Positions 1-64,000 of a stretch of DNA of 64,000 bases are shown piece by piece (position 1 is the stretch's first letter; the number at the start of each line of letters is the position of its first letter). The notes beneath the pieces were generated by a model. The model saw only the letters and a list, made by a program, of their open reading frames with translations, did not search any database and was not told the origin of the DNA. Origin of the DNA: Wielerella bovis (GTDB taxonomy: Bacteria; Pseudomonadota; Gammaproteobacteria; Burkholderiales; Neisseriaceae); NCBI RefSeq assembly GCF_022354465.1, contig NZ_CP092361.1:2076522-2140521 (forward strand), given 5' to 3'. A program made the position numbers and the translations under genes.

Positions 1-100
1 TTATAAGCTACATCTTATGACCAAAATACACCAACATAATCCGTGTAAACGCGGTATAATCGCGCCCAATTTTTCTAAACAGTCAAACCGAGTAACACAA

Positions 101-496
101 ATGAATGAACAAGAATTCCAACAATATTTACAAAAAATGGTAGATACCGCCGTTAATGCGCTAGAAGATGTGAAAGCCAAAGACATTGTAGTGTTGGATA
201 CCAGCACCAAAACATCGCTGTTTCAACGCATGATTATTGCCAGCGGCGACAGCACGCGCCAAGTGAAAGCATTAGCTAACAATGTGGCGGTGGATTTGAA
301 AGAAGCAGGTTTCACCATTTTGAGTAGCGAAGGTCAAGATAGTGGCGAATGGGCATTGGTGGATGCCGATGATTTGGTGGTGCATGTGATGCTACCAGCA
401 GTACGCGATTTTTACGATATTGAAGCCTTGTGGGGCGGTGAAAAACCTTCCTTTCACGCAGGGGCAAACAAACCTTGGCATGCCGCAGATAATTGA
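101..496 (+). CDS. rsfS: Ribosomal silencing factor RsfS
   Basis: A 131-residue protein of the RsfS/DUF143 family, which binds ribosomal protein L14 on the large subunit and blocks subunit joining when nutrients are scarce. The typical core is visible: an N-terminal helix, the VLDTS segment where most homologues have a VLDV-type strand, then the stretch WALVDADDLVVHVMLPAVR followed by YDIEALWG, the hallmark C-terminal block. The start at 101 (MNEQEF) is preferred over an upstream in-frame start at 17, because family members begin just before this helix and the extra residues look like untranslated leader. In many proteobacteria rsfS follows nadD, which would lie left of the window edge. Length is normal for the family. 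The assignment is secure. Confidence 0.93.
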   Translation: MNEQEFQQYLQKMVDTAVNALEDVKAKDIVVLDTSTKTSLFQRMIIASGDSTRQVKALANNVAVDLKEAGFTILSSEGQDSGEWALVDADDLVVHVMLPAVRDFYDIEALWGGEKPSFHAGANKPWHAADN

Positions 497-516
497 TTTT
501 AAACCATAAACACCTG

Positions 517-548
517 TTGATTATTTTTCAGGCTGCCTTTGTTATAAT
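517..548 (+). promoter_or_regulatory. Probable extended -10 promoter for the 582 lipoprotein gene
   Basis: TATAAT at 543-548 is preceded by TG at 540-541, an extended -10 arrangement. A TTGATT at 517 is a poor -35 because the spacer is about 20 bases. A DUS lies between the two. The site is 34 bases upstream of the start codon of the lipoprotein gene. Inferred from sequence only. Confidence 0.4.
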
Positions 549-581
549 CAACATTATTCATACAATCAACAAGGAAACATT

Positions 582-1160
582 ATGTCATACAAAATAACCG
601 CATTATTGATTGCCGCCACATTAGGTATCAGCGCGTGCAATAACGGTACACCTGAACAAACAAGCGTTGTTCCTGCAACCGATTCTGCGACAGCTTCTAC
701 GCCCACCGTTGCCAGCACGCCTGTTGTAGCTGAAATCAAAAGCAGCGATGGCGCAGTTAGTTTCACACCCAATGGCGATTTTGCCGACAAATTAAGCGAT
801 GCCGCTTTTGGTGCAGACAAAAACACCACTTTGTTGCAATACGATGAAAGCCGCAATTTGACCCTTTCAGTCGTGGCATCGGGCAAAGTTAAAGGCACGG
901 CGGAAGACTTTTTCGGCAGCCTGAAAAAAAACATTGAAGCGGATAAAACAGTCAGCAACGCACAAATTGACAAAGCAGCAAACAATCAAATCGCGTATCG
1001 CTTTACCCACCCAGAAGCAGACGGCAAACCCGCTGCCAACGAAAGCTGCATCACAGCGGTTTCGGCTGATGGCGTTATCCACACAGCTTGCGCAACCAGC
1101 ACCGATTTGTCTGCTGATGAATTGAAAGATGTGGTAGCCAATAGTTTGAAATTTAACTAA
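582..1160 (+). CDS. Predicted outer-membrane or periplasmic lipoprotein, function unknown
   Basis: A 192-residue protein with a lipoprotein signal: a short basic start, a hydrophobic stretch and the lipobox ISAC around residue 19, followed by an Asn-rich and then Thr/Ser/Ala-rich linker to about residue 50. The remaining 140 residues form a small globular domain with two cysteines near the C-terminus (ESCITAV and HTACATS) that could make a disulfide. I do not recognise a family. An AAGGAAA-type ribosome-binding site precedes the ATG. The gene stands alone between rsfS and a DUS-pair terminator. It may be a general cell-envelope lipoprotein; no function is claimed. Confidence 0.75.
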   Translation: MSYKITALLIAATLGISACNNGTPEQTSVVPATDSATASTPTVASTPVVAEIKSSDGAVSFTPNGDFADKLSDAAFGADKNTTLLQYDESRNLTLSVVASGKVKGTAEDFFGSLKKNIEADKTVSNAQIDKAANNQIAYRFTHPEADGKPAANESCITAVSADGVIHTACATSTDLSADELKDVVANSLKFN

Positions 1161-1174
1161 ATTTGCATCAAAAT

Positions 1175-1216
1175 AGGCAGCCTGAAAATAAAAATAGTTT
1201 TTTCAGGCTGCCTTTA
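1175..1216 (+). terminator. Inverted DUS pair, probable terminator
   Basis: AGGCAGCCTGAAAA and its complement face each other across a short AT-rich loop and are followed by a T-rich run. This is the usual neisserial arrangement in which paired uptake sequences double as an intrinsic terminator, here for the lipoprotein gene. Confidence 0.7.
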
Positions 1217-1232
1217 TTTTATATTTGTTTAA

Positions 1233-1417
1233 TATGCAGCCTGAAACCTTTGCAAAACATTTAGAACACCTACCACGCCGTCATTCCCGCGTAGGCGGGA
1301 ATCCAACTTTAATTTTAAGAAACAAAAGTTTGTGAAGCTCAACGATGGATTCCCGCCTACGCGGGAATGACGACATAGTGAAAGTTGCCGGAGTTTCGCA
1401 AAGGTTGCAGCCTGAAA
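1233..1417. repeat. Mosaic repeat with two inverted dRS3-like units
   Basis: Two 20-bp units of the form ATTCCC-N8-GGGAAT lie at 1283-1302 and 1349-1368. Their eight central bases are complementary (GCGTAGGC versus GCCTACGC), so together with flanking bases they form a long inverted repeat. This matches the definition of the neisserial dRS3 element, a component of neisserial intergenic mosaic elements and a phage integration target in meningococci. The block is bounded by CCTTTGCAAAAC (from about 1249) and its near complement GTTTCGCAAAGG (about 1394-1405), then by half-DUS on both sides. That boundary motif recurs elsewhere in the window. Confidence 0.75.
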
Positions 1418-2266
1418 ATGAAAAATATGAATGAAAACAAAACCATCGCCTATATTTTCGGGCAAGCCGTAACCGATATTCCGCCAGATTTGTTTATCCC
1501 ACCCGATGCGCTTCAAGTGGTGTTATCCAGTTTTGAAGGTCCATTGGATTTGCTTTTGTATTTGATTCGTAAGCAAAATATTGATGTACTGGATATTCCG
1601 ATGGTCAAAATTACCGAGCAATATTTAAGCTACATCGCGCAAATGGAAGCACAACAATTTGATTTGGCAGCAGAATATTTGCTGATGGCGGCGGTATTGA
1701 TTGAAATTAAATCGCGCTTATTGTTACCGCAGCCTGAAAATGTGGTGTTGGAAGAAGAACTTGACCCGCGTGCGGAATTGGTGCGCCGTTTGTTGGCGTA
1801 TGAACAAATGAAATTGGCGGCGCAGGGTTTGGACGCTTTGCCGCGTGCAGGGCGTGATTTTGCGTGGGTGTATTTGCCGCTGGAAATGGCGGTGGAAGAG
1901 CGTTTGCCCGAAGTGCAAGTGGCTGATTTAACACAGGCTTGGTTGGCGATTTTGTCGCGCGTGAAACATCATCAACATCACGAAGTGGTGCAAGAAGCGG
2001 TGTCGGTGCGCGAGCGTATGTCGGCGATTTTACGCCAGTTGAATACGCAGGGAACGTGCGTATTTTCGGCATTGTTTGAGCCAGAAAAAGGCGCCGCGGC
2101 GGTGGTGGTGAATTTTATTGCCTTGCTGGAATTGGTGAAAGAAGGTTTGGTGCGCGTGGTGCAGGAAGCGGCGTATGCGGAGATTGAAGTGCGCTTGGCG
2201 GACGGTGCATTGGGTGTAGAAATCGTGGAAAAAACACAGGAAAACGAAGATGAATTACGCGCTTGA
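1418..2266 (+). CDS. scpA: Segregation and condensation protein A
   Basis: ScpA is the kleisin subunit of the SMC-ScpAB condensin that organises and segregates the chromosome. The signature N-terminal segment FEGPLDLLLYLIRKQNIDVLDIPM is present near residue 40, followed by the AAEYLLMAAVLIEIKSR helix that contacts the SMC neck and the LLPQPE block. The C-terminal winged-helix part (about residues 195-270) is present too. The start at 1418 lies directly after a DUS; a second ATG at 1427 is possible. The last 17 bases overlap the next gene, indicating translational coupling. scpB is not adjacent. The length, about 282 residues, is normal. Confidence 0.92.
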   Translation: MKNMNENKTIAYIFGQAVTDIPPDLFIPPDALQVVLSSFEGPLDLLLYLIRKQNIDVLDIPMVKITEQYLSYIAQMEAQQFDLAAEYLLMAAVLIEIKSRLLLPQPENVVLEEELDPRAELVRRLLAYEQMKLAAQGLDALPRAGRDFAWVYLPLEMAVEERLPEVQVADLTQAWLAILSRVKHHQHHEVVQEAVSVRERMSAILRQLNTQGTCVFSALFEPEKGAAAVVVNFIALLELVKEGLVRVVQEAAYAEIEVRLADGALGVEIVEKTQENEDELRA

Positions 2267-3092
2267 TGCGATTTGGTGGCGGCTGGAAAATCCGCATATT
2301 CGGGCGTTGGCAAGTTTGCTGACTGCGCCGCCTTTGTGGACAACAGGTTGCGAATTGCCTGTGCGCGAATTATTAGGCGAACAAGGTTTCAGGCTGCTGT
2401 TGGCGTGGAACGATGATAATCTTTTCAGGCTGCCTGAAAACGCGCATTCACGTTTGGGACATTATGCGGAAGATTTGTTGGCGTTTTGGTTTACCCACGC
2501 GCCACATAGTCGTTTGATTGCGCATGATGTCAAAATTGGTTCGCGTGAGAAAAATTTGGGTGCATTGGATTTTGTGGTCGTGCTTTCAGGCTGCGTTTAT
2601 CATATTGAATTGTGTTGCAAATATTATGGTGCAGCCGATGGGCAGCCTGAAAATATGTTGGGATTAAATCGTGAAGATAAATTACTGCATAAATATCATA
2701 AATTAAATCAACAAATTGCGCTTTCAGGCTGCCTTGAAGGGCGAGCAGCATTGGCGGATTTGGGTGTAGATGCGGATACGATTCAGCGTGTTAGCGTGGT
2801 GCGTGGTGTGGGTTTTGCGCGTACGGGCGTGTTGCCCGAAAACGCGATTTATCCGCCAAATGCATGGCAAGGCGTGTGGATTGATGATGCGACACAATGG
2901 CAGCAATTTGACGAAGATGCACGATTTTATCCGCTCAATCGCATGGAATATCTTGCGCCTGCACGTGTGGCGTTGGAACAAACCATCAATCGGGAAATGG
3001 TGGCGCAATCTGGTGATGGTATTTACGCGCACGTTGCGCTGCGCCCTGATGGTTTTTTGCATGAAATTCAAAGAATTATGGTGAAAAAATAA
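2250..3092 (+). CDS. DUF1853 family protein
   Basis: A 280-residue protein with the DUF1853 layout: N-terminal PHIRALASLLTAPPLW, then LGHYAEDLLAFWF, a central GALDFVVV strand, and HIELCCKYY. The acidic/lysine pattern (D in GALDF, E and K in IELCCKYY) resembles a PD-(D/E)XK nuclease-like core, so a nuclease-like fold is possible but not demonstrated. The function is unknown in the literature I know. It overlaps the end of scpA by 17 bases and is therefore cotranscribed. Three DUS lie inside the coding region, at about 2426, 2586 and 2640, which is unusually dense for one gene. No signal peptide or membrane segment is seen, so it is probably cytosolic. Confidence 0.8.
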   Translation: MNYALDAIWWRLENPHIRALASLLTAPPLWTTGCELPVRELLGEQGFRLLLAWNDDNLFRLPENAHSRLGHYAEDLLAFWFTHAPHSRLIAHDVKIGSREKNLGALDFVVVLSGCVYHIELCCKYYGAADGQPENMLGLNREDKLLHKYHKLNQQIALSGCLEGRAALADLGVDADTIQRVSVVRGVGFARTGVLPENAIYPPNAWQGVWIDDATQWQQFDEDARFYPLNRMEYLAPARVALEQTINREMVAQSGDGIYAHVALRPDGFLHEIQRIMVKK

Positions 3093-3095
3093 TGT

Positions 3096-3130
3096 AAGGC
3101 AGCCTGAAAACTATTTCAGGCTGCCTGTTA
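3096..3130. terminator. Inverted DUS pair between convergent genes
   Basis: AAGGCAGCCTGAAAA faces TTTCAGGCTGCCT across four bases. It sits between the converging DUF1853 gene and dapD and can serve as a bidirectional terminator. Confidence 0.75.
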
Positions 3131-3150
3131 TATTTATCTAAAACAAAAAA

Positions 3151-3972
3151 TTACACGCCACGCAACAATTCATTCACGCTGGTTTTACTGCGGGTTTTTT
3201 CGTCCACTTTTTTCACAATAACGGCGCAATACAAACTATGCGAACCATCTTTGCTTGGTAAGTTACCTGATACCACAACCGAACCTGCTGGCACGCGACC
3301 ATAATGGATTTCGCCTGTTTCGCGGTCATAAATGCGCGTAGACTGACCGATGTACACGCCCATAGAAATCACACTGCCTTCTTCCACAATCACGCCTTCC
3401 ACGATTTCCGAACGCGCACCGATAAAGCAATTATCTTCAATAATCGTTGGTGCCGCTTGCAACGGTTCCAACACGCCGCCGATACCCACGCCACCGCTCA
3501 AATGCACGTTTTTACCAATTTGTGCGCAAGAACCCACCGTTACCCAAGTGTCCACCATCGTGCCTTCATCTACATACGCACCAATGTTCACATAAGATGG
3601 CATCAACACAGCATTTTTCGCCACAAAACTGCCTTGACGCGCCACCGCACCTGGGACAACACGGAAACCAGCAGCCTGAAAATCCGCTTGCGACCAGTTG
3701 GCAAATTTGGTCGGCACTTTGTCAAAATAACGGTTCACACCATCATCACTCATCACATTTTCCTGAATGCGGAACGACAGCAACACCGCTTTTTTCGCCC
3801 ATTCATTTACTTTCCAATTACCCACGCTTTGACGTTCTGCCACGCGCAAAACACCGCTATCCAATTGACGCAAAGTTTCCTGTACCGCTTCTTTCACTTC
3901 GGGCGTAACATTAGCAGGCGTGATTTCCGCACGATTTTCAAACGCGGTTTCAATAATTTGTTGCAAAGACAT
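3151..3972 (-). CDS. dapD: Tetrahydrodipicolinate N-succinyltransferase
   Basis: DapD transfers succinyl from succinyl-CoA to tetrahydrodipicolinate, the committed step of the succinylase branch of lysine and diaminopimelate synthesis. The 273-residue protein shows the helical N-domain ([12 protein letters not shown]), the linker [20 protein letters not shown], and then a left-handed beta-helix of hexapeptide repeats, for example [18 protein letters not shown], followed by [23 protein letters not shown] and [20 protein letters not shown]. Length matches the E. coli protein (274). One DUS inside the gene encodes part of the FQAAGF segment. It lies downstream of gshA on the same strand, but a DUS-pair terminator separates them, so it is probably transcribed alone. 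Confidence 0.96.
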
Positions 3973-4030
3973 CGTTTTATCCTTTGAGATGTGGTTAAAA
4001 AAAGAAAATCGGATTGTAGCGCAAAAATAG

Positions 4031-4074
4031 TTTTCAGGCTGCCTATTATTATCATTTAGGCAGCCTGAAAACTA
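4031..4074 (-). terminator. Inverted DUS pair downstream of gshA
   Basis: TTTTCAGGCTGCCT and AGGCAGCCTGAAAA enclose a short AT-rich loop immediately after the gshA stop codon (minus strand). The T-rich side fits termination of gshA before dapD. Confidence 0.7.
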
Positions 4075-4088
4075 TTTTATGGCATATT

Positions 4089-5435
4089 TTATGCGTTTTG
4101 TGTCAATTCCAACGAAGCTGCCAACAAGGATAAACGCGCCATCACGCCATACACATATAAACGATTGGAAGCACAATCGGGTTGTTCCGCATTTGGACGT
4201 GCCATACCCAATTCGTCCCATTGCTCAAACACACGTTTGCAGGCTTCTTGCGTTTCCGTATCATTCGCGCTACCAGCATTCGGAATACTGCCTTCCAATG
4301 GCACAAACACCATGCCCCCTGCATTCAAATTCTCATCATTGCTACGCCCTTCGTGGACACGGAAAAAACCGCCAATCACAAACCTGTCCATCATATACAC
4401 CACAGGTTCGCATACCGCATTGTCCAAAGTCTCGTAAGTATAAATCCCTTCCTGAACAATCACTTCCGATACTTCCAAACCTTCTTTGACTTTCGCCATT
4501 TTATTGCGATTTTTGCGATTCAAGCCGCGCACTTCGTCCGCCGATTTCACGCTCATCACGCCCATGCCATAGGTGCCAGCATCGGCTTTCACAATCACAA
4601 AAGGCTTGTCGGTAATGCCTTTTTCATCGTATTTGGCTTGGATTTTTGCCAACACGCGTTCTACTGCATCTGCCAAAGCATCTTCGCCTTCGCGTTCTTG
4701 AAAATCTAGTCCGCCCACATATTCAAAATAGGGATTAATTTGCCATTCATCTATTTGTAATAATTCAGCAAATTGTTTGGCGACTGTGTTGTAGGCTTCA
4801 AAATGCTTGGTTTTGCGGCGCGTTGTCCAGCCACCGTGTAGCGGTGGCAAAATGGTTTGCGATACGCCTTGCAGAATTTCGGGCACACCACCTGATAAAT
4901 CATTGTTTAATAAAATAAAACAAGGCGAAAAGCCATCAGCCAAATGAATGCGCTCACGAGTACGCAATAAAGGTTCAATCAGTAATTTATCGCCGTGTGC
5001 CGTCTCAAATTCGGTTGCTTCGGTCAATTCGGGATTGAACGAGCCAATGCGTACCACAAAACCCGCGTTACGCAAAATATCTGCCAACGCAAAAACATTC
5101 TGTAAATAGAATGTGTTACGCGTATGATTTTCGGGAATCAATAAAACAGATTTGGCGGTTTCACAAGCGCGTTCTACTGCGTCTTGGGTGGCGATGGTGG
5201 CGAGTGGAATAAAATTGGGGTTCAGATTATTGAATCCCCCTGGGAAGAGATTCATGTCTATGCTTGCCATTTTGTAGCCAGCATTGCGAATGTCTACCGA
5301 GCCATAAAAGGGTGGTGTGTGTTCCTGCCATTGTTGGCGAAACCATGCTTCAATGCGGCTGTGATTTTGCAGGATTTTTTGTTCAAAATCTTGTAAATAA
5401 TGTGCATAATCTTTTGAAATAATAGGTAATTTCAT
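4089..5435 (-). CDS. gshA: Glutamate-cysteine ligase (GshA, Acidithiobacillus/neisserial type)
   Basis: This enzyme makes gamma-glutamylcysteine, the first step of glutathione synthesis, using ATP in the cytosol. The 448-residue protein belongs to the proteobacterial GshA type first described in Acidithiobacillus and common in beta-proteobacteria, not the E. coli type. Visible features are the start KLPIISKDYAHYLQDFE, the block SVDIRNAGYKMASIDMNLFP, NPNFIPLA, an internal ATP-grasp-like stretch FVIVKADAGTYGMGVMSV, and VIVQEGIYTYE with PVVYMMDRFVIGGFFRVHEG near the C-terminus. An AAGGAAA motif lies just upstream of the start at 5435. gshB is not nearby. Identity is confident from overall pattern. 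Confidence 0.9.
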   Translation of the reverse strand: MKLPIISKDYAHYLQDFEQKILQNHSRIEAWFRQQWQEHTPPFYGSVDIRNAGYKMASIDMNLFPGGFNNLNPNFIPLATIATQDAVERACETAKSVLLIPENHTRNTFYLQNVFALADILRNAGFVVRIGSFNPELTEATEFETAHGDKLLIEPLLRTRERIHLADGFSPCFILLNNDLSGGVPEILQGVSQTILPPLHGGWTTRRKTKHFEAYNTVAKQFAELLQIDEWQINPYFEYVGGLDFQEREGEDALADAVERVLAKIQAKYDEKGITDKPFVIVKADAGTYGMGVMSVKSADEVRGLNRKNRNKMAKVKEGLEVSEVIVQEGIYTYETLDNAVCEPVVYMMDRFVIGGFFRVHEGRSNDENLNAGGMVFVPLEGSIPNAGSANDTETQEACKRVFEQWDELGMARPNAEQPDCASNRLYVYGVMARLSLLAASLELTQNA

Positions 5436-5615
5436 ATCATTTTCCTTGTGTGATAGGCAGCCTGAAACATGGCTGCGTATTTAAGTGTGCTGTAATTATA
5501 CACGCATGTATGTTTTTCAGGCTGCCTTAAATATCCTTAAAAATATCAGGTAAATATCAGGCAGCCTGAACGATATTTTGTTAAAATAATATCATTCTTA
5601 ACATACTGAACCATT

Positions 5616-6734
5616 ATGAAAACAGCTATTTACTCTCTTTCCGTCGCGTTGGTTTTGTCAGCATGCAGCAGCGAATTGCAACCAGTTGTGCAAACTACAC
5701 CAGCACAAGACCCAATTATGGACATTTTGAATCATCGTCCACAAGCTGTGCCAGCACCTATAGCGCAGCCTGAAACACCATTTTTCAATCAATACGTTGC
5801 ACCTGTTTCGCAAACAGGTTTTCTAGCCAATCCGAATGTGCAAGCATTTATTCAGTATCAAAATCGCGTCAATGGTTTGGATATCAATTATTTAAACGAT
5901 TTTTTCTCACGCGTGAATTATCGTGGCAATTTGATTAACATCATGAATCGTCCTGCCACTTCTACGCCATGGTATAAATTCCGTACAGGTAATTCTGGGG
6001 CGGCAAAAGTCAGCGCAGGGCGCAGTTTCTATGCGCAAAATCGTGCTGCAATTGATGCTGCGGCAGCACAATATGGTGTACCAGCAGAAATCATCACGGC
6101 AATTATTGGCATTGAAACCAATTACGGCAAAAATATGGGTAGCGTGCGAACAGGCGATGCTTTGGCAACTTTTGCGTTTGACTATCCACGACGTGGCGCG
6201 TTTTTCCAAAAAGAATTGGGCGAATTTTTGAAAATGGCACAAGAAGAACGTCGCGACCCATTTAGTTTTACAGGCAGTTTTGCAGGTGCGATGGGCATGC
6301 CACAATTTATGCCATCTAGTTTCCGCAAGTGGGCAGTGGATTTTGACCGCGACGGTCGCCGCAATATTTGGAATAATGTGCCAGATGTGGCGGCATCGGT
6401 GGCAAATTATATGCGACAACATGGCTGGCAGCCCAATGGCAGAATGATTGTACCTGTGCGTGTACCGAATACGGCACAAATTCAGGCTTTGGTAGATGAA
6501 AAAACGGCGTTAAATTATACGGTTGGACAGTTGCGTCAAATGGGCGTACAGCCTTTACAGCCTGTGGCGGATAATGAGCGTGCGTTGTTGTATCGTTTAG
6601 AAATTTCACCCAATCAATATGAATATTTTATTGGTTTGAACAATTTCTATGCGGTGTGGCAATATAATCACAGTCGTATGTATGTTACAGCAGTACGCGA
6701 TATTGCCAATGGTATCAGCGGTGGTAATTTATAG
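5616..6734 (+). CDS. mltB: Membrane-bound lytic murein transglycosylase B
   Basis: MltB cleaves the glycan strand of peptidoglycan to give 1,6-anhydromuramic ends, acting from the inner face of the outer membrane. The 372-residue protein has a lipoprotein signal with lipobox LSAC at about residue 17, a Pro-rich linker, then the SLT_2 catalytic domain. The catalytic glutamate lies in IIGIETNYGKNMG, and downstream are FAFDYPRRGAFFQKEL, FTGSFAGAMGMPQFMPSSF and DFDRDGRRNIWNNVPDV. Those residues are diagnostic for the MltB group. The TAG stop codon lies within a Correia-type end (TATAGTG), so a repeat abuts the gene's 3' end. A DUS-like sequence overlaps the leader. Confidence 0.93.
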   Translation: MKTAIYSLSVALVLSACSSELQPVVQTTPAQDPIMDILNHRPQAVPAPIAQPETPFFNQYVAPVSQTGFLANPNVQAFIQYQNRVNGLDINYLNDFFSRVNYRGNLINIMNRPATSTPWYKFRTGNSGAAKVSAGRSFYAQNRAAIDAAAAQYGVPAEIITAIIGIETNYGKNMGSVRTGDALATFAFDYPRRGAFFQKELGEFLKMAQEERRDPFSFTGSFAGAMGMPQFMPSSFRKWAVDFDRDGRRNIWNNVPDVAASVANYMRQHGWQPNGRMIVPVRVPNTAQIQALVDEKTALNYTVGQLRQMGVQPLQPVADNERALLYRLEISPNQYEYFIGLNNFYAVWQYNHSRMYVTAVRDIANGISGGNL

Positions 6735-6747
6735 TGAATCCACTATA

Positions 6748-6854
6748 TATGGTGGATTCAATTTAAATCAGGACAAGGCGACAGTGACCGCCGTGTACAC
6801 ATAGTACATAAGGGAGCTGGCAACGCTGTACTGGTTTAAATTGAATTCACCATA
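6748..6854. repeat. Correia-like element, family 1
   Basis: A 107-bp element with near-perfect terminal inverted repeats (TATGGTGGATTCAATTTAAA at the left, its complement at the right) and the internal block GACAAGGCGACAGTGACCGC. It is preceded by a short extra palindrome (TATAGTGAATCCACTATA) that includes the mltB stop codon. Size, TATAGTGG-type ends and TA insertion context match neisserial Correia repeat enclosed elements in organisation. Confidence 0.8.
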
Positions 6855-6867
6855 AAACATAAAAAGC

Positions 6868-6899
6868 AACCTGAAAATGTTTTCAGGCTGCCTTTTTTC
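6868..6899 (-). terminator. DUS-pair hairpin, probable terminator of ychJ
   Basis: An imperfect DUS (one base changed, GCAACCTGAAAA) faces a perfect one, followed by six T residues. It lies between mltB and the convergent ychJ-type gene. Confidence 0.6.
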
Positions 6900-6914
6900 A
6901 AATATTTCAAACCA

Positions 6915-7379
6915 TTATTTAAAAAATTGTCCACAACATGCTTTAAATTTCTTGCCCGAACCGCAAAAACATGGCGATTTCATAGTGGGCAATGGCACAG
7001 TCGGGTCAATAAAATACCACGCACCCGAAATCTGTACAAATGCCGATAATTCACGATGTTCATGGGCTACACCATTTTCGGCAAATCGTGCTGTAAATTC
7101 CACTTGTGCGTGTTGTGGTGCGATTTTGGCAATATGGCGATGCACCGTTAAACCCAACCATTGCGCAGTATGTGACCATTCGTGAATACTTTGTTTATCC
7201 AAAAGATTTTGTTGCGCAGGGACAGTGGTCTCAATTAGATAATCTATTTTATGCAAAACATAAGCCGCATAACGTGAACGCATCAACTGTTCCGCCGTTT
7301 CAGGCTGCGTGATATGGCGATGAAATGGCGCACAACAATCAGCATAATTGTGGGAAGATTGGCAAGGACACGGCATCAT
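6915..7379 (-). CDS. ychJ: YchJ family protein with two SEC-C zinc motifs
   Basis: A small cytosolic protein of the YchJ/UPF0225 family. The N-terminus carries PCPCQSSHNYADCC and the C-terminus CFCGSGKKFKACCG, both SEC-C-type zinc-binding motifs; between them is the family domain with LMRSRYAAYVLHKIDYLIETT and a WLGLTV segment, an NTF2-like fold in relatives. The role is not firmly known; SEC-C motifs are found in proteins acting with the Sec system or ribosome-associated quality control. The start is placed at 7379 (MMPCPC), or 7376, because earlier in-frame codons lie inside the upstream gene. About 154 residues, normal length. Confidence 0.88.
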   Translation of the reverse strand: MMPCPCQSSHNYADCCAPFHRHITQPETAEQLMRSRYAAYVLHKIDYLIETTVPAQQNLLDKQSIHEWSHTAQWLGLTVHRHIAKIAPQHAQVEFTARFAENGVAHEHRELSAFVQISGAWYFIDPTVPLPTMKSPCFCGSGKKFKACCGQFFK

Positions 7380-7387
7380 TTTTTCTT

Positions 7388-7873
7388 TCAGGTAGCCTGA
7401 AATGCAATCCATTCAGGCGCAGCAATTCGGACATAATCTTGTGTATTCAAAATAATAGAACGTTCTAATGTACCCGCATTGAAAGCAATTTCATCAAACC
7501 GTTCTTGTAATTCAGGGTCGGCAATCAAGCGTAATTTTTCGTGAAAACTAAATGGCGGTATGGCACCAAAAACGCAATCAGTTAATTCTGCTACTTCTTT
7601 TGGGCTGGCGAGCGAGGCTTTTGTACCACCCAATGCTTGTGCCAAGCGTGTCAAATCCGCTTGCTTATCGGCAGGTAGAACGGCTAATACGGTGTGCTTG
7701 ACACCTCCACCGCGTACCACACAAACTAATGCTTTTGCACCCTGCCCCACTTCGGTACCACGAATTTTAGCAACCTCTTCTGATTTGCCTGCACTTGGAT
7801 GTTCTATTATCCGAAAACATGCTTGATTTTGTGTCAATAAGGCACATAATGTATCAAAAGTATGTTGCGACAT
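7388..7873 (-). CDS. YbaK/ProX-type aminoacyl-tRNA deacylase
   Basis: A protein of about 161 residues in the YbaK/aminoacyl-tRNA synthetase-associated domain family, which hydrolyses mischarged tRNAs in trans. Visible landmarks are EHPSAGKSEEVAKIRG, GQGAKALVCVV with the conserved lysine, TKASLASPKEVAELTDCVFGAIPPF, and a C-terminal TLERSIILNTQDYVRI. The pattern fits the PrdX/YeaK side of the family more than YbaK proper; substrate cannot be told from sequence. The ATG at 7873 is preceded by AGGAAAC at a good distance and is preferred over a TTG at 7888. It lies just upstream of the ychJ-type gene on the same strand (9-base gap), so the two are probably cotranscribed. Confidence 0.85.
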   Translation of the reverse strand: MSQHTFDTLCALLTQNQACFRIIEHPSAGKSEEVAKIRGTEVGQGAKALVCVVRGGGVKHTVLAVLPADKQADLTRLAQALGGTKASLASPKEVAELTDCVFGAIPPFSFHEKLRLIADPELQERFDEIAFNAGTLERSIILNTQDYVRIAAPEWIAFQAT

Positions 7874-7890
7874 ATTGTTTCCTGACAATC

Positions 7891-7962
7891 GTTTAAAATA
7901 AAAACAGTACAGCCTTACCAGCTTCCTATGTACTCAGATGTACACAGCGGTTGCTATCATTT
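7891..7962. repeat. Partial family-2 repeat abutting a Correia-like element
   Basis: CGTTTAAAATAAAAACAGTA followed by a GTACTCAGATGTACACAGCGG block resembles the family-2 core (GTACTAGATGTACACGGCGG) seen in complete copies, but the right end is missing. The break coincides with the left end of the family-1 element that begins at 7963. Confidence 0.55.
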
Positions 7963-8069
7963 TATAGTGGATTCAATTTAAATCAGGACAAGGCGATAGC
8001 GACCGCCGTGTACACATAGTACATAAGGGAGCTGGCAACGCTGTACTGGTTTAAATTGAATTCACTATA
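7963..8069. repeat. Correia-like element, family 1, complete
   Basis: A 107-bp copy with ends TATAGTGGATTCAATTTAAA and its complement, and the core GACAAGGCGATAGCGACCGC. It differs at only a few bases from the copies at 6748 and 23854, so movement was recent. Confidence 0.85.
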
Positions 8070-8087
8070 TTTTAAACAACCCTATTA

Positions 8088-8128
8088 TTTCAGGCAGCCT
8101 GAAAAATACATTTTCAGGCTGCCTGAAT
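8088..8128 (-). terminator. Inverted DUS pair downstream of asd
   Basis: CAGGCAGCCTGAAAA and TTTTCAGGCTGCCTG enclose a short AT-rich loop six bases after the asd stop codon on the minus strand. Confidence 0.65.
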
Positions 8129-8133
8129 ATTTC

Positions 8134-9246
8134 TTACAAATTACCTAAAATAATGCGTAATACACGACGTAATGGCTCTGCTGCGCCCCACAGCAATTGG
8201 TCGCCTACGGTAAATGCGCTGATGTATTCACCACCCATTCCCAATTTGCGAATGCGTCCCACAGGTGTGGTCAGCGTGCCTGTTACGGCGGCTGGAGTTA
8301 AATCGCGCATAGAGGCTTCTTTGGTATTGGGTACAACTTTGGTCCAATCGTTTGCGCTGGCAATGATTTCTTCAATTTCTTTTAATGGCAAATTTTGTTT
8401 CAATTTTAAAGTGATGGCTTGGCTGTGGCAACGCATTGCGCCCACGCGCACGCACAAACCGTCAATCACAATCGGTGAAGTGGTGCCCAAAATTTTGTTG
8501 GTTTCCACGCCGCCTTTCCATTCTTCTTTGGATTGACCGTTGCCCAAATCAGCATCAATCCATGGAATCAGGCTGCCTGCAAGCGGTACGCCGAAATTTT
8601 CTTTTGGATAATTATCCGAACGCAAGAAATCGGAAACTTTTCGGTCAATGTCCAAAATGGCACTAGCAGGGTCTGCCAATTCGCTGGCAACTTGGCTGTG
8701 AATGGCACCCATGCCGCTAATCAATTCACGCATGTTTTTTGCGCCTGCGCCCGATGCGGCTTGGTAAGTCATGCTGCTTGCCCATTCCACCAAGCCATTT
8801 TGGAACAAGCCACCCAATGCCATTAACATCAAAGAAACTGTGCAGTTGCCACCCACATAGTTTTTCACGCCGTTTGCCAAACCTGCATCAATCACATTGC
8901 GGTTTACTGGGTCAAGCACGATGATGGCATCGTCTTTCATGCGCAGTGTGGAAGCAGCATCAATCCAGTAGCCATTCCAACCGCTTGCGCGTAAGGGTTC
9001 AAAAACGACTTTGGTGTAATCGCCACCTTGGCAGGTTACGATGATGTCCATTTTTGCCAATTCCTGAACATTGTTGGCATCCAATAATGTTTTATTGGCT
9101 TGTCCAAAATCAGGCGCATTACCGCCCACATTGGAGGTTGTGAAAAAATATGCATCAGGAATATGAGCGAAATCATTTTCTTCACGCATACGCTGCATCA
9201 GTACCGAGCCGACCATGCCACGCCAGCCAATAAAACCTACTTTCAT
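8134..9246 (-). CDS. asd: Aspartate-semialdehyde dehydrogenase
   Basis: Asd reduces aspartyl phosphate to aspartate semialdehyde with NADPH, the branch point to lysine/diaminopimelate, threonine and methionine. The 370-residue length and motifs match the Gram-negative type. The dinucleotide site is [18 protein letters not shown] at the N-terminus. The catalytic cysteine is Cys135 in [15 protein letters not shown]. The acid-base histidine is in [11 protein letters not shown]. dapD in the same window acts further down the same pathway but is not linked in an operon. The gene stands alone between a DUS-pair terminator and a repeat-rich gap. Confidence 0.97.
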
Positions 9247-9692
9247 GTTTATGCTCCAAAAAAGAATGAATGGGGAAAGGTTGCGTATAGTCGTTTAAAA
9301 TCCACGTTGGTTACCTTGTCTTATTTTTATTTTAAACGACTATGACATAACTATCTGTATTCAAAATCTGAATCATGTTTATTGCGTTGGTTTTGCACGT
9401 CAATCGTTTTGATACTGGCGCGATACAAATGACAATAAAATTATCAATCTTATGAACACAGGTTCTCATTTTTTCAGGCTACCTTTAAATTGTATTTTGA
9501 TGCAAAGGCAGCCTGAAAACGATTGTTGAGTAATCAAACGATGTTTTAACTGTTTGTAAGGAAATTGTAAAGTAATTTTATCGTATATTATTTGCAATGA
9601 TGTAGAATCAAGACACAAAAATTCAGGTTGAAACTTTTATCGTTATTACATTTCTTCGGTCATCTACACTCAAAATCTTTCCTATTTCTTGA

Positions 9693-9796
9693 TATAGTCG
9701 TTTGAAATTAACACAACAGCGTTACCAGCTCCCTTATGACTATGTGTACACGGCGATCACTATTACCTTATCTTATTTCTATTTTAAGCGACTATA
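9693..9796. repeat. Family-2 element (TATAGTCG ends), complete
   Basis: A 104-bp copy with ends TATAGTCGTTTGAAATTA and TTTTAAGCGACTATA and a core containing GTACACGGCGATCACTATTA. This family shares the GTACACGGCGGTCGC-type core and size with the Correia-like family 1 but has different termini. Confidence 0.75.
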
Positions 9797-9884
9797 TTTT
9801 AACCGACCATCGTAATATGCTGTTTTTGTTTCTATAACCTTGAACTGTATGCCAATTTAGGGTTTCCCAAGGTTTCAGGCAGCC

Positions 9885-9987
9885 TTACAGCACACGACAA
9901 AAATCTTTCAGGCAGCCTGAAACCTGTCCTAATCTTTCGCTGATTGGACAGATTTGGTAAGTCTGCTGCCTTTTAATACACAACAAA
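9885..9987. repeat. Family-3 element, diverged copy
   Basis: Starts TTACAGCACACGACAAAAAT after a DUS, then CCTGTCC ... GGACAG as an internal inverted repeat, and ends near ATACACAACAAAAA. Better-preserved copies at 35586, 39196 and 60575 define the family. Confidence 0.5.
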
Positions 9988-10103
9988 AACACCATGCAAC
10001 CTACAATAGATTGTTTTCCGCTATAATTGTGCCATTTTTTTGTGTTTGATTTTTTGTTACCCAGCGTTTCAGGCAGCCTGAAACAAATTTTCAAAAATAC
10101 AAA

Positions 10104-10445
10104 ATGATAAAGAAAAAATATCGCATAAAACGCACTCATAATGATATAGGAATGCGCTCATCATCAAAATTAAGCGGTGCATCGCTCATTTGCCTGTTTG
10201 CGCCAGTTTGGGTGCCGATAGTGTGGCTAGATGGATTGCCATTGTCTAATTTTAAGGGTGAAACTGAATTATTTCTTGGATTGTCGGTAGGTTTACCATT
10301 TTTGCCCTTTATTATTTTTGTTTGTAGCGATAATTCAAAAGACTTAAAAACTTATTTGATTTGTTTGTTGCTGGCAAGCCCATTCTTGGTTGTTGCAGCA
10401 TTTATTCTATGGTGGATTGCAGCAGCAAGCAGATATGGTCCATGA
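10104..10445 (+). CDS. Small predicted membrane protein, function unknown
   Basis: A 113-residue protein with a basic N-terminus (KKKYRIKRTH) and three predicted membrane segments: about residues 27-43 (SLICLFAPVWVPIVWL), 57-73 (LGLSVGLPFLPFIIFVC) and 84-105 (YLICLLLASPFLVVAAFILWW). No family recognised. A second start at about residue 17 is possible. It is flanked by repeats upstream and a DUS downstream, before murA on the same strand. The presence of a continuous frame with coherent hydrophobic segments supports a real gene, but there is no homology evidence. Confidence 0.5.
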   Translation: MIKKKYRIKRTHNDIGMRSSSKLSGASLICLFAPVWVPIVWLDGLPLSNFKGETELFLGLSVGLPFLPFIIFVCSDNSKDLKTYLICLLLASPFLVVAAFILWWIAAASRYGP

Positions 10446-10487
10446 TTAAATAATTGACTTTTCAGGCAGCCTGAAAAATCAACTTAA

Positions 10488-11792
<1,305 letters not shown>

Positions 11793-11864
11793 ATACAGTA
11801 CACGACAATTTGTAGATTGGGCATTCATGCTCGACCTACAATTTTTCGCTTTGCAACGGTTTCT

Positions 11865-11972
11865 GACTGTATTTTAAGCAAATATAAGGCGACAGCCATG
11901 TACCATATGTACACGGCGGTCGCTATCGCCTTATCCTGATTTAGTGAATCCACTATATTTAAAACGACTATA
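11865..11972. repeat. Mosaic of family-1 and family-2 repeat pieces
   Basis: The left part (TATTTTAAGCAAATATAAGG) looks like a family-2 end, the middle carries GTACACGGCGGTCGCTATCG, and the right part is a family-1 end (TTTAGTGAATCCACTATA, to 11957) followed at once by a family-2 end (TTTAAAACGACTATA, to 11972). The order suggests a family-1 element inserted inside a family-2 element, as at 23832 and 40804, followed by partial loss. It is the immediate upstream sequence of the small lipoprotein gene at 11986. Confidence 0.6.
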
Positions 11973-11985
11973 GTAAAGACAAATG

Positions 11986-12174
11986 ATGAAAAATACTTGG
12001 AAATACTTGCTACTGATTTTTTGGTTAAATGCTTGCGCGACGACCGCACCATCTAATCCGCATACACCCCAACGCTCCCCTTCACAAAAAGTCATTCGTG
12101 CTGCAAATTGGATTGTGTATGTGCCATTGTGTTTTATGTATGGCATTTGTCCTGATATTTCAGAAGATGAATAG
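11986..12174 (+). CDS. Small predicted lipoprotein
   Basis: About 62 residues. The N-terminus is a lipoprotein signal (KNTWKYLLLIFWLNAC, cysteine around residue 17), and the mature part is a short Pro/Ser-rich tail followed by a hydrophobic segment (ANWIVYVPLCFMYGICPD). The ATG at 11983 is an alternative start. No family recognised. A DUS-pair terminator follows directly. The lipobox and the terminator support a real gene despite its length; expression may depend on the repeat mosaic immediately upstream. Confidence 0.55.
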   Translation: MKNTWKYLLLIFWLNACATTAPSNPHTPQRSPSQKVIRAANWIVYVPLCFMYGICPDISEDE

Positions 12175-12210
12175 GCAGCCTGAAACTATTTTCAGGCTGC
12201 CTATTTTTCA
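12173..12210. terminator. Inverted DUS pair between convergent genes
   Basis: AGGCAGCCTGAAA and TTTTCAGGCTGCCT separated by four bases, then a T-rich run. It lies between the small lipoprotein gene and convergent leuS. Confidence 0.75.
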
Positions 12211-12215
12211 TTAAA

Positions 12216-14867
<2,652 letters not shown>

Positions 14868-14944
14868 TTAAATGTTTGCAAAATGATGTGCAATTATAAC
14901 AGTTTCTATGTTTTTCGTTATCTTGAACTTTGTTTCAGGCTGAA

Positions 14945-15056
14945 ACCTTTGCAAAACTCAAAATTATAGGTCGAATTCTTGAATCCGATATTTCTCACAT
15001 TTAACAAATATTTGTTTTAATTTGAAAATCATCAGATACAAGAATCCAACCTATAC
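14945..15056. repeat. CCTTTGCAAAAC-ended repeat (family 5)
   Basis: Begins CCTTTGCAAAACTCAAAATT, continues with the interrupted palindrome GAATTCTTGAATCCGA and an AT-rich centre, and ends AGAATCCAACCTATA. Similar units are at 24896-24990 and 42679-42794, each flanked by DUS. This fills most of the gap between leuS and the cytochrome gene. Confidence 0.55.
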
Positions 15057-15138
15057 ATTTTCAGGCTGCCATATTTTTAATCAGCATATCGCGAAGAAAT
15101 ATGTTACAAATAGAAATTCTATGCAGGTTTAATCCAAA

Positions 15139-15597
15139 TTATTTCGGCGCACGATAAGCATCATGACAAGATTTGCAACTTGCCCCTGCTTCGCCATACG
15201 CGGCTTTAATTTGTGCCAAATCACCACTTTGTGCTGCCGCGTTCAATTTATCCACCGCTGCCAAAAATTTATCTTGTTCAGCTTTAAATTCATCGGGTTT
15301 TTCCCAAATTGCAGGTAAAGCATCACCGTTGCCTTTCGGGTCATTTTGGAAATAATCAAACGGCGCACGCGCTTCGTCTTGGAAACTGCTTGCCAATGTT
15401 TTGAATTTTTCTACTTCGTATGCGTCTTCGCCCTTAACGACTTTGCCCATGCTGGAAAATGTTGGCATAAACGATTTGAACGCAGTTGTGCGGTTTTGCG
15501 AAATATCGCCTTTACCACCAACCTGCCCATTTGCGCCACTTTGTCCGCCACATGCGACTAAAAATAAAGCTGTGAATAAAATTGCTGTGTACTTCAT
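15139..15597 (-). CDS. Cytochrome c' lipoprotein (CycP-like)
   Basis: A 152-residue protein of the cytochrome c' family. The single haem-binding site is near the C-terminus, CKSCH in GASCKSCHDAYRAPK, as expected for four-helix-bundle cytochromes c'. The N-terminus is a lipoprotein signal with lipobox LVAC around residue 16, so the protein is anchored in the envelope. The neisserial homologue CycP protects against nitric oxide during denitrification; the same role is inferred here. The helical segments FKSFMPTFSSMGKVV and FQDEARAPFDYFQND correspond to helices A and B. It is a single gene, divergent from the SDR gene. Confidence 0.85.
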   Translation of the reverse strand: MKYTAILFTALFLVACGGQSGANGQVGGKGDISQNRTTAFKSFMPTFSSMGKVVKGEDAYEVEKFKTLASSFQDEARAPFDYFQNDPKGNGDALPAIWEKPDEFKAEQDKFLAAVDKLNAAAQSGDLAQIKAAYGEAGASCKSCHDAYRAPK

Positions 15598-15676
15598 GGT
15601 TTTACATTCCTTTAATGAGTGTTATGATTTCAGAAATTGAACATCATACCTGATTATTCACAGAAAGGAACACATC

Positions 15677-16525
15677 ATGGCTATTTTAATTACGGGCGCA
15701 TCAGCAGGTTTTGGTGCAGCAATGTGTCGTGCATTTGTGCAAGCAGGTTATCCTGTGATTGGTGCGGCACGGCGTTTGGACAAATTAACTGCGCTGCAAG
15801 AAGAATTAGGTTTCTTTTTTCAACCTTTGGAAATGGATGTGGCTGATAAACAATCCGTTGATTTGGCATTGAAACATTTAGAAACGCTGCCTGAAAAATT
15901 TCAACAGATTGATTGTTTGATTAACAACGCAGGTTTGGCATTGGGTTTAGAACCCGCGCATGAAGCCAATATGGAAGATTGGGAAACCATGATTCATACC
16001 AATATTTTGGGTTTGACTTATTTAACGCGCCAAGTGTTACCGCAAATGGTGGAACGCGGCGATGGTTATGTGATGAATTTAGGTTCTATTGCAGGCACTT
16101 ATCCCTACCCAGGGGGCAATGTATACGGCGCAACCAAAGCCTTCGTGCGCCAATTTAGCTTGAATTTACGCGCTGATTTGCAAGGCAAAGGCGTGCGTGT
16201 CAGCAATATTGAACCAGGTTTATGCGGTGGCACAGAGTTTTCCAATGTGCGCTTCAAAGGCGATGATGAACGTGCGGCAAAATTGTATGAAAACGTGGAT
16301 TCCATTCAAGCGGAAGACATTGCACGCACGGCGTTGTGGCTGTATCAATGTCCGAAACACATGAATATCAATGCGATTGAAATTATGCCGGTGGCGCAAG
16401 CATTTGGTGCATTGCCTGTTACGCGTAAAACGCAGCCTGAAAATGTAGCGCAAACAACCCAAACGGCTGCACCAACCGAAGGGCAACAAGGTTTTTTCAG
16501 CAAATTGGCTTCTTTATTTAAATAA
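15677..16525 (+). CDS. SDR-family oxidoreductase, YdfG-like, with C-terminal extension
   Basis: A 282-residue short-chain dehydrogenase. The cofactor site ITGASAGFGAAMCRAF is at the N-terminus with an Arg-Arg (AARRLDKL) that favours NADP. The NAG motif is in LINNAGLALGLEPAHE, the catalytic Ser is in NLGSIAGTYPYPGG and the YxxxK pair is YGATKAFVRQF. These match the YdfG group (3-hydroxy acid dehydrogenase, malonic semialdehyde reductase). The last 35 or so residues are an extension: a Thr/Gln/Ala linker, beginning where a DUS is translated (TQPENV), and a terminal GFFSKLASLFK that looks like an amphipathic helix and could tether the enzyme to the membrane. AGAAAGGAA precedes the ATG. Confidence 0.85.
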   Translation: MAILITGASAGFGAAMCRAFVQAGYPVIGAARRLDKLTALQEELGFFFQPLEMDVADKQSVDLALKHLETLPEKFQQIDCLINNAGLALGLEPAHEANMEDWETMIHTNILGLTYLTRQVLPQMVERGDGYVMNLGSIAGTYPYPGGNVYGATKAFVRQFSLNLRADLQGKGVRVSNIEPGLCGGTEFSNVRFKGDDERAAKLYENVDSIQAEDIARTALWLYQCPKHMNINAIEIMPVAQAFGALPVTRKTQPENVAQTTQTAAPTEGQQGFFSKLASLFK

Positions 16526-16531
16526 AATGGT

Positions 16532-16573
16532 TTTCAGGCTGCCTAAAATATAAAAGAAGGCAGCCTGAAAAAA
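16532..16573 (+). terminator. Inverted DUS pair downstream of the SDR gene
   Basis: TTTTCAGGCTGCCT and AGGCAGCCTGAAAAA with a short A-rich loop, between the SDR gene and ubiG on the same strand. Confidence 0.6.
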
Positions 16574-16595
16574 ACAAAATGTAACAGGAAATACC

Positions 16596-17309
16596 ATGTC
16601 TCAAATCAACATAGATGCCGCAGAAATTGAAAAATTCAGCCAACTCGCCGCCAAATGGTGGGACAAAACGGGCGAATTTAAACCGCTGCACGACATCAAT
16701 CCGCTGCGTTTGGATTATATTGACCAGCACGCGCACTTATCAGGTAAAACCGTGTTGGACGTTGGCTGCGGTGGCGGCATATTAAGCGAAAGCATGGCAT
16801 TGCGTGGCGCAGAAAACGTGTTAGGCATTGATATGGCAGAACTTTCTTTACAAACTGCCACCACCCACGCCACCGAACAAGCGGTTAATAATGTCCATTA
16901 TCGTTGCATCAGCGTGGAAGATTTGGCGCTGGAAATGCCGCACGCGTTTGATGTGGTAACGTGCATGGAAATGTTGGAACACGTTCCCGACCCTGCATCG
17001 GTTATTCGCGCCTGCGCCAAATTGGTCAAACCCGATGGTTGGGTATTTTTTTCCACGCTCAACCGCAACGCCAAATCGTATATTCACGCCATTGTAGGCG
17101 CGGAATACATTTTGAATCTTGTTCCCAAAGGCACGCACGATTGGCAAAAATTCATCGCGCCAGCCGAGTTGGCACGCATGGCACGTTTGGCGCAATTAAA
17201 TGTTTCAGGCTGCATGGGCATGTCATATAACTTATTGAGCAAAAAATATTTTTTGTGTGATGATGTAAGCGTGAATTATATGATGGCGTGTCGTAGTATG
17301 GCAGCCTGA
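16596..17309 (+). CDS. ubiG: Ubiquinone biosynthesis O-methyltransferase UbiG
   Basis: UbiG performs both O-methylations in ubiquinone synthesis, using S-adenosylmethionine. The 237-residue protein has the family start [20 protein letters not shown], the [13 protein letters not shown] block, the SAM-binding motif [16 protein letters not shown] and the EHVPDP-type motif ([14 protein letters not shown]). The C-terminal block [15 protein letters not shown] and [13 protein letters not shown] are also characteristic. The stop codon comes from a DUS: the last residues M-A-A-stop read ATG GCA GCC TGA. ubiE, for the preceding C-methylation, is elsewhere in this window at 47167. Confidence 0.96.
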
Positions 17310-17340
17310 AAAAATAGTTTGAAGAACAGGAGCATATAAA

Positions 17341-17829
17341 ATGAGACCACAAGATTTTTGGCAAGAATTGGAAGAAATGAAACCCACTTCCGCATTTACT
17401 AGCGCGGCTTGGTGTGTGTTGGCGATTGGTGCGATTGGTGCGATTGCATTTTTGGTCGGCATTATTCGGGTGGACACATTGGCATTGAGTGAAAAAGGGT
17501 TTTACGTTGCCGTGCTGTCGTTGGGTTTATACGCAGCGATTAGTTTGCAAAAAACCCTGCGCGACCGCGCAGAAGGCTTGCCCATTTCCGATATGTATTA
17601 CAGCATCAGTTGGGGCGCATTGGCTCTGGCGATATTTTTGCTGGTTATCGGTTTGTACAATTCCGAATTACAACTAAACGAAAAAGGGTTTTACGGCTTG
17701 GCATTTACGCAAAGTTTGTTCGCCGTTATTACCATTCAGAAAAATTCGCGCGATATTCAGCGCATCAATGATTTGTTGGCGCAACGACATGGTGCGCGAC
17801 GAAATATGAATACGGTGGAAGAAGATTAA
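17341..17829 (+). CDS. YiaA/YiaB family inner-membrane protein
   Basis: A 162-residue inner-membrane protein with two tandem copies of the YiaAB two-helix domain. Copy one covers about residues 19-72 (AAWCVLAIGAIGAIAFLVGI, then LSEKGFYVAVLSLGLYAAISLQKTLRD), and copy two about 82-136 (ISWGALALAIFLLVIGLYN, then LNEKGFYGLAFTQSLFAVITIQKNSRD). Each repeat contains an LxEKGFY motif at the start of the second helix. An AGGAG-type ribosome-binding site precedes the ATG. The function of the family is not established. It follows ubiG by 31 bases and may be read through from it. Confidence 0.85.
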   Translation: MRPQDFWQELEEMKPTSAFTSAAWCVLAIGAIGAIAFLVGIIRVDTLALSEKGFYVAVLSLGLYAAISLQKTLRDRAEGLPISDMYYSISWGALALAIFLLVIGLYNSELQLNEKGFYGLAFTQSLFAVITIQKNSRDIQRINDLLAQRHGARRNMNTVEED

Positions 17830-17845
17830 TTTTGGGGTAGATAAA

Positions 17846-17889
17846 AGGCAGCCTGAAAATAAGGATTAACCCCTTTTTCAGGCTGCCTG
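17846..17889. terminator. Inverted DUS pair between convergent genes
   Basis: AGGCAGCCTGAAAA and TTTTTCAGGCTGCCT enclose a 14-base loop between the YiaA-type gene and ccsB. Confidence 0.75.
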
Positions 17890-17895
17890 AAACTA

Positions 17896-19152
17896 TTACA
17901 AACTACCGTATGAATGTAAACCCGTCAAAAACATATTCACACCCACAAACGCGAATGCCGTAATGAACAAACCAATAATCGCCCACCACGCCAAAATCTT
18001 ACCGCGCCAGCCAGCCACCAAACGCATGTGCAACCAAATCGCATAGTTCAGCCACACAATAAACGCCCAAGTTTCTTTCGGGTCCCAGCTCCAATAGCGA
18101 CCCCAAGCGTCTGCCGCCCACAATGCACCCAAAATCGTGGCAATCGTGAAAAACAGGAAACCCACAGCAATCGCTTTGTACATCGCTTCTTCAATTTGCG
18201 CTGGGTCGGGCAGCCATTTGATGCCACGCAACGCCAATAATTCCGCCACACCAAACGCAGCCGCCATACAAAACGCGCCATAGCCAATAAAGTTCGCAGG
18301 CACATGGATTTTCATCCACCACGATTGCAGCGCAGGAATAAGCGGCTGAATTTCGTGTGCGCCACGCTCCAAGCTGTACCACAAGGTAAACGCGACCAAG
18401 CCCACCATCAGCATGTACACAAACACGCCCAATTTGTGCATGGCAAATTTTCGCTCATAATACAAATACATCAAGCCCGTAATCACCATAAACAAAATAA
18501 ACACTTCATACAAATTGGACACGGGAATATGCCCCGCGTCTGGGCGCAACAAATAGCTTTCGTGCCAACGCACCAGCAAACCCGTAAAACCCGCAAACGC
18601 TGCCGCCCACGCCAAACCCGATGCCATGCCCAGCAAAGTATTCGGTTTAGTGGACACGGTTTCAGGCTGCTTGCGTGCTTGTTGCCACGCCACCAAAGTC
18701 CCCAAAGCGTACAAAATAAAGGCGAAAATCGTCAAAGCCGATTGCCACATAATCGCCGATTGGCTGCTCAACAAATAGCGCAACAGGAATTTGCCTTGTG
18801 GCGGCTCGCCAGCGTGGGCGATGTTGCCCGCGTACAAACCGACCGCCATGTACGCCACCGCCACGCTGCCCAAAATAAACCAACGCATTGGCTTGAAAAA
18901 CCAGCCCAAGCCAATCGCAATCGCCGCGCTGACCCACAAAATCACGGTTTCGTAAATGTCCATGTGGTGCGGCATTTTGATTTGCACCATCACGGCAATC
19001 GTCAAAATCGCCACCGCAAACAGCCAATCTACCAGCGATAAATTTTTGTACCATGATTTTTCTTGCAATAATTCATGTTGAGGCAAAATATTGTTTTTAT
19101 TGATACTATTTTCAGGCAGCGTATTATCTGCCGTGCTTGTGCGTTCCGCCAT
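17896..19152 (-). CDS. ccsB: Cytochrome c biogenesis protein CcsB/ResC-type haem channel
   Basis: A polytopic inner-membrane component of the system II cytochrome c maturation machinery, which delivers haem to the periplasm. The 418-residue protein has about eight hydrophobic segments and the diagnostic WWD-type domain near the C-terminus, WGRYWSWDPKETWAFIVWL, flanked by conserved histidines (HVPANFIGYG, LHMRLVAGW). The N-terminal 60 residues include a hydrophilic tail before the first helix, as in neisserial homologues. Naming of ResB/CcsB and ResC/CcsA halves varies; this is the WWD half. Its usual partner (ResB-type) is not adjacent: the upstream region contains DUS and unrelated genes. 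It probably serves cytochromes such as the c' encoded at 15139. Confidence 0.9.
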   Translation of the reverse strand: MAERTSTADNTLPENSINKNNILPQHELLQEKSWYKNLSLVDWLFAVAILTIAVMVQIKMPHHMDIYETVILWVSAAIAIGLGWFFKPMRWFILGSVAVAYMAVGLYAGNIAHAGEPPQGKFLLRYLLSSQSAIMWQSALTIFAFILYALGTLVAWQQARKQPETVSTKPNTLLGMASGLAWAAAFAGFTGLLVRWHESYLLRPDAGHIPVSNLYEVFILFMVITGLMYLYYERKFAMHKLGVFVYMLMVGLVAFTLWYSLERGAHEIQPLIPALQSWWMKIHVPANFIGYGAFCMAAAFGVAELLALRGIKWLPDPAQIEEAMYKAIAVGFLFFTIATILGALWAADAWGRYWSWDPKETWAFIVWLNYAIWLHMRLVAGWRGKILAWWAIIGLFITAFAFVGVNMFLTGLHSYGSL

Positions 19153-19289
19153 GTTATGTACCTATTGTTTGTATTATGTTTCAGGCAGCCTGAAAGGTGC
19201 GCTATTTTAAACTGAAATGGTATGTAAAGATGATTAAATTGATGTTTTGTTGAGATTGAATTTATTTTCAGGCAGCCTGAAAACGTTTT

Positions 19290-19763
19290 TTAACGCCATT
19301 GCCATACTGCCCAATCGTAAAAAGTACCTGCCGCAAATCCGAATAATAAACAAATTTGCCAAATACACTCCCATTTTGGCTGCGAAAAGCGGCGCAACTT
19401 CAATACAACGAACACTTCGCCCACTACTGCGAAAACAAAGCCAACCAATAATTGCAATATGGGCATAACACAGCGTTCTTCACCAAATGCATCAGTAAAA
19501 CAATTACTTTCCAACCACATTGCGAGTGTATATCCCAGCAACCATAGTATGAAAAAAATGCTTATCATTGCCCAAACGCAAAACAGTCTACGCGCCCATT
19601 TTCTTGGCAACACGCTATGCAGCACTAGGCTCAATACCATCAATATCCCCAGAGTCCATTGTGCTTGTGTCTTGAAACCGTTACCCCATACCGCGCCGCA
19701 ATAGAATAAAACTAGAGCCAAGCCAATAGCAGCAGATGTTTTGAATGTGGATTGGATTGACAT
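19290..19763 (-). CDS. Predicted inner-membrane protein, function unknown
   Basis: A 157-residue protein with four or five predicted membrane segments: about residues 11-27, 36-51, 60-83 (FCVWAMISIFFILWLLGYTLAMWL), 100-122 and 134-150. The loop between helices three and four has two cysteines (SNCFTDAFGEERCVM), probably periplasmic and able to form a disulfide. No family recognised. The ATG follows a plausible leader just after the ankyrin gene on the same strand (28-base gap), so the two may form an operon. Codon use looks like that of the neighbours. Confidence 0.65.
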   Translation of the reverse strand: MSIQSTFKTSAAIGLALVLFYCGAVWGNGFKTQAQWTLGILMVLSLVLHSVLPRKWARRLFCVWAMISIFFILWLLGYTLAMWLESNCFTDAFGEERCVMPILQLLVGFVFAVVGEVFVVLKLRRFSQPKWECIWQICLLFGFAAGTFYDWAVWQWR

Positions 19764-19790
19764 GATAAACTTGTCCTAAAAAATAGCTTT

Positions 19791-20648
19791 TCAGGCAGCC
19801 TTTAATTGAGCATAAAGCGGTTGCAGCCAGATGGTAATGCAATGTTGGGTATTGCCGTCCCATTCGGTGTCGAAACCTTGTTGTTGCAGCAGCGATACGA
19901 TTTGGCTAGCCAAGTCTGATATGCCGCTGTCGTCATCGCCGAGCATACCGTAGTTTAAGTCGAGTATGCCGAATTCGCGGGCGCGGCCTTTGCTCGGTTC
20001 GGTATAAAAACAGTAGCCGCTAAAACGGGCTTTATCAGGCAGCGTGTCCCAGCGGTCAAAGCATTCGGCAATGCCTTCGCCAACGGTATAGCCTGCATTG
20101 GGCAGGGTAACGATGCCTGCTTTTTCGAATGCAGCGAAGGCTTTTTTCACGGCGGCGGTGGCTTTGCGCCATACGGCGGTGTCAGCGCGTTGGTCGGGAT
20201 ATTTGGGCGGTGGTGGTGGCGCGGGCAGCGGATGTCCGCTTAATTGGCTCAATAAACGTTGCACCTCTTTTTGTTCATCAAGGGTGTCGATGCAATCAAC
20301 AAGATGGTCGCAACCTTCGCGTGTGGCGAGCGTGTTCAAATCAGCACCGTTGTCTATCAGGTATTGCACAATCTCTACCGACGGACAGAATTCGCCTGCC
20401 AACCAAAGTGGGGAACGACCGTCTTTGCTCAAAGCATTGATGGGCGAACCTGCTTCCACCAGCAGTCGCACCAATTCAAAATTCACATTGCCACAGTTGT
20501 CGGCCACAATGGCTTGATGCAACGGCGTAAAACCGACGGTATTGGTTTCATGCACGGCGTTGGGATTGGCGGCGATAAAAGCTTGCACGGCTGCCAAATC
20601 GCTGGCGCGTGCGGCTTCGCTGATGGAACGGTAGTGTTTTTCGCTCAT
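19791..20648 (-). CDS. Ankyrin-repeat protein with DUF6891-like C-terminal domain
   Basis: About 285 residues. The first half has ankyrin repeats: ISEAARASDLAAVQAFIAAN, then VGFTPLHQAIVADNCGNV with ELVRLLVEAGSPINA, and DGRSPLWLAGEFCPS with EIVQYLIDNGADLNT. A Pro-rich hinge (HPLPAPPPPPKYP) joins a C-terminal domain with AFEKAGIVTLPNAGYTVGEGIAECFDRWD and a Gly/Asp-rich end, which resembles DUF6891 as I remember it; that part is tentative. The start at 20648 (MSEKHY) has GAGG at proper spacing and is preferred over 20660 or 20705. The stop codon is provided by a DUS (AAG GCT GCC TGA). No signal peptide: probably cytosolic and involved in protein-protein contacts. Confidence 0.75.
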   Translation of the reverse strand: MSEKHYRSISEAARASDLAAVQAFIAANPNAVHETNTVGFTPLHQAIVADNCGNVNFELVRLLVEAGSPINALSKDGRSPLWLAGEFCPSVEIVQYLIDNGADLNTLATREGCDHLVDCIDTLDEQKEVQRLLSQLSGHPLPAPPPPPKYPDQRADTAVWRKATAAVKKAFAAFEKAGIVTLPNAGYTVGEGIAECFDRWDTLPDKARFSGYCFYTEPSKGRAREFGILDLNYGMLGDDDSGISDLASQIVSLLQQQGFDTEWDGNTQHCITIWLQPLYAQLKAA

Positions 20649-20795
20649 GGCAAACCTCATTTTAATGGTGTGAATTAGGGAGAAGGCAGCCTGAAACCTT
20701 TGCAAAACCCATTTACACCCGACTAAATCCGCCGCATTATAACAAAGGCAGCCTGAAAAAAATCAATCGCCTACAAAAATAAAAATTATCTTTCC

Positions 20796-20825
20796 TTGAC
20801 AAATTTTATCATTATCCAGTACATT
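20796..20825 (+). promoter_or_regulatory. Probable promoter of metNIQ
   Basis: TTGACA at 20796-20801, an 18-base spacer and TACATT at 20820-20825. It would start a transcript about 245 bases upstream of the metN start codon, leaving an unusually long leader. Confidence 0.5.
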
Positions 20826-21077
20826 GTCAGCTAATTTACCAACCGATTTAACACAGCTTGCGGGTCAGAAACCAATTACGTTTCAAACAGCTAAGGGTGC
20901 GCGGCAGTTTTCAGGCTGCCAAACAAAATAGCTTATTCCTAATCCAGCCCGTTGTGTCATGGCACATCGGGCTGGATTGCATTTATATCATTGCTTTACA
21001 ACACAATTTAATAATAAAATTTTTTCAGGCTGCCCACAAAAATAATGCAGATGCAGCCTGAAAGAATGGGAAATAAG
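20826..21077 (+). promoter_or_regulatory. Long structured leader of metNIQ, possible regulatory RNA
   Basis: About 250 untranslated bases with no credible coding frame. Two hairpins are clear: GGCAG...CTGCC around 20902-20920 (using a DUS) and a strong one at 20941-20978, where AATCCAGCCCG pairs with CGGGCTGGATT and an inner TGTG pairs with CACA; it is not followed by a T-run. Before them, at 20840-20895, are the ordered motifs GATTT, GCTTGC, ACGTT, AAACA and GCTAAGG. These resemble, with a long insertion, conserved elements of the SAM-II riboswitch as I remember them. The match is partial and I could not build a convincing P1 stem, so this is only a candidate. Confidence 0.35.
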
Positions 21078-21815
21078 ATGATTACCCTAGACAATGTTTC
21101 TAAAAAATACCAAACGCGCGATAAAAAATGGTTTACTGCCATTGAACCAACCACATTAACGATTGAACAAGGCGAAATTTTTGGTTTAATGGGTTATTCA
21201 GGCGCGGGCAAATCCACTTTATTGCGCCTAATTAATCTGTTGGAACGTCCCGATTCAGGCAAAGTGATGATTGACGGACAAGATTTGACCTTTATGACCG
21301 AAGCGCAACTGCGTCAAGCACGACAAAATATCGGCATGATTTTTCAACAATTTAATTTGTTAAGCAACCGAACTGTTGCAGAAAATGTGGCTTTTCCATT
21401 GGAAATTGCAGGCTGGGACAAAGACAAAATTGCACCGCGTGTGGCGGAATGTTTGCAAATTGTGGGACTGACCGAGCGTTCGGAACACTATCCAGCACAA
21501 TTATCGGGCGGACAAAAACAACGTGTCGGCATTGCACGCGCCCTTGCGCCTAATCCAAGCGTGATTTTGGCGGACGAGCCGACTTCTGCGCTTGACCCGA
21601 TTACGACGCGCGATGTATTGCAATGTCTGCGTAAAATCAATCAGCAATTTAAGGTTACGATTGTGATTGTTACGCACGAAATGTCGGTGATTCGCAAATT
21701 GTGCAATCGTACCGCATTGTTGCATCAGGGAAAATTGCTGGAAGTGGCGGACGTGAAAGATGGTGTAATTTTGGCGCAATCAGAAATTGGACAAGATTTG
21801 TTGCGTGATGATTAA
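21078..21815 (+). CDS. metN: Methionine ABC transporter ATP-binding protein
   Basis: The ATPase of the MetNIQ methionine importer. Walker A is GYSGAGKSTLLRLINLLERP, the Q-loop FQQFNLLSNRTVAENVAFPLE, the signature LSGGQKQRVGIARAL, and Walker B VILADEPTSALDP, followed by the H-loop VTHEM. The 245-residue protein is shorter than E. coli MetN (343) and lacks the C-terminal ACT-like (NIL) domain that gives feedback inhibition by methionine: it ends shortly after the ATPase core (IGQDLLRDD). Short MetN forms occur in other bacteria. The start at 21078 (MITLDN) is preferred because the preceding residues are encoded by a DUS. metI follows after 73 bases. Confidence 0.93.
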   Translation: MITLDNVSKKYQTRDKKWFTAIEPTTLTIEQGEIFGLMGYSGAGKSTLLRLINLLERPDSGKVMIDGQDLTFMTEAQLRQARQNIGMIFQQFNLLSNRTVAENVAFPLEIAGWDKDKIAPRVAECLQIVGLTERSEHYPAQLSGGQKQRVGIARALAPNPSVILADEPTSALDPITTRDVLQCLRKINQQFKVTIVIVTHEMSVIRKLCNRTALLHQGKLLEVADVKDGVILAQSEIGQDLLRDD

Positions 21816-21821
21816 ATTGTT

Positions 21822-21866
21822 TTCAGGCTGCCTATTCATTTGAAAAACATTTCAGGCAGCCTGAAA
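21822..21866 (+). repeat. Inverted DUS pair between metN and metI
   Basis: TTTTCAGGCTGCCT and AGGCAGCCTGAAAA flank an 18-base spacer. It resembles the terminator pairs but lies inside an operon, so it may act as an attenuator that lowers metI and metQ expression or simply as paired uptake sites. Confidence 0.6.
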
Positions 21867-21888
21867 ATACAGAAATAGAAAGAAAAAT

Positions 21889-22572
21889 ATGTTTGATTTT
21901 GAAAAGTGGAGCTGGGAACACATTACCAATTTATTGCCCGAAATTTATAAAGCATTGGGTGAAACTTTGATTATGTTAGCGGTTGCCACGCCTGTGAGTG
22001 TATTTTTTGGCTCATTGATTGGTATATTATTGTTCATTAGTGATAATGCGCAAATTTCTGCTAACCCTGTATTAAATAAAATTTTGAATGTGCTGGTTAG
22101 CTGGGTGCGTTCTTTCCCATTTGTAATTTTGATGATTGTATTGATGCCGCTGACACGCATTATTGCGGGAACATCATTCGGTCCATTTGCAGCAAGTGTG
22201 GCATTAAGTGTAGCGGCAAGTTTTTATTTTGCGCGTTTGGTGGAACAAAATTTAAAAGAAGTGCCGCGTGGTGTGGTAGAAGCCGCCCAAGCAATGGGTG
22301 CATCGCCTAAAACCATTATTTTCAAAGTATTATTAAGCGAAGCACGTTCAGGTCTGGTATTGAGTGTTACCATTTTAATGATTGCCATTTTGGGCGAAAG
22401 CGCGGCGGCTGGCTTGATTGGTGGTGGCGGTATTGGTGATTTGGGTATTCGTTATGGACACCAACGTTATATGCCCGATGTGATGGCTTTGGTAGTGGTT
22501 ATTTTGACGGTATTGGTGGTTATTATTCAAATGACAGGCAATTTCTTGTCGGCGAAATTGAATAAACGTTAA
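21889..22572 (+). CDS. metI: Methionine ABC transporter permease
   Basis: The membrane subunit of the methionine importer. The 227-residue protein has five predicted helices. The conserved coupling region that docks on MetN is present (EVPRGVVEAAQAMGASPKTIIFKVLLSEARSG), containing the EAA-type motif. The segment ILGESAAAGLIGGGGIGDLGIRYGHQRY is typical of MetI. Near the N-terminus ALGETLIMLAVATPVSVFFGSLIG forms the first helix. It lies 73 bases after metN and 96 bases before metQ, all on one strand, separated by DUS pairs rather than by promoters I can recognise. Confidence 0.95.
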   Translation: MFDFEKWSWEHITNLLPEIYKALGETLIMLAVATPVSVFFGSLIGILLFISDNAQISANPVLNKILNVLVSWVRSFPFVILMIVLMPLTRIIAGTSFGPFAASVALSVAASFYFARLVEQNLKEVPRGVVEAAQAMGASPKTIIFKVLLSEARSGLVLSVTILMIAILGESAAAGLIGGGGIGDLGIRYGHQRYMPDVMALVVVILTVLVVIIQMTGNFLSAKLNKR

Positions 22573-22577
22573 GACTA

Positions 22578-22632
22578 AGGCTGCCTGAAAACCCAAACAG
22601 GCATATTTTTCAGGCTGTCTTCTTTTTTATGT
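22578..22632 (+). terminator. Imperfect DUS-pair hairpin between metI and metQ
   Basis: GGCTGCCTGAAAA faces TTTTTCAGGCTGTCT with one mismatch and is followed by a T-rich run. Partial termination here could set the ratio of binding protein to transporter, but metQ would then be less abundant unless it has its own promoter. Confidence 0.45.
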
Positions 22633-22668
22633 CGTATTTTATCTTTGATATAACAGGAGTGTTTAATC

Positions 22669-23634
22669 ATGAATGCAACTTTGAAACTTTCTTTAGCTGG
22701 TGTAATTGCATTGGCATTGTCTGCTTGTGGCGGTCAGCAAGAAACTGCTAAACCTGCAACAGATGCCACATCTGCTTCTGGCGCATCAGGTGCTGCCCCT
22801 GTGGTAGAAAAAACCGAAATTCGTTTTGGTACAACAGCTGGCGACTTTGGCGATATGGTGAAAGACCAAATCAAACCCATCTTGGAAAAACAAGGTTACA
22901 AAGTTACTTTAACCGAGTACACCGACTACGTTACACCAAATAAAGCGTTGGCAGAAAATGCTATTGATATTAACATTTTCCAACATAAACCCTATTTGGA
23001 CACATTCAAAGCGGAACACAATTTGGATTTGGTAGAAGTATTCCAAGTACCTACTGCACCTTTGGGCTTGTATCCAGGCAAATTGACCGCGCTTGACCAA
23101 GTGAAAGACGGTAGTTCTGTTTCTGTGCCAAACGACCCTTCTAATTTGGCGCGTGCATTGGTAATGTTGGGCGAATTAAAATGGGTAAAATTGAAAGATG
23201 GCATTGACCCATTAAAAGCCAGCGTTGCTGACATCGCAGAAAACACCAAAAATATCAAATTGGTAGAGATGGAAGCAGCTAACTTGCCACGCAGCCGTCA
23301 AGACGTGGACTTTGCCATTGTGAACGGTAACTACGCGATGTCTAGCGGCATGAAATTAACTGAAACTTTGTTCCTTGAACCAAGTTTTGCCTACATCAAC
23401 TGGTCGGCTGTTCGCACCGCAGATAAAGGTGCAAAATGGGTGCAAGATATTGAAGCAGCATATAATTCTGACGAATTCAAATCGTATGCCAAACAAAAAT
23501 TTGCAGGCTATAAATACCCTGCTGCTTGGGGCGAGAATGCAGCCGCAAATGCAGTTGCAGAAGCATCAGCAGCATCTGCAGCGTCAGAAACATCAGCTGC
23601 ATCTGAAGCACCTGCTGCATCTAAAGCAAAATAA
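22669..23634 (+). CDS. metQ: Methionine-binding lipoprotein MetQ with Ala/Ser-rich tail
   Basis: The substrate-binding lipoprotein (NlpA/MetQ family) of the methionine importer. The lipobox LSAC places Cys20 at the mature N-terminus, followed by a Thr/Ala/Ser linker. The binding domain begins TEIRFGTTAGDFGDMVKDQI and contains the family blocks VTLTEYTDYVTPNKALAENAIDINIFQHKPYLD, YPGKLTALDQVKDGSSVSVPNDPSNLARAL and FAIVNGNYAMSSGM (each stretch cited is a single run in the protein). At 321 residues it is about 40 longer than E. coli MetQ: the final 35 or so residues are a low-complexity tail of Ala, Ser and Glu. AGGAG precedes the ATG. An intrinsic terminator follows. Confidence 0.93.
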   Translation: MNATLKLSLAGVIALALSACGGQQETAKPATDATSASGASGAAPVVEKTEIRFGTTAGDFGDMVKDQIKPILEKQGYKVTLTEYTDYVTPNKALAENAIDINIFQHKPYLDTFKAEHNLDLVEVFQVPTAPLGLYPGKLTALDQVKDGSSVSVPNDPSNLARALVMLGELKWVKLKDGIDPLKASVADIAENTKNIKLVEMEAANLPRSRQDVDFAIVNGNYAMSSGMKLTETLFLEPSFAYINWSAVRTADKGAKWVQDIEAAYNSDEFKSYAKQKFAGYKYPAAWGENAAANAVAEASAASAASETSAASEAPAASKAK

Positions 23635-23670
23635 TACATAAACAAAAGGCAGCCTGAAATACTGTCTTGA

Positions 23671-23707
23671 ATAAAATCCTTTCTATTTAAATAGAAAGGA
23701 TTTTTTG
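23671..23707 (+). terminator. Intrinsic terminator of metNIQ
   Basis: AAAATCCTTTCTATTT pairs with AAATAGAAAGGATTTT with almost no loop and runs into T residues. It is one of the few clear hairpin terminators in the window that does not use DUS. Confidence 0.85.
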
Positions 23708-23831
23708 TTTAGCCATTTAAGAATCCGTATTTATAGTGAATTCACTATATTGTTTCCTATTCAGAAAATCATGTTTCCTAAATCACGCTTGTCGCTGCAT
23801 AATTAAGACACATACAATCACATTGTACACT

Positions 23832-23975
23832 TAATAGTCGTTTGAAATAAAAATATAGTGGATTCAATTTAAATCAGGACAAGGCGACAGCGACCGCCGT
23901 GTACACCCAGTACATAAGGGAGCTGGCAACGCTGTACTGGTTTAAATTGAATTCACTATATTTTAAACGACTATA
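23832..23975. repeat. Family-2 element interrupted by a complete Correia-like element
   Basis: The outer ends are family 2 (TAATAGTCGTTTGAAATAAA on the left and TTTTAAACGACTATA on the right). Between them, at 23854-23960, is a complete 107-bp family-1 element with ends TATAGTGGATTCAATTTAAA and its complement and the core GACAAGGCGACAGCGACCGC. The inner element is nearly identical to the one at 7963. The arrangement shows an insertion of one family into the other, replacing or truncating the outer core. The block lies 22 bases upstream of the pirin gene and may carry its promoter. Confidence 0.8.
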
Positions 23976-23997
23976 TAATCAATAGGAAAAAAACAAA

Positions 23998-24870
23998 ATG
24001 CGTACTCTAAAACAAATTTATACCGCTCCGCCAAAACATTGGGTTGGCAATGGTTTTCATGTTTCGCCGTTGTTTTCACACATGGGAGAGCCGAAACAAA
24101 CCAATCCATTTTTGATGTTGGATTATGCTGCACCGATGGAATTTGCGCCCAATACCGCTCATCCGCGTGGTGTGAGCGAACATCCGCATCGTGGTTTTGA
24201 AACGGTTACGATTGCTTATCAAGGCGAAGTGGCGCACCGCGATGGTAGTGGCGCAACAGGTGTGATTAAGCGTGGCGATGTGCAATGGATGACGGCTGGT
24301 AGTGGCACGGTACACGAAGAATTTCACAGCCAAGCATTTAGTGAACGTGGTGGCTGGTTTGAAATGGCGCAGATTTGGGTGAATTTGCCCAAAGCGCACA
24401 AAAGTGCGCCGCCGCGCTATCAACATCTGCAAAATGATGCAATTCCTGTGGTGAAACTGGACGGGGGCAGTATTCGCATTATTGGTGGAGAATACAATGG
24501 CGTGCGTGGCTCAGGCGAAATATTTTCGGAATTGAATATTTGGGATATTTCGGTGGATGTGGACGCAGAAATGGTTTTCAGGCTGCCTGAAACGCATAAT
24601 GTGAGCATTGTGGTGCGCCGCAGCAATGTGTTATTCAATGGTAAACACACAGCACGCGCCACCGATTTGGCAATTTTTGAACGCGAAAATGGCGAGATTT
24701 CGGTACGCAATCAAGGTGATGAAACGGCAGAATTGTTGGTTTTATCTGGAGTGCCGATTGATGAGCCAATTGCGGCTTATGGTCCATTTGTGATGAATAC
24801 GCCCGAAGAAATCCGTGAAAGTATTGAAGCGTATCGGCGTGGGGAATATGGTTCTTTAAATTCATTGTAA
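23998..24870 (+). CDS. Pirin family protein
   Basis: A 290-residue bicupin of the pirin family. The metal-binding motif is in the first cupin: HPHRGFETVTIAYQGEVAHRDG, with two histidines, then the conserved GDVQWMTAGSGTVHEEF block including a third histidine and the glutamate. The second cupin covers about residues 170-260. Bacterial pirins bind iron or other metals; some have quercetinase activity and others bind pyruvate dehydrogenase, so the substrate is open. One DUS pair in the middle is translated as the stretch MVFRLPETHN. The nested repeat block just upstream probably shapes its expression. Confidence 0.9.
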   Translation: MRTLKQIYTAPPKHWVGNGFHVSPLFSHMGEPKQTNPFLMLDYAAPMEFAPNTAHPRGVSEHPHRGFETVTIAYQGEVAHRDGSGATGVIKRGDVQWMTAGSGTVHEEFHSQAFSERGGWFEMAQIWVNLPKAHKSAPPRYQHLQNDAIPVVKLDGGSIRIIGGEYNGVRGSGEIFSELNIWDISVDVDAEMVFRLPETHNVSIVVRRSNVLFNGKHTARATDLAIFERENGEISVRNQGDETAELLVLSGVPIDEPIAAYGPFVMNTPEEIRESIEAYRRGEYGSLNSL

Positions 24871-25197
24871 TAATTGTTCAAAGGCAGCCTGAAAACTTTG
24901 CAAAACCCAAAACTATAGGTCAGATTCTTGAATCTGACATTTCTCAATTCTTGTTTTTTATTTAAATACAAGCGCCTAATCCAAGAATTTTCAGGCAGCC
25001 ACATCACTATAATTAAACACAGACAAGGCAATTAGCAACTACCGTGTACAAATTAAGTACACGGTAGAGCTGGCAACGCTGTACTGGTTTAGTGAATCCG
25101 CTATATTTATAGTCGCTTAAAATTAAAAATACTACTGCGTTGCCCACAACCTTATGTACGAGATGTACACGGCGGGCGTGGTCGCCTTGTCCTATTT
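24871..25197. other. Intergenic repeat cluster between pirin and lnt
   Basis: Non-coding. It holds a family-5 unit (about 24896-24990) with the palindrome CAGATTCTTGAATCTG, a family-1-type element (about 25008-25105, with GTACACGGTAGAGCTGGCAA and right end TTTAGTGAATCCGCTATA), and at once a complete family-2 element (25108-25215) that runs into the 3' end of lnt. Confidence 0.7.
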
Positions 25198-25215
25198 TTA
25201 TTTTAAGCAACTATA
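25108..25215. repeat. Family-2 element overlapping the end of lnt
   Basis: Ends are TATAGTCGCTTAAAATTA and TTTTAAGCAACTATA; the core is GTACACGGCGGGCGTGGTCG. The last 18 bases encode the final residues and stop codon of lnt on the minus strand. Confidence 0.8.
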
Positions 25216-26754
25216 TTGACGCAGCCTGAAAACATATTTCAACACCACCGCTAACATCATCAACAATCCAATAAAGGGCAAACTTCCGCCAAATTTCATA
25301 TATGGCGTTTCGCCCGTCATACCCATGATTTCGCCTTCCAAAACCGTCTCCACATTGGGCTGTGCTTGCGCCACAATTTTGCCTTGTGGTGACACAATTG
25401 CCGTTGCGCCCGTGTTGGTGGAACGCAGCATAAATCGTCCCAATTCCAAAGCGCGTGCTTGCGATTGCTGCAATTGTTGCCACATCGCATTGGAATTGCC
25501 ATACCACGCCATATTGCTCGCATTTGCCAGCAGCGTGGATTGTTTGGCGGACGCAATCAATTCATCGCCAAAACCATCTTCATAACAAATATTAAACGCA
25601 ACTTGTTGATTCGCCATCGTAAAGGGTTTTTGCCCAATACCACCACGCTGGAAATCTGCCAATGGCATATTCATCAATTGATACAATGGGTTAGTTAGAA
25701 TAGGTAAAGGTTTGTATTCGCCAAATGGTACCAAATGATTTTTGGCATACATAGGCATTTTTTCAGGTTGCATTTCATCGTATTCGTTCAACAAAATCAT
25801 TGCGTTTAAATAATTTGTACCATCCGATGTGAAAGCAGGCACACCCACCGCCAATGCGCTACCGTTTTGCTTTGCTACTCGCGCAAACGCGTTCAACACT
25901 TCAGGGGGCGTGTGTTGCAAAAATTGAGGCAACGCGGTTTCAGGCAGCACCACAATTTGTGCTTTGCTGCGTGATACTTGCTCAAAATAGCGACGATAGG
26001 TTTCAGACAGCATATTTTCATCAAATTTTAACTGTTGCGCGATATTGCCCTGTGCCAAAGCTACGGTAGCAGTTTGACCAGTGCTTTGGGTAAACGATAC
26101 GCCGCGTAATAGGCAGCCTGAAACCAAAATAGTCATAATTATTATGGCAGCCGCGATTCTGTGTTTCATCACGCTATGATTAACTATCAACACTAAACAC
26201 GCGCCGATGCTGGCGGTTAAAAAAGTCAGCAAATGAATGCCACCAATCGGTGCAAATCCTGCCAATGGACTATGGTCAGCGATTTGTGAATAGCCCAGTG
26301 CACCCCAACCAAATCCTATCAACACACGCTCGCGAGCAAATTCGGCGAGTGTCCAGCAAATTGGCAAGGCGATACCGATATTTGCCCAACGCGGTAGCTG
26401 CGCGAATAATTTGCCATGCACCCAAAACGCGGCGGCTGGAAACAACGCGAGAAACATAGGCAACAAAAATGTCAGCGGTATGGCAAAAATATTGGGCAAA
26501 CCTGATACATCGTGTAAGGCGGTGTGAATCCACCAAAATTGTGCGGCATAGCCAATGATGCCGAACCAATATGCAGAGACAATGCGGCGATGCGGTTTTA
26601 ATTCCGTCAAACGAATCAGCGCGGAAAACAACAGCGGCATCAGCCAAAATTGATAATAGGGCGCGAATGTCAGCGGTGTGGCGGAGGCAATCGCGGTCAG
26701 CACGATGAAGTAAATGGTAGGAATTTGCCAGATGCGGTCAAGTTTGGAAAACAT
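25198..26754 (-). CDS. lnt: Apolipoprotein N-acyltransferase
   Basis: Lnt adds the third acyl chain to lipoproteins at the inner membrane. The 518-residue protein has the expected N-terminal block of six or so membrane helices, including the FGWGALGYSQ segment (GFGWGALGYSQIADHSPLAGFAP region), followed by the nitrilase-like domain. The catalytic triad is visible: Glu in VVLPETALPQFL, Lys in YAKNHLVPFGEYKPL, and Cys in AFNICYEDGFGDEL. A final membrane helix closes the protein. The last residues (RQYSCLK and stop) are encoded by a DUS and then by the end of a family-2 repeat, so the original C-terminus has been replaced. The many lipoproteins in the window depend on this enzyme. Confidence 0.95.
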   Translation of the reverse strand: MFSKLDRIWQIPTIYFIVLTAIASATPLTFAPYYQFWLMPLLFSALIRLTELKPHRRIVSAYWFGIIGYAAQFWWIHTALHDVSGLPNIFAIPLTFLLPMFLALFPAAAFWVHGKLFAQLPRWANIGIALPICWTLAEFARERVLIGFGWGALGYSQIADHSPLAGFAPIGGIHLLTFLTASIGACLVLIVNHSVMKHRIAAAIIIMTILVSGCLLRGVSFTQSTGQTATVALAQGNIAQQLKFDENMLSETYRRYFEQVSRSKAQIVVLPETALPQFLQHTPPEVLNAFARVAKQNGSALAVGVPAFTSDGTNYLNAMILLNEYDEMQPEKMPMYAKNHLVPFGEYKPLPILTNPLYQLMNMPLADFQRGGIGQKPFTMANQQVAFNICYEDGFGDELIASAKQSTLLANASNMAWYGNSNAMWQQLQQSQARALELGRFMLRSTNTGATAIVSPQGKIVAQAQPNVETVLEGEIMGMTGETPYMKFGGSLPFIGLLMMLAVVLKYVFRLRQYSCLK

Positions 26755-26943
26755 GGGTTTCAGGCTGCCTTATGGTTTTTGTGGGAGAAATAGGCAGCCT
26801 GAAAAAATATTAAAATGTTTTTTCAGGCTGCTTTTTTAAATAGAGTGGATTATACCGTGATGCGTTTTCGGGCTGTATTAAAAAATCCTTTCACGCAGCC
26901 TGAAACCGCGTTATATTCCAACTTTTTACACGAGATTTTACCT

Positions 26944-27738
26944 ATGCAAACCCAAGCGATTATTCAACACATCGTAACATGGCTGCACGATTATGCCACA
27001 CAAGCGCGTGTCAAAGGCTTTGTGGTCGGCGTATCAGGTGGGATTGATTCAGCTGTGGTGTCCACTTTGTGTGCAAAAACAGGGCTGGACGTTTTGTTGC
27101 TGAATATGCCAATTCGCCAAAAAGCCGACCAATTTGACCGCGCCGCCGCACACATCGCCGCCTTGTCCGCACAATTTCCCAATGTTCGCGGCGAAACGGT
27201 GGATTTAACGCCCACTTTTGAACAATTTGAACGCACTGTCTTATCAGGCAGCCTGAAACACGCCAATCAAGATTTAGCGATGGCAAATACGCGCTCGCGT
27301 TTGCGTATGACCACTTTGTATTATTACGGACAAATCAATGGCTTACTGGTCGCAGGCACAGGCAATAAGGTGGAAGATTTTGGCGTAGGTTTTTTCACCA
27401 AATATGGTGATGGTGGCGTGGATATTAGTCCGATTGCCGATTTGCTCAAAACACAGGTATATGAAATCGCAAAAGAATTAGCTATTTTACCCAGTATTCA
27501 GGCTGCCGCGCCCACCGATGGTTTGTGGGATAGCGAACGCACCGATGAACAACAGATGGGCGCAACGTATCCCGAATTGGAATGGGCAATGGCGCAACAC
27601 AGCGCAGGCGCATCACGCGAACAATTTAGCGGACGTGAGCAGGAAGTATTTGATATATTTGTCAAACTCAATCGTGCCACGCAACACAAAATCCAACCTA
27701 TCCCGATTTGTACCATTCCCAAGGAGTTATTTTTATGA
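26944..27738 (+). CDS. nadE: NAD synthetase, ammonia-dependent type
   Basis: NadE converts deamido-NAD to NAD with ATP. The 264-residue protein lacks a glutaminase domain, so it uses ammonia or an external donor. The ATP pyrophosphatase loop is VVGVSGGIDSAVVSTLC. Other landmarks are NTRSRLRMTTLYYYGQINGLLVAGTGNKVE and the FTKYGDGGVDISPIADL block. The start at 26944 (MQTQAI) fits family length; upstream in-frame starts at 26815 and later run through DUS sequence. The stop overlaps the next start codon as ATGA, and the AAGGAG of the next gene lies within the last codons, so translation is coupled. Confidence 0.95.
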   Translation: MQTQAIIQHIVTWLHDYATQARVKGFVVGVSGGIDSAVVSTLCAKTGLDVLLLNMPIRQKADQFDRAAAHIAALSAQFPNVRGETVDLTPTFEQFERTVLSGSLKHANQDLAMANTRSRLRMTTLYYYGQINGLLVAGTGNKVEDFGVGFFTKYGDGGVDISPIADLLKTQVYEIAKELAILPSIQAAAPTDGLWDSERTDEQQMGATYPELEWAMAQHSAGASREQFSGREQEVFDIFVKLNRATQHKIQPIPICTIPKELFL

Positions 27739-28547
27739 CCCAACCCAAGCCCAAAATCGTGTTTTTTGACATTGATGAAACGTTGTACATCAATCATGGC
27801 GAGCAGCGTGTGCCAGAATCCGCCAAAATCGCGCTGCGTGCGCTAAAACAACAAGGCATTATGACCGCGATTGCAACAGGGCGTACGATTGCTGTGCTGC
27901 CTGAAAAAATCTTGGCGGTCATTGAAGAATGCGGCATTGATATGATTGTGTCCATCAATGGGCAATATGTTGCTTATCGTTGCGAAAAGCTGGCTGCTTT
28001 TCCTGTGGATAAACAAAAAGTTGCCGAATTAACAGGCAGCCTGAAAGCGCACCAGATTGCGCACGCATTTGTTGCACGCGAAGGTTTATTTACCGTGTTG
28101 GAAGATGAGCATTCTGCTGCTGCGTTGGCTGCGTTGCAACTGCCTTACGCGCACGACCCTGCAGCGCACGAGCGTTACGATATTTATCAAATGCTGGTGT
28201 TTTATACCGAAGCGCAAAATGATGCGGTGCGCCCCTTGTTGCCGCAAGACGACCAAATCATTCGTTGGCATCCGCATGCGATTGATTTGTTGCAAGCATC
28301 GGGTTCAAAAGCGCGTGGCATTGAGGCAGCTTTAGGCAAATTGGGTTTGCAGATGAGCGATGCGATGGCATTTGGCGATGGACCCAATGATATGCAAATG
28401 TTGCAAACAGTGGGATTCGGCGTGGCGATGGGCAATGCCGTACCTGAATTAAAAGCGGTGGCGGATTATGTTTGCCCTGCGATTGATGATGATGGCATTT
28501 ATCGCGGCTTGGTGGATTTGGGCGTGATTGATGCAGGTACAGTATAA
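27735..28547 (+). CDS. Cof-type HAD phosphatase
   Basis: A 270-residue haloacid dehalogenase-type hydrolase of the Cof/YbiV group, which dephosphorylates small sugar or nucleotide phosphates. Motif I is IVFFDIDETLYI, motif II TAIATGRT (Thr after the hydrophobic strand), motif III the lysine of GSKARGIEAALGKLG, and motif IV FGDGPNDMQMLQTVGFGVAMGNA. The cap domain lies between about residues 85 and 185. It is coupled to nadE by an ATGA overlap with the ribosome-binding site AAGGAG inside nadE. A role in NAD-related phosphate metabolism is possible by context only. Confidence 0.88.
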   Translation: MTQPKPKIVFFDIDETLYINHGEQRVPESAKIALRALKQQGIMTAIATGRTIAVLPEKILAVIEECGIDMIVSINGQYVAYRCEKLAAFPVDKQKVAELTGSLKAHQIAHAFVAREGLFTVLEDEHSAAALAALQLPYAHDPAAHERYDIYQMLVFYTEAQNDAVRPLLPQDDQIIRWHPHAIDLLQASGSKARGIEAALGKLGLQMSDAMAFGDGPNDMQMLQTVGFGVAMGNAVPELKAVADYVCPAIDDDGIYRGLVDLGVIDAGTV

Positions 28548-28554
28548 AAAATAA

Positions 28555-28604
28555 TATAGGCAGCCTGAAATGTTTATGAAAACATTTTAGGCTGCCTATT
28601 ATCT
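28555..28604. terminator. Inverted DUS pair between HAD gene and fusA
   Basis: AGGCAGCCTGAAATG and a partner with one mismatch (TTTTAGGCTGCCT) form a hairpin between the convergent HAD gene and fusA. It would terminate the str operon after fusA. Confidence 0.65.
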
Positions 28605-28620
28605 ATTTAGCAAACGGAAA

Positions 28621-30726
28621 TTAACCTTTACGAGCAGCAGTTACTTCTGCAGCTACATTAGCAGGCGCTTCCGCGTATTTCGCAAACTCCATAGAGTAGG
28701 TAGCACGACCTTGTGTCGCAGAACGCAAGTCAGTTGAGTAACCAAACATTTCTGCCAAAGGCACTTCGGCGCGAACTTTCTTGCCGCCAATACCGTCATC
28801 GTCCATACCCAATACGATGCCGCGACGACGGTTCAAATCGCCCATTACATCGCCCATGTAGTCTTCTGGGGTTTCCACTTCAACCGCCATGATTGGCTCC
28901 AACAAAGCAGGCGATGCTTGACGCATACCTTCTTTAAACGCTTGTGAAGCAGCCAATTCAAACGCCAATTGTGAAGAGTCCACATCATGGTAAGAACCGA
29001 ATACCAAACGGATACGCACGTCTACTACTGGGTAGCCTGCTACCACACCGTTAGACAATGTGTCGCGGATACCTTTGTCCACAGACGGGATAAATTCGCG
29101 TGGAATCACACCACCTTTAATCTCGTCAATGAACTCGTAGCCTGCGCCACCTGGTTCCATAGGTTCCATTTCAATCACAACGTGACCGTATTGACCTTTA
29201 CCACCAGATTGTTTCGCGTGTTTGTGTTCGGCTTTAACGGCTTTGCGAATGGTTTCGCGGTATGCCACTTGTGGCGCGCCCACGTTGGCCTCTACGCCAA
29301 ATTCGCGTTTCATGCGGTCAACGATGATTTCCAAGTGCAACTCGCCCATACCTGAAATAATGGTTTGACCTGATTCTTCATCGGTACGAACGCGGAAAGA
29401 TGGGTCTTCTTTTGCCAAACGGTTCAAAGCGATACCCATTTTTTCTTGGTCGGCTTTGGTTTTTGGCTCAACGGCAACGTGGATTACTGGCTCTGGGAAT
29501 TCCATGCGTTCCAAGATGATGGGTGCGTCTTCCGCACACAAAGTTTCACCAGTTGTTACGTCTTTCAAACCGATTGCGGCAGCGATGTCGCCCGCGCGTA
29601 CTTCTTCAATTTCAGTACGGTCAGCAGCCGTCATTTGTACCAAACGACCAATGCGCTCGCGCGTGCCTTTAACCGAGTTAATCACGGTGTCGCCTGATTT
29701 CACCACGCCAGAGTAAACGCGGATAAAGGTCAAGTTACCCACGTATTTGTCGTTCAACATTTTGAATGCCAAAGCGGAGAATTTCGCATCATCGCTGGCT
29801 TCACGGCTATCCGCTTCATCAGTTGCAGGGTTTACACCTTGTACAGGTGGAATATCGGTAGGTGCAGGCAAGAATTGCACCACGCCGTCCAACATGCGTT
29901 GTACACCTTTGTTTTTGAACGCAGAACCGCAGAACATAGGCTGAATTTCGCCAGCCAAAGTGCGCGTACGCAAAGCAGAGATGATTTCATCTTCGCTCAA
30001 CTCTTCGCCACCCAAGTATTTGTCCATCAATTCTTCGTTGGCTTCGGCTGCGGCTTCAATCATGTTTTGACGCCATTCTTCGGCAGTCGCCACCAAATCA
30101 GCAGGAATGTCGCCATATTCAAAAGTTACACCTTTGTCGGCTTCGTTCCAAATAATGGCTTTCATGTTCAACAAATCTACTACGCCTTCAAAAGCGTCTT
30201 CTGCGCCCACAGGAATCACAATCGGTACAGGATTAGCACGCAAGCGCGTACGCATTTGTTCTACCACGCGGAAGAAGTTCGCACCTTGACGGTCCATTTT
30301 GTTTACAAATGCCAAACGTGGCACTTTGTATTTGTTGGCTTGACGCCATACAGTTTCAGACTGCGGTTGAACGCCGCCCACCGCACAGTAAACCATTACC
30401 GCACCGTCCAAAACGCGCATAGAGCGTTCTACTTCTACGGTAAAGTCAACGTGTCCGGGGGTATCAATGATGTTAAAGCGGTGTTCTTTAAACTGTTTCG
30501 CCATACCAGACCAGTAAGAAGTCACGGCAGCAGACGTAATCGTGATGCCGCGCTCTTGTTCTTGTTCCATGTAGTCGGTAGTGGCTGCACCGTCATGTAC
30601 TTCGCCCAATTTGTGTGTCAAACCTGTGTAGAACAAAATGCGTTCTGTGGTGGTGGTTTTACCCGCGTCAATGTGGGCAGAAATACCGATATTGCGGTAC
30701 AAGCTAATAGGAGTTTTACGTGCCAT
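28621..30726 (-). CDS. fusA: Elongation factor G
   Basis: The GTPase that drives translocation on the ribosome. The 701-residue protein has G1 [19 protein letters not shown], switch [23 protein letters not shown], and G4 [11 protein letters not shown]. Domain IV has [22 protein letters not shown] and the tip region; the C-terminal domain ends with [19 protein letters not shown] and the usual short tail. It is the last gene of the str operon here; 18 bases separate it from rpsG. In most Neisseriaceae tuf follows, but here the next gene is convergent and unrelated. Confidence 0.98.
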
Positions 30727-30744
30727 TTTAATGTCCTCTCAAAA

Positions 30745-31218
30745 TTAGAAACGGAAATGAGAGAAGGCTTTGTTGGCTTCTGCCATGCGATGCACTTCTT
30801 CGCGTTTTTTCATTGCACCACCACGACCTTCGGCAGCATCAATCAATTCACCAGCCAAACGCAAATCCATAGATTTTTCGCCACGTTTACGGGCTGCATC
30901 ACGCACCCAACGCATTGCCAACGCCAAACGGCGGTCAGCACGAACTTCAACAGGAACTTGGTAGTTTGCACCACCTACGCGGCGACTTTTCACTTCCACG
31001 ATGGGTTTAGCGTTAGCAATGGCTTCATTGAATACTTCAATGGCTTCTTTGCCTTGAACTTTTTTAGCGATTTGTTCCAATGCGCCGTACACAATGCGTT
31101 CGGCAACGGCTTTTTTACCGTCAATCATCAAAACGTTCATAAATTTAGTCAATTCAACGCTGCCGAATTTTGGGTCAGGCAATACGTTGCGTTTAGGGAC
31201 TTCTCTGCGACGTGGCAT
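30745..31218 (-). CDS. rpsG: 30S ribosomal protein S7
   Basis: S7 nucleates assembly of the 30S head and contacts mRNA at the exit. The protein is 157 residues, of normal length, starting [10 protein letters not shown]. Family blocks are [22 protein letters not shown], the loop [17 protein letters not shown] and [17 protein letters not shown]. The start at 31218 follows a purine-rich stretch; an upstream in-frame start at 31254 would add non-conserved residues. The 147-base gap to rpsL is longer than usual for this operon and contains one DUS. Confidence 0.97.
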
Positions 31219-31364
31219 AATTATTCCAATTCTATTCAGTTGGGGCATTCCCATGATGATTTATGAAGAAACCATCACTTACTCGGCTGTGAAGTTTTTT
31301 CAGGCAGCCGACGTGCCAGTTTTAATAAAAAATAATAATGAATTAAATAAACTTAAATAACCGT

Positions 31365-31736
31365 TTATTTAGGACGTTTTGCACCGTATTTAGAACGCGC
31401 TTGTTTACGGTCTTTCACGCCTGCGGTGTCCAAAGAACCGCGTACGGTGTGGTAACGTACACCTGGCAAGTCTTTTACACGACCACCGCGAATCAATACC
31501 ACGCTGTGTTCTTGCAAGTTATGACCTTCACCGCCGATGTATGAAATCACTTCAAAACCGTTGGTCAAACGCACTTTACATACTTTACGCAAAGCGGAGT
31601 TTGGTTTTTTAGGGGTTGTAGTGTACACGCGGGTGCAAACGCCACGTTTTTGTGGGCAAGCTTCCAGCGCAGGTACTTTGTTCACATAAACGGGTTTTTG
31701 ACGACCCTTGCGAACTAATTGATTAATAGTAGGCAT
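31365..31736 (-). CDS. rpsL: 30S ribosomal protein S12
   Basis: S12 monitors codon-anticodon pairing at the decoding centre. The protein is 123 residues. The residues that, when changed, give streptomycin resistance are in their sensitive state: the first lysine in [13 protein letters not shown] and the second in [13 protein letters not shown]. First gene of the str operon, with rpsG and fusA following. A promoter and a leader hairpin lie upstream. Confidence 0.98.
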
Positions 31737-31761
31737 ATTTTTTTATTCCTGTTGATTAAAA

Positions 31762-31792
31762 ATAGCTTGCTAACGGAATTGTCAGCAAGCCG
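31762..31792 (-). promoter_or_regulatory. Hairpin in the rpsL leader
   Basis: On the minus strand GCTTGCT ... AGCAAGC form a stem about 25 bases upstream of the rpsL start. It could be part of translational control of the operon, but may be only a chance stem. Confidence 0.35.
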
Positions 31793-31795
31793 TAT

Positions 31796-31825
31796 ATTAT
31801 GACTAATAAAATGTTTTTTTGTCAA
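31796..31825 (-). promoter_or_regulatory. Promoter of the str operon
   Basis: On the minus strand TTGACA (31825-31820), an 18-base spacer and CATAAT (31801-31796), about 60 bases upstream of rpsL. Confidence 0.65.
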
Positions 31826-32089
31826 TAAGTTTGTGATATTCAAGCGTTTCAGGCTGCCTGAAAAAATTCAGGATACATAAGTCCGCTTTTTCACACCAAA
31901 TGTTATGATTGATAGCTATTTAACATACTGCGCACTCTACGCTATTGAAAAGGAAAATTAAATGAAACAACAATAAATTAGAGCAGATTTTAATTTTTGT
32001 AGAGCGCATACCACTTACTCAAAATATTTAAATATTTTGGAAAAACGACGAATGGTACACGCCACATTCTACTTCAATCCATGTAAAAA
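31826..32089. other. Gene-free AT-rich region
   Basis: No coding frame supported. Apart from one complete DUS at about 31850-31862, I see no repeat or RNA gene. Together with the rpsL leader this makes a 350-base gap between rpsL and the DUF4349 gene. Confidence 0.5.
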
Positions 32090-33079
32090 TTACTGTTTCT
32101 CATTCTTGTTATTCTTACCAAAATCTCTGCCCCACCACAGCCACAACACCACCAATCCCAACCATACAAACCAAGTTCGCAAACCAAACAACAATATATC
32201 CAATAATAAATGTCCGCTAGACATCAAAGCCTGTTTCACTGCTGCGCCAAATGATGGGCGATGCTGCGCTGCGAGGGCTTTACTGTCCACAATCAGTGAT
32301 TTAACTACATTTTCAGGCTGGCTGAAACGCAAAGAAATGGTCGCATAATCCACCTTATCTTGCCATTCTGCTTGCTGGATTTTGGCTTCGTCTTGGCGTT
32401 CACGCGCCGCAAATTGATTGTTTATTATTTGTGCGCGGTCGGTATGCGGATTGTTTTTACTTTGTTGATTAAGCTGTTGTAAAGCTTGGCTTTTATCGTG
32501 TTCACGTTGTGCCGTCAAAATTTCGCGTTGCACACTTGAAGCAACATCTTGGGCATTGTAATTGTGTTGCTCCAACAAAGTGATGTGCGCTTGCAAACCA
32601 TGTAAAAACACCTGCGCTTTTTCGCGTGGAATGCGAACCATCAATTCCGACCAACTGGTATAACGCTCAATTTGCAACACCATACCATCATTTTGCTTAA
32701 ACGTCTCTTTGGCAACAATCTCGCTACGCGTTTGATTGGAAACAACAAAACCACCCTGTTGTGTCGCAAGTTGCTCAATCGCCACTATCGTTTTGCGAAC
32801 ATCATCAGTGCGAAAAGTCAAATCTGCCGTAACCACAAATGGACGATGAGCAGACTGTGCATGGCTAACAACCGTTTGAATAGAAGATTGATTGGGCGCA
32901 GACGATTCCACTGCTATTGGCGCAGAAGCTGCCATATCCATAGTCATCGTTGGCGCAGCAACTGTGGGCGCACTTTCTGCTGCCATACTTTGTTGCACGG
33001 CATTTTCATGAGTAGATTGTCCGCCACACGCTGCCAAAAAAGCTGTCAATATCCATATAGACAATGCGACTGGTTTCAT
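32090..33079 (-). CDS. DUF4349 domain lipoprotein
   Basis: A 329-residue envelope protein. It starts with a lipoprotein signal (lipobox LAAC around residue 18) followed by an Ala/Ser/Thr/Met-rich linker of about 60 residues. The DUF4349 part begins VTADLTFRTDDVRKTIVAIEQLATQQGGFV, continues through WSELMVRIPREKAQVFL and a long coiled-coil with Gln and Glu, and ends in a transmembrane helix (LLLDILLFGLRTWFVWLGLVVLWLWWG). The family role is unknown; the layout suggests a periplasmic protein anchored at both ends. The start at 33079 gives a proper signal peptide; the earlier start at 33112 would not. Confidence 0.85.
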   Translation of the reverse strand: MKPVALSIWILTAFLAACGGQSTHENAVQQSMAAESAPTVAAPTMTMDMAASAPIAVESSAPNQSSIQTVVSHAQSAHRPFVVTADLTFRTDDVRKTIVAIEQLATQQGGFVVSNQTRSEIVAKETFKQNDGMVLQIERYTSWSELMVRIPREKAQVFLHGLQAHITLLEQHNYNAQDVASSVQREILTAQREHDKSQALQQLNQQSKNNPHTDRAQIINNQFAARERQDEAKIQQAEWQDKVDYATISLRFSQPENVVKSLIVDSKALAAQHRPSFGAAVKQALMSSGHLLLDILLFGLRTWFVWLGLVVLWLWWGRDFGKNNKNEKQ

Positions 33080-33264
33080 GATGATTTCCCGTTGTGATTG
33101 ATTTTTAAACAATGGTCATCATTCTATCAAAAATAAATGTTTTCAGGCTGCATGATTAAAATAGGCAGCCTGAAAAACATTTTAATAAGCAAGTATGGTG
33201 GGCAACTCGTTGCCCACGCAACATAATCACAACGCCCTTAACCCCTTTTCAGGCTGCCTATCCA

Positions 33265-35484
33265 CTACAATTTCTCCAATTTCGCCACCGCGCTATCCAA
33301 TTCCTTGATTCCCTGTTTACCAAAATTGATGGTTAAACGCGCACTCTTTCCTTTATCCACCGCATTAATAATCACACCCACGCCAAATTTCGCATGGCGC
33401 ACATTGTCGCCCAGATGATACCCATCATACTCACGTTCTTTTTGCGTGCTGATAATCGTGCTTTCAGGCTGCCTATGCGTTTTCAGGCTGCCTGAAAACG
33501 AGTTGCCATACTGTGTTTTCGGTGCAGATAAATGATGCAACAAGGTTTCAGGAATTTCTTCCACAAAACGCGACACGGTAGAAAATTCCGTATGCCCATA
33601 CAGCATTCGCTGTTGCGCCATGCTGATGTACAAACGTTTGCGCGCACGCGTAATCGCCACATACATTAAACGTCGCTCTTCCTGCAAACCACCGCGTTCA
33701 TTCAAACTCAACTCGCTGGGGAAACGCCCCTCTTCCATGCCACTCAAAAAAACCGCATCAAATTCCAAACCTTTCGCCGCATGAACCGTCATCAACTGCA
33801 CCGCTTCTTGTCCATTTTGCGCCTGATTTTCGCCACTTTCCAGCGATGCGTTACTCAAAAACGCCAGAATCGGAAACGCATCACGCTCATGTTCATTTTC
33901 AGGCTGCATTTCAAACAAACTCTCTTCAGGTTTAAAAAAATGCGCCGCGTTGATTAATTCGTCCAAGTTTTCCGTACGTTCTTGTTCGGAAACTTGTTTT
34001 TGCGATTGATAATGTTGATACAAACCGCTGTCGTCCAAAATATTTTGCAAGATTTCAGGCAATGCCAACTCGCCAACTTGTTCACGCAAACCATCAATCA
34101 ATTTCACAAACGCACCCACTTTTGCCGTTTTCGCGCCCATCGCACAGGCAGCCTGAAATAAACTCACACCATTTTGTTCTGCCGCCGCCTGAATATTTTC
34201 CACCGTGCGCGTACCAATGCCACGCGGCGGAAAATTGATTACGCGCAACAAAGCATTATCGTCATCGGGATTCACCGCCAAACGCAAATACGCCAATGCA
34301 TGTTTGACTTCCTGCCGTTCATAAAAACGCAAACCACCATAAATTTTATACGGAATGGCAGCCTGAAACAGTTGCTGCTCAATCACACGCGATTGCGCGT
34401 TGCTGCGATATAAAACCGCAATTTGGTCAAGCCGCCAACCATCGCGTTGCAGATTTCGCGCCTCGTCCACAATAAATTGCGCTTCTTCAAAATCATTGAA
34501 TGCCGACAAAAAGCGAATTTTGTCGCCCTGCTCTGCTTCGGTATGCAGATTTTTGCCCAAACGCTCTTCATTGTTCTCAATTACCGCATTCGCCGCCGCC
34601 AAAATATTACCCACCGAACGATAATTTTGTTCCAATTTAATCGGCTGCTCAATGCGAAACTCACGCATCAAATCCGCCATATTGCCCACATTCGCGCCAC
34701 GAAAACGATAAATAGACTGGTCATCATCGCCCACCGCAAAAATCGCTGCGTGTTCACCTGCCAGCAATTTCAGCCACGCATATTGCAACTTATTTGTATC
34801 TTGAAATTCGTCCACCAAAATATGATTGAAACGCTGTTGATAATGCATCCGCAACACATCGTTGGCATTCAAGATTTCATAACTACGCAACATCAATTCA
34901 GCAAAATCCACCACGCCTTCACGCTGACAGATTTTTTCGTATTCGGCATAACACATAATCAAACGTTGCGTATGCGGGTCGGGCGCATTCAGGCTGCCTG
35001 AACGCAAACCGTTTTCTTTTTGTGCATTGATAAATCCCATCAAAACACGCGGTGCCAGCGTTTCTTCGGCAATATTCATTTGTTTGAGCATACGTTTAAT
35101 CAGCGACAACTGGTCTTGCGTATCCAAAATCTGGAACGTTTGCGGCAAACCTGCATCACGATAATGCAAACGCAAAAAACGATGACACAAACCATGAAAC
35201 GTCCCCAACCACATGGCGCGTAAATTAATCGGCAACATCGCACCCAAGCGCGTTTGCATTTCTTTTGCCGCCTTGTTGGTAAACGTAACCGCCATGATGC
35301 TGTGCACATTTGCCATGCCGTTTTGCAGCAACCATGCAATGCGCGTGGTCAAAACGCGCGTTTTGCCCGAACCTGCACCTGCCAACACCAGCGTGGATTG
35401 CGGCGGATAGGTTACGGCGGCAAGTTGTTCATTGTTCAAATTATTTAATAACGATGCGTGGGAATTTTGGTCAGATAAAAACAT
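33265..35484 (-). CDS. uvrD: UvrD-type superfamily 1 DNA helicase
   Basis: A 3'-5' helicase acting in nucleotide excision and mismatch repair. The 739-residue protein has motif I AGAGSGKTRVLTTRIAWLL, Ia AVTFTNKAAKEMQTRL, motif II VDEFQDTNKLQYAWL, motif III GDDDQSIYRFRGANV, motif IV and V (TVHAAKGLEFDAVFL) and motif VI RRLMYVAITRARKRL. The C-terminal extension has the tudor-like GDNVRHAKFGVGVIINA and a conserved end, which distinguishes UvrD/PcrA from Rep. One pair of DUS near 33470-33495 sits in the variable C-terminal linker. It stands alone. Confidence 0.95.
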   Translation of the reverse strand: MFLSDQNSHASLLNNLNNEQLAAVTYPPQSTLVLAGAGSGKTRVLTTRIAWLLQNGMANVHSIMAVTFTNKAAKEMQTRLGAMLPINLRAMWLGTFHGLCHRFLRLHYRDAGLPQTFQILDTQDQLSLIKRMLKQMNIAEETLAPRVLMGFINAQKENGLRSGSLNAPDPHTQRLIMCYAEYEKICQREGVVDFAELMLRSYEILNANDVLRMHYQQRFNHILVDEFQDTNKLQYAWLKLLAGEHAAIFAVGDDDQSIYRFRGANVGNMADLMREFRIEQPIKLEQNYRSVGNILAAANAVIENNEERLGKNLHTEAEQGDKIRFLSAFNDFEEAQFIVDEARNLQRDGWRLDQIAVLYRSNAQSRVIEQQLFQAAIPYKIYGGLRFYERQEVKHALAYLRLAVNPDDDNALLRVINFPPRGIGTRTVENIQAAAEQNGVSLFQAACAMGAKTAKVGAFVKLIDGLREQVGELALPEILQNILDDSGLYQHYQSQKQVSEQERTENLDELINAAHFFKPEESLFEMQPENEHERDAFPILAFLSNASLESGENQAQNGQEAVQLMTVHAAKGLEFDAVFLSGMEEGRFPSELSLNERGGLQEERRLMYVAITRARKRLYISMAQQRMLYGHTEFSTVSRFVEEIPETLLHHLSAPKTQYGNSFSGSLKTHRQPESTIISTQKEREYDGYHLGDNVRHAKFGVGVIINAVDKGKSARLTINFGKQGIKELDSAVAKLEKL

Positions 35485-35585
35485 TTTTGTAATTTCATAG
35501 GGTTAAAGTTTTCAGGCTGCATTTTATATGCAAAATCAATAGGCAGCCTGAAAAATAATAAGGTGTTGATTGTTTTCAGGCTGCC

Positions 35586-35696
35586 TTACGGTACGCGACA
35601 CAAATCTTTAATATGACCTGAAATCTGTCCCCTCAACCGCTGTCGAGGGGAGGGGACAGATTCGTGGTTATTTCAAAAAATTATCGTGTACTGCAA
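35586..35696. repeat. Family-3 element (GTACGCGACA ends)
   Basis: A 111-base unit between DUS. Left end TTACGGTACGCGACACAAAT, right end ATTATCGTGTACTGCAA, inner inverted repeat CTGTCCCCTC ... GAGGGGACAG with a GTCGAGGGG core. Same plan as the copies at 39196 and 60575. Confidence 0.65.
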
Positions 35697-35773
35697 GGCA
35701 GCCTGAAAGCCCAAACGAATTGTAGGCGATTTTGCATGTTTGCAACAATCATAACAAAAATTAACAACAGCTA

Positions 35774-35838
35774 TTGCTAATCCAAATGAAGTCCATTATC
35801 ATTAGCAAAGAAATTAATAGCCATTCTCATTATATTTT
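35774..35838 (+). promoter_or_regulatory. Fur-box-like sites upstream of bfd
   Basis: Two AT-rich blocks resemble the Fur consensus: around 35785-35806 (AATGAAGTCCATTATCATTA) and around 35815-35834 (ATAGCCATTCTCATTATA). Control by Fur would be expected for bfd. Matches judged by eye. Confidence 0.45.
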
Positions 35839-35856
35839 TTATTTAGGACACACACC

Positions 35857-36063
35857 ATGTACGTTTGCATTTGTAACGCTATTTCTGACCACAAAATCAA
35901 AGAAGCTGTTGCTTTGGGCGCATCTACTTTAACCGATTTAAAAGATAGTTTGGGCGTGGCAACTTGTTGCGGTTGCTGCGCTGATTTAGCCAGCTCGTTT
36001 TTGGGTGATAATCCAGCAGCCAATAAAGCCGCTATTACATCTTCCATTGTCGTAGAACATTGA
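35857..36063 (+). CDS. bfd: Bacterioferritin-associated ferredoxin
   Basis: Bfd is a small [2Fe-2S] protein that docks on bacterioferritin and supplies electrons to release stored iron. The 68-residue protein starts MYVCICNAISDHKIKEAV and has cysteines at 4, 6, 38 and 41 in the expected CxC...CxxC pattern, plus two additional cysteines (37 and 40). The region LGASTLTDLKDSLGVATCCG is the typical BFD fold. The upstream Fur-like sites support induction on iron starvation. No bacterioferritin gene is in this window. Confidence 0.93.
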   Translation: MYVCICNAISDHKIKEAVALGASTLTDLKDSLGVATCCGCCADLASSFLGDNPAANKAAITSSIVVEH

Positions 36064-36125
36064 CTTTGATATAATTGCTCTAACAGTTTTTCATTGACGT
36101 ACTTTTCCTTTATCAAGATTTGGGC

Positions 36126-36175
36126 AGCCTTATTTTCAGGCTGCCTTTTTTTATTTTTAAGGCTGCCTGAAAAAT
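36126..36175 (+). terminator. DUS hairpin downstream of bfd
   Basis: A half-DUS (GGCAGCCTTATTT), then TTTTCAGGCTGCCTTTTTTT and a further GGCTGCCTGAAAAA. The first two give a hairpin followed by a run of T. Confidence 0.5.
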
Positions 36176-36242
36176 ACTTTACAAATTACTTGTTACAATA
36201 TAACATTGAATTTGTTTACTCTATCAATATAAAGGGAAGATT

Positions 36243-37043
36243 ATGAAAAAATTGTTGCTGACTGCCATTTTGTGTGCAACTGCATTCTCTGCTCATTCAC
36301 ACCGTGTTTGGGTTTCCACCGACCACACACATGGTGGCGAAATTTTGAAAGCGGAATTGGGTTATGGCGAATTTCCTGAATTTGAACCAATCGCCAAAGA
36401 ACGCTTGGATATTTTCAAACCTTTGCAACTCATTACCGAAAAAGGTAAGCAAAATTTGATACGCAAAGGCATGTATAACTATCAATATCAAAGTGCAAAA
36501 CCTGTGGCAGATGGCAGTTATTTGGTTGTTGCAGAATATCAACCCACTTTCTGGTCAAAAAATGCGGCAGGCTGGAAACGTGAAAACATGACGCAAATGA
36601 CAGATGCGACTTATTGCGAACAAACACGCATGTATGGCAAAAACATTGTGAATGTGGGACACGACAGCGCGGATACAGCAATTATTACCCGCCCCGTTGG
36701 GCATATGTTAGAAATCGTGCCATTGGATAATCCTGCCAATATTCACGTTGGCGACCGATTCAAAGTGAAAGTATTGCTAAACGGTGAGCCTTTGCCTAAC
36801 GTTACTTTAACCGCAACTTTTGACGGTTTTGACACCAGCGACCGCAGCAGAACACACAAAGTGGAAGCACAAGCATTCTCAGACACCACCGCAGATGATG
36901 GTACAGTATCCATTATTCCTTTGCGTCAAGGTTTCTGGAAAGCCAATGTAGAACATAAAATGGATTTCCCAGACCAAAAAGTGTGTCAAAAAATTGCCAA
37001 TTATTCCACTTTGACTTTCCAAATTGGTCATAGTCATCACTAA
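36243..37043 (+). CDS. DUF4198 family periplasmic protein
   Basis: A 266-residue exported protein. The signal peptide ends after AFSAHS (about residue 19), so the mature protein starts with histidine (HRVWVSTDHTHGG). The C-terminal domain (about residues 160-260) resembles the DUF4198 beta-sandwich: VGDRFKVKVLLNGEPLPNVTLTATFDGF and ADDGTVSIIPLRQGFWKA. The last residues are IGHSHH. Histidines at both mature termini suggest metal binding. DUF4198 proteins are often found with metal-uptake systems; whether this applies here is inference. It follows bfd after its terminator and may share the iron-related context. Confidence 0.8.
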   Translation: MKKLLLTAILCATAFSAHSHRVWVSTDHTHGGEILKAELGYGEFPEFEPIAKERLDIFKPLQLITEKGKQNLIRKGMYNYQYQSAKPVADGSYLVVAEYQPTFWSKNAAGWKRENMTQMTDATYCEQTRMYGKNIVNVGHDSADTAIITRPVGHMLEIVPLDNPANIHVGDRFKVKVLLNGEPLPNVTLTATFDGFDTSDRSRTHKVEAQAFSDTTADDGTVSIIPLRQGFWKANVEHKMDFPDQKVCQKIANYSTLTFQIGHSHH

Positions 37044-37149
37044 AAAATTTAAGTCCTACAAAAAGGGAAATGGGGAGCAGGGATTAATCATTTAAATGTG
37101 TCTCATTTTATTCAAATAATTATGCACAAAATATAATTAGCCCCGAATA

Positions 37150-37191
37150 AAAGGCAGCCTGAAAAAGTTTTCAGGCTGCCTTTAATAAATT
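37150..37191. terminator. Inverted DUS pair between DUF4198 gene and uppS
   Basis: AAAAGGCAGCCTGAAAAA and TTTTCAGGCTGCCTTT with almost no loop, followed by AATAAA. The same pair, with its surroundings, is duplicated at 54667. Confidence 0.75.
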
Positions 37192-37204
37192 CTCTTGTTT
37201 GCAT

Positions 37205-37951
37205 TCACACGCGCTGTTGCTCGGTTGGTAATTGTTCCGATGTCCGCCCAAAACGGCGTTCACGTTGTTGAAATGATGCAAATGCCTTGTGCATTTCTGC
37301 TGCATCAAAATCAGGCCATAGTACATCAGTAAAATAAAATTCTGCGTATGCCATTTGCCACAACATAAAATTGCTAATGCGTGTTTCGCCACCCGTGCGG
37401 ATAAACAAATCAGGTTCGGGTGCATCGGCAAGCATCAATTTTTGGCTAATGTCGGCTTCATTGATTTTAGTTTTTCCTTCGGCAATCAAAGCATTGGCAG
37501 CCTGAACAATATCCCATCTGCCACCGTAATCTGCCGCAATCGTCAGCGTAATGCCCGTATTATTAGCGGTTAATTGCTCCGCATCTACAATGCTTTGCTG
37601 AATTTCGGGCGAAAAACGGCTACGGTCGCCAATCACGCGCAAACGCACACCATTTTTGTTCATTTCAATCACTTTTTTCTGCAATGCTACCAAAAATAAG
37701 CCCATCAAAAACGATACTTCTTCGGCTGGACGACGCCAATTTTCGGTGGAAAAAGCGAATACGGTTAAATACGATACACCTGCTTCGCTGCACACGCGCA
37801 CCATGTCTTCCAATACGTCCAAACCGCGTTTGTGTCCCACCATGCGTGGCATCAGCCGTTTTTTTGCCCAGCGTCCGTTGCCGTCCATAATCACAGCAAC
37901 ATGACGTGGCACTTGGGTATATTCGGGGATATTTGCTGCGAAATGGCTCAT
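37205..37951 (-). CDS. uppS: Undecaprenyl diphosphate synthase
   Basis: UppS builds the C55 lipid carrier precursor for peptidoglycan and other surface polymers. The 248-residue protein has the P-loop-like VAVIMDGNGRWAKKR, HKRGLDVLEDMVRVC, the FAFSTENWRRPAEEV block, and the C-terminal DLFIRTGGETRISNFMLWQ followed by YAEFYFTDVLWPDF. The last 20 residues (ending in TEQQRV) are also found in a decayed copy near 54720. The gene is convergent with the DUF4198 gene. frr and cdsA, common neighbours in relatives, are not adjacent. Confidence 0.95.
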   Translation of the reverse strand: MSHFAANIPEYTQVPRHVAVIMDGNGRWAKKRLMPRMVGHKRGLDVLEDMVRVCSEAGVSYLTVFAFSTENWRRPAEEVSFLMGLFLVALQKKVIEMNKNGVRLRVIGDRSRFSPEIQQSIVDAEQLTANNTGITLTIAADYGGRWDIVQAANALIAEGKTKINEADISQKLMLADAPEPDLFIRTGGETRISNFMLWQMAYAEFYFTDVLWPDFDAAEMHKAFASFQQRERRFGRTSEQLPTEQQRV

Positions 37952-38089
37952 AATGCACTCTTTAAAAATAGGCAGAAATAGAAAATGTGATTATAGCAAA
38001 TCGCGTCTTGCATCATGCAATTATATGAAAAAACGTTTTTCAGGCTGCCTCATTCATCTAGGCAGCCTGAAAACAATTTATTTGGTATA

Positions 38090-38158
38090 TATAGTCGCTT
38101 AAAATAAAAATAGGACAAGGCAACAACGCCGTAGTATTTTTAATTTTAAGCGACTATA
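38090..38158. repeat. Short family-2 element
   Basis: Only 69 bases: ends TATAGTCGCTTAAAATAAAA and its complement, with a shortened core GGACAAGGCAACAACGCCGT. An internal deletion of about 38 bases relative to full copies. It lies 34 bases upstream of a lipoprotein gene. Confidence 0.75.
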
Positions 38159-38192
38159 ATTTTGTCCAACCACTCAACACAAGGAACGCACG

Positions 38193-38408
38193 ATGAAACC
38201 GATTTTATTGGGTATTTTCGCCACACTCGCCCTATCCGCTTGCACATGGGAAACTTATCAAACCGAAGATGGGCATACTCGCCTACGCCAACGCTATCCA
38301 ACTGGTACGGGTATTTATTACACCGAAGGCGCGGCTTCGCAAAACACGCATTATCACAGTGCGCGCCCTGTACAGCACGCCATTTTACCAATGACAGAAG
38401 AAAAATAA
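38193..38408 (+). CDS. Small predicted lipoprotein
   Basis: 71 residues: signal peptide with lipobox LSAC (cysteine at about 17), then a Tyr/Thr/Gln/His-rich mature part (WETYQTEDGHTRLRQRYPTG). AAGGAACG precedes the ATG at good spacing, and a DUS-pair terminator follows. No family recognised. Neisserial genomes encode several such small lipoproteins; function unknown. Confidence 0.65.
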   Translation: MKPILLGIFATLALSACTWETYQTEDGHTRLRQRYPTGTGIYYTEGAASQNTHYHSARPVQHAILPMTEEK

Positions 38409-38410
38409 GG

Positions 38411-38452
38411 TTTCAGGCTGCCTTTTATTCCAAAAGGCAGCCTGAAAATTAT
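38411..38452. terminator. Inverted DUS pair between lipoprotein gene and dedA
   Basis: TTTCAGGCTGCCTTTT and AAAAGGCAGCCTGAAAA with a short loop between convergent genes. Confidence 0.75.
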
Positions 38453-38459
38453 CCAAAAC

Positions 38460-39098
38460 TTATTTTTTCCATTTTGCGCGCGCAATTTCAATGACCATTG
38501 GCAACACCGAAATCACAATAATCGCAATCACCACCAAGCCAAAATTCTTTTTAACCAATTCGTGATTGCCAAACGCATAACCCAAATAAGTCAGCGACAC
38601 CACCCACACGATGCCACCAATCACGTTGTAACGCAAAAATTTGCCATAATTCATGTGTCCCATGCCCGCGACAAAGGGGGCAAATGTTCGCACAATCGGC
38701 ACAAATCGCGCCAAAATAATGGTTTTGCCGCCGTATTTTTCATAAAACGCATGGGTTTTGTCTAAATATTCTTGTTTGAAGATTTTGCTGTTGGGATTGG
38801 TAAACAATTTGTCGCCAAAAAATTTGCCAATCATAAAATTGACCGCATCGCCCAAAATCGCCGCCACCAATAATACACCCACCAATATATGTACATTCAG
38901 GCTGCCTTGTGATGACGCGGCAACTGCGCCAGCGGCAAACAGCAACGAATCGCCCGGTAAAAACGGTGTAACCACCAAACCTGTTTCGCAAAACACGATG
39001 ATGAACACAATGGCAAGTATCCAAATGCCATATTGCGCGGCAAGGGAAACTAAATGTTTGTCTATATGCAGGATAAAGTCTAAAATTTGGCTCAACAT
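38460..39098 (-). CDS. DedA family membrane protein
   Basis: A 212-residue inner-membrane protein of the DedA/VTT family, implicated in recycling of undecaprenyl phosphate or phospholipid flipping. The acidic/Pro motif [20 protein letters not shown] is in the first re-entrant region and the Arg motif [20 protein letters not shown] in the second; both are essential in studied homologues. A C-terminal helix and basic tail (ARAKWKK) close the protein. Length and pattern match E. coli DedA. Given uppS nearby (not adjacent in transcription), a lipid-carrier role is plausible. Confidence 0.9.
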
Positions 39099-39195
39099 AT
39101 TTTTCAGGCTGCCTTGAATGGAAAAGCGCGATTGTATGCGAAAATGAGGCTTTCAAACAGCATTTTCATCATATTAAATATTATTTCAGGCAGCC

Positions 39196-39398
39196 TTTCA
39201 GTACACGACAATTTTTAATTTTACCAACAATCTATCCCCTCCCCCGTCTGGCGGGGGAGGGCTAGGGTGGGGGAAAAATCAGTGGAAACAAATTTATTTT
39301 TCTGAAAATCAAAGAACCTCCCCCACCCTACCCTCCCCCGCCAGACGGGGGAGGGGACAGGTTTCAGGCAGCCCAAAGATTTTTGTCGTGTACTGTAA
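39196..39398. repeat. Family-3 element with long G/C-rich inverted repeat
   Basis: Ends TTTCAGTACACGACAATTTT and ATTTTTGTCGTGTACTGTAA, each next to a DUS. Inside, two 39-base arms (39235-39273 and 39319-39357) of alternating C-runs and G-runs are almost perfectly complementary, with about 45 AT-rich bases between. Within each arm lies a smaller inverted repeat (CCCCCGTC/GGCGGGGG). This is the largest copy of the family in the window. Confidence 0.7.
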
Positions 39399-39467
39399 GG
39401 CAGCCTGAAAATCATTATTTTGACCAAACTAAACCCTATTTTGTTTATTTTCCCGAAAGTTTATCCC

Positions 39468-40775
39468 ATGTTTCAAAAAACCCTTGCTTTATTATTGCTT
39501 GCCACCGCATTGAGCAGCCACGCGGAAACCGTGAAACGCACTTTGTCCAATGGTATGCAAATCATCGTACAAGAAGACCATCGCGCCCCAGTTGTATTGA
39601 CACAATTATGGTACAAAGTCGGCAGCGCAGATGAATTTGCAGGCAAAACGGGTTTGAGCCACGCGTTGGAACACATGATGTTCAAAGGCACACAATCCGT
39701 GCCAGCGGGCGAATACAGCAGCCGCATTTCCGCATTGGGCGGCGAAGAAAATGCCTACACATCTACCGAAGAAACGGTGTATCACGTTACTATCGCTGCG
39801 CAACATTTGCCCAAAGTATTGGAATTGGAAGCCGACCGCATGGCAAATTTGAATTTCAGCGATGCGGATTTTGATAATGAAATGAAAGTGATACGCGAAG
39901 AACGCCGTATGCGGATTGATGACAGCCCCGAAGGTTTGTTGCACGAAACCTTGTTGCAAACTGCGTGGCAAAAATCGCCCAATAAAACCAGCGTAATTGG
40001 CGAAATGAAAGATTTGCATCGCTTAAAAGCCAATGATTTGCGCCGTTGGTATCGTCAATGGTATGCGCCGAATAATGCCACATTGATAGTGATTGGCGAT
40101 GTGCAGCCTGAAACCGTGTTTACGCAAGCCGAACAGTATTTTGGCAGCCTGAAAAAACGTCCTTTGCCTGCGCGACAAAATATCAGCGAAGTGATGACAC
40201 GCACCCAGCCTGTCAGCAAAATTGCGCGTGGTACGACCAAACAGCCAATGATGATGCTGGCTTATCGCGTGCCGCATTTGCAAAAATTGGACGAAACGTT
40301 GCCTTACGCGTTGGATATGCTGACCAATGTGTTGGACGGACACAGCGCAGCGCGATTCAGCAAAAATTTGGTGCGTGGACAGGAAATCGCGCAAAATGTG
40401 GGTACTTATTACGCGTTGTTGGCACGACAACCGCAAATGTGGACGATTTCTGCCACGCCTGCGGACGGTGTGTCGCTGGCAAAATTGAAAGCAGCGATTG
40501 AAGCGGAAATCGCGGAAGTGGCACAAAATGGCATAACGGAAGAAGAATTACAACGCGCTCGCACGATTGAGCAAAGCAATGCCATTTACAGCAAAGATGA
40601 ACTGGACAAGCGCGCTAATTTAATTGGCACGCTGGAAAATGTTGGTTTTGCGCACAGCGATGAAGATGAAATCCGCCGCCGCATCAACCAAGTCAGCGCG
40701 GCAGATATTCAAGCGGCTGCCAAATTGCTGACACAAGAACGTGCAGTTTATGTGGAATTGTTGCCGAATGAATAA
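39468..40775 (+). CDS. M16 family zinc peptidase, exported
   Basis: A 435-residue member of the pitrilysin/processing-peptidase family. After a signal peptide (ending around SSHA, residue 20) the protein begins ETVKRTLSNGMQIIVQEDHR. The inverted zinc motif HxxEH is GLSHALEHMMFKGTQSVP, and the third ligand glutamate lies in ENAYTSTEETVYHVTIAAQHLPKVLELEADR (in the ELEADRM part). The second, inactive half extends to the C-terminus. In relatives a second M16 gene follows, forming a heterodimer; here none does, so it may act alone or with a distant partner. Start at 39468 rather than the upstream TTG, because it yields a proper signal peptide. Confidence 0.87.
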   Translation: MFQKTLALLLLATALSSHAETVKRTLSNGMQIIVQEDHRAPVVLTQLWYKVGSADEFAGKTGLSHALEHMMFKGTQSVPAGEYSSRISALGGEENAYTSTEETVYHVTIAAQHLPKVLELEADRMANLNFSDADFDNEMKVIREERRMRIDDSPEGLLHETLLQTAWQKSPNKTSVIGEMKDLHRLKANDLRRWYRQWYAPNNATLIVIGDVQPETVFTQAEQYFGSLKKRPLPARQNISEVMTRTQPVSKIARGTTKQPMMMLAYRVPHLQKLDETLPYALDMLTNVLDGHSAARFSKNLVRGQEIAQNVGTYYALLARQPQMWTISATPADGVSLAKLKAAIEAEIAEVAQNGITEEELQRARTIEQSNAIYSKDELDKRANLIGTLENVGFAHSDEDEIRRRINQVSAADIQAAAKLLTQERAVYVELLPNE

Positions 40776-40803
40776 ATAAAGGCAGCCTGAAAATAGCGTA
40801 ATT

Positions 40804-40974
40804 TATAGTTATTTCAAATTAACTACAGATAAGACGACAACGCCGTACTATTTGTATAGTGAATTCAATTTAAACCAGTACAGCATTGCCAGCTCCCTTA
40901 TGTACTGACTATACACGGCGGTCGCTGTCGCCTTGTCCTGATTTAGTGAATCCACTATATTTGAAATGACTATA
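40804..40974. repeat. Family-2-type element interrupted by a Correia-like element
   Basis: Outer ends are TATAGTTATTTCAAATTA and TTTGAAATGACTATA. Inside, at 40855-40959, is a family-1 element in the opposite orientation to most others (TATAGTGAATTCAATTTAAA ... TTTAGTGAATCCACTATA, 105 bp). The outer left part keeps GACGACAACGCCGTACTATT. This is the second clear nested insertion in the window. Confidence 0.75.
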
Positions 40975-41378
40975 AATTACGCTATTTTATTTTTTACAAA
41001 TATTCTCAATTTAATGCAAATAAGGTATAATAGCACAGCATTAATACATTATATATTAATACATTATATATTAATACATTATATATTAATACATTATATA
41101 TTAATACATTATATATTAATACATTAATTTTGCTTGTCGCAAGCAAACTTTCGTTGAGTTATATCCTGAAAATTTAATGAGAAAATGATTAAAACCTTAA
41201 AACCAATATAACTTCTTACTTATTATCAAGATTGAGGAATAAGTTTTGATTAAATTTCAGCATGATACTTTCAGAATATGGCTTTTAATCCACCGCAGAT
41301 TGAAAATGCTTTGTACCAGAAGTACAAACTTATGTTCAATTCTGTAAATATTTCATCATAAATATAGGAGAAACCATT
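40975..41378 (+). promoter_or_regulatory. Promoter region of the first solute-binding gene, with a tandem repeat
   Basis: A good -10, TATAAT, is at 41026-41031, with a weak -35 (TTCTCA at 41003). Ten bases after the -10 starts an array of 15-bp repeats, unit TTAATACATTATATA: five full copies (41041-41115) and a partial sixth. The rest of the 250-base leader has short A/T-rich stems but no coding frame. AGGAG precedes the ATG. The homologous region of the second gene (from about 42930) has only one copy of the repeat unit. Confidence 0.6.
41041..41126. repeat. 15-bp tandem repeat array
   Basis: Five perfect copies of TTAATACATTATATA followed by a sixth truncated copy ending TTAATACATTAA. Perfect identity between copies indicates recent, probably variable, copy number. 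It begins just downstream of a predicted -10 box, so copy number alters the 5' leader of the transcript. Confidence 0.9.
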
Positions 41379-42164
41379 ATGAAAAAAGTTCTACTCTCCC
41401 TCATGGTATTAGGTGTCGCAGCCTGTTCAGACAATACTAAACAAGCTGAATCTCCTACCACCACACAAACAACCGCAGAAAGCACAAATAAACCCTCTTA
41501 TCGTGTCGTATCCGAAGTAAGCTACGCACCATTCATTATGCGCGATGAAAACAAAAAAATCAGTGGCTTTGAATACGATTTACTCAATGCCATTGCTGCC
41601 AAACAAGGTTTTACGCTGACTTTTGAACCGCATACATGGGAAGGTATTTTTGATACATTAGATAGCAATCGTGCTGATATTATTAGCGCTGGTCTGAGTA
41701 TCACCGAAGAGCGTAAACAAAAATGGAGCTTTTCTGATGCTTATTTCCAAACTTCTATTGCTGCATTGGTTCCAGAAAATTCCCCCATCAAAAGTTTTGC
41801 TGATTTAAAAGCGCGTAAAGTTGGCTTTCAAAAAGGGGCGTTATCAGAACAATTTGCAAAACAATTTGGCGCAGACCTCTCCAATTCACAACCATCTAAT
41901 ACTTCTTGGTTGCGATGGAAAAGCATTGTATCCAATGGAAATGAAGCTATTATAGATGATGTAGGCCCATTGAAATATTATGAAAAACAGTATCCTAACG
42001 AAAAAGTTCGTATCATTACTGATGATAGTTTGCCGAAATTTGATTATGGTTTTGCAGTGCGTAAAACCGATGCCGAATTATTAAATAAATTGAATGCAGG
42101 TTTAGCACAAATCAAACAAGACGGAACATATGACCGCTTGTATCAACAATATTTTGCGCAGTAA
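41379..42164 (+). CDS. Amino-acid-type solute-binding lipoprotein, copy 1
   Basis: A 261-residue lipoprotein of the family 3 solute-binding proteins (polar amino acids). Lipobox VAAC around residue 16, then a Thr/Glu-rich linker. The binding domain begins YRVVSEVSYAPFIMRDENKK and contains ISGFEYDLLNAIAAKQGF, the ITEERKQKWSFSDAY block with the typical FSxxY, and DLKARKVGFQKGALSEQF. The ligand cannot be decided from sequence. No permease or ATPase gene is adjacent, so it is an orphan binding protein. It is about 85 per cent identical by eye to the copy at 43655, from which it differs by loss of one Asn (EVS-YAPF versus EVSNYAPF). Confidence 0.9.
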   Translation: MKKVLLSLMVLGVAACSDNTKQAESPTTTQTTAESTNKPSYRVVSEVSYAPFIMRDENKKISGFEYDLLNAIAAKQGFTLTFEPHTWEGIFDTLDSNRADIISAGLSITEERKQKWSFSDAYFQTSIAALVPENSPIKSFADLKARKVGFQKGALSEQFAKQFGADLSNSQPSNTSWLRWKSIVSNGNEAIIDDVGPLKYYEKQYPNEKVRIITDDSLPKFDYGFAVRKTDAELLNKLNAGLAQIKQDGTYDRLYQQYFAQ

Positions 42165-42168
42165 TCTT

Positions 42169-42330
42169 AGAACCTGTATTCACAATCTTAATAGCTTGCT
42201 TTTATCGCCACTTCATGCGCCCACTGCGTTGGCTTTCATGCCAATATGTTCAATATTGGCATGAAAAGTTGCCTTGTATTCACAAGTGTGTCAATAAAAT
42301 CAAGCCACCAATCTTATGAATACAGGTTCT
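42169..42330. repeat. Family-4 element, complete
   Basis: 162 bp with ends AGAACCTGTATTCACAATCT and AATCTTATGAATACAGGTTCT (inverted, imperfect). Inside is the palindrome GCCAATATGTTCAATATTGGC. Two further full copies are at 43324-43486 (opposite orientation) and 46958-47121. Confidence 0.8.
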
Positions 42331-42343
42331 TAATTTGAGAATA

Positions 42344-42492
42344 ATGACAATTCGAACGCAATGCTGAGCTGATTTTGCAGATGAATTTACCAAATTTAAG
42401 GCAAAATGTGAGCTAATATTATTCATTGGCGCGTATTTCAACGCATATTTTGGCGAATTTAGCGCAAAATCTAATCGTGAACGAATTGTCAT
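42344..42492. repeat. 149-bp unit with 11-bp inverted ends
   Basis: ATGACAATTCG at 42344-42354 is the exact complement of CGAATTGTCAT at 42482-42492. The interior has two similar halves (AATTTAAGGCAAAATGTGAG and AATTTAGCGCAAAATCTAAT). I see no other copy in the window, so whether it is mobile is unknown. Confidence 0.45.
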
Positions 42493-42899
42493 CAACTCCT
42501 AACAACGCCGTATTATCTTTCTTTTGAACGCCCCCACAAACTCAAACAAATCACTCTCAAGTATCGTTATTCTCTCACTTTCTATCATTATCCTAATTTA
42601 TTGTAACTTCTACAGATTAATGGCAATACATAATGAAGCCGTTACAAAATCCTTTCAGGCCGCCTGAAGTCATAGTCCGAAACCTTTGTAAAAATTTGGA
42701 CTTCTGAATCCGACATCTTTCATACCAGCAACCATTTGTTTGAATTTGAAACGTTGGATACAAGTATCCAATCTACGATTTTGAGTTTTGTAAGTACTTC
42801 ACTCAGCATATTTAATTCTTTTAAATCAAAATTTAAAATAGATTTTACATAGGTTTTTAGTTACCAAAATAGAGTAATTTGTCAATTTTTATATCTTAT

Positions 42900-42960
42900 T
42901 TTTTTAAAAAATATTCCCAACTTTATTTATAAAAGGTATAATAATACCGCATTAATACAT
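42900..42960 (+). promoter_or_regulatory. Duplicated promoter region of the second solute-binding gene
   Basis: AAAAGGTATAATAATACCGC at about 42934-42953 corresponds to AATAAGGTATAATAGCACAG before copy 1, with the same TATAAT -10 and the following CATTAATACATTATATA. It lies more than 700 bases from the gene because three repeat elements have since been inserted. Confidence 0.55.
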
Positions 42961-43013
42961 TATATATGCATTAATAAATCAAAGTTTATTTTACAGCAAT
43001 AAACTTTACTTAA

Positions 43014-43215
43014 CGCGAACTCGGGATAAGAAAAATTAAAAATTCTATGAAAATAAATGACTTGCGTAGAGTGGGTGCTTGCATCCACCATGTTCAGGCA
43101 GCCTGAAATCAAATTCTCAATAATGCTACGGTAAACTCGTGGGTGCAAGCACCCACCCTACGGAAGATTTTTTATTAAAACAAATGCTTAATTTATTTCT
43201 TATCCCGAACTCGCG
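43014..43215. mobile_element. 202-bp MITE-like element with 8-bp target duplication
   Basis: Terminal inverted repeats of about 20 bp (CGCGAACTCGGGATAAGAAA on the left; the right end is the complement of CGCGAGTTCGGGATAAGAAA). TTACTTAA occurs directly on both sides (43006-43013 and 43216-43223). The homologous region of copy 1 reads AAACTTTCGTTGAGTTATAT with no insertion and serves as an empty site. The interior has a second inverted repeat, GTGGGTGCTTGC ... GCAAGCACCCAC, around a DUS, and no coding capacity. A solitary similar end (CGCGAGTTTGAGATAAG) lies at about 63819. Confidence 0.8.
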
Positions 43216-43323
43216 TTACTTAAGTTATATCCTGAAATTCTAGAGGCATTACAACCATTCAAGATATAACTTCTTTATCCATCACTTAATTTTGGATATG
43301 CTTTGTACTAGGCGTACAAACTT

Positions 43324-43486
43324 AGAACCTGTATTCATAAGATTGGTGGCTTGATTTTATTGACATTCTTGCGAATACAAGGCGGTTTCCCACGTCAATA
43401 TTGAACATATTGGCATGAAAAGCCAACGCAGTAGGCGCATAAAGTGGCGATAAAAGCAAGCTATTAAGATTGTGAATACGAGTTCT
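43324..43486. mobile_element. Family-4 element inserted in the second gene's leader
   Basis: 163 bp, ends AGAACCTGTATTCATAAGAT and GATTGTGAATACGAGTTCT. Flanks GTACAAACTTA (left) and TTATATTCAATTCTG (right) join to match the uninterrupted GTACAAACTTATGTTCAATT before copy 1, so the insertion boundaries and a TTA-type duplication can be read directly. Confidence 0.8.
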
Positions 43487-43521
43487 TATATTCAATTCTG
43501 CAAATATTTCACTATAAGCAC

Positions 43522-43634
43522 TTATGTTCTGAAATTGGATGGCTTGATTCTATTGCCATACCTACGAATACAAGGCAGCAGACTTAATAAAGTGATGACA
43601 AAAACAAACTATTAAAATTATGAATACAGTTCTA
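43522..43634. repeat. Decayed family-4 element next to the ribosome-binding site
   Basis: A 113-base stretch alignable with the 43324 copy (GGCTTGATTCTATTGCCATA versus GGCTTGATTTTATTGACATT; AAACTATTAAAATTATGAAT versus the other end), with an internal deletion. It ends at CAGTTCTAA, just before ATATAGGAGAAAC, which is shared with copy 1. Confidence 0.6.
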
Positions 43635-43654
43635 AATATAGGAGAAACTTAATT

Positions 43655-44446
43655 ATGAAAAAAATTCTATTATCTCTCATGGTATTAGGTGTTACAGCAT
43701 GTTCAGATAATACTAAACAAGCTGAATCTTCTAACCAAACACCACCAGCCACTACTGAAAATGCAAGCAAGCCTACTTATCGTGTTGTATCCGAAGTAAG
43801 CAATTATGCGCCATTTATCATGCGCGATGAAAACAAAAAAATCAGTGGTTTTGAATACGATTTACTCAACGCTATTGCTGCTAAACAAGGTTTCACGCTG
43901 ACTTTTGAACCGCATACATGGGAAGGTATTTTTGATACATTGGATAGCAATCGTGCTGATATTATTAGTGCAGGTTTGAGTATTACCGAAGAACGCCAAC
44001 AAAAATGGGGCTTTTCTGATACTTATTTTCAGACTTCTATCGCTGCATTGGTTCCTGAAGATTCACCTATCAAAAGTTTTGCCGATTTAAAAGCACGTAA
44101 AGTCGGTTTCCAAAAAGGCTCTTTATCAGAAAAATTTGCGAGACAATTTGGTGTAGACACATCTAATTCTCAATCAGCTAAAACTTCTTGGTTACTTTGG
44201 AAAAGCGTTGTATCCAATGAAAATGAAGCCATTATCGATGACGCTGGACCATTGAAATATTATGAAAAACAATATCCTAATGAAAAAGTCCGTATCATCA
44301 CTGATGACAGCTTGCCTAAATTTGATTATGGTTTTGCGGTGCGTAAAAATGATACCGAATTATTAAATAAATTGAACGCAGGTTTGGCACAAATTAAACT
44401 AGATGGAACGTATGACCGTTTATACAAACAATATTTTGCTAAATAA
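43655..44446 (+). CDS. Amino-acid-type solute-binding lipoprotein, copy 2
   Basis: A 263-residue lipoprotein, tandem paralogue of the gene at 41379. Lipobox VTAC around residue 16 and an Asn/Pro/Thr linker, the most variable part. The binding domain begins YRVVSEVSNYAPFIMRDENK and matches copy 1 almost throughout; differences cluster in the linker and in the stretch around residues 165-185 (GSLSEKFARQFGVDTSNSQS). The frame is intact with conserved spacing, so selection has kept both copies. Like copy 1 it lacks neighbouring permease or ATPase genes. Its leader has been rearranged by three repeat insertions, so expression of the two copies probably differs. Confidence 0.9.
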   Translation: MKKILLSLMVLGVTACSDNTKQAESSNQTPPATTENASKPTYRVVSEVSNYAPFIMRDENKKISGFEYDLLNAIAAKQGFTLTFEPHTWEGIFDTLDSNRADIISAGLSITEERQQKWGFSDTYFQTSIAALVPEDSPIKSFADLKARKVGFQKGSLSEKFARQFGVDTSNSQSAKTSWLLWKSVVSNENEAIIDDAGPLKYYEKQYPNEKVRIITDDSLPKFDYGFAVRKNDTELLNKLNAGLAQIKLDGTYDRLYKQYFAK

Positions 44447-44492
44447 TCAATTTTGTATAATATTTACAGCTTGAAACTTCTACAAAATCTAT

Positions 44493-44530
44493 TCAGGCAG
44501 CCTGAAACTTTCAGGCTGCCTTTTATTTGT
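44493..44530 (+). terminator. Inverted DUS pair downstream of copy 2
   Basis: AGGCAGCCTGAAA directly followed by CTTTCAGGCTGCCTTTTATTT: a tight hairpin with a T-rich tail. Confidence 0.75.
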
Positions 44531-44645
44531 TATCTAGTTATAAAAATATCAAATCATAAAGTTAGTTTTAATAGTTTTATTTTTTGTGTATGATGCGAAT
44601 TATTGAATATCTCAATCAATTTTAACCAAGCGATAAGGAAACATT

Positions 44646-46178
44646 ATGTCTCAAAATAAATGTCCTGTAACCCACCTCACCATGAACAACGGCGCACCTG
44701 TTGTTGATAACCAAAATTCTATGACCGCAGGCGCGCGCGGTCCATTGTTGGCACAAGATTTGTGGTTGAACGAAAAATTGGCAAACTTCGTGCGCGAAGT
44801 GATTCCAGAACGCCGTATGCATGCCAAAGGTTCGGGCGCATTCGGTAAATTCACTGTAACCAATGACATCACGCAATACACCAAAGCCGCTATTTTCAGC
44901 GAAGTGGGCAAAGAAACCGAATTGTTCGCTCGTTTCACTACCGTAGCAGGCGAGCGTGGCGCAGCTGATGCAGAACGCGATATTCGCGGTTTCGCCGTAA
45001 AATTCTATACCGAACAAGGCAACTGGGATATGGTGGGCAACAATACCCCTGTTTTCTTCTTGCGCGACCCACGCAAATTCCCTGATTTAAATAAAGCGGT
45101 AAAACGCGACCCACGCACCAATATGCGTAGTGCAACCAATAACTGGGATTTTTGGACTTTGTTGCCAGAAGCCTTCCACCAAGTAACCATCGTGATGTCT
45201 GAACGCGGTATTCCAGCGACTTACCGCCATATGCATGGTTATGGTTCACACACTTACAGCTTGATTAACGCCAATAATGAGCGTTTTTGGGTGAAATTCC
45301 ATTTCCGCACCCAACAAGGCATTAAAAACTTGACCAACGAAGAAGCCGCCGCCATTATCGCAAATGACCGCGAAAGCCATCAACGCGATTTGTATGAAAG
45401 CATTGAAAAAGGCGATTTCCCGAAATGGACTTTGTACATTCAAGTGATGCCTGAAGCAGAAGCCGAAAAAGTAGATTTCCATCCATTTGATTTGACTAAA
45501 GTTTGGTCTAAAAAACAATATCCACTAATTGAAGTGGGCGTAATGGAATTGAACCGCAATCCTGACAACTTCTTTGCCGATGTAGAACAATCTGCGTTTG
45601 CACCAAGCAATTTGGTTCCGGGTATCAGCGTATCCCCAGACCGTATGTTGCAAGCACGTTTGTTTAACTATGCAGACGCGCAACGCTACCGCTTGGGCGT
45701 AAACCACCATCAAATTCCTGTGAATGCGCCACGTTGCCCCGTTCACAGCAATGCGCGTGATGGTCAAGGTCGTGTTGATGGCAACTACGGCAGCACCATT
45801 CACTACGAACCAAACAGTTTCAGCCAATGGCAAGAACAAGCGCAATTTGCCGAGCCACCATTGAAAATCAATGGCGACGCAGCGCACTGGGATTATCGTC
45901 AAGATGACAACGATTATTTCAGCCAACCACGCGCCTTGTTCAACTTGATGACCGACAAAGAAAAACAATCTTTGCTCAACAACACCGCCGCAGGCATGGG
46001 CGATGCTTTGGATTTCATCAAATACCGCCACATTCGCAACTGCTATGCTTGCGACCCAGCTTATGGTGAAGGCGTTGCCAAAGCATTGGGTATGACTGTT
46101 GCTGATGCAATGGCAGCGTATGAAACTGACCCCGCACGCGGTCAAGCTGGTTTGTTAAAACCTGTTGAATATAAATAA
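44646..46178 (+). CDS. katA: Catalase, monofunctional haem type
   Basis: A 510-residue small-subunit clade 3 catalase that dismutates hydrogen peroxide. The catalytic histidine is in [18 protein letters not shown] and the asparagine in [20 protein letters not shown]. The haem-ligating tyrosine is in [20 protein letters not shown]. The block [20 protein letters not shown] is also typical. AAGGAAAC precedes the ATG. No OxyR-like gene is adjacent. DUS-free coding region and a strong terminator pair on both sides suggest a single-gene transcript. Confidence 0.97.
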
Positions 46179-46189
46179 TTAAAATAAAT

Positions 46190-46228
46190 ATAGGCAGCCT
46201 GAAAATGTTTTCAGGCTGCCTTTTTGAT
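46190..46228 (+). terminator. Inverted DUS pair downstream of katA
   Basis: AGGCAGCCTGAAAATG and TTTTCAGGCTGCCTTTTTG, a near-loopless hairpin with a T run. Confidence 0.8.
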
Positions 46229-46286
46229 TGAATTTTACTTATAAAATCCGTTAAGATGTGTTTTCTTAATTGAATCAGACAACATC

Positions 46287-46886
46287 ATGAATTTATACAG
46301 CTTAAAACCCCGTTTCCAAAATCTCCTGCGCCCGATGGTACGCCGCTTGGCAGCGCGTGGCATCACCGCCAATCAAGTAACGCTGTTTGCGTGCGGCATC
46401 TCACTATTATTGGGCGGCGTGTTGGCGTTATTGGCGCAATATTCCGTGCTATTTTGGTTGCTGCCCATTTGGTTATTTGTACGCATGGCATTGAACGCGA
46501 TAGACGGCATATTGGCGCGAGAATTTGGGCAACAATCCGCGCTGGGCGGCTATCTCAACGAAATCACCGACATCGCAGCCGATGCAGCATTGTATTTGCC
46601 ATTTGCATTTGTCGTGCCGTTGAGTGGTTTGCAAATCGGTTTGTTTATTTGGTTGGCAGCAATGACCGAAACCATCGGTGCATTGGGGCAAGTGCATGGA
46701 CAAAATGGTCGGCGATACGATGGTTTTGGCAAAAGCGACCGCGCATTTTTTATCGGCGCATTGGCGGTTTGGTATGCCGTTTTTGGCAGTCTGAATATTT
46801 GGTGGGATATTGCCATGTGGTTGGCTTGCGTGGCATTACTATGGACGTGTTGGCTGCGGATTCAGAAAGGTTTGAAGGCAGCCTGA
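46287..46886 (+). CDS. CDP-alcohol phosphatidyltransferase, YnbA-like
   Basis: A 199-residue polytopic membrane protein of the CDP-alcohol phosphatidyltransferase family, which joins a CDP-linked lipid to an alcohol. The signature is present with changes: RMALNAIDGILAREFGQQSA followed by LGGYLNEITDIAADAAL. Compared with DxxDGxxAR-x8-GxxxDxxxD, the first and third aspartates are Asn. As I recall, E. coli YnbA has the same ALNALDG and LNE arrangement, so this is a subfamily trait rather than inactivation. FGKSDRAFFIG also matches that group. In E. coli ynbA sits in an operon with a CDP-diacylglycerol synthase-like gene; here it is alone. The stop codon comes from a DUS (AAG GCA GCC TGA). Confidence 0.8.
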   Translation: MNLYSLKPRFQNLLRPMVRRLAARGITANQVTLFACGISLLLGGVLALLAQYSVLFWLLPIWLFVRMALNAIDGILAREFGQQSALGGYLNEITDIAADAALYLPFAFVVPLSGLQIGLFIWLAAMTETIGALGQVHGQNGRRYDGFGKSDRAFFIGALAVWYAVFGSLNIWWDIAMWLACVALLWTCWLRIQKGLKAA

Positions 46887-46951
46887 AAACTCATAGATCA
46901 GATACTCGCATCCAATTTTTAGATTAAAACAATAGTTTGATAAATATGAGA
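46887..46951. repeat. Fragment resembling a family-5 unit
   Basis: CATAGATCAGATACTCGCAT and an AT-rich remainder recall the family-5 pattern (TATAGGTCAGATTCTTGAAT) but the ends are not intact. Confidence 0.3.
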
Positions 46952-46957
46952 AATATT

Positions 46958-47121
46958 AGAACCTGTATTCATAATCTTAATAGCCTGCTTTTATCGCCAC
47001 TTCATGCGCCTACTGCGTTGGCTTTTCATGCCAATATGTTCAATATTGGCATGAAAAGTCGCCTTGTATCCGAAAAAATTGGCAATAAAATCAAACCATC
47101 AATCTTATGAATACAGGTTCT
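46958..47121. repeat. Family-4 element, complete
   Basis: 164 bp with ends AGAACCTGTATTCATAATCT and AATCTTATGAATACAGGTTCT, same orientation as the 42169 copy and nearly identical to it, including the palindrome around CAATATGTTCAATATTGG. Confidence 0.8.
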
Positions 47122-47166
47122 AACAAAAGTTTCAGGCTGCCTTTTTTATTGATTAATACAACACAA

Positions 47167-47916
47167 TCAATATTTTACCCCCTTATGCAATGCCACCACA
47201 CCAGCCGTCAAATTATGATAATCCACTTGGTCAAAACCCACATCCAACATCATCTGTTTCAAGGTTTCTTGGTCGGGGTGCATGCGAATACTCTCCGCCA
47301 AATATTGATAACTGTCCGCATCTTTGGCAATCAATTTACCCATCAATGGCAATAATTTGAACGAATAAGCATCATAAATTGGCGCAAGTGGTTCATATAC
47401 TTTGGAAAATTCCAGCACCAACAAAATACCCGCAGGTTTCAACACACGATACATTTCGCTCAACGCCACATCTTTATGTGTCATATTGCGTAAACCGAAT
47501 GACACCGAAACCAAATCAAAATAATTATCTGGAAACGGCAATTTTTCTGCATCACACACAGCAACAGGCAAAATCAAACCTTCGTTGAGCAAGCGGTCGC
47601 GTCCCACCGTCAGCATAGACGAATTGATGTCAGTCAGCCACACTTCGCCATCTTTACCCACACGTTTTGCCCAACCACGCGATAAATCACCCGTGCCACC
47701 CGCAATATCCAACACCTTACCGCCTTTTGGCACACGCGCCGTGTTAATCGTAAAATGTTTCCACACACGATGCAAACCACCCGACATCACATCATTCATA
47801 ATGTCATAATTTTTTGCCACCGAATGAAATACTTGCGCGACTTTTTCCGCTTTTTCGTTTTCGTTTACCGTTTGGAAACCAAAATGGGTTTTTTGGTCAG
47901 AATGATTTTGGTTCAT
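47167..47916 (-). CDS. ubiE: Ubiquinone/menaquinone C-methyltransferase UbiE
   Basis: UbiE performs the C-methylation step of ubiquinone (and menaquinone) synthesis with S-adenosylmethionine. The 249-residue protein shows [40 protein letters not shown], the SAM site [18 protein letters not shown], the [11 protein letters not shown] block, and [20 protein letters not shown] followed by [17 protein letters not shown]. The start at 47916 (MNQNHS) follows GAAAGG; the longer frame that begins at 48105 runs through DUS sequence and is not translated in relatives. ubiG is 30 kb away in this window. Confidence 0.96.
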
Positions 47917-47956
47917 GATGAAACCTTTCTTGCTGATTAACACGATTTTTGTTTTT

Positions 47957-47993
47957 TCAGGCAGCCTATTCATATCAAGGCAGCCTGAAAACA
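47957..47993 (-). terminator. DUS pair downstream of the 47996 lipoprotein gene
   Basis: TTTTCAGGCAGCC and AAGGCAGCCTGAAAA lie in the gap between ubiE and the lipoprotein gene. They are oriented the same way rather than inverted, so this is weak as a hairpin; termination is uncertain. Confidence 0.3.
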
Positions 47994-47995
47994 GA

Positions 47996-48448
47996 TTATT
48001 TAGCCTTATCAACTGCTTGTTTAGGCGCATGTTTATCCATACATGCCTGAATTGTTTTATCAGATATCGCCAATAATTTTTCGTCCACTTTTTCAGGATG
48101 CTCAAAACTGTTTTTCACAGCCGCATCAAATTCTGCCGCCGTGCCATATTCCGCCACGCCCGCATCATACGCGCATTGACAAATAGATTGCGCCATTGCC
48201 ATATTTTTCTGGTCGGTCGGGCGATTTTGTAACGCTGATGCCACGCAGCTTTGCAGATAATAATCCTTCACATTGCCCGTTACTTTCGGTGCAGAAGCCG
48301 CCAGCGAAGTAATAGATGTCGCAGAAGCAGCAGAGGCAGCCTGAACAGGCGCAGATGCTGGTGCAGAAGCAACAGAATTGGCTGATTGATTGCACGCTGC
48401 CAATAAAATCAACGCAGCAGCAATGTGGATAGACAATAATGGTTTCAT
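47996..48448 (-). CDS. Predicted lipoprotein with Ala/Ser-rich linker
   Basis: A 150-residue lipoprotein: signal peptide with lipobox LAAC (cysteine about residue 19), a linker of Ala, Ser, Pro and Val to about residue 58, then a small helical domain with four cysteines ([20 protein letters not shown] and IQACMDKH). The cysteine arrangement suggests two disulfides or a metal site. No family recognised. It lies 2 bases downstream of the rhomboid gene on the same strand, so the two are cotranscribed. A relation as protease and substrate is only a guess. Confidence 0.7.
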
Positions 48449-48450
48449 GA

Positions 48451-49113
48451 TTAACGCGCTTTCTTATTAAACAAAATTTCATATGCCAAATACAACAATG
48501 GCAGCGACATAATGCCAATGAATACAATGTTTCGCATAAAATACATCGGCGTGAGTACGGCGACAAAAATCATGCCCAACACCGCGCCGCCCAAATGCGA
48601 AGCGTGTCCTGTATTATCGTTTGGACGTGGATGAACCATAGACCATGCGGAATAGGCAAAGTATAAAGTAGCGAAAATCCAAGAAGTTACAGGGATAAAA
48701 TACAGATAAATGGTTTGTTGCGGCATCAGCGCAATGGCGGCAAACAAAATTCCTGATACGCCACCCGATGCGCCAATCGCAGCATAACTGGGGCGATTTT
48801 TGTACAGCCACAGCGAAAACACATTGCCCGCCAGCACCGAGCCAAAATACAGCAGCAAAAAGCCCAACACGCCATACACATAGCTAATCACTTGCGAGAA
48901 AAAATACAGCGTAAACATATTGAAAAACAAGTGCCACCAATCGGCGTGCAAAAATGCGGACGTTATCAGGCGGCGATATTGTTTGTGATAGCGCACGCCA
49001 ATCACATTGAATTGGTAGCGTTGGAAAGTCGCGCTGTTGTTAAAACCGATGTAGCTGGTGATGCACGTCAGCACAATCAATAAAACGGGAATTAATTGGT
49101 TGAGATTATTCAT
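48451..49113 (-). CDS. Rhomboid family intramembrane serine protease
   Basis: A 220-residue inner-membrane protease with six predicted helices. The catalytic serine is Ser116 in YAAIGASGGVSGILFAA, and the catalytic histidine is probably His173 in TGHASHLGGAVLGM. The first-loop motif HADWWHLFFNMFTLYFF supplies the His/Asn pair of the oxyanion region. This is the classic six-helix form with the catalytic GASG. The start at 49113 (MNNLNQ) is chosen; the longer frame from 49212 is encoded by a repeat element. The lipoprotein gene follows by 2 bases. Confidence 0.9.
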   Translation of the reverse strand: MNNLNQLIPVLLIVLTCITSYIGFNNSATFQRYQFNVIGVRYHKQYRRLITSAFLHADWWHLFFNMFTLYFFSQVISYVYGVLGFLLLYFGSVLAGNVFSLWLYKNRPSYAAIGASGGVSGILFAAIALMPQQTIYLYFIPVTSWIFATLYFAYSAWSMVHPRPNDNTGHASHLGGAVLGMIFVAVLTPMYFMRNIVFIGIMSLPLLYLAYEILFNKKAR

Positions 49114-49136
49114 GTTTATCCATATTAAGGTTAAGG

Positions 49137-49243
49137 TATAGTCGTTTAAAATAGAAATAAGACAAGGCGACAGCGACCGCCGTGTACAGCTAGTACATAA
49201 GGGAGCCGGCAACGCGGTATTATTTTTATTTTAACCGACTATA
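49137..49243. repeat. Family-2 element, complete
   Basis: 107 bp with ends TATAGTCGTTTAAAATAGAA and TTTTAACCGACTATA. The core GACAAGGCGACAGCGACCGC is the same as in family 1, showing that the two families share their interior and differ mainly at the ends. Confidence 0.85.
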
Positions 49244-49316
49244 TGATTTTCAGGCTGCCTATTTAATATGCAGCCTGAAAAAATTATTCAAAATGCACGC
49301 CAATTTTCATGGCAAT

Positions 49317-49622
49317 TTATTTTTGTAAATCATCGCGTTGGCGCACAAATTCTGTGCTATCGTTTGGTGGCAACCAAAACGCTGGCAACGTGGCGTTTTG
49401 ATGAAAGTCGTGGTGTTTCCGATTGCCATCACATGAGATGCGGATGCGTTGTTGTTGCAAATACAGCGTGATTTTGGTGCTAACATGGGTTTTCTGGCGT
49501 ATTTTGCGATACTCAAAAAACAAATGTATGTATTGAATCACGATTATCACACCTGCCATGTGAAAAAATAAAGAAAGTTTCGTTTTGTAATACACATATA
49601 CAAACATGGACAGCAGCAACAT
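49317..49622 (-). CDS. Possible YgfX-like small membrane protein
   Basis: A 101-residue frame with two hydrophobic segments (LLLSMFVYVYYKT and LSLFFHMAGVIIVIQYIHLFF), followed by a basic cytosolic part (EYRKIRQKTHVSTKITLYLQ) and an end FWLPPNDSTEFVRQRDDLQK. The order of two helices, a basic tail and a C-terminal WLPPDS-type block resembles YgfX/CptA family proteins, which in E. coli act with the small YgfY/SdhE protein. The similarity is by eye and modest; no partner gene is near. A true start is uncertain. Confidence 0.35.
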   Translation of the reverse strand: MLLLSMFVYVYYKTKLSLFFHMAGVIIVIQYIHLFFEYRKIRQKTHVSTKITLYLQQQRIRISCDGNRKHHDFHQNATLPAFWLPPNDSTEFVRQRDDLQK

Positions 49623-49631
49623 CAGGCTGCC

Positions 49632-49707
49632 TGAAATCTGTTCTCTCCCCGTTTAGGACTAGGGAGAGAACAGATTGATGGGAATAAAAAATTATCATGT
49701 ACTAAAA
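49632..49707. repeat. Short family-3-like hairpin between DUS
   Basis: AATCTGTTCTCTCCC and its complement GGGAGAGAACAGATT form a strong hairpin; the right end ATTATCATGTACTAAAA recalls family 3 (ATTATCGTGTACTGCAA). The left GTACACGACA end is missing. Confidence 0.5.
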
Positions 49708-49723
49708 GGCAGCCTGAAAAAAA

Positions 49724-50146
49724 TCAATGCTTACACCCACAACTTCCACCGCCACACGCACCGTGTTTTTTCAGCGCAATTTCTGCCACATCAGCATCGC
49801 GTGATGCACCTGCGATTGTCAATTTTGCCAAATATTGCTGCCACATTTCAGGCTGCCTATCGCATAAATCACGCAAATACGCCCAATCATATAAACCGCT
49901 GTCGTGTCCATCGGAAAATGTGATTTTCAGCGCGTAATTGCCCGCTGCTTGCAAATCATCAATCACAACATCGCGTTTGCCCACTTGCAACGTTTCTTGT
50001 CCCACGCCGTGTCCGCGCACTTCTGCGCTGGGCGAATACACGCGTAAAAATTCAGCAGTCAATGTGTGTGCGCCATCGGCATACACCAAAGTCAAACTAT
50101 CGCGTTGGCGTGAAAGGCGGATTTCTTGGGGGATTGGATTAGACAT
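49724..50146 (-). CDS. DUF971 family protein with Cys-rich tail
   Basis: About 140 residues. The DUF971 domain (the N-terminal domain of gamma-butyrobetaine hydroxylases, also found alone) covers residues 4-105: PQEIRLSRQRDSLTLVYADG, then FLRVYSPSAEVRGHG and KRDVVIDDLQAAGNYALKITFSDGHDSGLYDWAYLRDL (cited in parts). The protein ends in HGACGGGSCGCKH, a cluster of three cysteines and two histidines that could bind zinc or an iron-sulfur cluster. The start may be 50149 or 50146. The stand-alone family has no agreed function; links to iron-sulfur protein assembly have been proposed. Confidence 0.85.
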   Translation of the reverse strand: MSNPIPQEIRLSRQRDSLTLVYADGAHTLTAEFLRVYSPSAEVRGHGVGQETLQVGKRDVVIDDLQAAGNYALKITFSDGHDSGLYDWAYLRDLCDRQPEMWQQYLAKLTIAGASRDADVAEIALKKHGACGGGSCGCKH

Positions 50147-50177
50147 CATGATTCAATTTCATCAAAAAAACGAATTG

Positions 50178-50284
50178 TATAATAAATTAAAATAAGAAAT
50201 CTGCTTCGTTGCCCACGCCCTTATGTACTAGATGTACACGGCGGGCGTGGTCGCCTTGCATCTTTCTTATTTTACTTCACTATA
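50178..50284. repeat. Family-2-related element
   Basis: 107 bp; left end TATAATAAATTAAAATAAGA, right end TTATTTTACTTCACTATA, core GTACTAGATGTACACGGCGG. The ends are diverged, but size and core are those of the family. It lies directly upstream of the DUF971 gene. Confidence 0.65.
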
Positions 50285-50295
50285 ACGGCAAATGT

Positions 50296-50931
50296 TTATT
50301 TCAGGCAGCCTGAAAATGTATTCAAGGAGACAAACTCGCCTTTGTGCAGCAAAAATCCCTGTGTCGCACGTTGCAACATGGGCAAATCCACACGCGAATC
50401 GCTGTACGCCACGCTGTTTGTCCAACAATCCGCGCCAAATTCCGCTTCAATCCGCGCCACTTTTTCTGCGCCAATGCAATTTTCGCCTGCCACTTTGCCA
50501 TTCAGGCAGCCTGAAACCACTTGCAAACGCGTACCCAATACGCAAGCAAAACCGTGTTGCGTCGCCCAAGTATGCAAATACAATTCGGGCGATGCGCTGA
50601 CCAATACGCAAATATCGCCGCGTTCACGGTGTTGCGCCAATTTTGCCATACCTGCGGGCAGCAATAATTCAGGCAGTCTGAAACGGGCAAAATCATCGGC
50701 TTTATTTTGCGCGATTTCGCTGGGCATATTGGCTAAAAATGCGGTAAACACTTTTTCTTTGGCGACCAAATTGGACACGCAGCCTGAAAGATAGCCCAAC
50801 AAATACGGCGAGATTTGCAGCAATTTGCGCCAATAAACCGCATCGTTTTGCGCGACATAACGCACAAAAGGCAACACGGTATCGGTGCGTGTGAGCGTGC
50901 CATCAAAATCAAAAAAAGCATAATGGGGCAT
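50296..50931 (-). CDS. HAD-IB family phosphatase
   Basis: A 211-residue hydrolase of HAD subfamily IB (phosphoserine-phosphatase-like, including PgpC and CicA types). Motif I is YAFFDFDGTLTRTDTVLPF, motif II VLVSASPELYLHTWA, motif III the lysine in IGAEKVARIEAEFG, and motif IV VAYSDSRVDLPMLQRA. The first cap helices lie between residues 20 and 85. The substrate may be phosphatidylglycerol phosphate or a small phosphate ester. The last residues (NTFSGCLK) are a translated DUS, so the 3' end has been altered. The ATG at 50931 lies 6 bases after the stop of the S49 gene: an operon. Confidence 0.85.
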   Translation of the reverse strand: MPHYAFFDFDGTLTRTDTVLPFVRYVAQNDAVYWRKLLQISPYLLGYLSGCVSNLVAKEKVFTAFLANMPSEIAQNKADDFARFRLPELLLPAGMAKLAQHRERGDICVLVSASPELYLHTWATQHGFACVLGTRLQVVSGCLNGKVAGENCIGAEKVARIEAEFGADCWTNSVAYSDSRVDLPMLQRATQGFLLHKGEFVSLNTFSGCLK

Positions 50932-50936
50932 ATTGT

Positions 50937-51968
50937 TTACCAAAAACGGTGTAACACATCATGAATTTTTTGTTCTACTTGCGCACCAAAATGACGGCTC
51001 AACAATTTTTTCAAGTCATCATCTTCGGGCGTGTAATTGACCAATTCAGGGGCTTTAACCACATCTCGCGCAATGCTGTACACATTGCCATAATCGTCAA
51101 TCAACCCTGCTTTTTTCGCTTCCACGCCTGTGAAAATGCGTCCGCTGTATAAATCGGGATACGCTGCTTCTTGCAATTTTTTGCCGCGTCCTTCGCGTAC
51201 TGCTTTGATAAATTCTTCGTGGATTTGGCTCAACATTTGTTGCCAGATAGCTTGTTGTTCGGGCGTTTCTTCGGTGAATGGGTCGCCCATACCTTTATTG
51301 TTGCCCGCAATGCGTACGCGGCGTTTCACACCCAATTTATCCATCAAACCTGTCGCATCAAAACTGCTGCCAATCACGCCAATACTGCCAATTAAACTGG
51401 ACGGGTCAGCATAAATTTTATCTGCCGCTGCCGCAATATAATAACAACCCGATGCACACATATCTTCCGCTACCACATAAACAGGGATATTTTTGTGTTT
51501 CTCTTTCATGCGGCGGATTTCAGCAAAAGCAATATTGGAAACCACAGGCGAACCACCGGGGCTATTGGCGCGTATCACAATCGCTTTGGCATTACGGTTT
51601 TTATACGCAGCTTCCATGCCTCTACGCAAAATATCCACTTGGTCATTTTTACCACCAATCTCGCCTTCCAAATTTATCACAGCAGTATGATTGCCTTTTA
51701 TAGCAGCAAATGCAGCTTTACTGCTTTCCTTATCGCCACCTCGCCCACCAAAAAATATCGCAATAAACAACACAGCAGCAACGCCACGCCAGATATTGCG
51801 CCATAAACGTGCACGGCGTTGTTCCTGATACGCTTCCATTAGCACATCGCGCAAAGTACGTTGCGCCCAGCGTTCGTCGTTTTTGGTCATGGAAGAATTG
51901 CCCGAACCATTGTTTTCAGGAGATTGTGCGCCGTCTTCGGCATCGGGGCGGCGAATGCGATAAGCCAT
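50937..51968 (-). CDS. S49 family signal-peptide peptidase (SppA type)
   Basis: A 343-residue membrane-anchored serine protease that degrades leftover signal peptides. A hydrophilic N-terminus of about 58 residues is followed by one membrane helix (WRGVAAVLFIAIFFGG), then the protease domain in the periplasm. The nucleophile is Ser173 in EDMCASGCYYIAAAADKIYA; Lys225 in RIAGNNKGMGDP lies 52 residues later, the same spacing as the Ser/Lys dyad in B. subtilis SppA. RANSPGGSPVVS and SSLIGSIGVIGSSFD are the other conserved blocks. Length fits the short, single-domain form. The HAD-IB gene follows by a few bases. Confidence 0.9.
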   Translation of the reverse strand: MAYRIRRPDAEDGAQSPENNGSGNSSMTKNDERWAQRTLRDVLMEAYQEQRRARLWRNIWRGVAAVLFIAIFFGGRGGDKESSKAAFAAIKGNHTAVINLEGEIGGKNDQVDILRRGMEAAYKNRNAKAIVIRANSPGGSPVVSNIAFAEIRRMKEKHKNIPVYVVAEDMCASGCYYIAAAADKIYADPSSLIGSIGVIGSSFDATGLMDKLGVKRRVRIAGNNKGMGDPFTEETPEQQAIWQQMLSQIHEEFIKAVREGRGKKLQEAAYPDLYSGRIFTGVEAKKAGLIDDYGNVYSIARDVVKAPELVNYTPEDDDLKKLLSRHFGAQVEQKIHDVLHRFW

Positions 51969-52078
51969 AATGAATTCCTTAATTTTTTTAAAAACCGTAT
52001 TGTAATCAGCTTTCAGGCTGCCTGTCGCATATTTTTATTATAAAATGCAGCACTTCTTGCATCAGGCAGCCTGAAAAC

Positions 52079-52627
52079 ATGAAAATGACTTGGACAGAAC
52101 GGTTTAAATTATTGCCCGTGTGGATAATTGTGGCGGATTTATTATTTGGCGTGGCATTGAATATTCAAAGCGCACTTGTGCCATACAAAACAGCAGTTGG
52201 CAGCGATGGCTTGCCCATTTCGCCTGAAATTGCGTTTAACTGGATACAGGTTTTGGTTAATGGCACAATGGTCATCATTGTGTTATCTGCGATTTTTATG
52301 TTGTTAAAAATGAAGCAATTAAGCGACCATGGCGAACGACTGGCGCCCACTTTAACGCGTGCGATTGCGGTGTTGGCTGTATTAGCGTTTGCCATGCCTG
52401 CTTTATTATTGTGGTTTGGAGCAGCGTATCAATTTTTTGCACATGGTAGATTGACGGTTACATTCACGCAGCCGCGTTATTTGTTGGTGGCGGCGTGTCA
52501 ACCGTATTTAGTATGGGTAGCGGCGATGTTATGGCGTGGACAACATCGTTTGTATCACGGAACAAAACGCAGCAAAAATGAACGCTTGTATCACAAATGG
52601 TTTGCGAAAAATACGCAAAAAAAATAA
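52079..52627 (+). CDS. Predicted membrane protein, function unknown
   Basis: A 182-residue protein with four predicted membrane segments: about residues 11-31, 59-78 (VLVNGTMVIIVLSAIFMLL), 93-118 (AIAVLAVLAFAMPALLLWFGAAY) and 135-151, and a basic C-terminal tail (RGQHRLYHGTKRSKNERLYH). The first ATG overlaps the end of a DUS; another ATG follows two codons later. No family recognised. It stands alone between the S49 gene (divergent) and ligE, with which it may be cotranscribed over a 150-base gap. Confidence 0.6.
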   Translation: MKMTWTERFKLLPVWIIVADLLFGVALNIQSALVPYKTAVGSDGLPISPEIAFNWIQVLVNGTMVIIVLSAIFMLLKMKQLSDHGERLAPTLTRAIAVLAVLAFAMPALLLWFGAAYQFFAHGRLTVTFTQPRYLLVAACQPYLVWVAAMLWRGQHRLYHGTKRSKNERLYHKWFAKNTQKK

Positions 52628-52779
52628 ACTGCCATCGCCATTTCATGATGATTATTGTGAATAGGCAGCCTGAAAAATTGGGCTGCTTATTGAGTATTCT
52701 TATGTGAAACAAAAGATTAGGTCTATAAGTATCCAACCCTCCCTTATAACCATTACCCCTAACTCTTGAAACAAAAAAT

Positions 52780-53586
52780 ATGATGAAATTCCTATTTTGC
52801 GCCCTACTCTTTATCACAGCATATCCCATTCACGCCGCGAAACCTGATTTGATTTTAGCCAAAGAATATCGTCAGCAAAATATCACAGGTTGGTTAATGA
52901 GCGAAAAAGTGGACGGTGTGCGTGCTTATTGGGACGGTAAGCAACTCATTAGTCGGCAAGGCAATGTGTTTACGCCACCAGCGGGTTTTACGCGCAATTT
53001 TCCACCATTTGCGGTAGATGGGGAATTGTATGCAGGACGTGGCACTTTTGAGCGTGTATCGGCGGCGGTGCGTTCATCATCGGGCGATTGGCGTGGTATT
53101 CATTTGCATATTTTTGATGTGCCACACGCGAAAGGCAGCCTGAAACAACGTTTGGCAGTGGCACAAAAATACCTTGCAGCACATCCAAATGTGAATATGG
53201 TGGTGTTACCTCAAATTGAAGTGCGTGATATACAACATGCACGGCAATTTTTGCGTCAAATTGAACAAGGCGGTGGCGAAGGTGTCATGTTGCGTAATCC
53301 GAGTACGGCATATGTGGGTGGGCGCAGCGATAATTTGTTGAAATTGAAATCAGCGCATGATGCGGAATGCGTGGTTACGAAACATCATCAAGGCAAGGGA
53401 AAATATGCGGATATGATCGGTGCAATATCGTGCAAAAATGAATTGGGCGAGTTTCGGATTGGCTCGGGTTTTACCGATGCTGACCGCCGTAATCCACCCA
53501 AAATTGGTAGTGTGATTACTTATAAATACCGTGGATTCACGTCCAAAGGGTTGCCGCGATTTGCAACTTATTGGCGTAAACGTTGA
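52780..53586 (+). CDS. ligE: Periplasmic ATP-dependent DNA ligase (LigE type)
   Basis: A minimal ATP-dependent DNA ligase with a signal peptide (FLFCALLFITAYPIHAA, cleaved around residue 20). The adenylation motif I is SEKVDGVRAYWDG with the nucleophile Lys43. Motif Ia/III are visible as SRQGNVFTPP and FAVDGELYAGRG, motif IV as GGEGVMLRNPS, and motif V as NLLKLKSAHDAEC. The OB domain follows and ends with YKYRGFTSKGLPRFATYWRK. No extra DNA-binding domain. LigE in Neisseria is exported and has been linked to extracellular DNA and biofilm, fitting a naturally competent organism rich in uptake sequences. Two ATG codons at 52780/52783 are both possible starts. Confidence 0.92.
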   Translation: MMKFLFCALLFITAYPIHAAKPDLILAKEYRQQNITGWLMSEKVDGVRAYWDGKQLISRQGNVFTPPAGFTRNFPPFAVDGELYAGRGTFERVSAAVRSSSGDWRGIHLHIFDVPHAKGSLKQRLAVAQKYLAAHPNVNMVVLPQIEVRDIQHARQFLRQIEQGGGEGVMLRNPSTAYVGGRSDNLLKLKSAHDAECVVTKHHQGKGKYADMIGAISCKNELGEFRIGSGFTDADRRNPPKIGSVITYKYRGFTSKGLPRFATYWRKR

Positions 53587-53608
53587 AGGGGAAAAATTTT
53601 TAAAAATA

Positions 53609-53661
53609 AGGCAGCCTGAAACCTTTGTTTAATAACAAACAAGTTTCAGGCTGCCTTTTGT
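53609..53661. terminator. Inverted DUS pair between ligE and metR
   Basis: AAGGCAGCCTGAAACCTTTG and its partner GTTTCAGGCTGCCTTTTG enclose a further stem (TTTGTTTAATAACAAAC). A strong bidirectional terminator between convergent genes. Confidence 0.85.
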
Positions 53662-54588
53662 TTATTCTAGTAATACACTCAATGCTGGCAAATTAGCAAA
53701 ACTTTCTTGGCGCACAATATCGCAAAAATCATTTAAATAACCACAATGCGCATCTTCTTCACGCATCGCAGCATACAATTTACTGGTTAGCGCATTATCG
53801 GTAATTTTGCGTTGCACCACATAATTTTTCTCCACGTATGGCATCACTGCCCAATACGGTAACGCCGCAACGCCACGTTTGCTGGCAACCAGTTGCACAA
53901 TCGCAATCGTCAATTCACTGTGTCGTCGCGTTGGGTTAATGCCGCGTGGCAGCAAAACTTTACGCAATAAATCCAGCATTTCATCGGGAACAGGATAAGT
54001 AATCAATGTTTCGTGAGCAAAATCCTCAGGCTGCCAAATTTCTTTTGCCGCTAAATCATGTTCTGGCGCACAAATCCCCACCATTTCATAAGCAAACAAT
54101 GGTTGATACATCACACCAGCTTGTGGCACAGCTTCCGAAACAATCGCCAAATCCGCACGATGCGTGAGCAATAAGCCAACAGGGTCGGTATGAAAACCCG
54201 ACACAATATCCAATTCCACTTGTGGCCATTGGGGACGAAATACGCCCATAGCAGGCATCAACCAATCAAAACAAGTATGACATTCCACCGCCACACGCAA
54301 ATGCCCTGCCTCGCCTTGCACAATTTGTATCAACTCACGTTCAGCGGCAGCAACGCGTGGCAATAATTCACGCCCCAATTTCAACAAACGCTCGCCAGCA
54401 GGGGTAAAACGAATTGGCATGGATTTGCGTTCAAACAAAGGCGTTTCAAAGTGATTTTCCAGCACGCGAATTTGATGCGACAAGGCAGATTGCGTGAGAA
54501 ATACGCGTTGCGCCGCCAGCGATACGCTGCCCATTTCTTCCAATGCTAATAGCGTGCGCAAATGGCGCAGTTCAATAATGCTTTCCAT
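53662..54588 (-). CDS. metR: LysR-type regulator MetR
   Basis: A 308-residue LysR-family regulator most like MetR, the homocysteine-responsive activator of late methionine biosynthesis. The N-terminal helix-turn-helix is LRTLLALEEMGSVSLAAQRV with LTQSALSHQIRVLE, and FERKSMPIRFTPAGERLL follows. The effector domain has RVAVECHTCFDWLMPAM, close to the RIAIECHSCIQWLTPAL of E. coli MetR as I remember it, and VASKRGVAALPYWAV. metE or metF are not in this window; the metNIQ importer at 21 kb may be part of the same regulon. A palindrome in its promoter suggests autoregulation. Confidence 0.88.
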   Translation of the reverse strand: MESIIELRHLRTLLALEEMGSVSLAAQRVFLTQSALSHQIRVLENHFETPLFERKSMPIRFTPAGERLLKLGRELLPRVAAAERELIQIVQGEAGHLRVAVECHTCFDWLMPAMGVFRPQWPQVELDIVSGFHTDPVGLLLTHRADLAIVSEAVPQAGVMYQPLFAYEMVGICAPEHDLAAKEIWQPEDFAHETLITYPVPDEMLDLLRKVLLPRGINPTRRHSELTIAIVQLVASKRGVAALPYWAVMPYVEKNYVVQRKITDNALTSKLYAAMREEDAHCGYLNDFCDIVRQESFANLPALSVLLE

Positions 54589-54607
54589 GTGAATGACCTT
54601 GTCAAGA

Positions 54608-54621
54608 TGAACAAATGTTCA
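54608..54621. promoter_or_regulatory. Palindrome TGAACAAATGTTCA upstream of metR
   Basis: TGAA-N6-TTCA, 20 bases before the metR start codon. The MetR consensus is TGAA-N5-TTCA, so the spacing is one base off; still a candidate self-regulatory site. Confidence 0.4.
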
Positions 54622-54666
54622 ATATTAAAATAATTCATGCACAAAAGGAAGTTTTTTAATCAATCA

Positions 54667-54702
54667 AAAGGCAGCCTGAAAAGTTTTCAGGCTGCCTTTA
54701 TA
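54667..54702. terminator. Inverted DUS pair, duplicated with the uppS end
   Basis: AAAGGCAGCCTGAAAA and TTTTCAGGCTGCCTTT. It is the counterpart of the pair at 37150, copied together with the end of uppS. Confidence 0.65.
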
Positions 54703-54719
54703 AATTCTCTTGTTTACAT

Positions 54720-54880
54720 TCACACGCGCTGTTGCTCGGTTGGTAATTGTTCCGATGTCCGCCCAAAACGGCGTTTGCATGGTTGGAAGGTGGTAAAGAC
54801 TTTGCGCACGTTTACCGCACCAAAATCAGGCCTCCGCACATTCAGTAACATAAAATTCCATGTAAGATAGGAATTGTGCA
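54720..54880 (-). pseudogene. Decayed copy of the 3' end of uppS
   Basis: On the minus strand the last 16 codons (RRFGRTSEQLPTEQQRV and stop) match uppS at 37205 exactly, as do about 50 bases downstream including the DUS pair and TAAATTCTCTTGTTT. Going upstream (54770-54880) similarity fades: VRRPDFGAVNVRKVFTTFQP aligns with VLWPDFDAAEMHKAFASFQQ of uppS, with no functional start or catalytic part. This is a relic of a duplicated or transferred uppS end, now lying upstream of murJ. Confidence 0.8.
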
Positions 54881-54932
54881 AAGATTTCAGATTAGTATAA
54901 ACTAGCGATTTCACATTTTGCCCCTTTTTTCA

Positions 54933-56474
54933 ATGAATCTGCTTACCGTATTAGCCAAACTCAGCAGCATGACCATGCTTTCACGCATCATGGGATTTGT
55001 CCGCGATGCCATTGTTGCGCGTATTTTTGGTGCAGGCGCAGCGATGGACGCGTTTGTGGTTGCGTTCAGGCTGCCTAATTTATTGCGCCGCATTTTTGCC
55101 GAAGGCGCGTTTTCACAAGCCTTCGTTCCCATGCTTGCCGATTACAAACACAATCGCGCCGATGAAGAAACGCGTGAATTTGTGCAAAACGTGGCGGGCA
55201 TGCTCACATTTGTGTTGTGCATCATCACCGCGATTGGCGTATTCGCCGCACCAGCCGTGATTTGGCTCACTGCGAGCGGATTCGCCAAAGATGGCACACG
55301 TTTTGAGATTGCCGTATCGCTGTTACCGATTATTTTCCCGTATATCTTATTGATTTCACTCTCATCATTTGTTGGCAGCATTTTAAATACCTACAACAAA
55401 TTTTCCATTCCCGCCTTCACGCCCGTTTTACTCAACCTATCGTTTATTGTATTCGCCCTATTTCTCGTCCCCTATTTTGACCCACCGATTATGGCGATGG
55501 CATGGGCGGTTTTAGTGGGCGGATTATTACAACTCGGTTTTCAACTGCCGTGGCTATATAAACTGGGTTTTTTCAGGCTGCCTAAACTCAATTTTCGTGA
55601 TGTTGCCGTCAATCGCGTGATGAAACAAATGGTTCCGTCCATTATAGGCTCATCGGTAGCGCAAATTTCGCTGGTCATCAACACCACATTTGCATCGTAT
55701 TTAACCGTTGGCAGTGTCTCTTGGCTGTATTATTCCGACCGCCTGATGGAATTGCCATCAGGTGTGATTGGCGCAGCTTTGGGCACGATTTTGCTCCCTA
55801 GTCTATCCAAACATGCCGCAGCGGATAATCAAGCCGAATTTTCCGCCTTGTTGGACTGGGGCTTACGCCTGTGCATGGTACTGATTTTGCCCGCAGCGGT
55901 TGGATTAGCGGTGCTGGGTTATCCGCTGGTCGCCACTTTGTTTATGTACCGCGAAGTATCCGTCCATGATGCCCACATGATTCAATACGCGCTGATTGCC
56001 GCCGCCGTTGGCTTGCCAGCCATGATGATGGTCAAAATTTTCGCACCAGGGTTTTACGCACGCAAAAATGTGAAAACGCCTGCCAAAATTGCCATTATTT
56101 CGCTGGTTTGCACGCAAATATTCAACTTGATTTTGGTGTGGAAACTGCAACACGTTGGGCTGGCATTGGCGGTTGCGCTTGGTTCATGCGTGAACGCAGG
56201 TTTGCTGTTTACCATGTTGCGCTTGCACGAAATTTATCAACCACGCACAGGTTGGCACAGATTTTTGCGCCAAATTGGCATCGCGTTATTGATGATGGCT
56301 GGCACATTGTGGACGATTCAAGCTGTCTTTCCAATTGATTGGGCAGCATTGCATGGCGGTTTGCGCGCGCTGATTTTGGCAGGATTGATTGTGCTGGCAG
56401 TTTTGGTTTATTTCGCCACTTTGGGCGTATTGGGTATGCGTCCGCGAGATTTTCGCCGTAGTGAAAGACATTGA
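54933..56474 (+). CDS. murJ: Lipid II flippase MurJ
   Basis: MurJ moves lipid II across the inner membrane for peptidoglycan synthesis. The 513-residue protein has 14 predicted helices. Characteristic blocks are SSMTMLSRIMGFVRDAIVAR, FGAGAAMDAFVVAFRLPNLL, RRIFAEGAFSQAFVPML (with the RRxxAEGAF motif), and LYYSDRLMELPSGVIGAALG. DUS sequence encodes FRLPN and FRLPK at two points. The start at 54933 (MNLLTV) fits homologues; the frame is open a few codons further up. The upstream region is the uppS relic, so the promoter of murJ may come from it. Confidence 0.96.
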   Translation: MNLLTVLAKLSSMTMLSRIMGFVRDAIVARIFGAGAAMDAFVVAFRLPNLLRRIFAEGAFSQAFVPMLADYKHNRADEETREFVQNVAGMLTFVLCIITAIGVFAAPAVIWLTASGFAKDGTRFEIAVSLLPIIFPYILLISLSSFVGSILNTYNKFSIPAFTPVLLNLSFIVFALFLVPYFDPPIMAMAWAVLVGGLLQLGFQLPWLYKLGFFRLPKLNFRDVAVNRVMKQMVPSIIGSSVAQISLVINTTFASYLTVGSVSWLYYSDRLMELPSGVIGAALGTILLPSLSKHAAADNQAEFSALLDWGLRLCMVLILPAAVGLAVLGYPLVATLFMYREVSVHDAHMIQYALIAAAVGLPAMMMVKIFAPGFYARKNVKTPAKIAIISLVCTQIFNLILVWKLQHVGLALAVALGSCVNAGLLFTMLRLHEIYQPRTGWHRFLRQIGIALLMMAGTLWTIQAVFPIDWAALHGGLRALILAGLIVLAVLVYFATLGVLGMRPRDFRRSERH

Positions 56475-56544
56475 TGCTTGTTTTTTCAGGCTGCCTAAAT
56501 TGATAAACAATGTTAGAATATAATTTTTATCCCAACATATTATT

Positions 56545-57003
56545 ATGATTGACGTTGTCGCCTTTTTAATTGAAAACTTTCCCGATATACACGAATGCCC
56601 CAAAGGACAGGATTTGGGCTATATGTTGGAAAACGCAGGATTTGATGATGAAGACATCGGCGAGGCGATTATGTGTGTTGAATTGCTCAATGAATCTCCC
56701 ATGTTGGAAAGCCAAAATCTAAACAGCAGCCAAGCCTTGCGTGTTTATCATGATGAAGAAGCCGATGCACTTTCTGCCGAAATTCGCGGTTTGTTGCATT
56801 TTTTGCACGAAAGTGGCGCACTCAATGCCAGCCAGCGTGAATTTGTGATTCATGCGCTGATGCACCTGCCTTATGACGAAATGACGCTGGATAAAGCCAA
56901 AGTGTTGGCATTGCTGGTTTTATGGGCGCATCGTTCCGAATTACCTGTGTTAATCGGCGATGAATTGATGGCGGTTTTGCACGGTAAAGGTGTGATGCAA
57001 TAA
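56545..57003 (+). CDS. smg: Smg family protein (DUF494)
   Basis: A 152-residue cytosolic protein of the Smg/DUF494 family, whose genes usually stand between dprA and topA. It begins MIDVVAFLIENFPDIHECP and ends with a helical part rich in Leu (LDKAKVLALLVLWAHRSELP). The family role is unclear; links to DNA processing are by gene order only. dprA, expected upstream, is replaced by murJ, and a nuclease-like gene now separates smg from topA. Length is normal. Confidence 0.88.
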   Translation: MIDVVAFLIENFPDIHECPKGQDLGYMLENAGFDDEDIGEAIMCVELLNESPMLESQNLNSSQALRVYHDEEADALSAEIRGLLHFLHESGALNASQREFVIHALMHLPYDEMTLDKAKVLALLVLWAHRSELPVLIGDELMAVLHGKGVMQ

Positions 57004-57004
57004 T

Positions 57005-57050
57005 TTCAGGCAGCCTGAAAAACAGTTGGATAAGTGTGTCCAACTGTTTT
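57005..57050 (+). terminator. DUS and hairpin after smg
   Basis: TTTCAGGCAGCCTGAAA is itself palindromic, and AAAACAGTTGGAT faces ATCCAACTGTTTTTT with a T run: a good intrinsic terminator (about 57019-57053). Confidence 0.7.
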
Positions 57051-57181
57051 TTCATGAGAAATACTTGCCAAATTGGACACAATATAATAAGAATATAAAA
57101 AAGGAAAAAAACTATATTGTGTTTTCAGGCTGCCTGAAAATCCACCACACAAAATGATTTGAATAAACACCACAAAAAAAT

Positions 57182-58174
57182 ATGAACCATTTAATCCAAG
57201 AAATCAAACACATCATTCATCAAGCCAAAAATCAAGCCGTACGCGCGGTAGATGTGCAAAGGGTGTTGATGTATTGGCATATTGGCGAACGCATTTTTGT
57301 GGCTGAACAGGGCGAGCAACATCGTGCCGATTACGGTACTTATTTGATTAAAAATTTGGCAAAACAGCTTGAACCTGAATTTGGTAGCGGTTTTTCGGAG
57401 CGGCAATTGGAATTGTGTCGCCAATTTTATCGCTTGTTTCCAATTCCGAATGCAGTGCGTTCGGAATTGAATTGGACGCAATACAAATTGTTAATGCGTT
57501 TGTCGGACGAAGACGAACGCACATTCTATATTGCTGAAACCATTAAAAATCATTGGAGTTCGCGCCAATTGGAACGGCAAATTCACAGCCAGTTGTATCA
57601 ACGTTTATTGTTGAGCAATGACAAAGCCAGCGTGTTGGCAGTTGCCCAAAATGAAATTGTGCCGCATGAACCCAAACAAATCATCAAAGACCCGATGATT
57701 TTGGAATTTTTGGATTTGAAACCGCAGCAACATTATTATGAAAAAGATTTGGAAAATGCCATTCTCAATCACATTCAAGAATTTTTGTTGGAGCTGGGCA
57801 ATGGTTTCGCATTCATGCAAAGACAAAAGCGTTTGCACATAGACGGCGATGATTTTTTTGTGGATTTGTTGTTTTACAACCGCATTTTGCAATGTTTTGT
57901 GGTGGTGGAATTGAAAATGCACAAGCTCACACATCAAGACATTGGGCAGTTGCAAATGTATGTGAACTATTTTGACCGCATGGAAAAATTGCCCCATGAA
58001 AATCCGACCATTGGCATTTTGCTGTGTGCCGATAAAAATGAAACCGTTGTGAAATTAACGCTGCCTGAAAATCAACAACAAATTTTTGCCAGTCAATATC
58101 AATTTTGTTTTCCGTCTGCGGAACAATTACGCGATGAATTACAAAAAGAATTACAGCATTTTCAGGCAGCCTGA
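57182..58174 (+). CDS. YhcG family PD-(D/E)XK nuclease-like protein
   Basis: A 330-residue protein with two parts. The N-terminal DUF1016 domain (residues 1-150) contains RVLMYWHIGERIFVAEQ, YLIKNLAKQLEPEFGSGFSE and WTQYKLLMRL with HWSSRQLERQI. The C-terminal YhcG_C domain (about 170-320) has the PD-(D/E)XK-type core FVDLLFYNRILQCFVVVELK, with Asp and Glu-x-Lys positions intact, so it is probably an active nuclease. YhcG proteins are widespread in accessory regions and have been linked to restriction-modification loci, but function is not settled. It lies between smg and topA where relatives have nothing. The stop codon comes from a DUS (CAG GCA GCC TGA). Confidence 0.88.
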   Translation: MNHLIQEIKHIIHQAKNQAVRAVDVQRVLMYWHIGERIFVAEQGEQHRADYGTYLIKNLAKQLEPEFGSGFSERQLELCRQFYRLFPIPNAVRSELNWTQYKLLMRLSDEDERTFYIAETIKNHWSSRQLERQIHSQLYQRLLLSNDKASVLAVAQNEIVPHEPKQIIKDPMILEFLDLKPQQHYYEKDLENAILNHIQEFLLELGNGFAFMQRQKRLHIDGDDFFVDLLFYNRILQCFVVVELKMHKLTHQDIGQLQMYVNYFDRMEKLPHENPTIGILLCADKNETVVKLTLPENQQQIFASQYQFCFPSAEQLRDELQKELQHFQAA

Positions 58175-58220
58175 AAACAATATAACCCATTTAATTTAAC
58201 GAAAAAAGAACAAAAAAACC

Positions 58221-60560
58221 ATGTCCAAAAACCTATTAATCGTAGAATCCCCCAATAAAATCAAATCCGTCAAAAAATACTTGGGCGGCGATTTTGAAGT
58301 GCTGGCGTCATTCGGACACGTCCGTGACCTGATTCCCAAAGATGGCGCGGTCAATCCCGATGACAATTTTGCCATGAAATACCAAATCATCAGCAAAAAC
58401 AGCAAACACGTTGATGCCATCGTTGCCGCCGCCAAAGAAGCCGACACCATTTATCTGGCAACCGACCCCGACCGCGAGGGCGAAGCGATTTCGTGGCACA
58501 TCTACGAAATCCTGAAATCCAAACGCGGCATGAAAAACGTGGGCGATAAAATCCAACGTGTTGTTTTCCATGAAGTTACGCCCAAAGGCGTTCAGGCTGC
58601 CTTACAAAATCCGCGCGGCTTGGACGTGAATTTGATTGACGCGCAACAAGCTCGCCGTGCTTTGGATTATTTGGTGGGCTTCAATTTGTCGCCACTTTTG
58701 TGGAAGAAAATCCGCTACGGCTTGTCGGCTGGTCGTGTGCAAAGTCCTGCGCTGCGCCTGATTTGCGAACGCGAAAACGAAATCAAAGCCTTTGAAACGC
58801 AAGAATATTGGACGGTTCACATGGACAGCCACAAAGGGCGCACCCAGTTTTCCGCCAAACTGATTCAATGGCAGGGCAATAAATTGGAACAATTTTCGCT
58901 GCCCAATGAATCATCGCAGGCTGCCGTCTTGTCCGCGCTGCAAGGTAAAACGGCACAAGTGGCTGATGTGGTTAAGAAAAAAGCCACGCGGAAACCTGCC
59001 GCTCCCTACACCACGTCTACCATGCAACAGGACGCGGTTCGCAAACTCGGTTTCACGACCGACCGCACCATGCGCACCGCCCAGCAGCTTTTTGAAGGCA
59101 TAGACGTGGGGCAAGGCGCGGTCGGCTTGATTACCTATATGCGTACCGATAGCGTAACCCTGTCGCAAGACGCGCTGACCGAAATCCGCCATTATATTGA
59201 CAATAAAATTGGTGCGGATTTTCTGCCATCTTCTCCGAAAATCTACAAAACCAAGTCCAAAAACGCGCAAGAAGCCCACGAAGCGGTACGCCCGACTTCC
59301 GTGTACCGCTCGCCCGACAGCGTGAAGCCGTTTTTGTCGCCAGACCAATTCAAGTTGTACCAAATGATTTGGCAGCGCACAGTCGCCTGTCAAATGGTGG
59401 ACGCGAAATTTGACGCGACTACGGTGGACATTAACGTGGGCGAAGGCGTGTTCCGTGCAACTGGGCAAGTGTTGGTTTTTGCAGGCTTTTTGAGCGTGTA
59501 TCAGGAAGGTTTGGACGAAGACGACAACAACGATGACGAACCCAGCAGCAAAAAGCTGCCTGAAATGGCGGTGGGCGACACATTGCCCGTAGACAAATTG
59601 TATGGCGAACAACATTTTACCCAGCCGCCACCGCGCTTCAACGAAGCGACTTTGGTGAAGGCTTTGGAAGAATTTGGCATTGGTCGCCCGTCCACTTATG
59701 CCAGTATTATCAAGACTTTGAAAGACCGCGAATATGTAACGGTGGAACAACGCCGTTTCCAGCCGACCGACACGGGCGACATCGTCAATAAGTTCTTGAC
59801 TGAACATTTTGAGCAATATGTGGACTACGATTTCACCGCCAAATTGGAAGACCAGCTTGACGAAATCGCCAACGGCAAACGCCCATGGATTCCCGTAATG
59901 GAGAAATTCTGGAAAGGTTTCCACAAGCAAGTGCTTGAAAAAGAAGGCATTGAACGCGCCAAATTCACCACCGAAGAATTGGACGAAACCTGCCCACAAT
60001 GCGGCAAACACAAATTGCAAATCAAATTCGGACGCGCGGGGCGTTTCGTGGCGTGCGCGGGCTACCCCGAATGCGGCTACACGCGCAATGTGAACGAAAC
60101 CGCCGAGCAAGCTGCCGAGCGCGTTGCCCAAGAAGCGGCGCAACAAGCTGAATTGGAAGGCAAATCTTGTCCGAAATGTGGCGGTCAGTTGGTGTACAAA
60201 ACGGCGCGTTCAGGCAGCAAATTCATCGGTTGCGCGAATTATCCGAAATGCAAACACGTTGAGCCCTTGGAAAAACCGAAAACGACAGGCGTACCCTGCC
60301 CACAATGCGGCAAAGGGCATTTGGTGGAACGCAAATCGCGTTTTGGCACCACCTTTTACAGTTGCGACAGCTACCCCGATTGCAAATATGCGGTCAATCA
60401 TTTGCCGTTGAACGAGCCGTGTCCGCAATGTAATTGGCAAATCACGATGCGGAAAGTAACCAAGCGTTGGGGCGTGGAGCGTGTGTGTCCGCAGAAAGAA
60501 TGTGGCTGGAAAGAGCAGTTGGAAGCTCCTGCTGGTAAAGCGGATAAATCGGAAGAGTGA
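58221..60560 (+). CDS. topA: DNA topoisomerase I
   Basis: Type IA topoisomerase that removes negative supercoils. The 779-residue protein has the Toprim domain (LLIVESPNKIKSVKKYLGG and LATDPDREGEAISWHI), the SAGRVQSPALRLICERE block, and the catalytic tyrosine in GLITYMRTDSVTLSQDAL. The C-terminal part has four cysteine clusters for zinc: CPQCGKHKLQ...CAGYPEC, CPKCGGQLV...CANYPKC, CPQCGKGHLV...CDSYPDC and CPQCNWQ...CPQKEC. Typical of beta-proteobacterial TopA. GC content is clearly higher than in the flanking genes. It follows yhcG by 46 bases. Confidence 0.97.
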   Translation: MSKNLLIVESPNKIKSVKKYLGGDFEVLASFGHVRDLIPKDGAVNPDDNFAMKYQIISKNSKHVDAIVAAAKEADTIYLATDPDREGEAISWHIYEILKSKRGMKNVGDKIQRVVFHEVTPKGVQAALQNPRGLDVNLIDAQQARRALDYLVGFNLSPLLWKKIRYGLSAGRVQSPALRLICERENEIKAFETQEYWTVHMDSHKGRTQFSAKLIQWQGNKLEQFSLPNESSQAAVLSALQGKTAQVADVVKKKATRKPAAPYTTSTMQQDAVRKLGFTTDRTMRTAQQLFEGIDVGQGAVGLITYMRTDSVTLSQDALTEIRHYIDNKIGADFLPSSPKIYKTKSKNAQEAHEAVRPTSVYRSPDSVKPFLSPDQFKLYQMIWQRTVACQMVDAKFDATTVDINVGEGVFRATGQVLVFAGFLSVYQEGLDEDDNNDDEPSSKKLPEMAVGDTLPVDKLYGEQHFTQPPPRFNEATLVKALEEFGIGRPSTYASIIKTLKDREYVTVEQRRFQPTDTGDIVNKFLTEHFEQYVDYDFTAKLEDQLDEIANGKRPWIPVMEKFWKGFHKQVLEKEGIERAKFTTEELDETCPQCGKHKLQIKFGRAGRFVACAGYPECGYTRNVNETAEQAAERVAQEAAQQAELEGKSCPKCGGQLVYKTARSGSKFIGCANYPKCKHVEPLEKPKTTGVPCPQCGKGHLVERKSRFGTTFYSCDSYPDCKYAVNHLPLNEPCPQCNWQITMRKVTKRWGVERVCPQKECGWKEQLEAPAGKADKSEE

Positions 60561-60574
60561 AATTTCAGGCAGCC

Positions 60575-60680
60575 TTTCAGTACGCGACAAAAATAGTTGG
60601 GCTACCTGAAACCTGTACCCTCTCCTACTTGCGGGAGGGGGCAGATTGGTGGTAATCCCAAAAATTGTTGTGTACCGAAA
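60575..60680. repeat. Family-3 element
   Basis: Left end TTTCAGTACGCGACAAAAAT, right end AATTGTTGTGTACCGAAAG, inner inverted repeat CCCTCTCC ... GGGAGGGGGC, and a degenerate DUS (GGGCTACCTGAAA). Directly downstream of topA. A further solitary end (GGTTTTTGTTGTGTACC) follows at about 60692. Confidence 0.6.
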
Positions 60681-60736
60681 GAATATCTGAAAGGTTTTTG
60701 TTGTGTACCAGTATTACTAAAAATTAGTTTAGTAGT

Positions 60737-60840
60737 ATAGTCGTTTCAAATACAAATAGTACAGCGTTACCAACGCCCTTATGTACTAGATGTACACGGC
60801 GGGGGTTGTCGCCTTGTCCGTGTTAATTTGAAACGACTAT
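60737..60840. repeat. Family-2 element, complete
   Basis: 104 bp with ends TATAGTCGTTTCAAATACAA and TTAATTTGAAACGACTAT and core GTACTAGATGTACACGGCGG. It lies 15 bases upstream of the AT-rich membrane-protein gene and may carry its promoter. Confidence 0.8.
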
Positions 60841-60855
60841 CAAAAGGTTTTTAAT

Positions 60856-61446
60856 ATGACTTTAAAAGACTTTAAAGAAAAAATTTTATATAAAGAAATG
60901 AAAGTATTAGTTGTATTGATACTTTATGTATTTATTACAATATTAATTTACTATTGCACTAATAATTATACGGATTTTGAAAAAATATTAGCCAATGATT
61001 TTTTAGATAAAGCATCTATATTTAGTTCTCATATGTTTTTAAGTATTGGAATTACAGGTATTATACTTGCTTTTATAAAACTTGTTTTTAATAAAAATGA
61101 AAGATATTATTTAGTAAGTACGACTTTTTTAGATAGGGTAGCATCAATTTGTATTGGTTCATTAGGCGTAATTATTCCTGTTTTTATATTTTTATTTGTA
61201 AATTATTCTAAATTAGAGAATGGAGAATTTGCAAGAAATATATCATATTTTCAATTAGGTATATTATTGTTAATTTATTTTTCTTGGGTATTTGGTGCAG
61301 ATATTATCTGTAAGTATTTTTCAGAAGAAATTAAAGAAGCTAGAAAAAACAATAAGGATATAGGCAAATATTCATCAAGTATTTTTGCTTTGATGTATTC
61401 GGTATTTTTTCTACTACCAGCTTTTTTAGTGCCGTTACTTAAATAA
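60856..61446 (+). CDS. AT-rich orphan membrane protein
   Basis: A 196-residue protein with five predicted membrane segments: about residues 16-36 (VLVVLILYVFITILIYYC), 55-75 (SHMFLSIGITGIILAFIKLVF), 93-115, 128-148 (YFQLGILLLIYFSWVFGADII) and 175-194. Codon use is strikingly different from all neighbours: Lys is AAA, Leu TTA, Ile ATA/ATT, and the gene appears to be about a quarter G+C. No DUS is inside it. No family recognised. Together with the repeats on its left border this points to recent acquisition. AAAGG precedes the start. Could be a superinfection-exclusion or immunity-type membrane protein, but nothing proves that. Confidence 0.65.
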   Translation: MTLKDFKEKILYKEMKVLVVLILYVFITILIYYCTNNYTDFEKILANDFLDKASIFSSHMFLSIGITGIILAFIKLVFNKNERYYLVSTTFLDRVASICIGSLGVIIPVFIFLFVNYSKLENGEFARNISYFQLGILLLIYFSWVFGADIICKYFSEEIKEARKNNKDIGKYSSSIFALMYSVFFLLPAFLVPLLK

Positions 61447-61573
61447 GTATAGGTTGGATTGTTATATTTTGACAGTCAGTTATAGTTAACTAGAGTGTGC
61501 CATGTGCGCCCTACGCAGTTTCAGGCTGCCTGAAAACATTTCTCCAATTAAATCAACACACAATCCCAACACC

Positions 61574-62422
61574 ATGTTACCCAATCCATTCAAATTTTAC
61601 GCGCTGATTTTGATTGCGCTGCTTTCACTCAACGCTTGCCAAATTTCGCCGCATACCGCCTATATTCAGCAACAAGAAAATATCCCCGTTCCCGAAAATC
61701 TTTCGCTGAATCAAAAAATTGCATGGGTTGCCAAATGGGAACATGAATTGTGGCATCGCCCCTTTATCAATCAACAGGGGCATATTGTGAAACGCGGTGT
61801 CAGCGAAGCGACCCATGCCAAATTGGGCAATGGTCAAACCGCTTGGCAACGGGTTGCGCTGTATTGGGCAACACCAAATATGGACACGCTGGACAATTTA
61901 TCATCTTGTTTTCAATCAAAAAAACAGCATATTCATCATTGTCGCAGTTTGTTGTTGGACAAGCCTTGGTCAGCCGCCTTTATTTCGCATGTGATGACGC
62001 AGGCGGGAGCAAAGGATTTTGTGCTTGCCCCAGCCCATATTACCTATATTCGCGCAGCCGCACAGCAACAAGGACATTATCAACTCTTGCCGCACACGCA
62101 AACCCGACCCGAAGTGGGCGATTTGTTGTGTTACAGCCGCAGCGAAGATGTGAAAAATCATGCAGCATTGAAAGATTTTTTGCAGCAGCAACAAGGCTTT
62201 TTGCCCACGCACTGCGATGTGGTGGTGGACGTACACGAGCGCGAAGTGCATTTGATTGGCGGCAATGTTGCCGATACGGTGATGTTGCGAAAAATGCCTT
62301 TGGACGACAATCAATTCATCGTGTTTCCCGATAACGCGCAAGGTATTTGTGAAGTGGAAAATGAAACGGCTTGCAATGCCAATCGGCAATATTGGGTGGC
62401 GTTGTTGAAATTAAAACAATAG
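61574..62422 (+). CDS. DUF2272 domain lipoprotein
   Basis: A 282-residue lipoprotein. Signal peptide with lipobox LNAC (residues 19-22). The body resembles DUF2272: IAWVAKWEHELWHRPFINQQG, GNGQTAWQRVALYWATPN, LLDKPWSAAFISHVMTQAGA and RPEVGDLLCYSRSED, then HCDVVVDVHEREVHLIGGNVADTV. The Trp-Ser motif in the position of an NlpC/P60 cysteine (KPWSAAFISHVM) and the later His fit the amidase-like fold of the family with Ser instead of Cys; activity is unknown. The start at 61574 gives a proper lipoprotein signal; an earlier start at 61502 would put translated DUS before it. Confidence 0.78.
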   Translation: MLPNPFKFYALILIALLSLNACQISPHTAYIQQQENIPVPENLSLNQKIAWVAKWEHELWHRPFINQQGHIVKRGVSEATHAKLGNGQTAWQRVALYWATPNMDTLDNLSSCFQSKKQHIHHCRSLLLDKPWSAAFISHVMTQAGAKDFVLAPAHITYIRAAAQQQGHYQLLPHTQTRPEVGDLLCYSRSEDVKNHAALKDFLQQQQGFLPTHCDVVVDVHEREVHLIGGNVADTVMLRKMPLDDNQFIVFPDNAQGICEVENETACNANRQYWVALLKLKQ

Positions 62423-62632
62423 CGTTCCTATGAAACAGAAAGAGGTTGAGGTTTTTAATCTAGCACATTTGTGATATGGATACAGATATTTCCGCAAAAC
62501 AAAAATGTCGAATGCCAGTATCCAATTTCCCTATATTTTCAGGCTGCCTCAATATTTTTGTTCTATCCATAATTGGATTGTACACAATAATTTCTGTTGC
62601 CTTGCCCATATTAATTTTAAACAACTATAACC

Positions 62633-62660
62633 TTGACTTTCCGAGACAGCACCGTATAAT
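62633..62660 (+). promoter_or_regulatory. Promoter of tRNA-Glu
   Basis: TTGACT at 62633-62638, a 16-base spacer and a perfect TATAAT at 62655-62660, twelve bases before the tRNA. The spacer includes a G/C-rich stretch, as is usual for stable RNA promoters. Confidence 0.85.
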
Positions 62661-62671
62661 TATCTATTTAC

Positions 62672-62747
62672 GCGCCCATCGTCTAGAGGCCTAGGACACT
62701 GCCCTTTCACGGCGGCAACCGGGGTTCGAATCCCCGTGGGCGTGCCA
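62672..62747 (+). tRNA. tRNA-Glu (anticodon TTC)
   Basis: 76 bases including an encoded CCA. Acceptor GCGCCCA pairs with TGGGCGT (first pair G-T). The D arm holds TCTAGAGGCCTAGGA, the anticodon loop is CTTTCAC with anticodon TTC, and the T arm CCGGGGTTCGAATCCCCG (loop TTCGAAT). Read by hand from the sequence. A promoter lies upstream and a terminator downstream; no other tRNA is adjacent. Confidence 0.95.
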
Positions 62748-62757
62748 GTTTTCAATA

Positions 62758-62796
62758 AAAAAATCCTACTTGAATCACAAGTAGGATTTTTTTATT
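62758..62796. terminator. Intrinsic terminator after tRNA-Glu
   Basis: AAAAATCCTACTTG pairs with CAAGTAGGATTTTT, loop AATCA, with T run. It can also serve the convergent sbmA-like gene. Confidence 0.85.
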
Positions 62797-62799
62797 TAG

Positions 62800-63774
62800 C
62801 TAACACTTTTTGATTTGCTGCTCAAATCCTTTTAAGCGTTTGTAAATAGACAGCAATTCCACAATCGTTGTCCACGATTTAACCAAAAATTGAAACGCAT
62901 CTTGTACTTTACCAAATGCACGAACCACTTGTTGTAAGGTTCCCAATGTCAGCAAACCCATAATCAAACTGGGTCCCAATGCGATGTATGGCACTACCAC
63001 CGCAAATTGCAAATATGACCAGCGCACCAAATCAAAATACAAATAATGCAAATAGAGAATATAGTTATTTTTGCGAATATCATCAAATAATTGGCGTAAA
63101 GTTTCAGGCTGCGCTCGGTTGGCATCGTCTTCGCCCAACACCAGTTCTTTACGATAGGCAGCTTCTACACGCTGATTATTAAATTCCAGCCCTGGTAATT
63201 TGATGCCAACCACACTCAACACCACCGTCCCAAATATTGAAAAAATCAGCGCGACATATACCAAAGAATGATTAACATGCCCAATCCATGGCAGTTGAGT
63301 AACATTTTTACTCAATTCCCACAGCACGGGCAAAAACGCCACCAAAGTCAGCACAGCACGAATAAAACTTTCACCTAAAGACTCCATAATTCTGGCAAAA
63401 CGCATGGTATCTTCTTGGATGCGTTGCGATGCACCTTCAATATGACGAACTTTATCCCAATAGCTCAAATAATATTCGGTCATGGCAGTGCGCCAGCGGA
63501 AAATATAATGCTTGGTAAAAAATTCCAGTAGTACCGAAACGGCAATGGCGATGCCTGCAATGCGGGCGAAATTCATCACTTTTTGCAGAAATTCGGGAAA
63601 AGTTACTGAATTTGGAGCCTTCAAAATTTGTTGAATACCATCGTAAAAGTCGCCAAACCAATTATTGATTTGCACATCTAATTCCACTTTGTACCAAATA
63701 GCAATTAAAATAACCAGAGTACCCAAAACTGACCAACTCGACCATTTGGGATTGAGAAAAAAACTACGAAACAT
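62800..63774 (-). CDS. SbmA/BacA-like peptide transporter, short form
   Basis: An inner-membrane transporter of the SbmA/BacA family, which imports antimicrobial peptides and other peptides with proton symport. About 324 residues. Strong family blocks: HYIFRWRTAMTEYYLSYWDK, HIEGASQRIQEDTMRFAR, VVGIKLPGLEFNNQRVEAAY, RKELVLGEDDANRAQPETLR and KSWTTIVELLSIYKRLKGFE. Compared with E. coli SbmA (406) the N-terminus is about 70 residues shorter: MFRSFFLNP runs directly into a segment matching SbmA residue ~80, so the first one or two helices are missing. Short forms occur in other Pasteurellaceae/Neisseriaceae as far as I recall. A TTG at 63792 is an alternative start. Confidence 0.88.
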   Translation of the reverse strand: MFRSFFLNPKWSSWSVLGTLVILIAIWYKVELDVQINNWFGDFYDGIQQILKAPNSVTFPEFLQKVMNFARIAGIAIAVSVLLEFFTKHYIFRWRTAMTEYYLSYWDKVRHIEGASQRIQEDTMRFARIMESLGESFIRAVLTLVAFLPVLWELSKNVTQLPWIGHVNHSLVYVALIFSIFGTVVLSVVGIKLPGLEFNNQRVEAAYRKELVLGEDDANRAQPETLRQLFDDIRKNNYILYLHYLYFDLVRWSYLQFAVVVPYIALGPSLIMGLLTLGTLQQVVRAFGKVQDAFQFLVKSWTTIVELLSIYKRLKGFEQQIKKC

Positions 63775-63814
63775 GAAATAAACTTTCGTCAATAATCATC
63801 AAAGGGCGATTTTA

Positions 63815-63950
63815 ACGCGAGTTTGAGATAAGTTGTAGGGTAAGCAATTTGTTCTTCACACAAAGTATCGTCGTTTAAAATAGAAATAATACGGCATTGC
63901 CAACTCTCTATATACTCGCCTTGTCTTAATTCCCGTTTTAACTACCGTCC
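63815..63950. repeat. Repeat fragments at the right edge
   Basis: A solitary CGCG-element end (CGCGAGTTTGAGATAAG, about 63819-63835) followed by a diverged family-2 copy (about 63867-63950: TATCGTCGTTTAAAATAGAA ... TTTTAACTACC). The remaining 50 bases to the edge show nothing recognisable. Confidence 0.45.
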
Positions 63951-64000
63951 AAATGCAATTCTCAACATTTCCATTGCAATCTGGTTCCTCCGTTTTATGA

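Follow-up and report, generated by a model that had tools for sequence, protein, structure and literature searches.

The window analysed here, a stretch of 64,000 nucleotides of the Wielerella bovis genome, carries two paralogous genes for solute-binding proteins, and the leader of the second gene is interrupted by a 161-bp element (GAACC...GTTC) lying between two copies of TTA (Table 1). A sequence-only reading had recognised this interruption, and the absence of the element from the leader of the first gene, and had located the element at 43324-43486; the place was right, and the exact ends lie one base further in on each side. No open reading frame of at least 100 amino acids in the window's list of frames overlaps the element. 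The further full copies named at 42169 and 46958 are both present, and an older insertion of the same family, which that reading had overlooked, starts 29 bases past the right TTA as a 115-bp relic with TAA on both sides.

Table 1. Features of the two paralogous leaders and neighbouring elements (positions in the window)
Feature	Position	Strand	Remark
Promoter-like site, copy 1	41003..41031	+	consensus match only
Uninterrupted leader of first gene, empty at both insertion points	41303..41374	+	63/72 identical to rejoined copy-2 leader
First amino-acid-type ABC solute-binding protein gene	41379..42164	+	profile matches all below NCBIfam cut-offs
Second full copy of the element	42169..42330	-	directly past stop of first gene; flanks match, TTA on + strand
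Promoter-like site, copy 2, corresponding to that of copy 1	42914..42942	+	upstream of insertions
Left target duplication TTA	43322..43324	+	single TTA at matching point of paralogous leader
161-bp putative MITE (GAACC...GTTC), one long imperfect hairpin, mosaic inner stem	43325..43485	+	
Right target duplication TTA	43486..43488	+	
Left target duplication TAA of older insertion	43515..43517	+	
115-bp degenerate relic of the family, inner hairpin lost	43518..43632	+	partial matches; boundaries from empty site
Right target duplication TAA of relic	43633..43635	+	
Second solute-binding protein gene	43655..44446	+	DNA 86% identical to first gene
Third full copy of the element	46958..47121	-	between convergent genes; flanks TTA / TAA, mismatched

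The two leaders provide filled and empty sites within one genome, as had been claimed for the larger insertion. The leader of the first gene has a single TTA and a single TAA at the points where that of the second gene has two of each, and the relic is likewise absent from it. After removal of both insertions and of one copy of each duplication, the rejoined copy-2 leader agrees with 41303-41374 at 63 of 72 positions in an ungapped alignment; 20,000 shuffles yielded no more than 37 matches, and shifts of 1-4 bases gave 19-25. Remnants of element ends, which would have pointed to deletion from copy 1, were looked for in the first gene's leader and none were seen, a result that favours insertion. 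Because the empty sites carry single target bases and no such remnants, two insertions into the leader of copy 2 after the gene duplication, an old one and a later one, are the most likely history. Other genera offered no usable orthologous empty sites, since matches to the second gene outside its own genome were all short, spanning 29 to 186 bases.

Both insertions lie downstream of a promoter-like site common to the paralogues and upstream of an intact, conserved AGGAGAAAC before the start codon, and for this reason they would form a hairpin within the 5' untranslated part of the copy-2 transcript, provided that the shared site is used. In copy 2 this site falls within a 72-bp block 81% identical to copy 1; promoter-like sites of this kind were found 23 times against 22.3 expected from shuffles, that is, with no excess. 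Directly downstream of the first gene's promoter-like site, tandem ATTAATACATTATAT units with a 15-bp period occupy 41040-41126, the second gene having about one unit. The copy-2 region also contains a third insertion, of another family, at 43014-43216 (about 203 bp, with inverted AACGCGAACTCGGGATAAGAAA-like ends and the direct repeat TACTTAA at 43007-43013 and 43217-43223). Among 40 of 1259 candidates, at least three further copies of it are 99-100% identical, and its first 32 bases match at 88% in at least eight places situated about 390-490 bases upstream of 313-codon IS5-like transposase frames; this insertion therefore has the appearance of a second MITE, active very recently and with a partner IS of its own.

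The genome, searched as one contig of 2,294,361 bases, holds at least 29 full-length copies of the 161-bp element at 84-100% identity to the query, and besides these at least two full-length copies at 77% identity, with TTA on each side, and about a dozen partial places (40 of 78 candidates). With up to two mismatches allowed, the end motif was counted 75 + 76 times and its reversed control 2 + 8 times; this excess, together with the number and identity of the copies, excludes chance. The elements have terminal inverted repeats, and the 29 copies measure 159-164 bp between their duplications. Read outside GAACC...GGTTC, the 3-bp flanks are identical in 25 of the 29, whereas 20,000 random re-pairings of left and right flanks produced 12.7 matches on average and never more than 23. 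On the left side the copies have TTA (16), TAA (10), TCA (2) or GTA (1), and the four copies whose flanks do not match are L008 (window 46958), L013, L017 and L019. As the flanks agree as direct repeats and their middle base varies, they are target duplications lying outside the inverted repeats; the TTA duplication suspected earlier is thus real at 43325-43485 and is one case of a general TNA.

Nine copies (L010, L013, L015, L016 and L021-L025) differ pairwise at 0-4 alignment positions, with two pairs identical, and this near-identity points to a recent burst of the family. The inner stem of the copy in the leader is mosaic, its left arm being of the CCCACG type, as in the young near-identical group, and its right arm of the CATGAAA type, as in older copies, which suggests recombination among copies. 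The 29 copies, 14 on the + and 15 on the - strand, show by eye no clear orientation bias relative to neighbouring genes, and they appear intergenic when non-overlapping frames of at least 80 codons are retained by a greedy filter: the frames overlapping elements comprise two of short length (93 and 83 codons), two starting within an element end and five with their stop at the element edge. At 5 of the 29 copies (L003, L004, L013, L014 and L026) a neighbouring frame of more than 100 codons has its stop codon formed by, or located at, the element end, the target bases with or without the element's first G giving TAA or TAG. Three of these frames presumably encode TrpA, Nth and Ung. A rough estimate places 2-3 such cases of genes ending flush with the element at the level of chance, and an association beyond chance was accordingly dropped.

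Several other structures involve the same ends or nest within the elements. Two very short derivatives retain both ends: L043 (550-605, about 56 bp) has matching TTA flanks, and L034 (1827-1889, about 63 bp) has mismatched ones. In L030 (C1:2155488-2155748) and L036 (C1:89239-89504) a different repeat, whose ends resemble TATAGT...ACTATA, occupies one and the same TA of the element, apparently in opposite orientations, and L035 (C1:545548-545735) has a rearranged form; these are cases of a Correia-like repeat nested in the element. A repeat at 40800-40988 of the window (TATAGTGAATTCAATTTAAACCAGTACAGC..., with inverted outer arms 97% complementary over 30 bases) resembles the nested one.

A pattern search with the ends of the element detected one full IS in the genome (at least one full copy, in 40 of 54 candidates), at C1:671579-672395. 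It measures 817 bp, is flanked by TTA on both sides, and reads GAACCTGTGTTCATAA at both ends, the same 16 bases as the ends of the element; an end fragment of 62 bp is located at 1218109-1218170. The IS encodes, in two overlapping reading frames that stand in a -1 relation, a transposase of the IS5 DDE type: scored apart, the frames match Pfam DUF4096 and DDE_Tnp_1 over cut-off, and NCBIfam transpos_IS5_3 with 110.8 bits for the C-terminal and 77.6 bits for the N-terminal frame, the cut-off of 110 being set for the whole protein. In the nine young copies the right end equals the IS end over 16 bases in eight cases and at 15/16 in the ninth, and the left ends match it at 14 or 15 positions. Only the outer 17-20 bp or so are common to the element and the IS, with no internal sequence in common, so the element did not arise from this IS by simple deletion.

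The ends, frames, size and target make it very likely that the 817-bp IS belongs to the IS1031 subgroup of the IS5 family. ISLrh, assigned to that subgroup by its authors, is described as having ends of 17 bp (GAACCTGTCTAGTATCT) and a TNA target, with a -1 frameshift linking its two ORFs (PMC12016507). According to this description both have GAACCTGT ends of about 17 bp, a length of about 820-860 bp, -1 overlapping frames and a TNA duplication (PMC12016507); the short element, in contrast, is non-coding and has the ends alone in common with this group. The target is TTA at the IS, TTA, TAA and TCA at the element, and TGA in one other carrier genome (G010). Among relatives of the IS, 2 of 77 loci have ends of this type, many of the 77 being cut at contig ends. 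A contig titled Candidatus Bathycorpusculum sp. carries an 842-bp IS5-type element (L079) whose ends are GAACCTGTATTCA and whose flanks do not match.

The short element was found in 6 of 61 genomes of a set of relatives and in the same 6 of 83 genomes of a family-wide set, where they represent 4 of 12 genera; in genomes with many candidates the best 13 and 10, respectively, were scored, so that an isolated copy may have been missed. No copy was found in the genomes of g10, the largest genus of the family set, a few of which had more candidates than were scored. Matching flanks border 26 of 33 copies fetched from the five other carrier genomes, one of them being ATA rather than TNA; the 33 include two probable duplicates at contig ends and two truncated copies. 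In these five genomes a full copy of the IS was found neither among 14 candidates per genome nor in a second search with all candidates scored, and none of the IS5-family loci examined from them had ends of this type nearby. Collections of plasmids, phages and viruses yielded no copies, the viral scan consisting of exact matches to a 41-base pattern with 6 open positions in records among which those near the window's genome may be absent. The window contains AGGCAGCCTGAA, which we take to be the kingDUS uptake sequence, 51 + 43 times, against 0 for the reversed word. The kingDUS repeat has been described in Kingella oralis and Simonsiella muelleri (PMC3630211).

As RNA, the element at 43325-43485 folds over its whole length into one long stem of -64.2 kcal/mol, compared with -33.6 (sd 3.6) for shuffles. 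The conservation of this hairpin was analysed in an alignment of 57 copies, namely the 29 of this genome and 28 of the 33 fetched, leaving out L191, L196 and L199 (incomplete), L201 and L204 (duplicates) and the two own copies at 77% identity. Changes on both sides that keep the pair occur in 15 of 50 consensus pairs, 10 of the 15 in the inner hairpin, as against 3-6 pairs when partners are slid by 1-3 columns and a mean of 8.0 in 500 shuffles, one of which reached 15. A neutral expectation was obtained by evolving the inferred root sequence along the tree of the copies, each column at its own rate and pairing unconstrained, in 120 runs that used alternate rows of the 54 distinct ones; recombination, by which changes can recur, is disregarded in the tree. 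The real mean folding energy was -82.3 on the + strand (simulated -57.0, sd 4.7) and -60.5 on the - strand (simulated -45.9, sd 4.5). A constraint on the hairpin is well supported.

The evidence for a preference between strands is suggestive only. In 56 of 57 copies, which through their relatedness are far from independent, the RNA of the + strand is predicted to fold more stably than that of the - strand, and the real strand difference of -21.8 falls just beyond the most extreme run (-21.0; simulated mean -11.1, sd 4.1). By strand symmetry, G-U and A-C should arise at equal rates when neutral single changes hit Watson-Crick pairs. Among the outer-stem pairs, G-U occurs without A-C in 11, A-C without G-U in none, and both occur in 5 (11 to 1 for pairs predicted from either strand; sign test, p = 0.006), and pairs inside the element show no bias (6 to 7), the inner stem being without a G-U excess. 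Counted as changes, G-U exceeds A-C by 66 to 28 on the + strand structure, leans the opposite way on the - strand structure (11 to 21, p = 0.11), is unbiased for pairs predicted from both strands (6 to 8) and stands at 71 to 41 for the union of structures. With structures re-predicted in the simulation, the observed G-U share of 0.70 compares with 0.58 (sd 0.21). By region on the + structure, the tally on terminal branches is 32 to 7 for the outer stem and 23 to 16 for the inside, and on internal branches 7 to 0 and 9 to 7, respectively. The caveat on recombination applies to the tree here as well, and its root is an inferred one. A tentative reading of these patterns, possible and on balance doubtful, is that one strand is kept foldable into the full-length hairpin by natural selection or by the copying process, in which case an RNA or single-stranded DNA form may have a role, either in the spread of the element or in taming its effect in untranslated regions.

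Taken together, the ends, the duplications and the empty site make it highly likely that the 161-bp element is a MITE which inserted into the leader of copy 2 and was moved in trans by an IS5-type transposase, very probably that of an IS such as the 817-bp partner. The transposase would recognise the ends of about 16 bp (GAACCTGTRTTCRTAA) and insert the element into a TNA target, duplicating three bases; after duplication of the solute-binding gene, one element would have entered the leader long ago, leaving the relic, and another would have followed. Against this explanation stand the restriction of the similarity with the IS to the ends, the failure to find a full IS copy among the candidates scored from the five other carrier genomes, and the 4 of 29 own copies that have no matching flanks. 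The converse history, in which the element preceded the gene duplication and was then lost exactly from copy 1, draws on precise excision as a general possibility and on nothing more; it would require two precise losses, each leaving single target bases and no visible remnant at one of two separate points, and is very improbable.

An explanation by selection for an RNA or regulatory function, with the repeat serving mainly as an RNase III substrate or an insulator and its spread being incidental, would account for the retention of the hairpin beyond the neutral simulation, for the pair-keeping double changes that sliding abolishes in large part and for the excess of G-U over A-C in the outer stem. 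It seems unlikely nevertheless, as the transposon hallmarks are complete, both orientations occur with no clear preference relative to genes, the inner stem lacks the G-U excess and no Rfam match was obtained at the element. The same size class, and a host that appears Neisseriaceae-like by its uptake-sequence-like repeats, would be compatible with a Correia (CREE/NEMIS) element, the least probable of these readings and close to negligible. The end sequence of Correia elements differs from the GAACCTG ends found here. In the published account they have a TA duplication and 26-bp repeats (PMC3898611) instead of a three-base TNA duplication next to such ends, and membership was rejected on these grounds.

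The element is of a familiar kind, a MITE probably moved by an IS5-family transposase. Correia elements, described in N. gonorrhoeae and N. meningitidis, are likewise short intergenic MITEs with inverted repeats, and differ in their duplication, their ends and the rest of their sequence; they have been reported as RNase III substrates, the RNA being processed by that enzyme, or as insulators (PMC10969869). The ERIC and QMITE repeats, as characterised in the same source, are also non-autonomous and mostly intergenic, with terminal inverted repeats and direct repeats, and have other sequences, being set apart here by their description rather than by a letter-by-letter comparison (PMC10969869). 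No earlier description of the present family was found in the open-access literature searched (MITEs in Neisseriaceae, Neisseria and Simonsiella; Correia elements in Kingella; the end sequences).

With these results, four genera of one bacterial family are seen to carry a further MITE family, which has a likely partner IS, and clean filled and empty sites become available within a single genome. The presence of nine near-identical copies beside a single full partner IS makes mobilisation in trans directly testable. If the constraint on the hairpin holds, and most of all if it acts on one strand, selection would bear on the folded form of a bacterial MITE and not on its ends alone.
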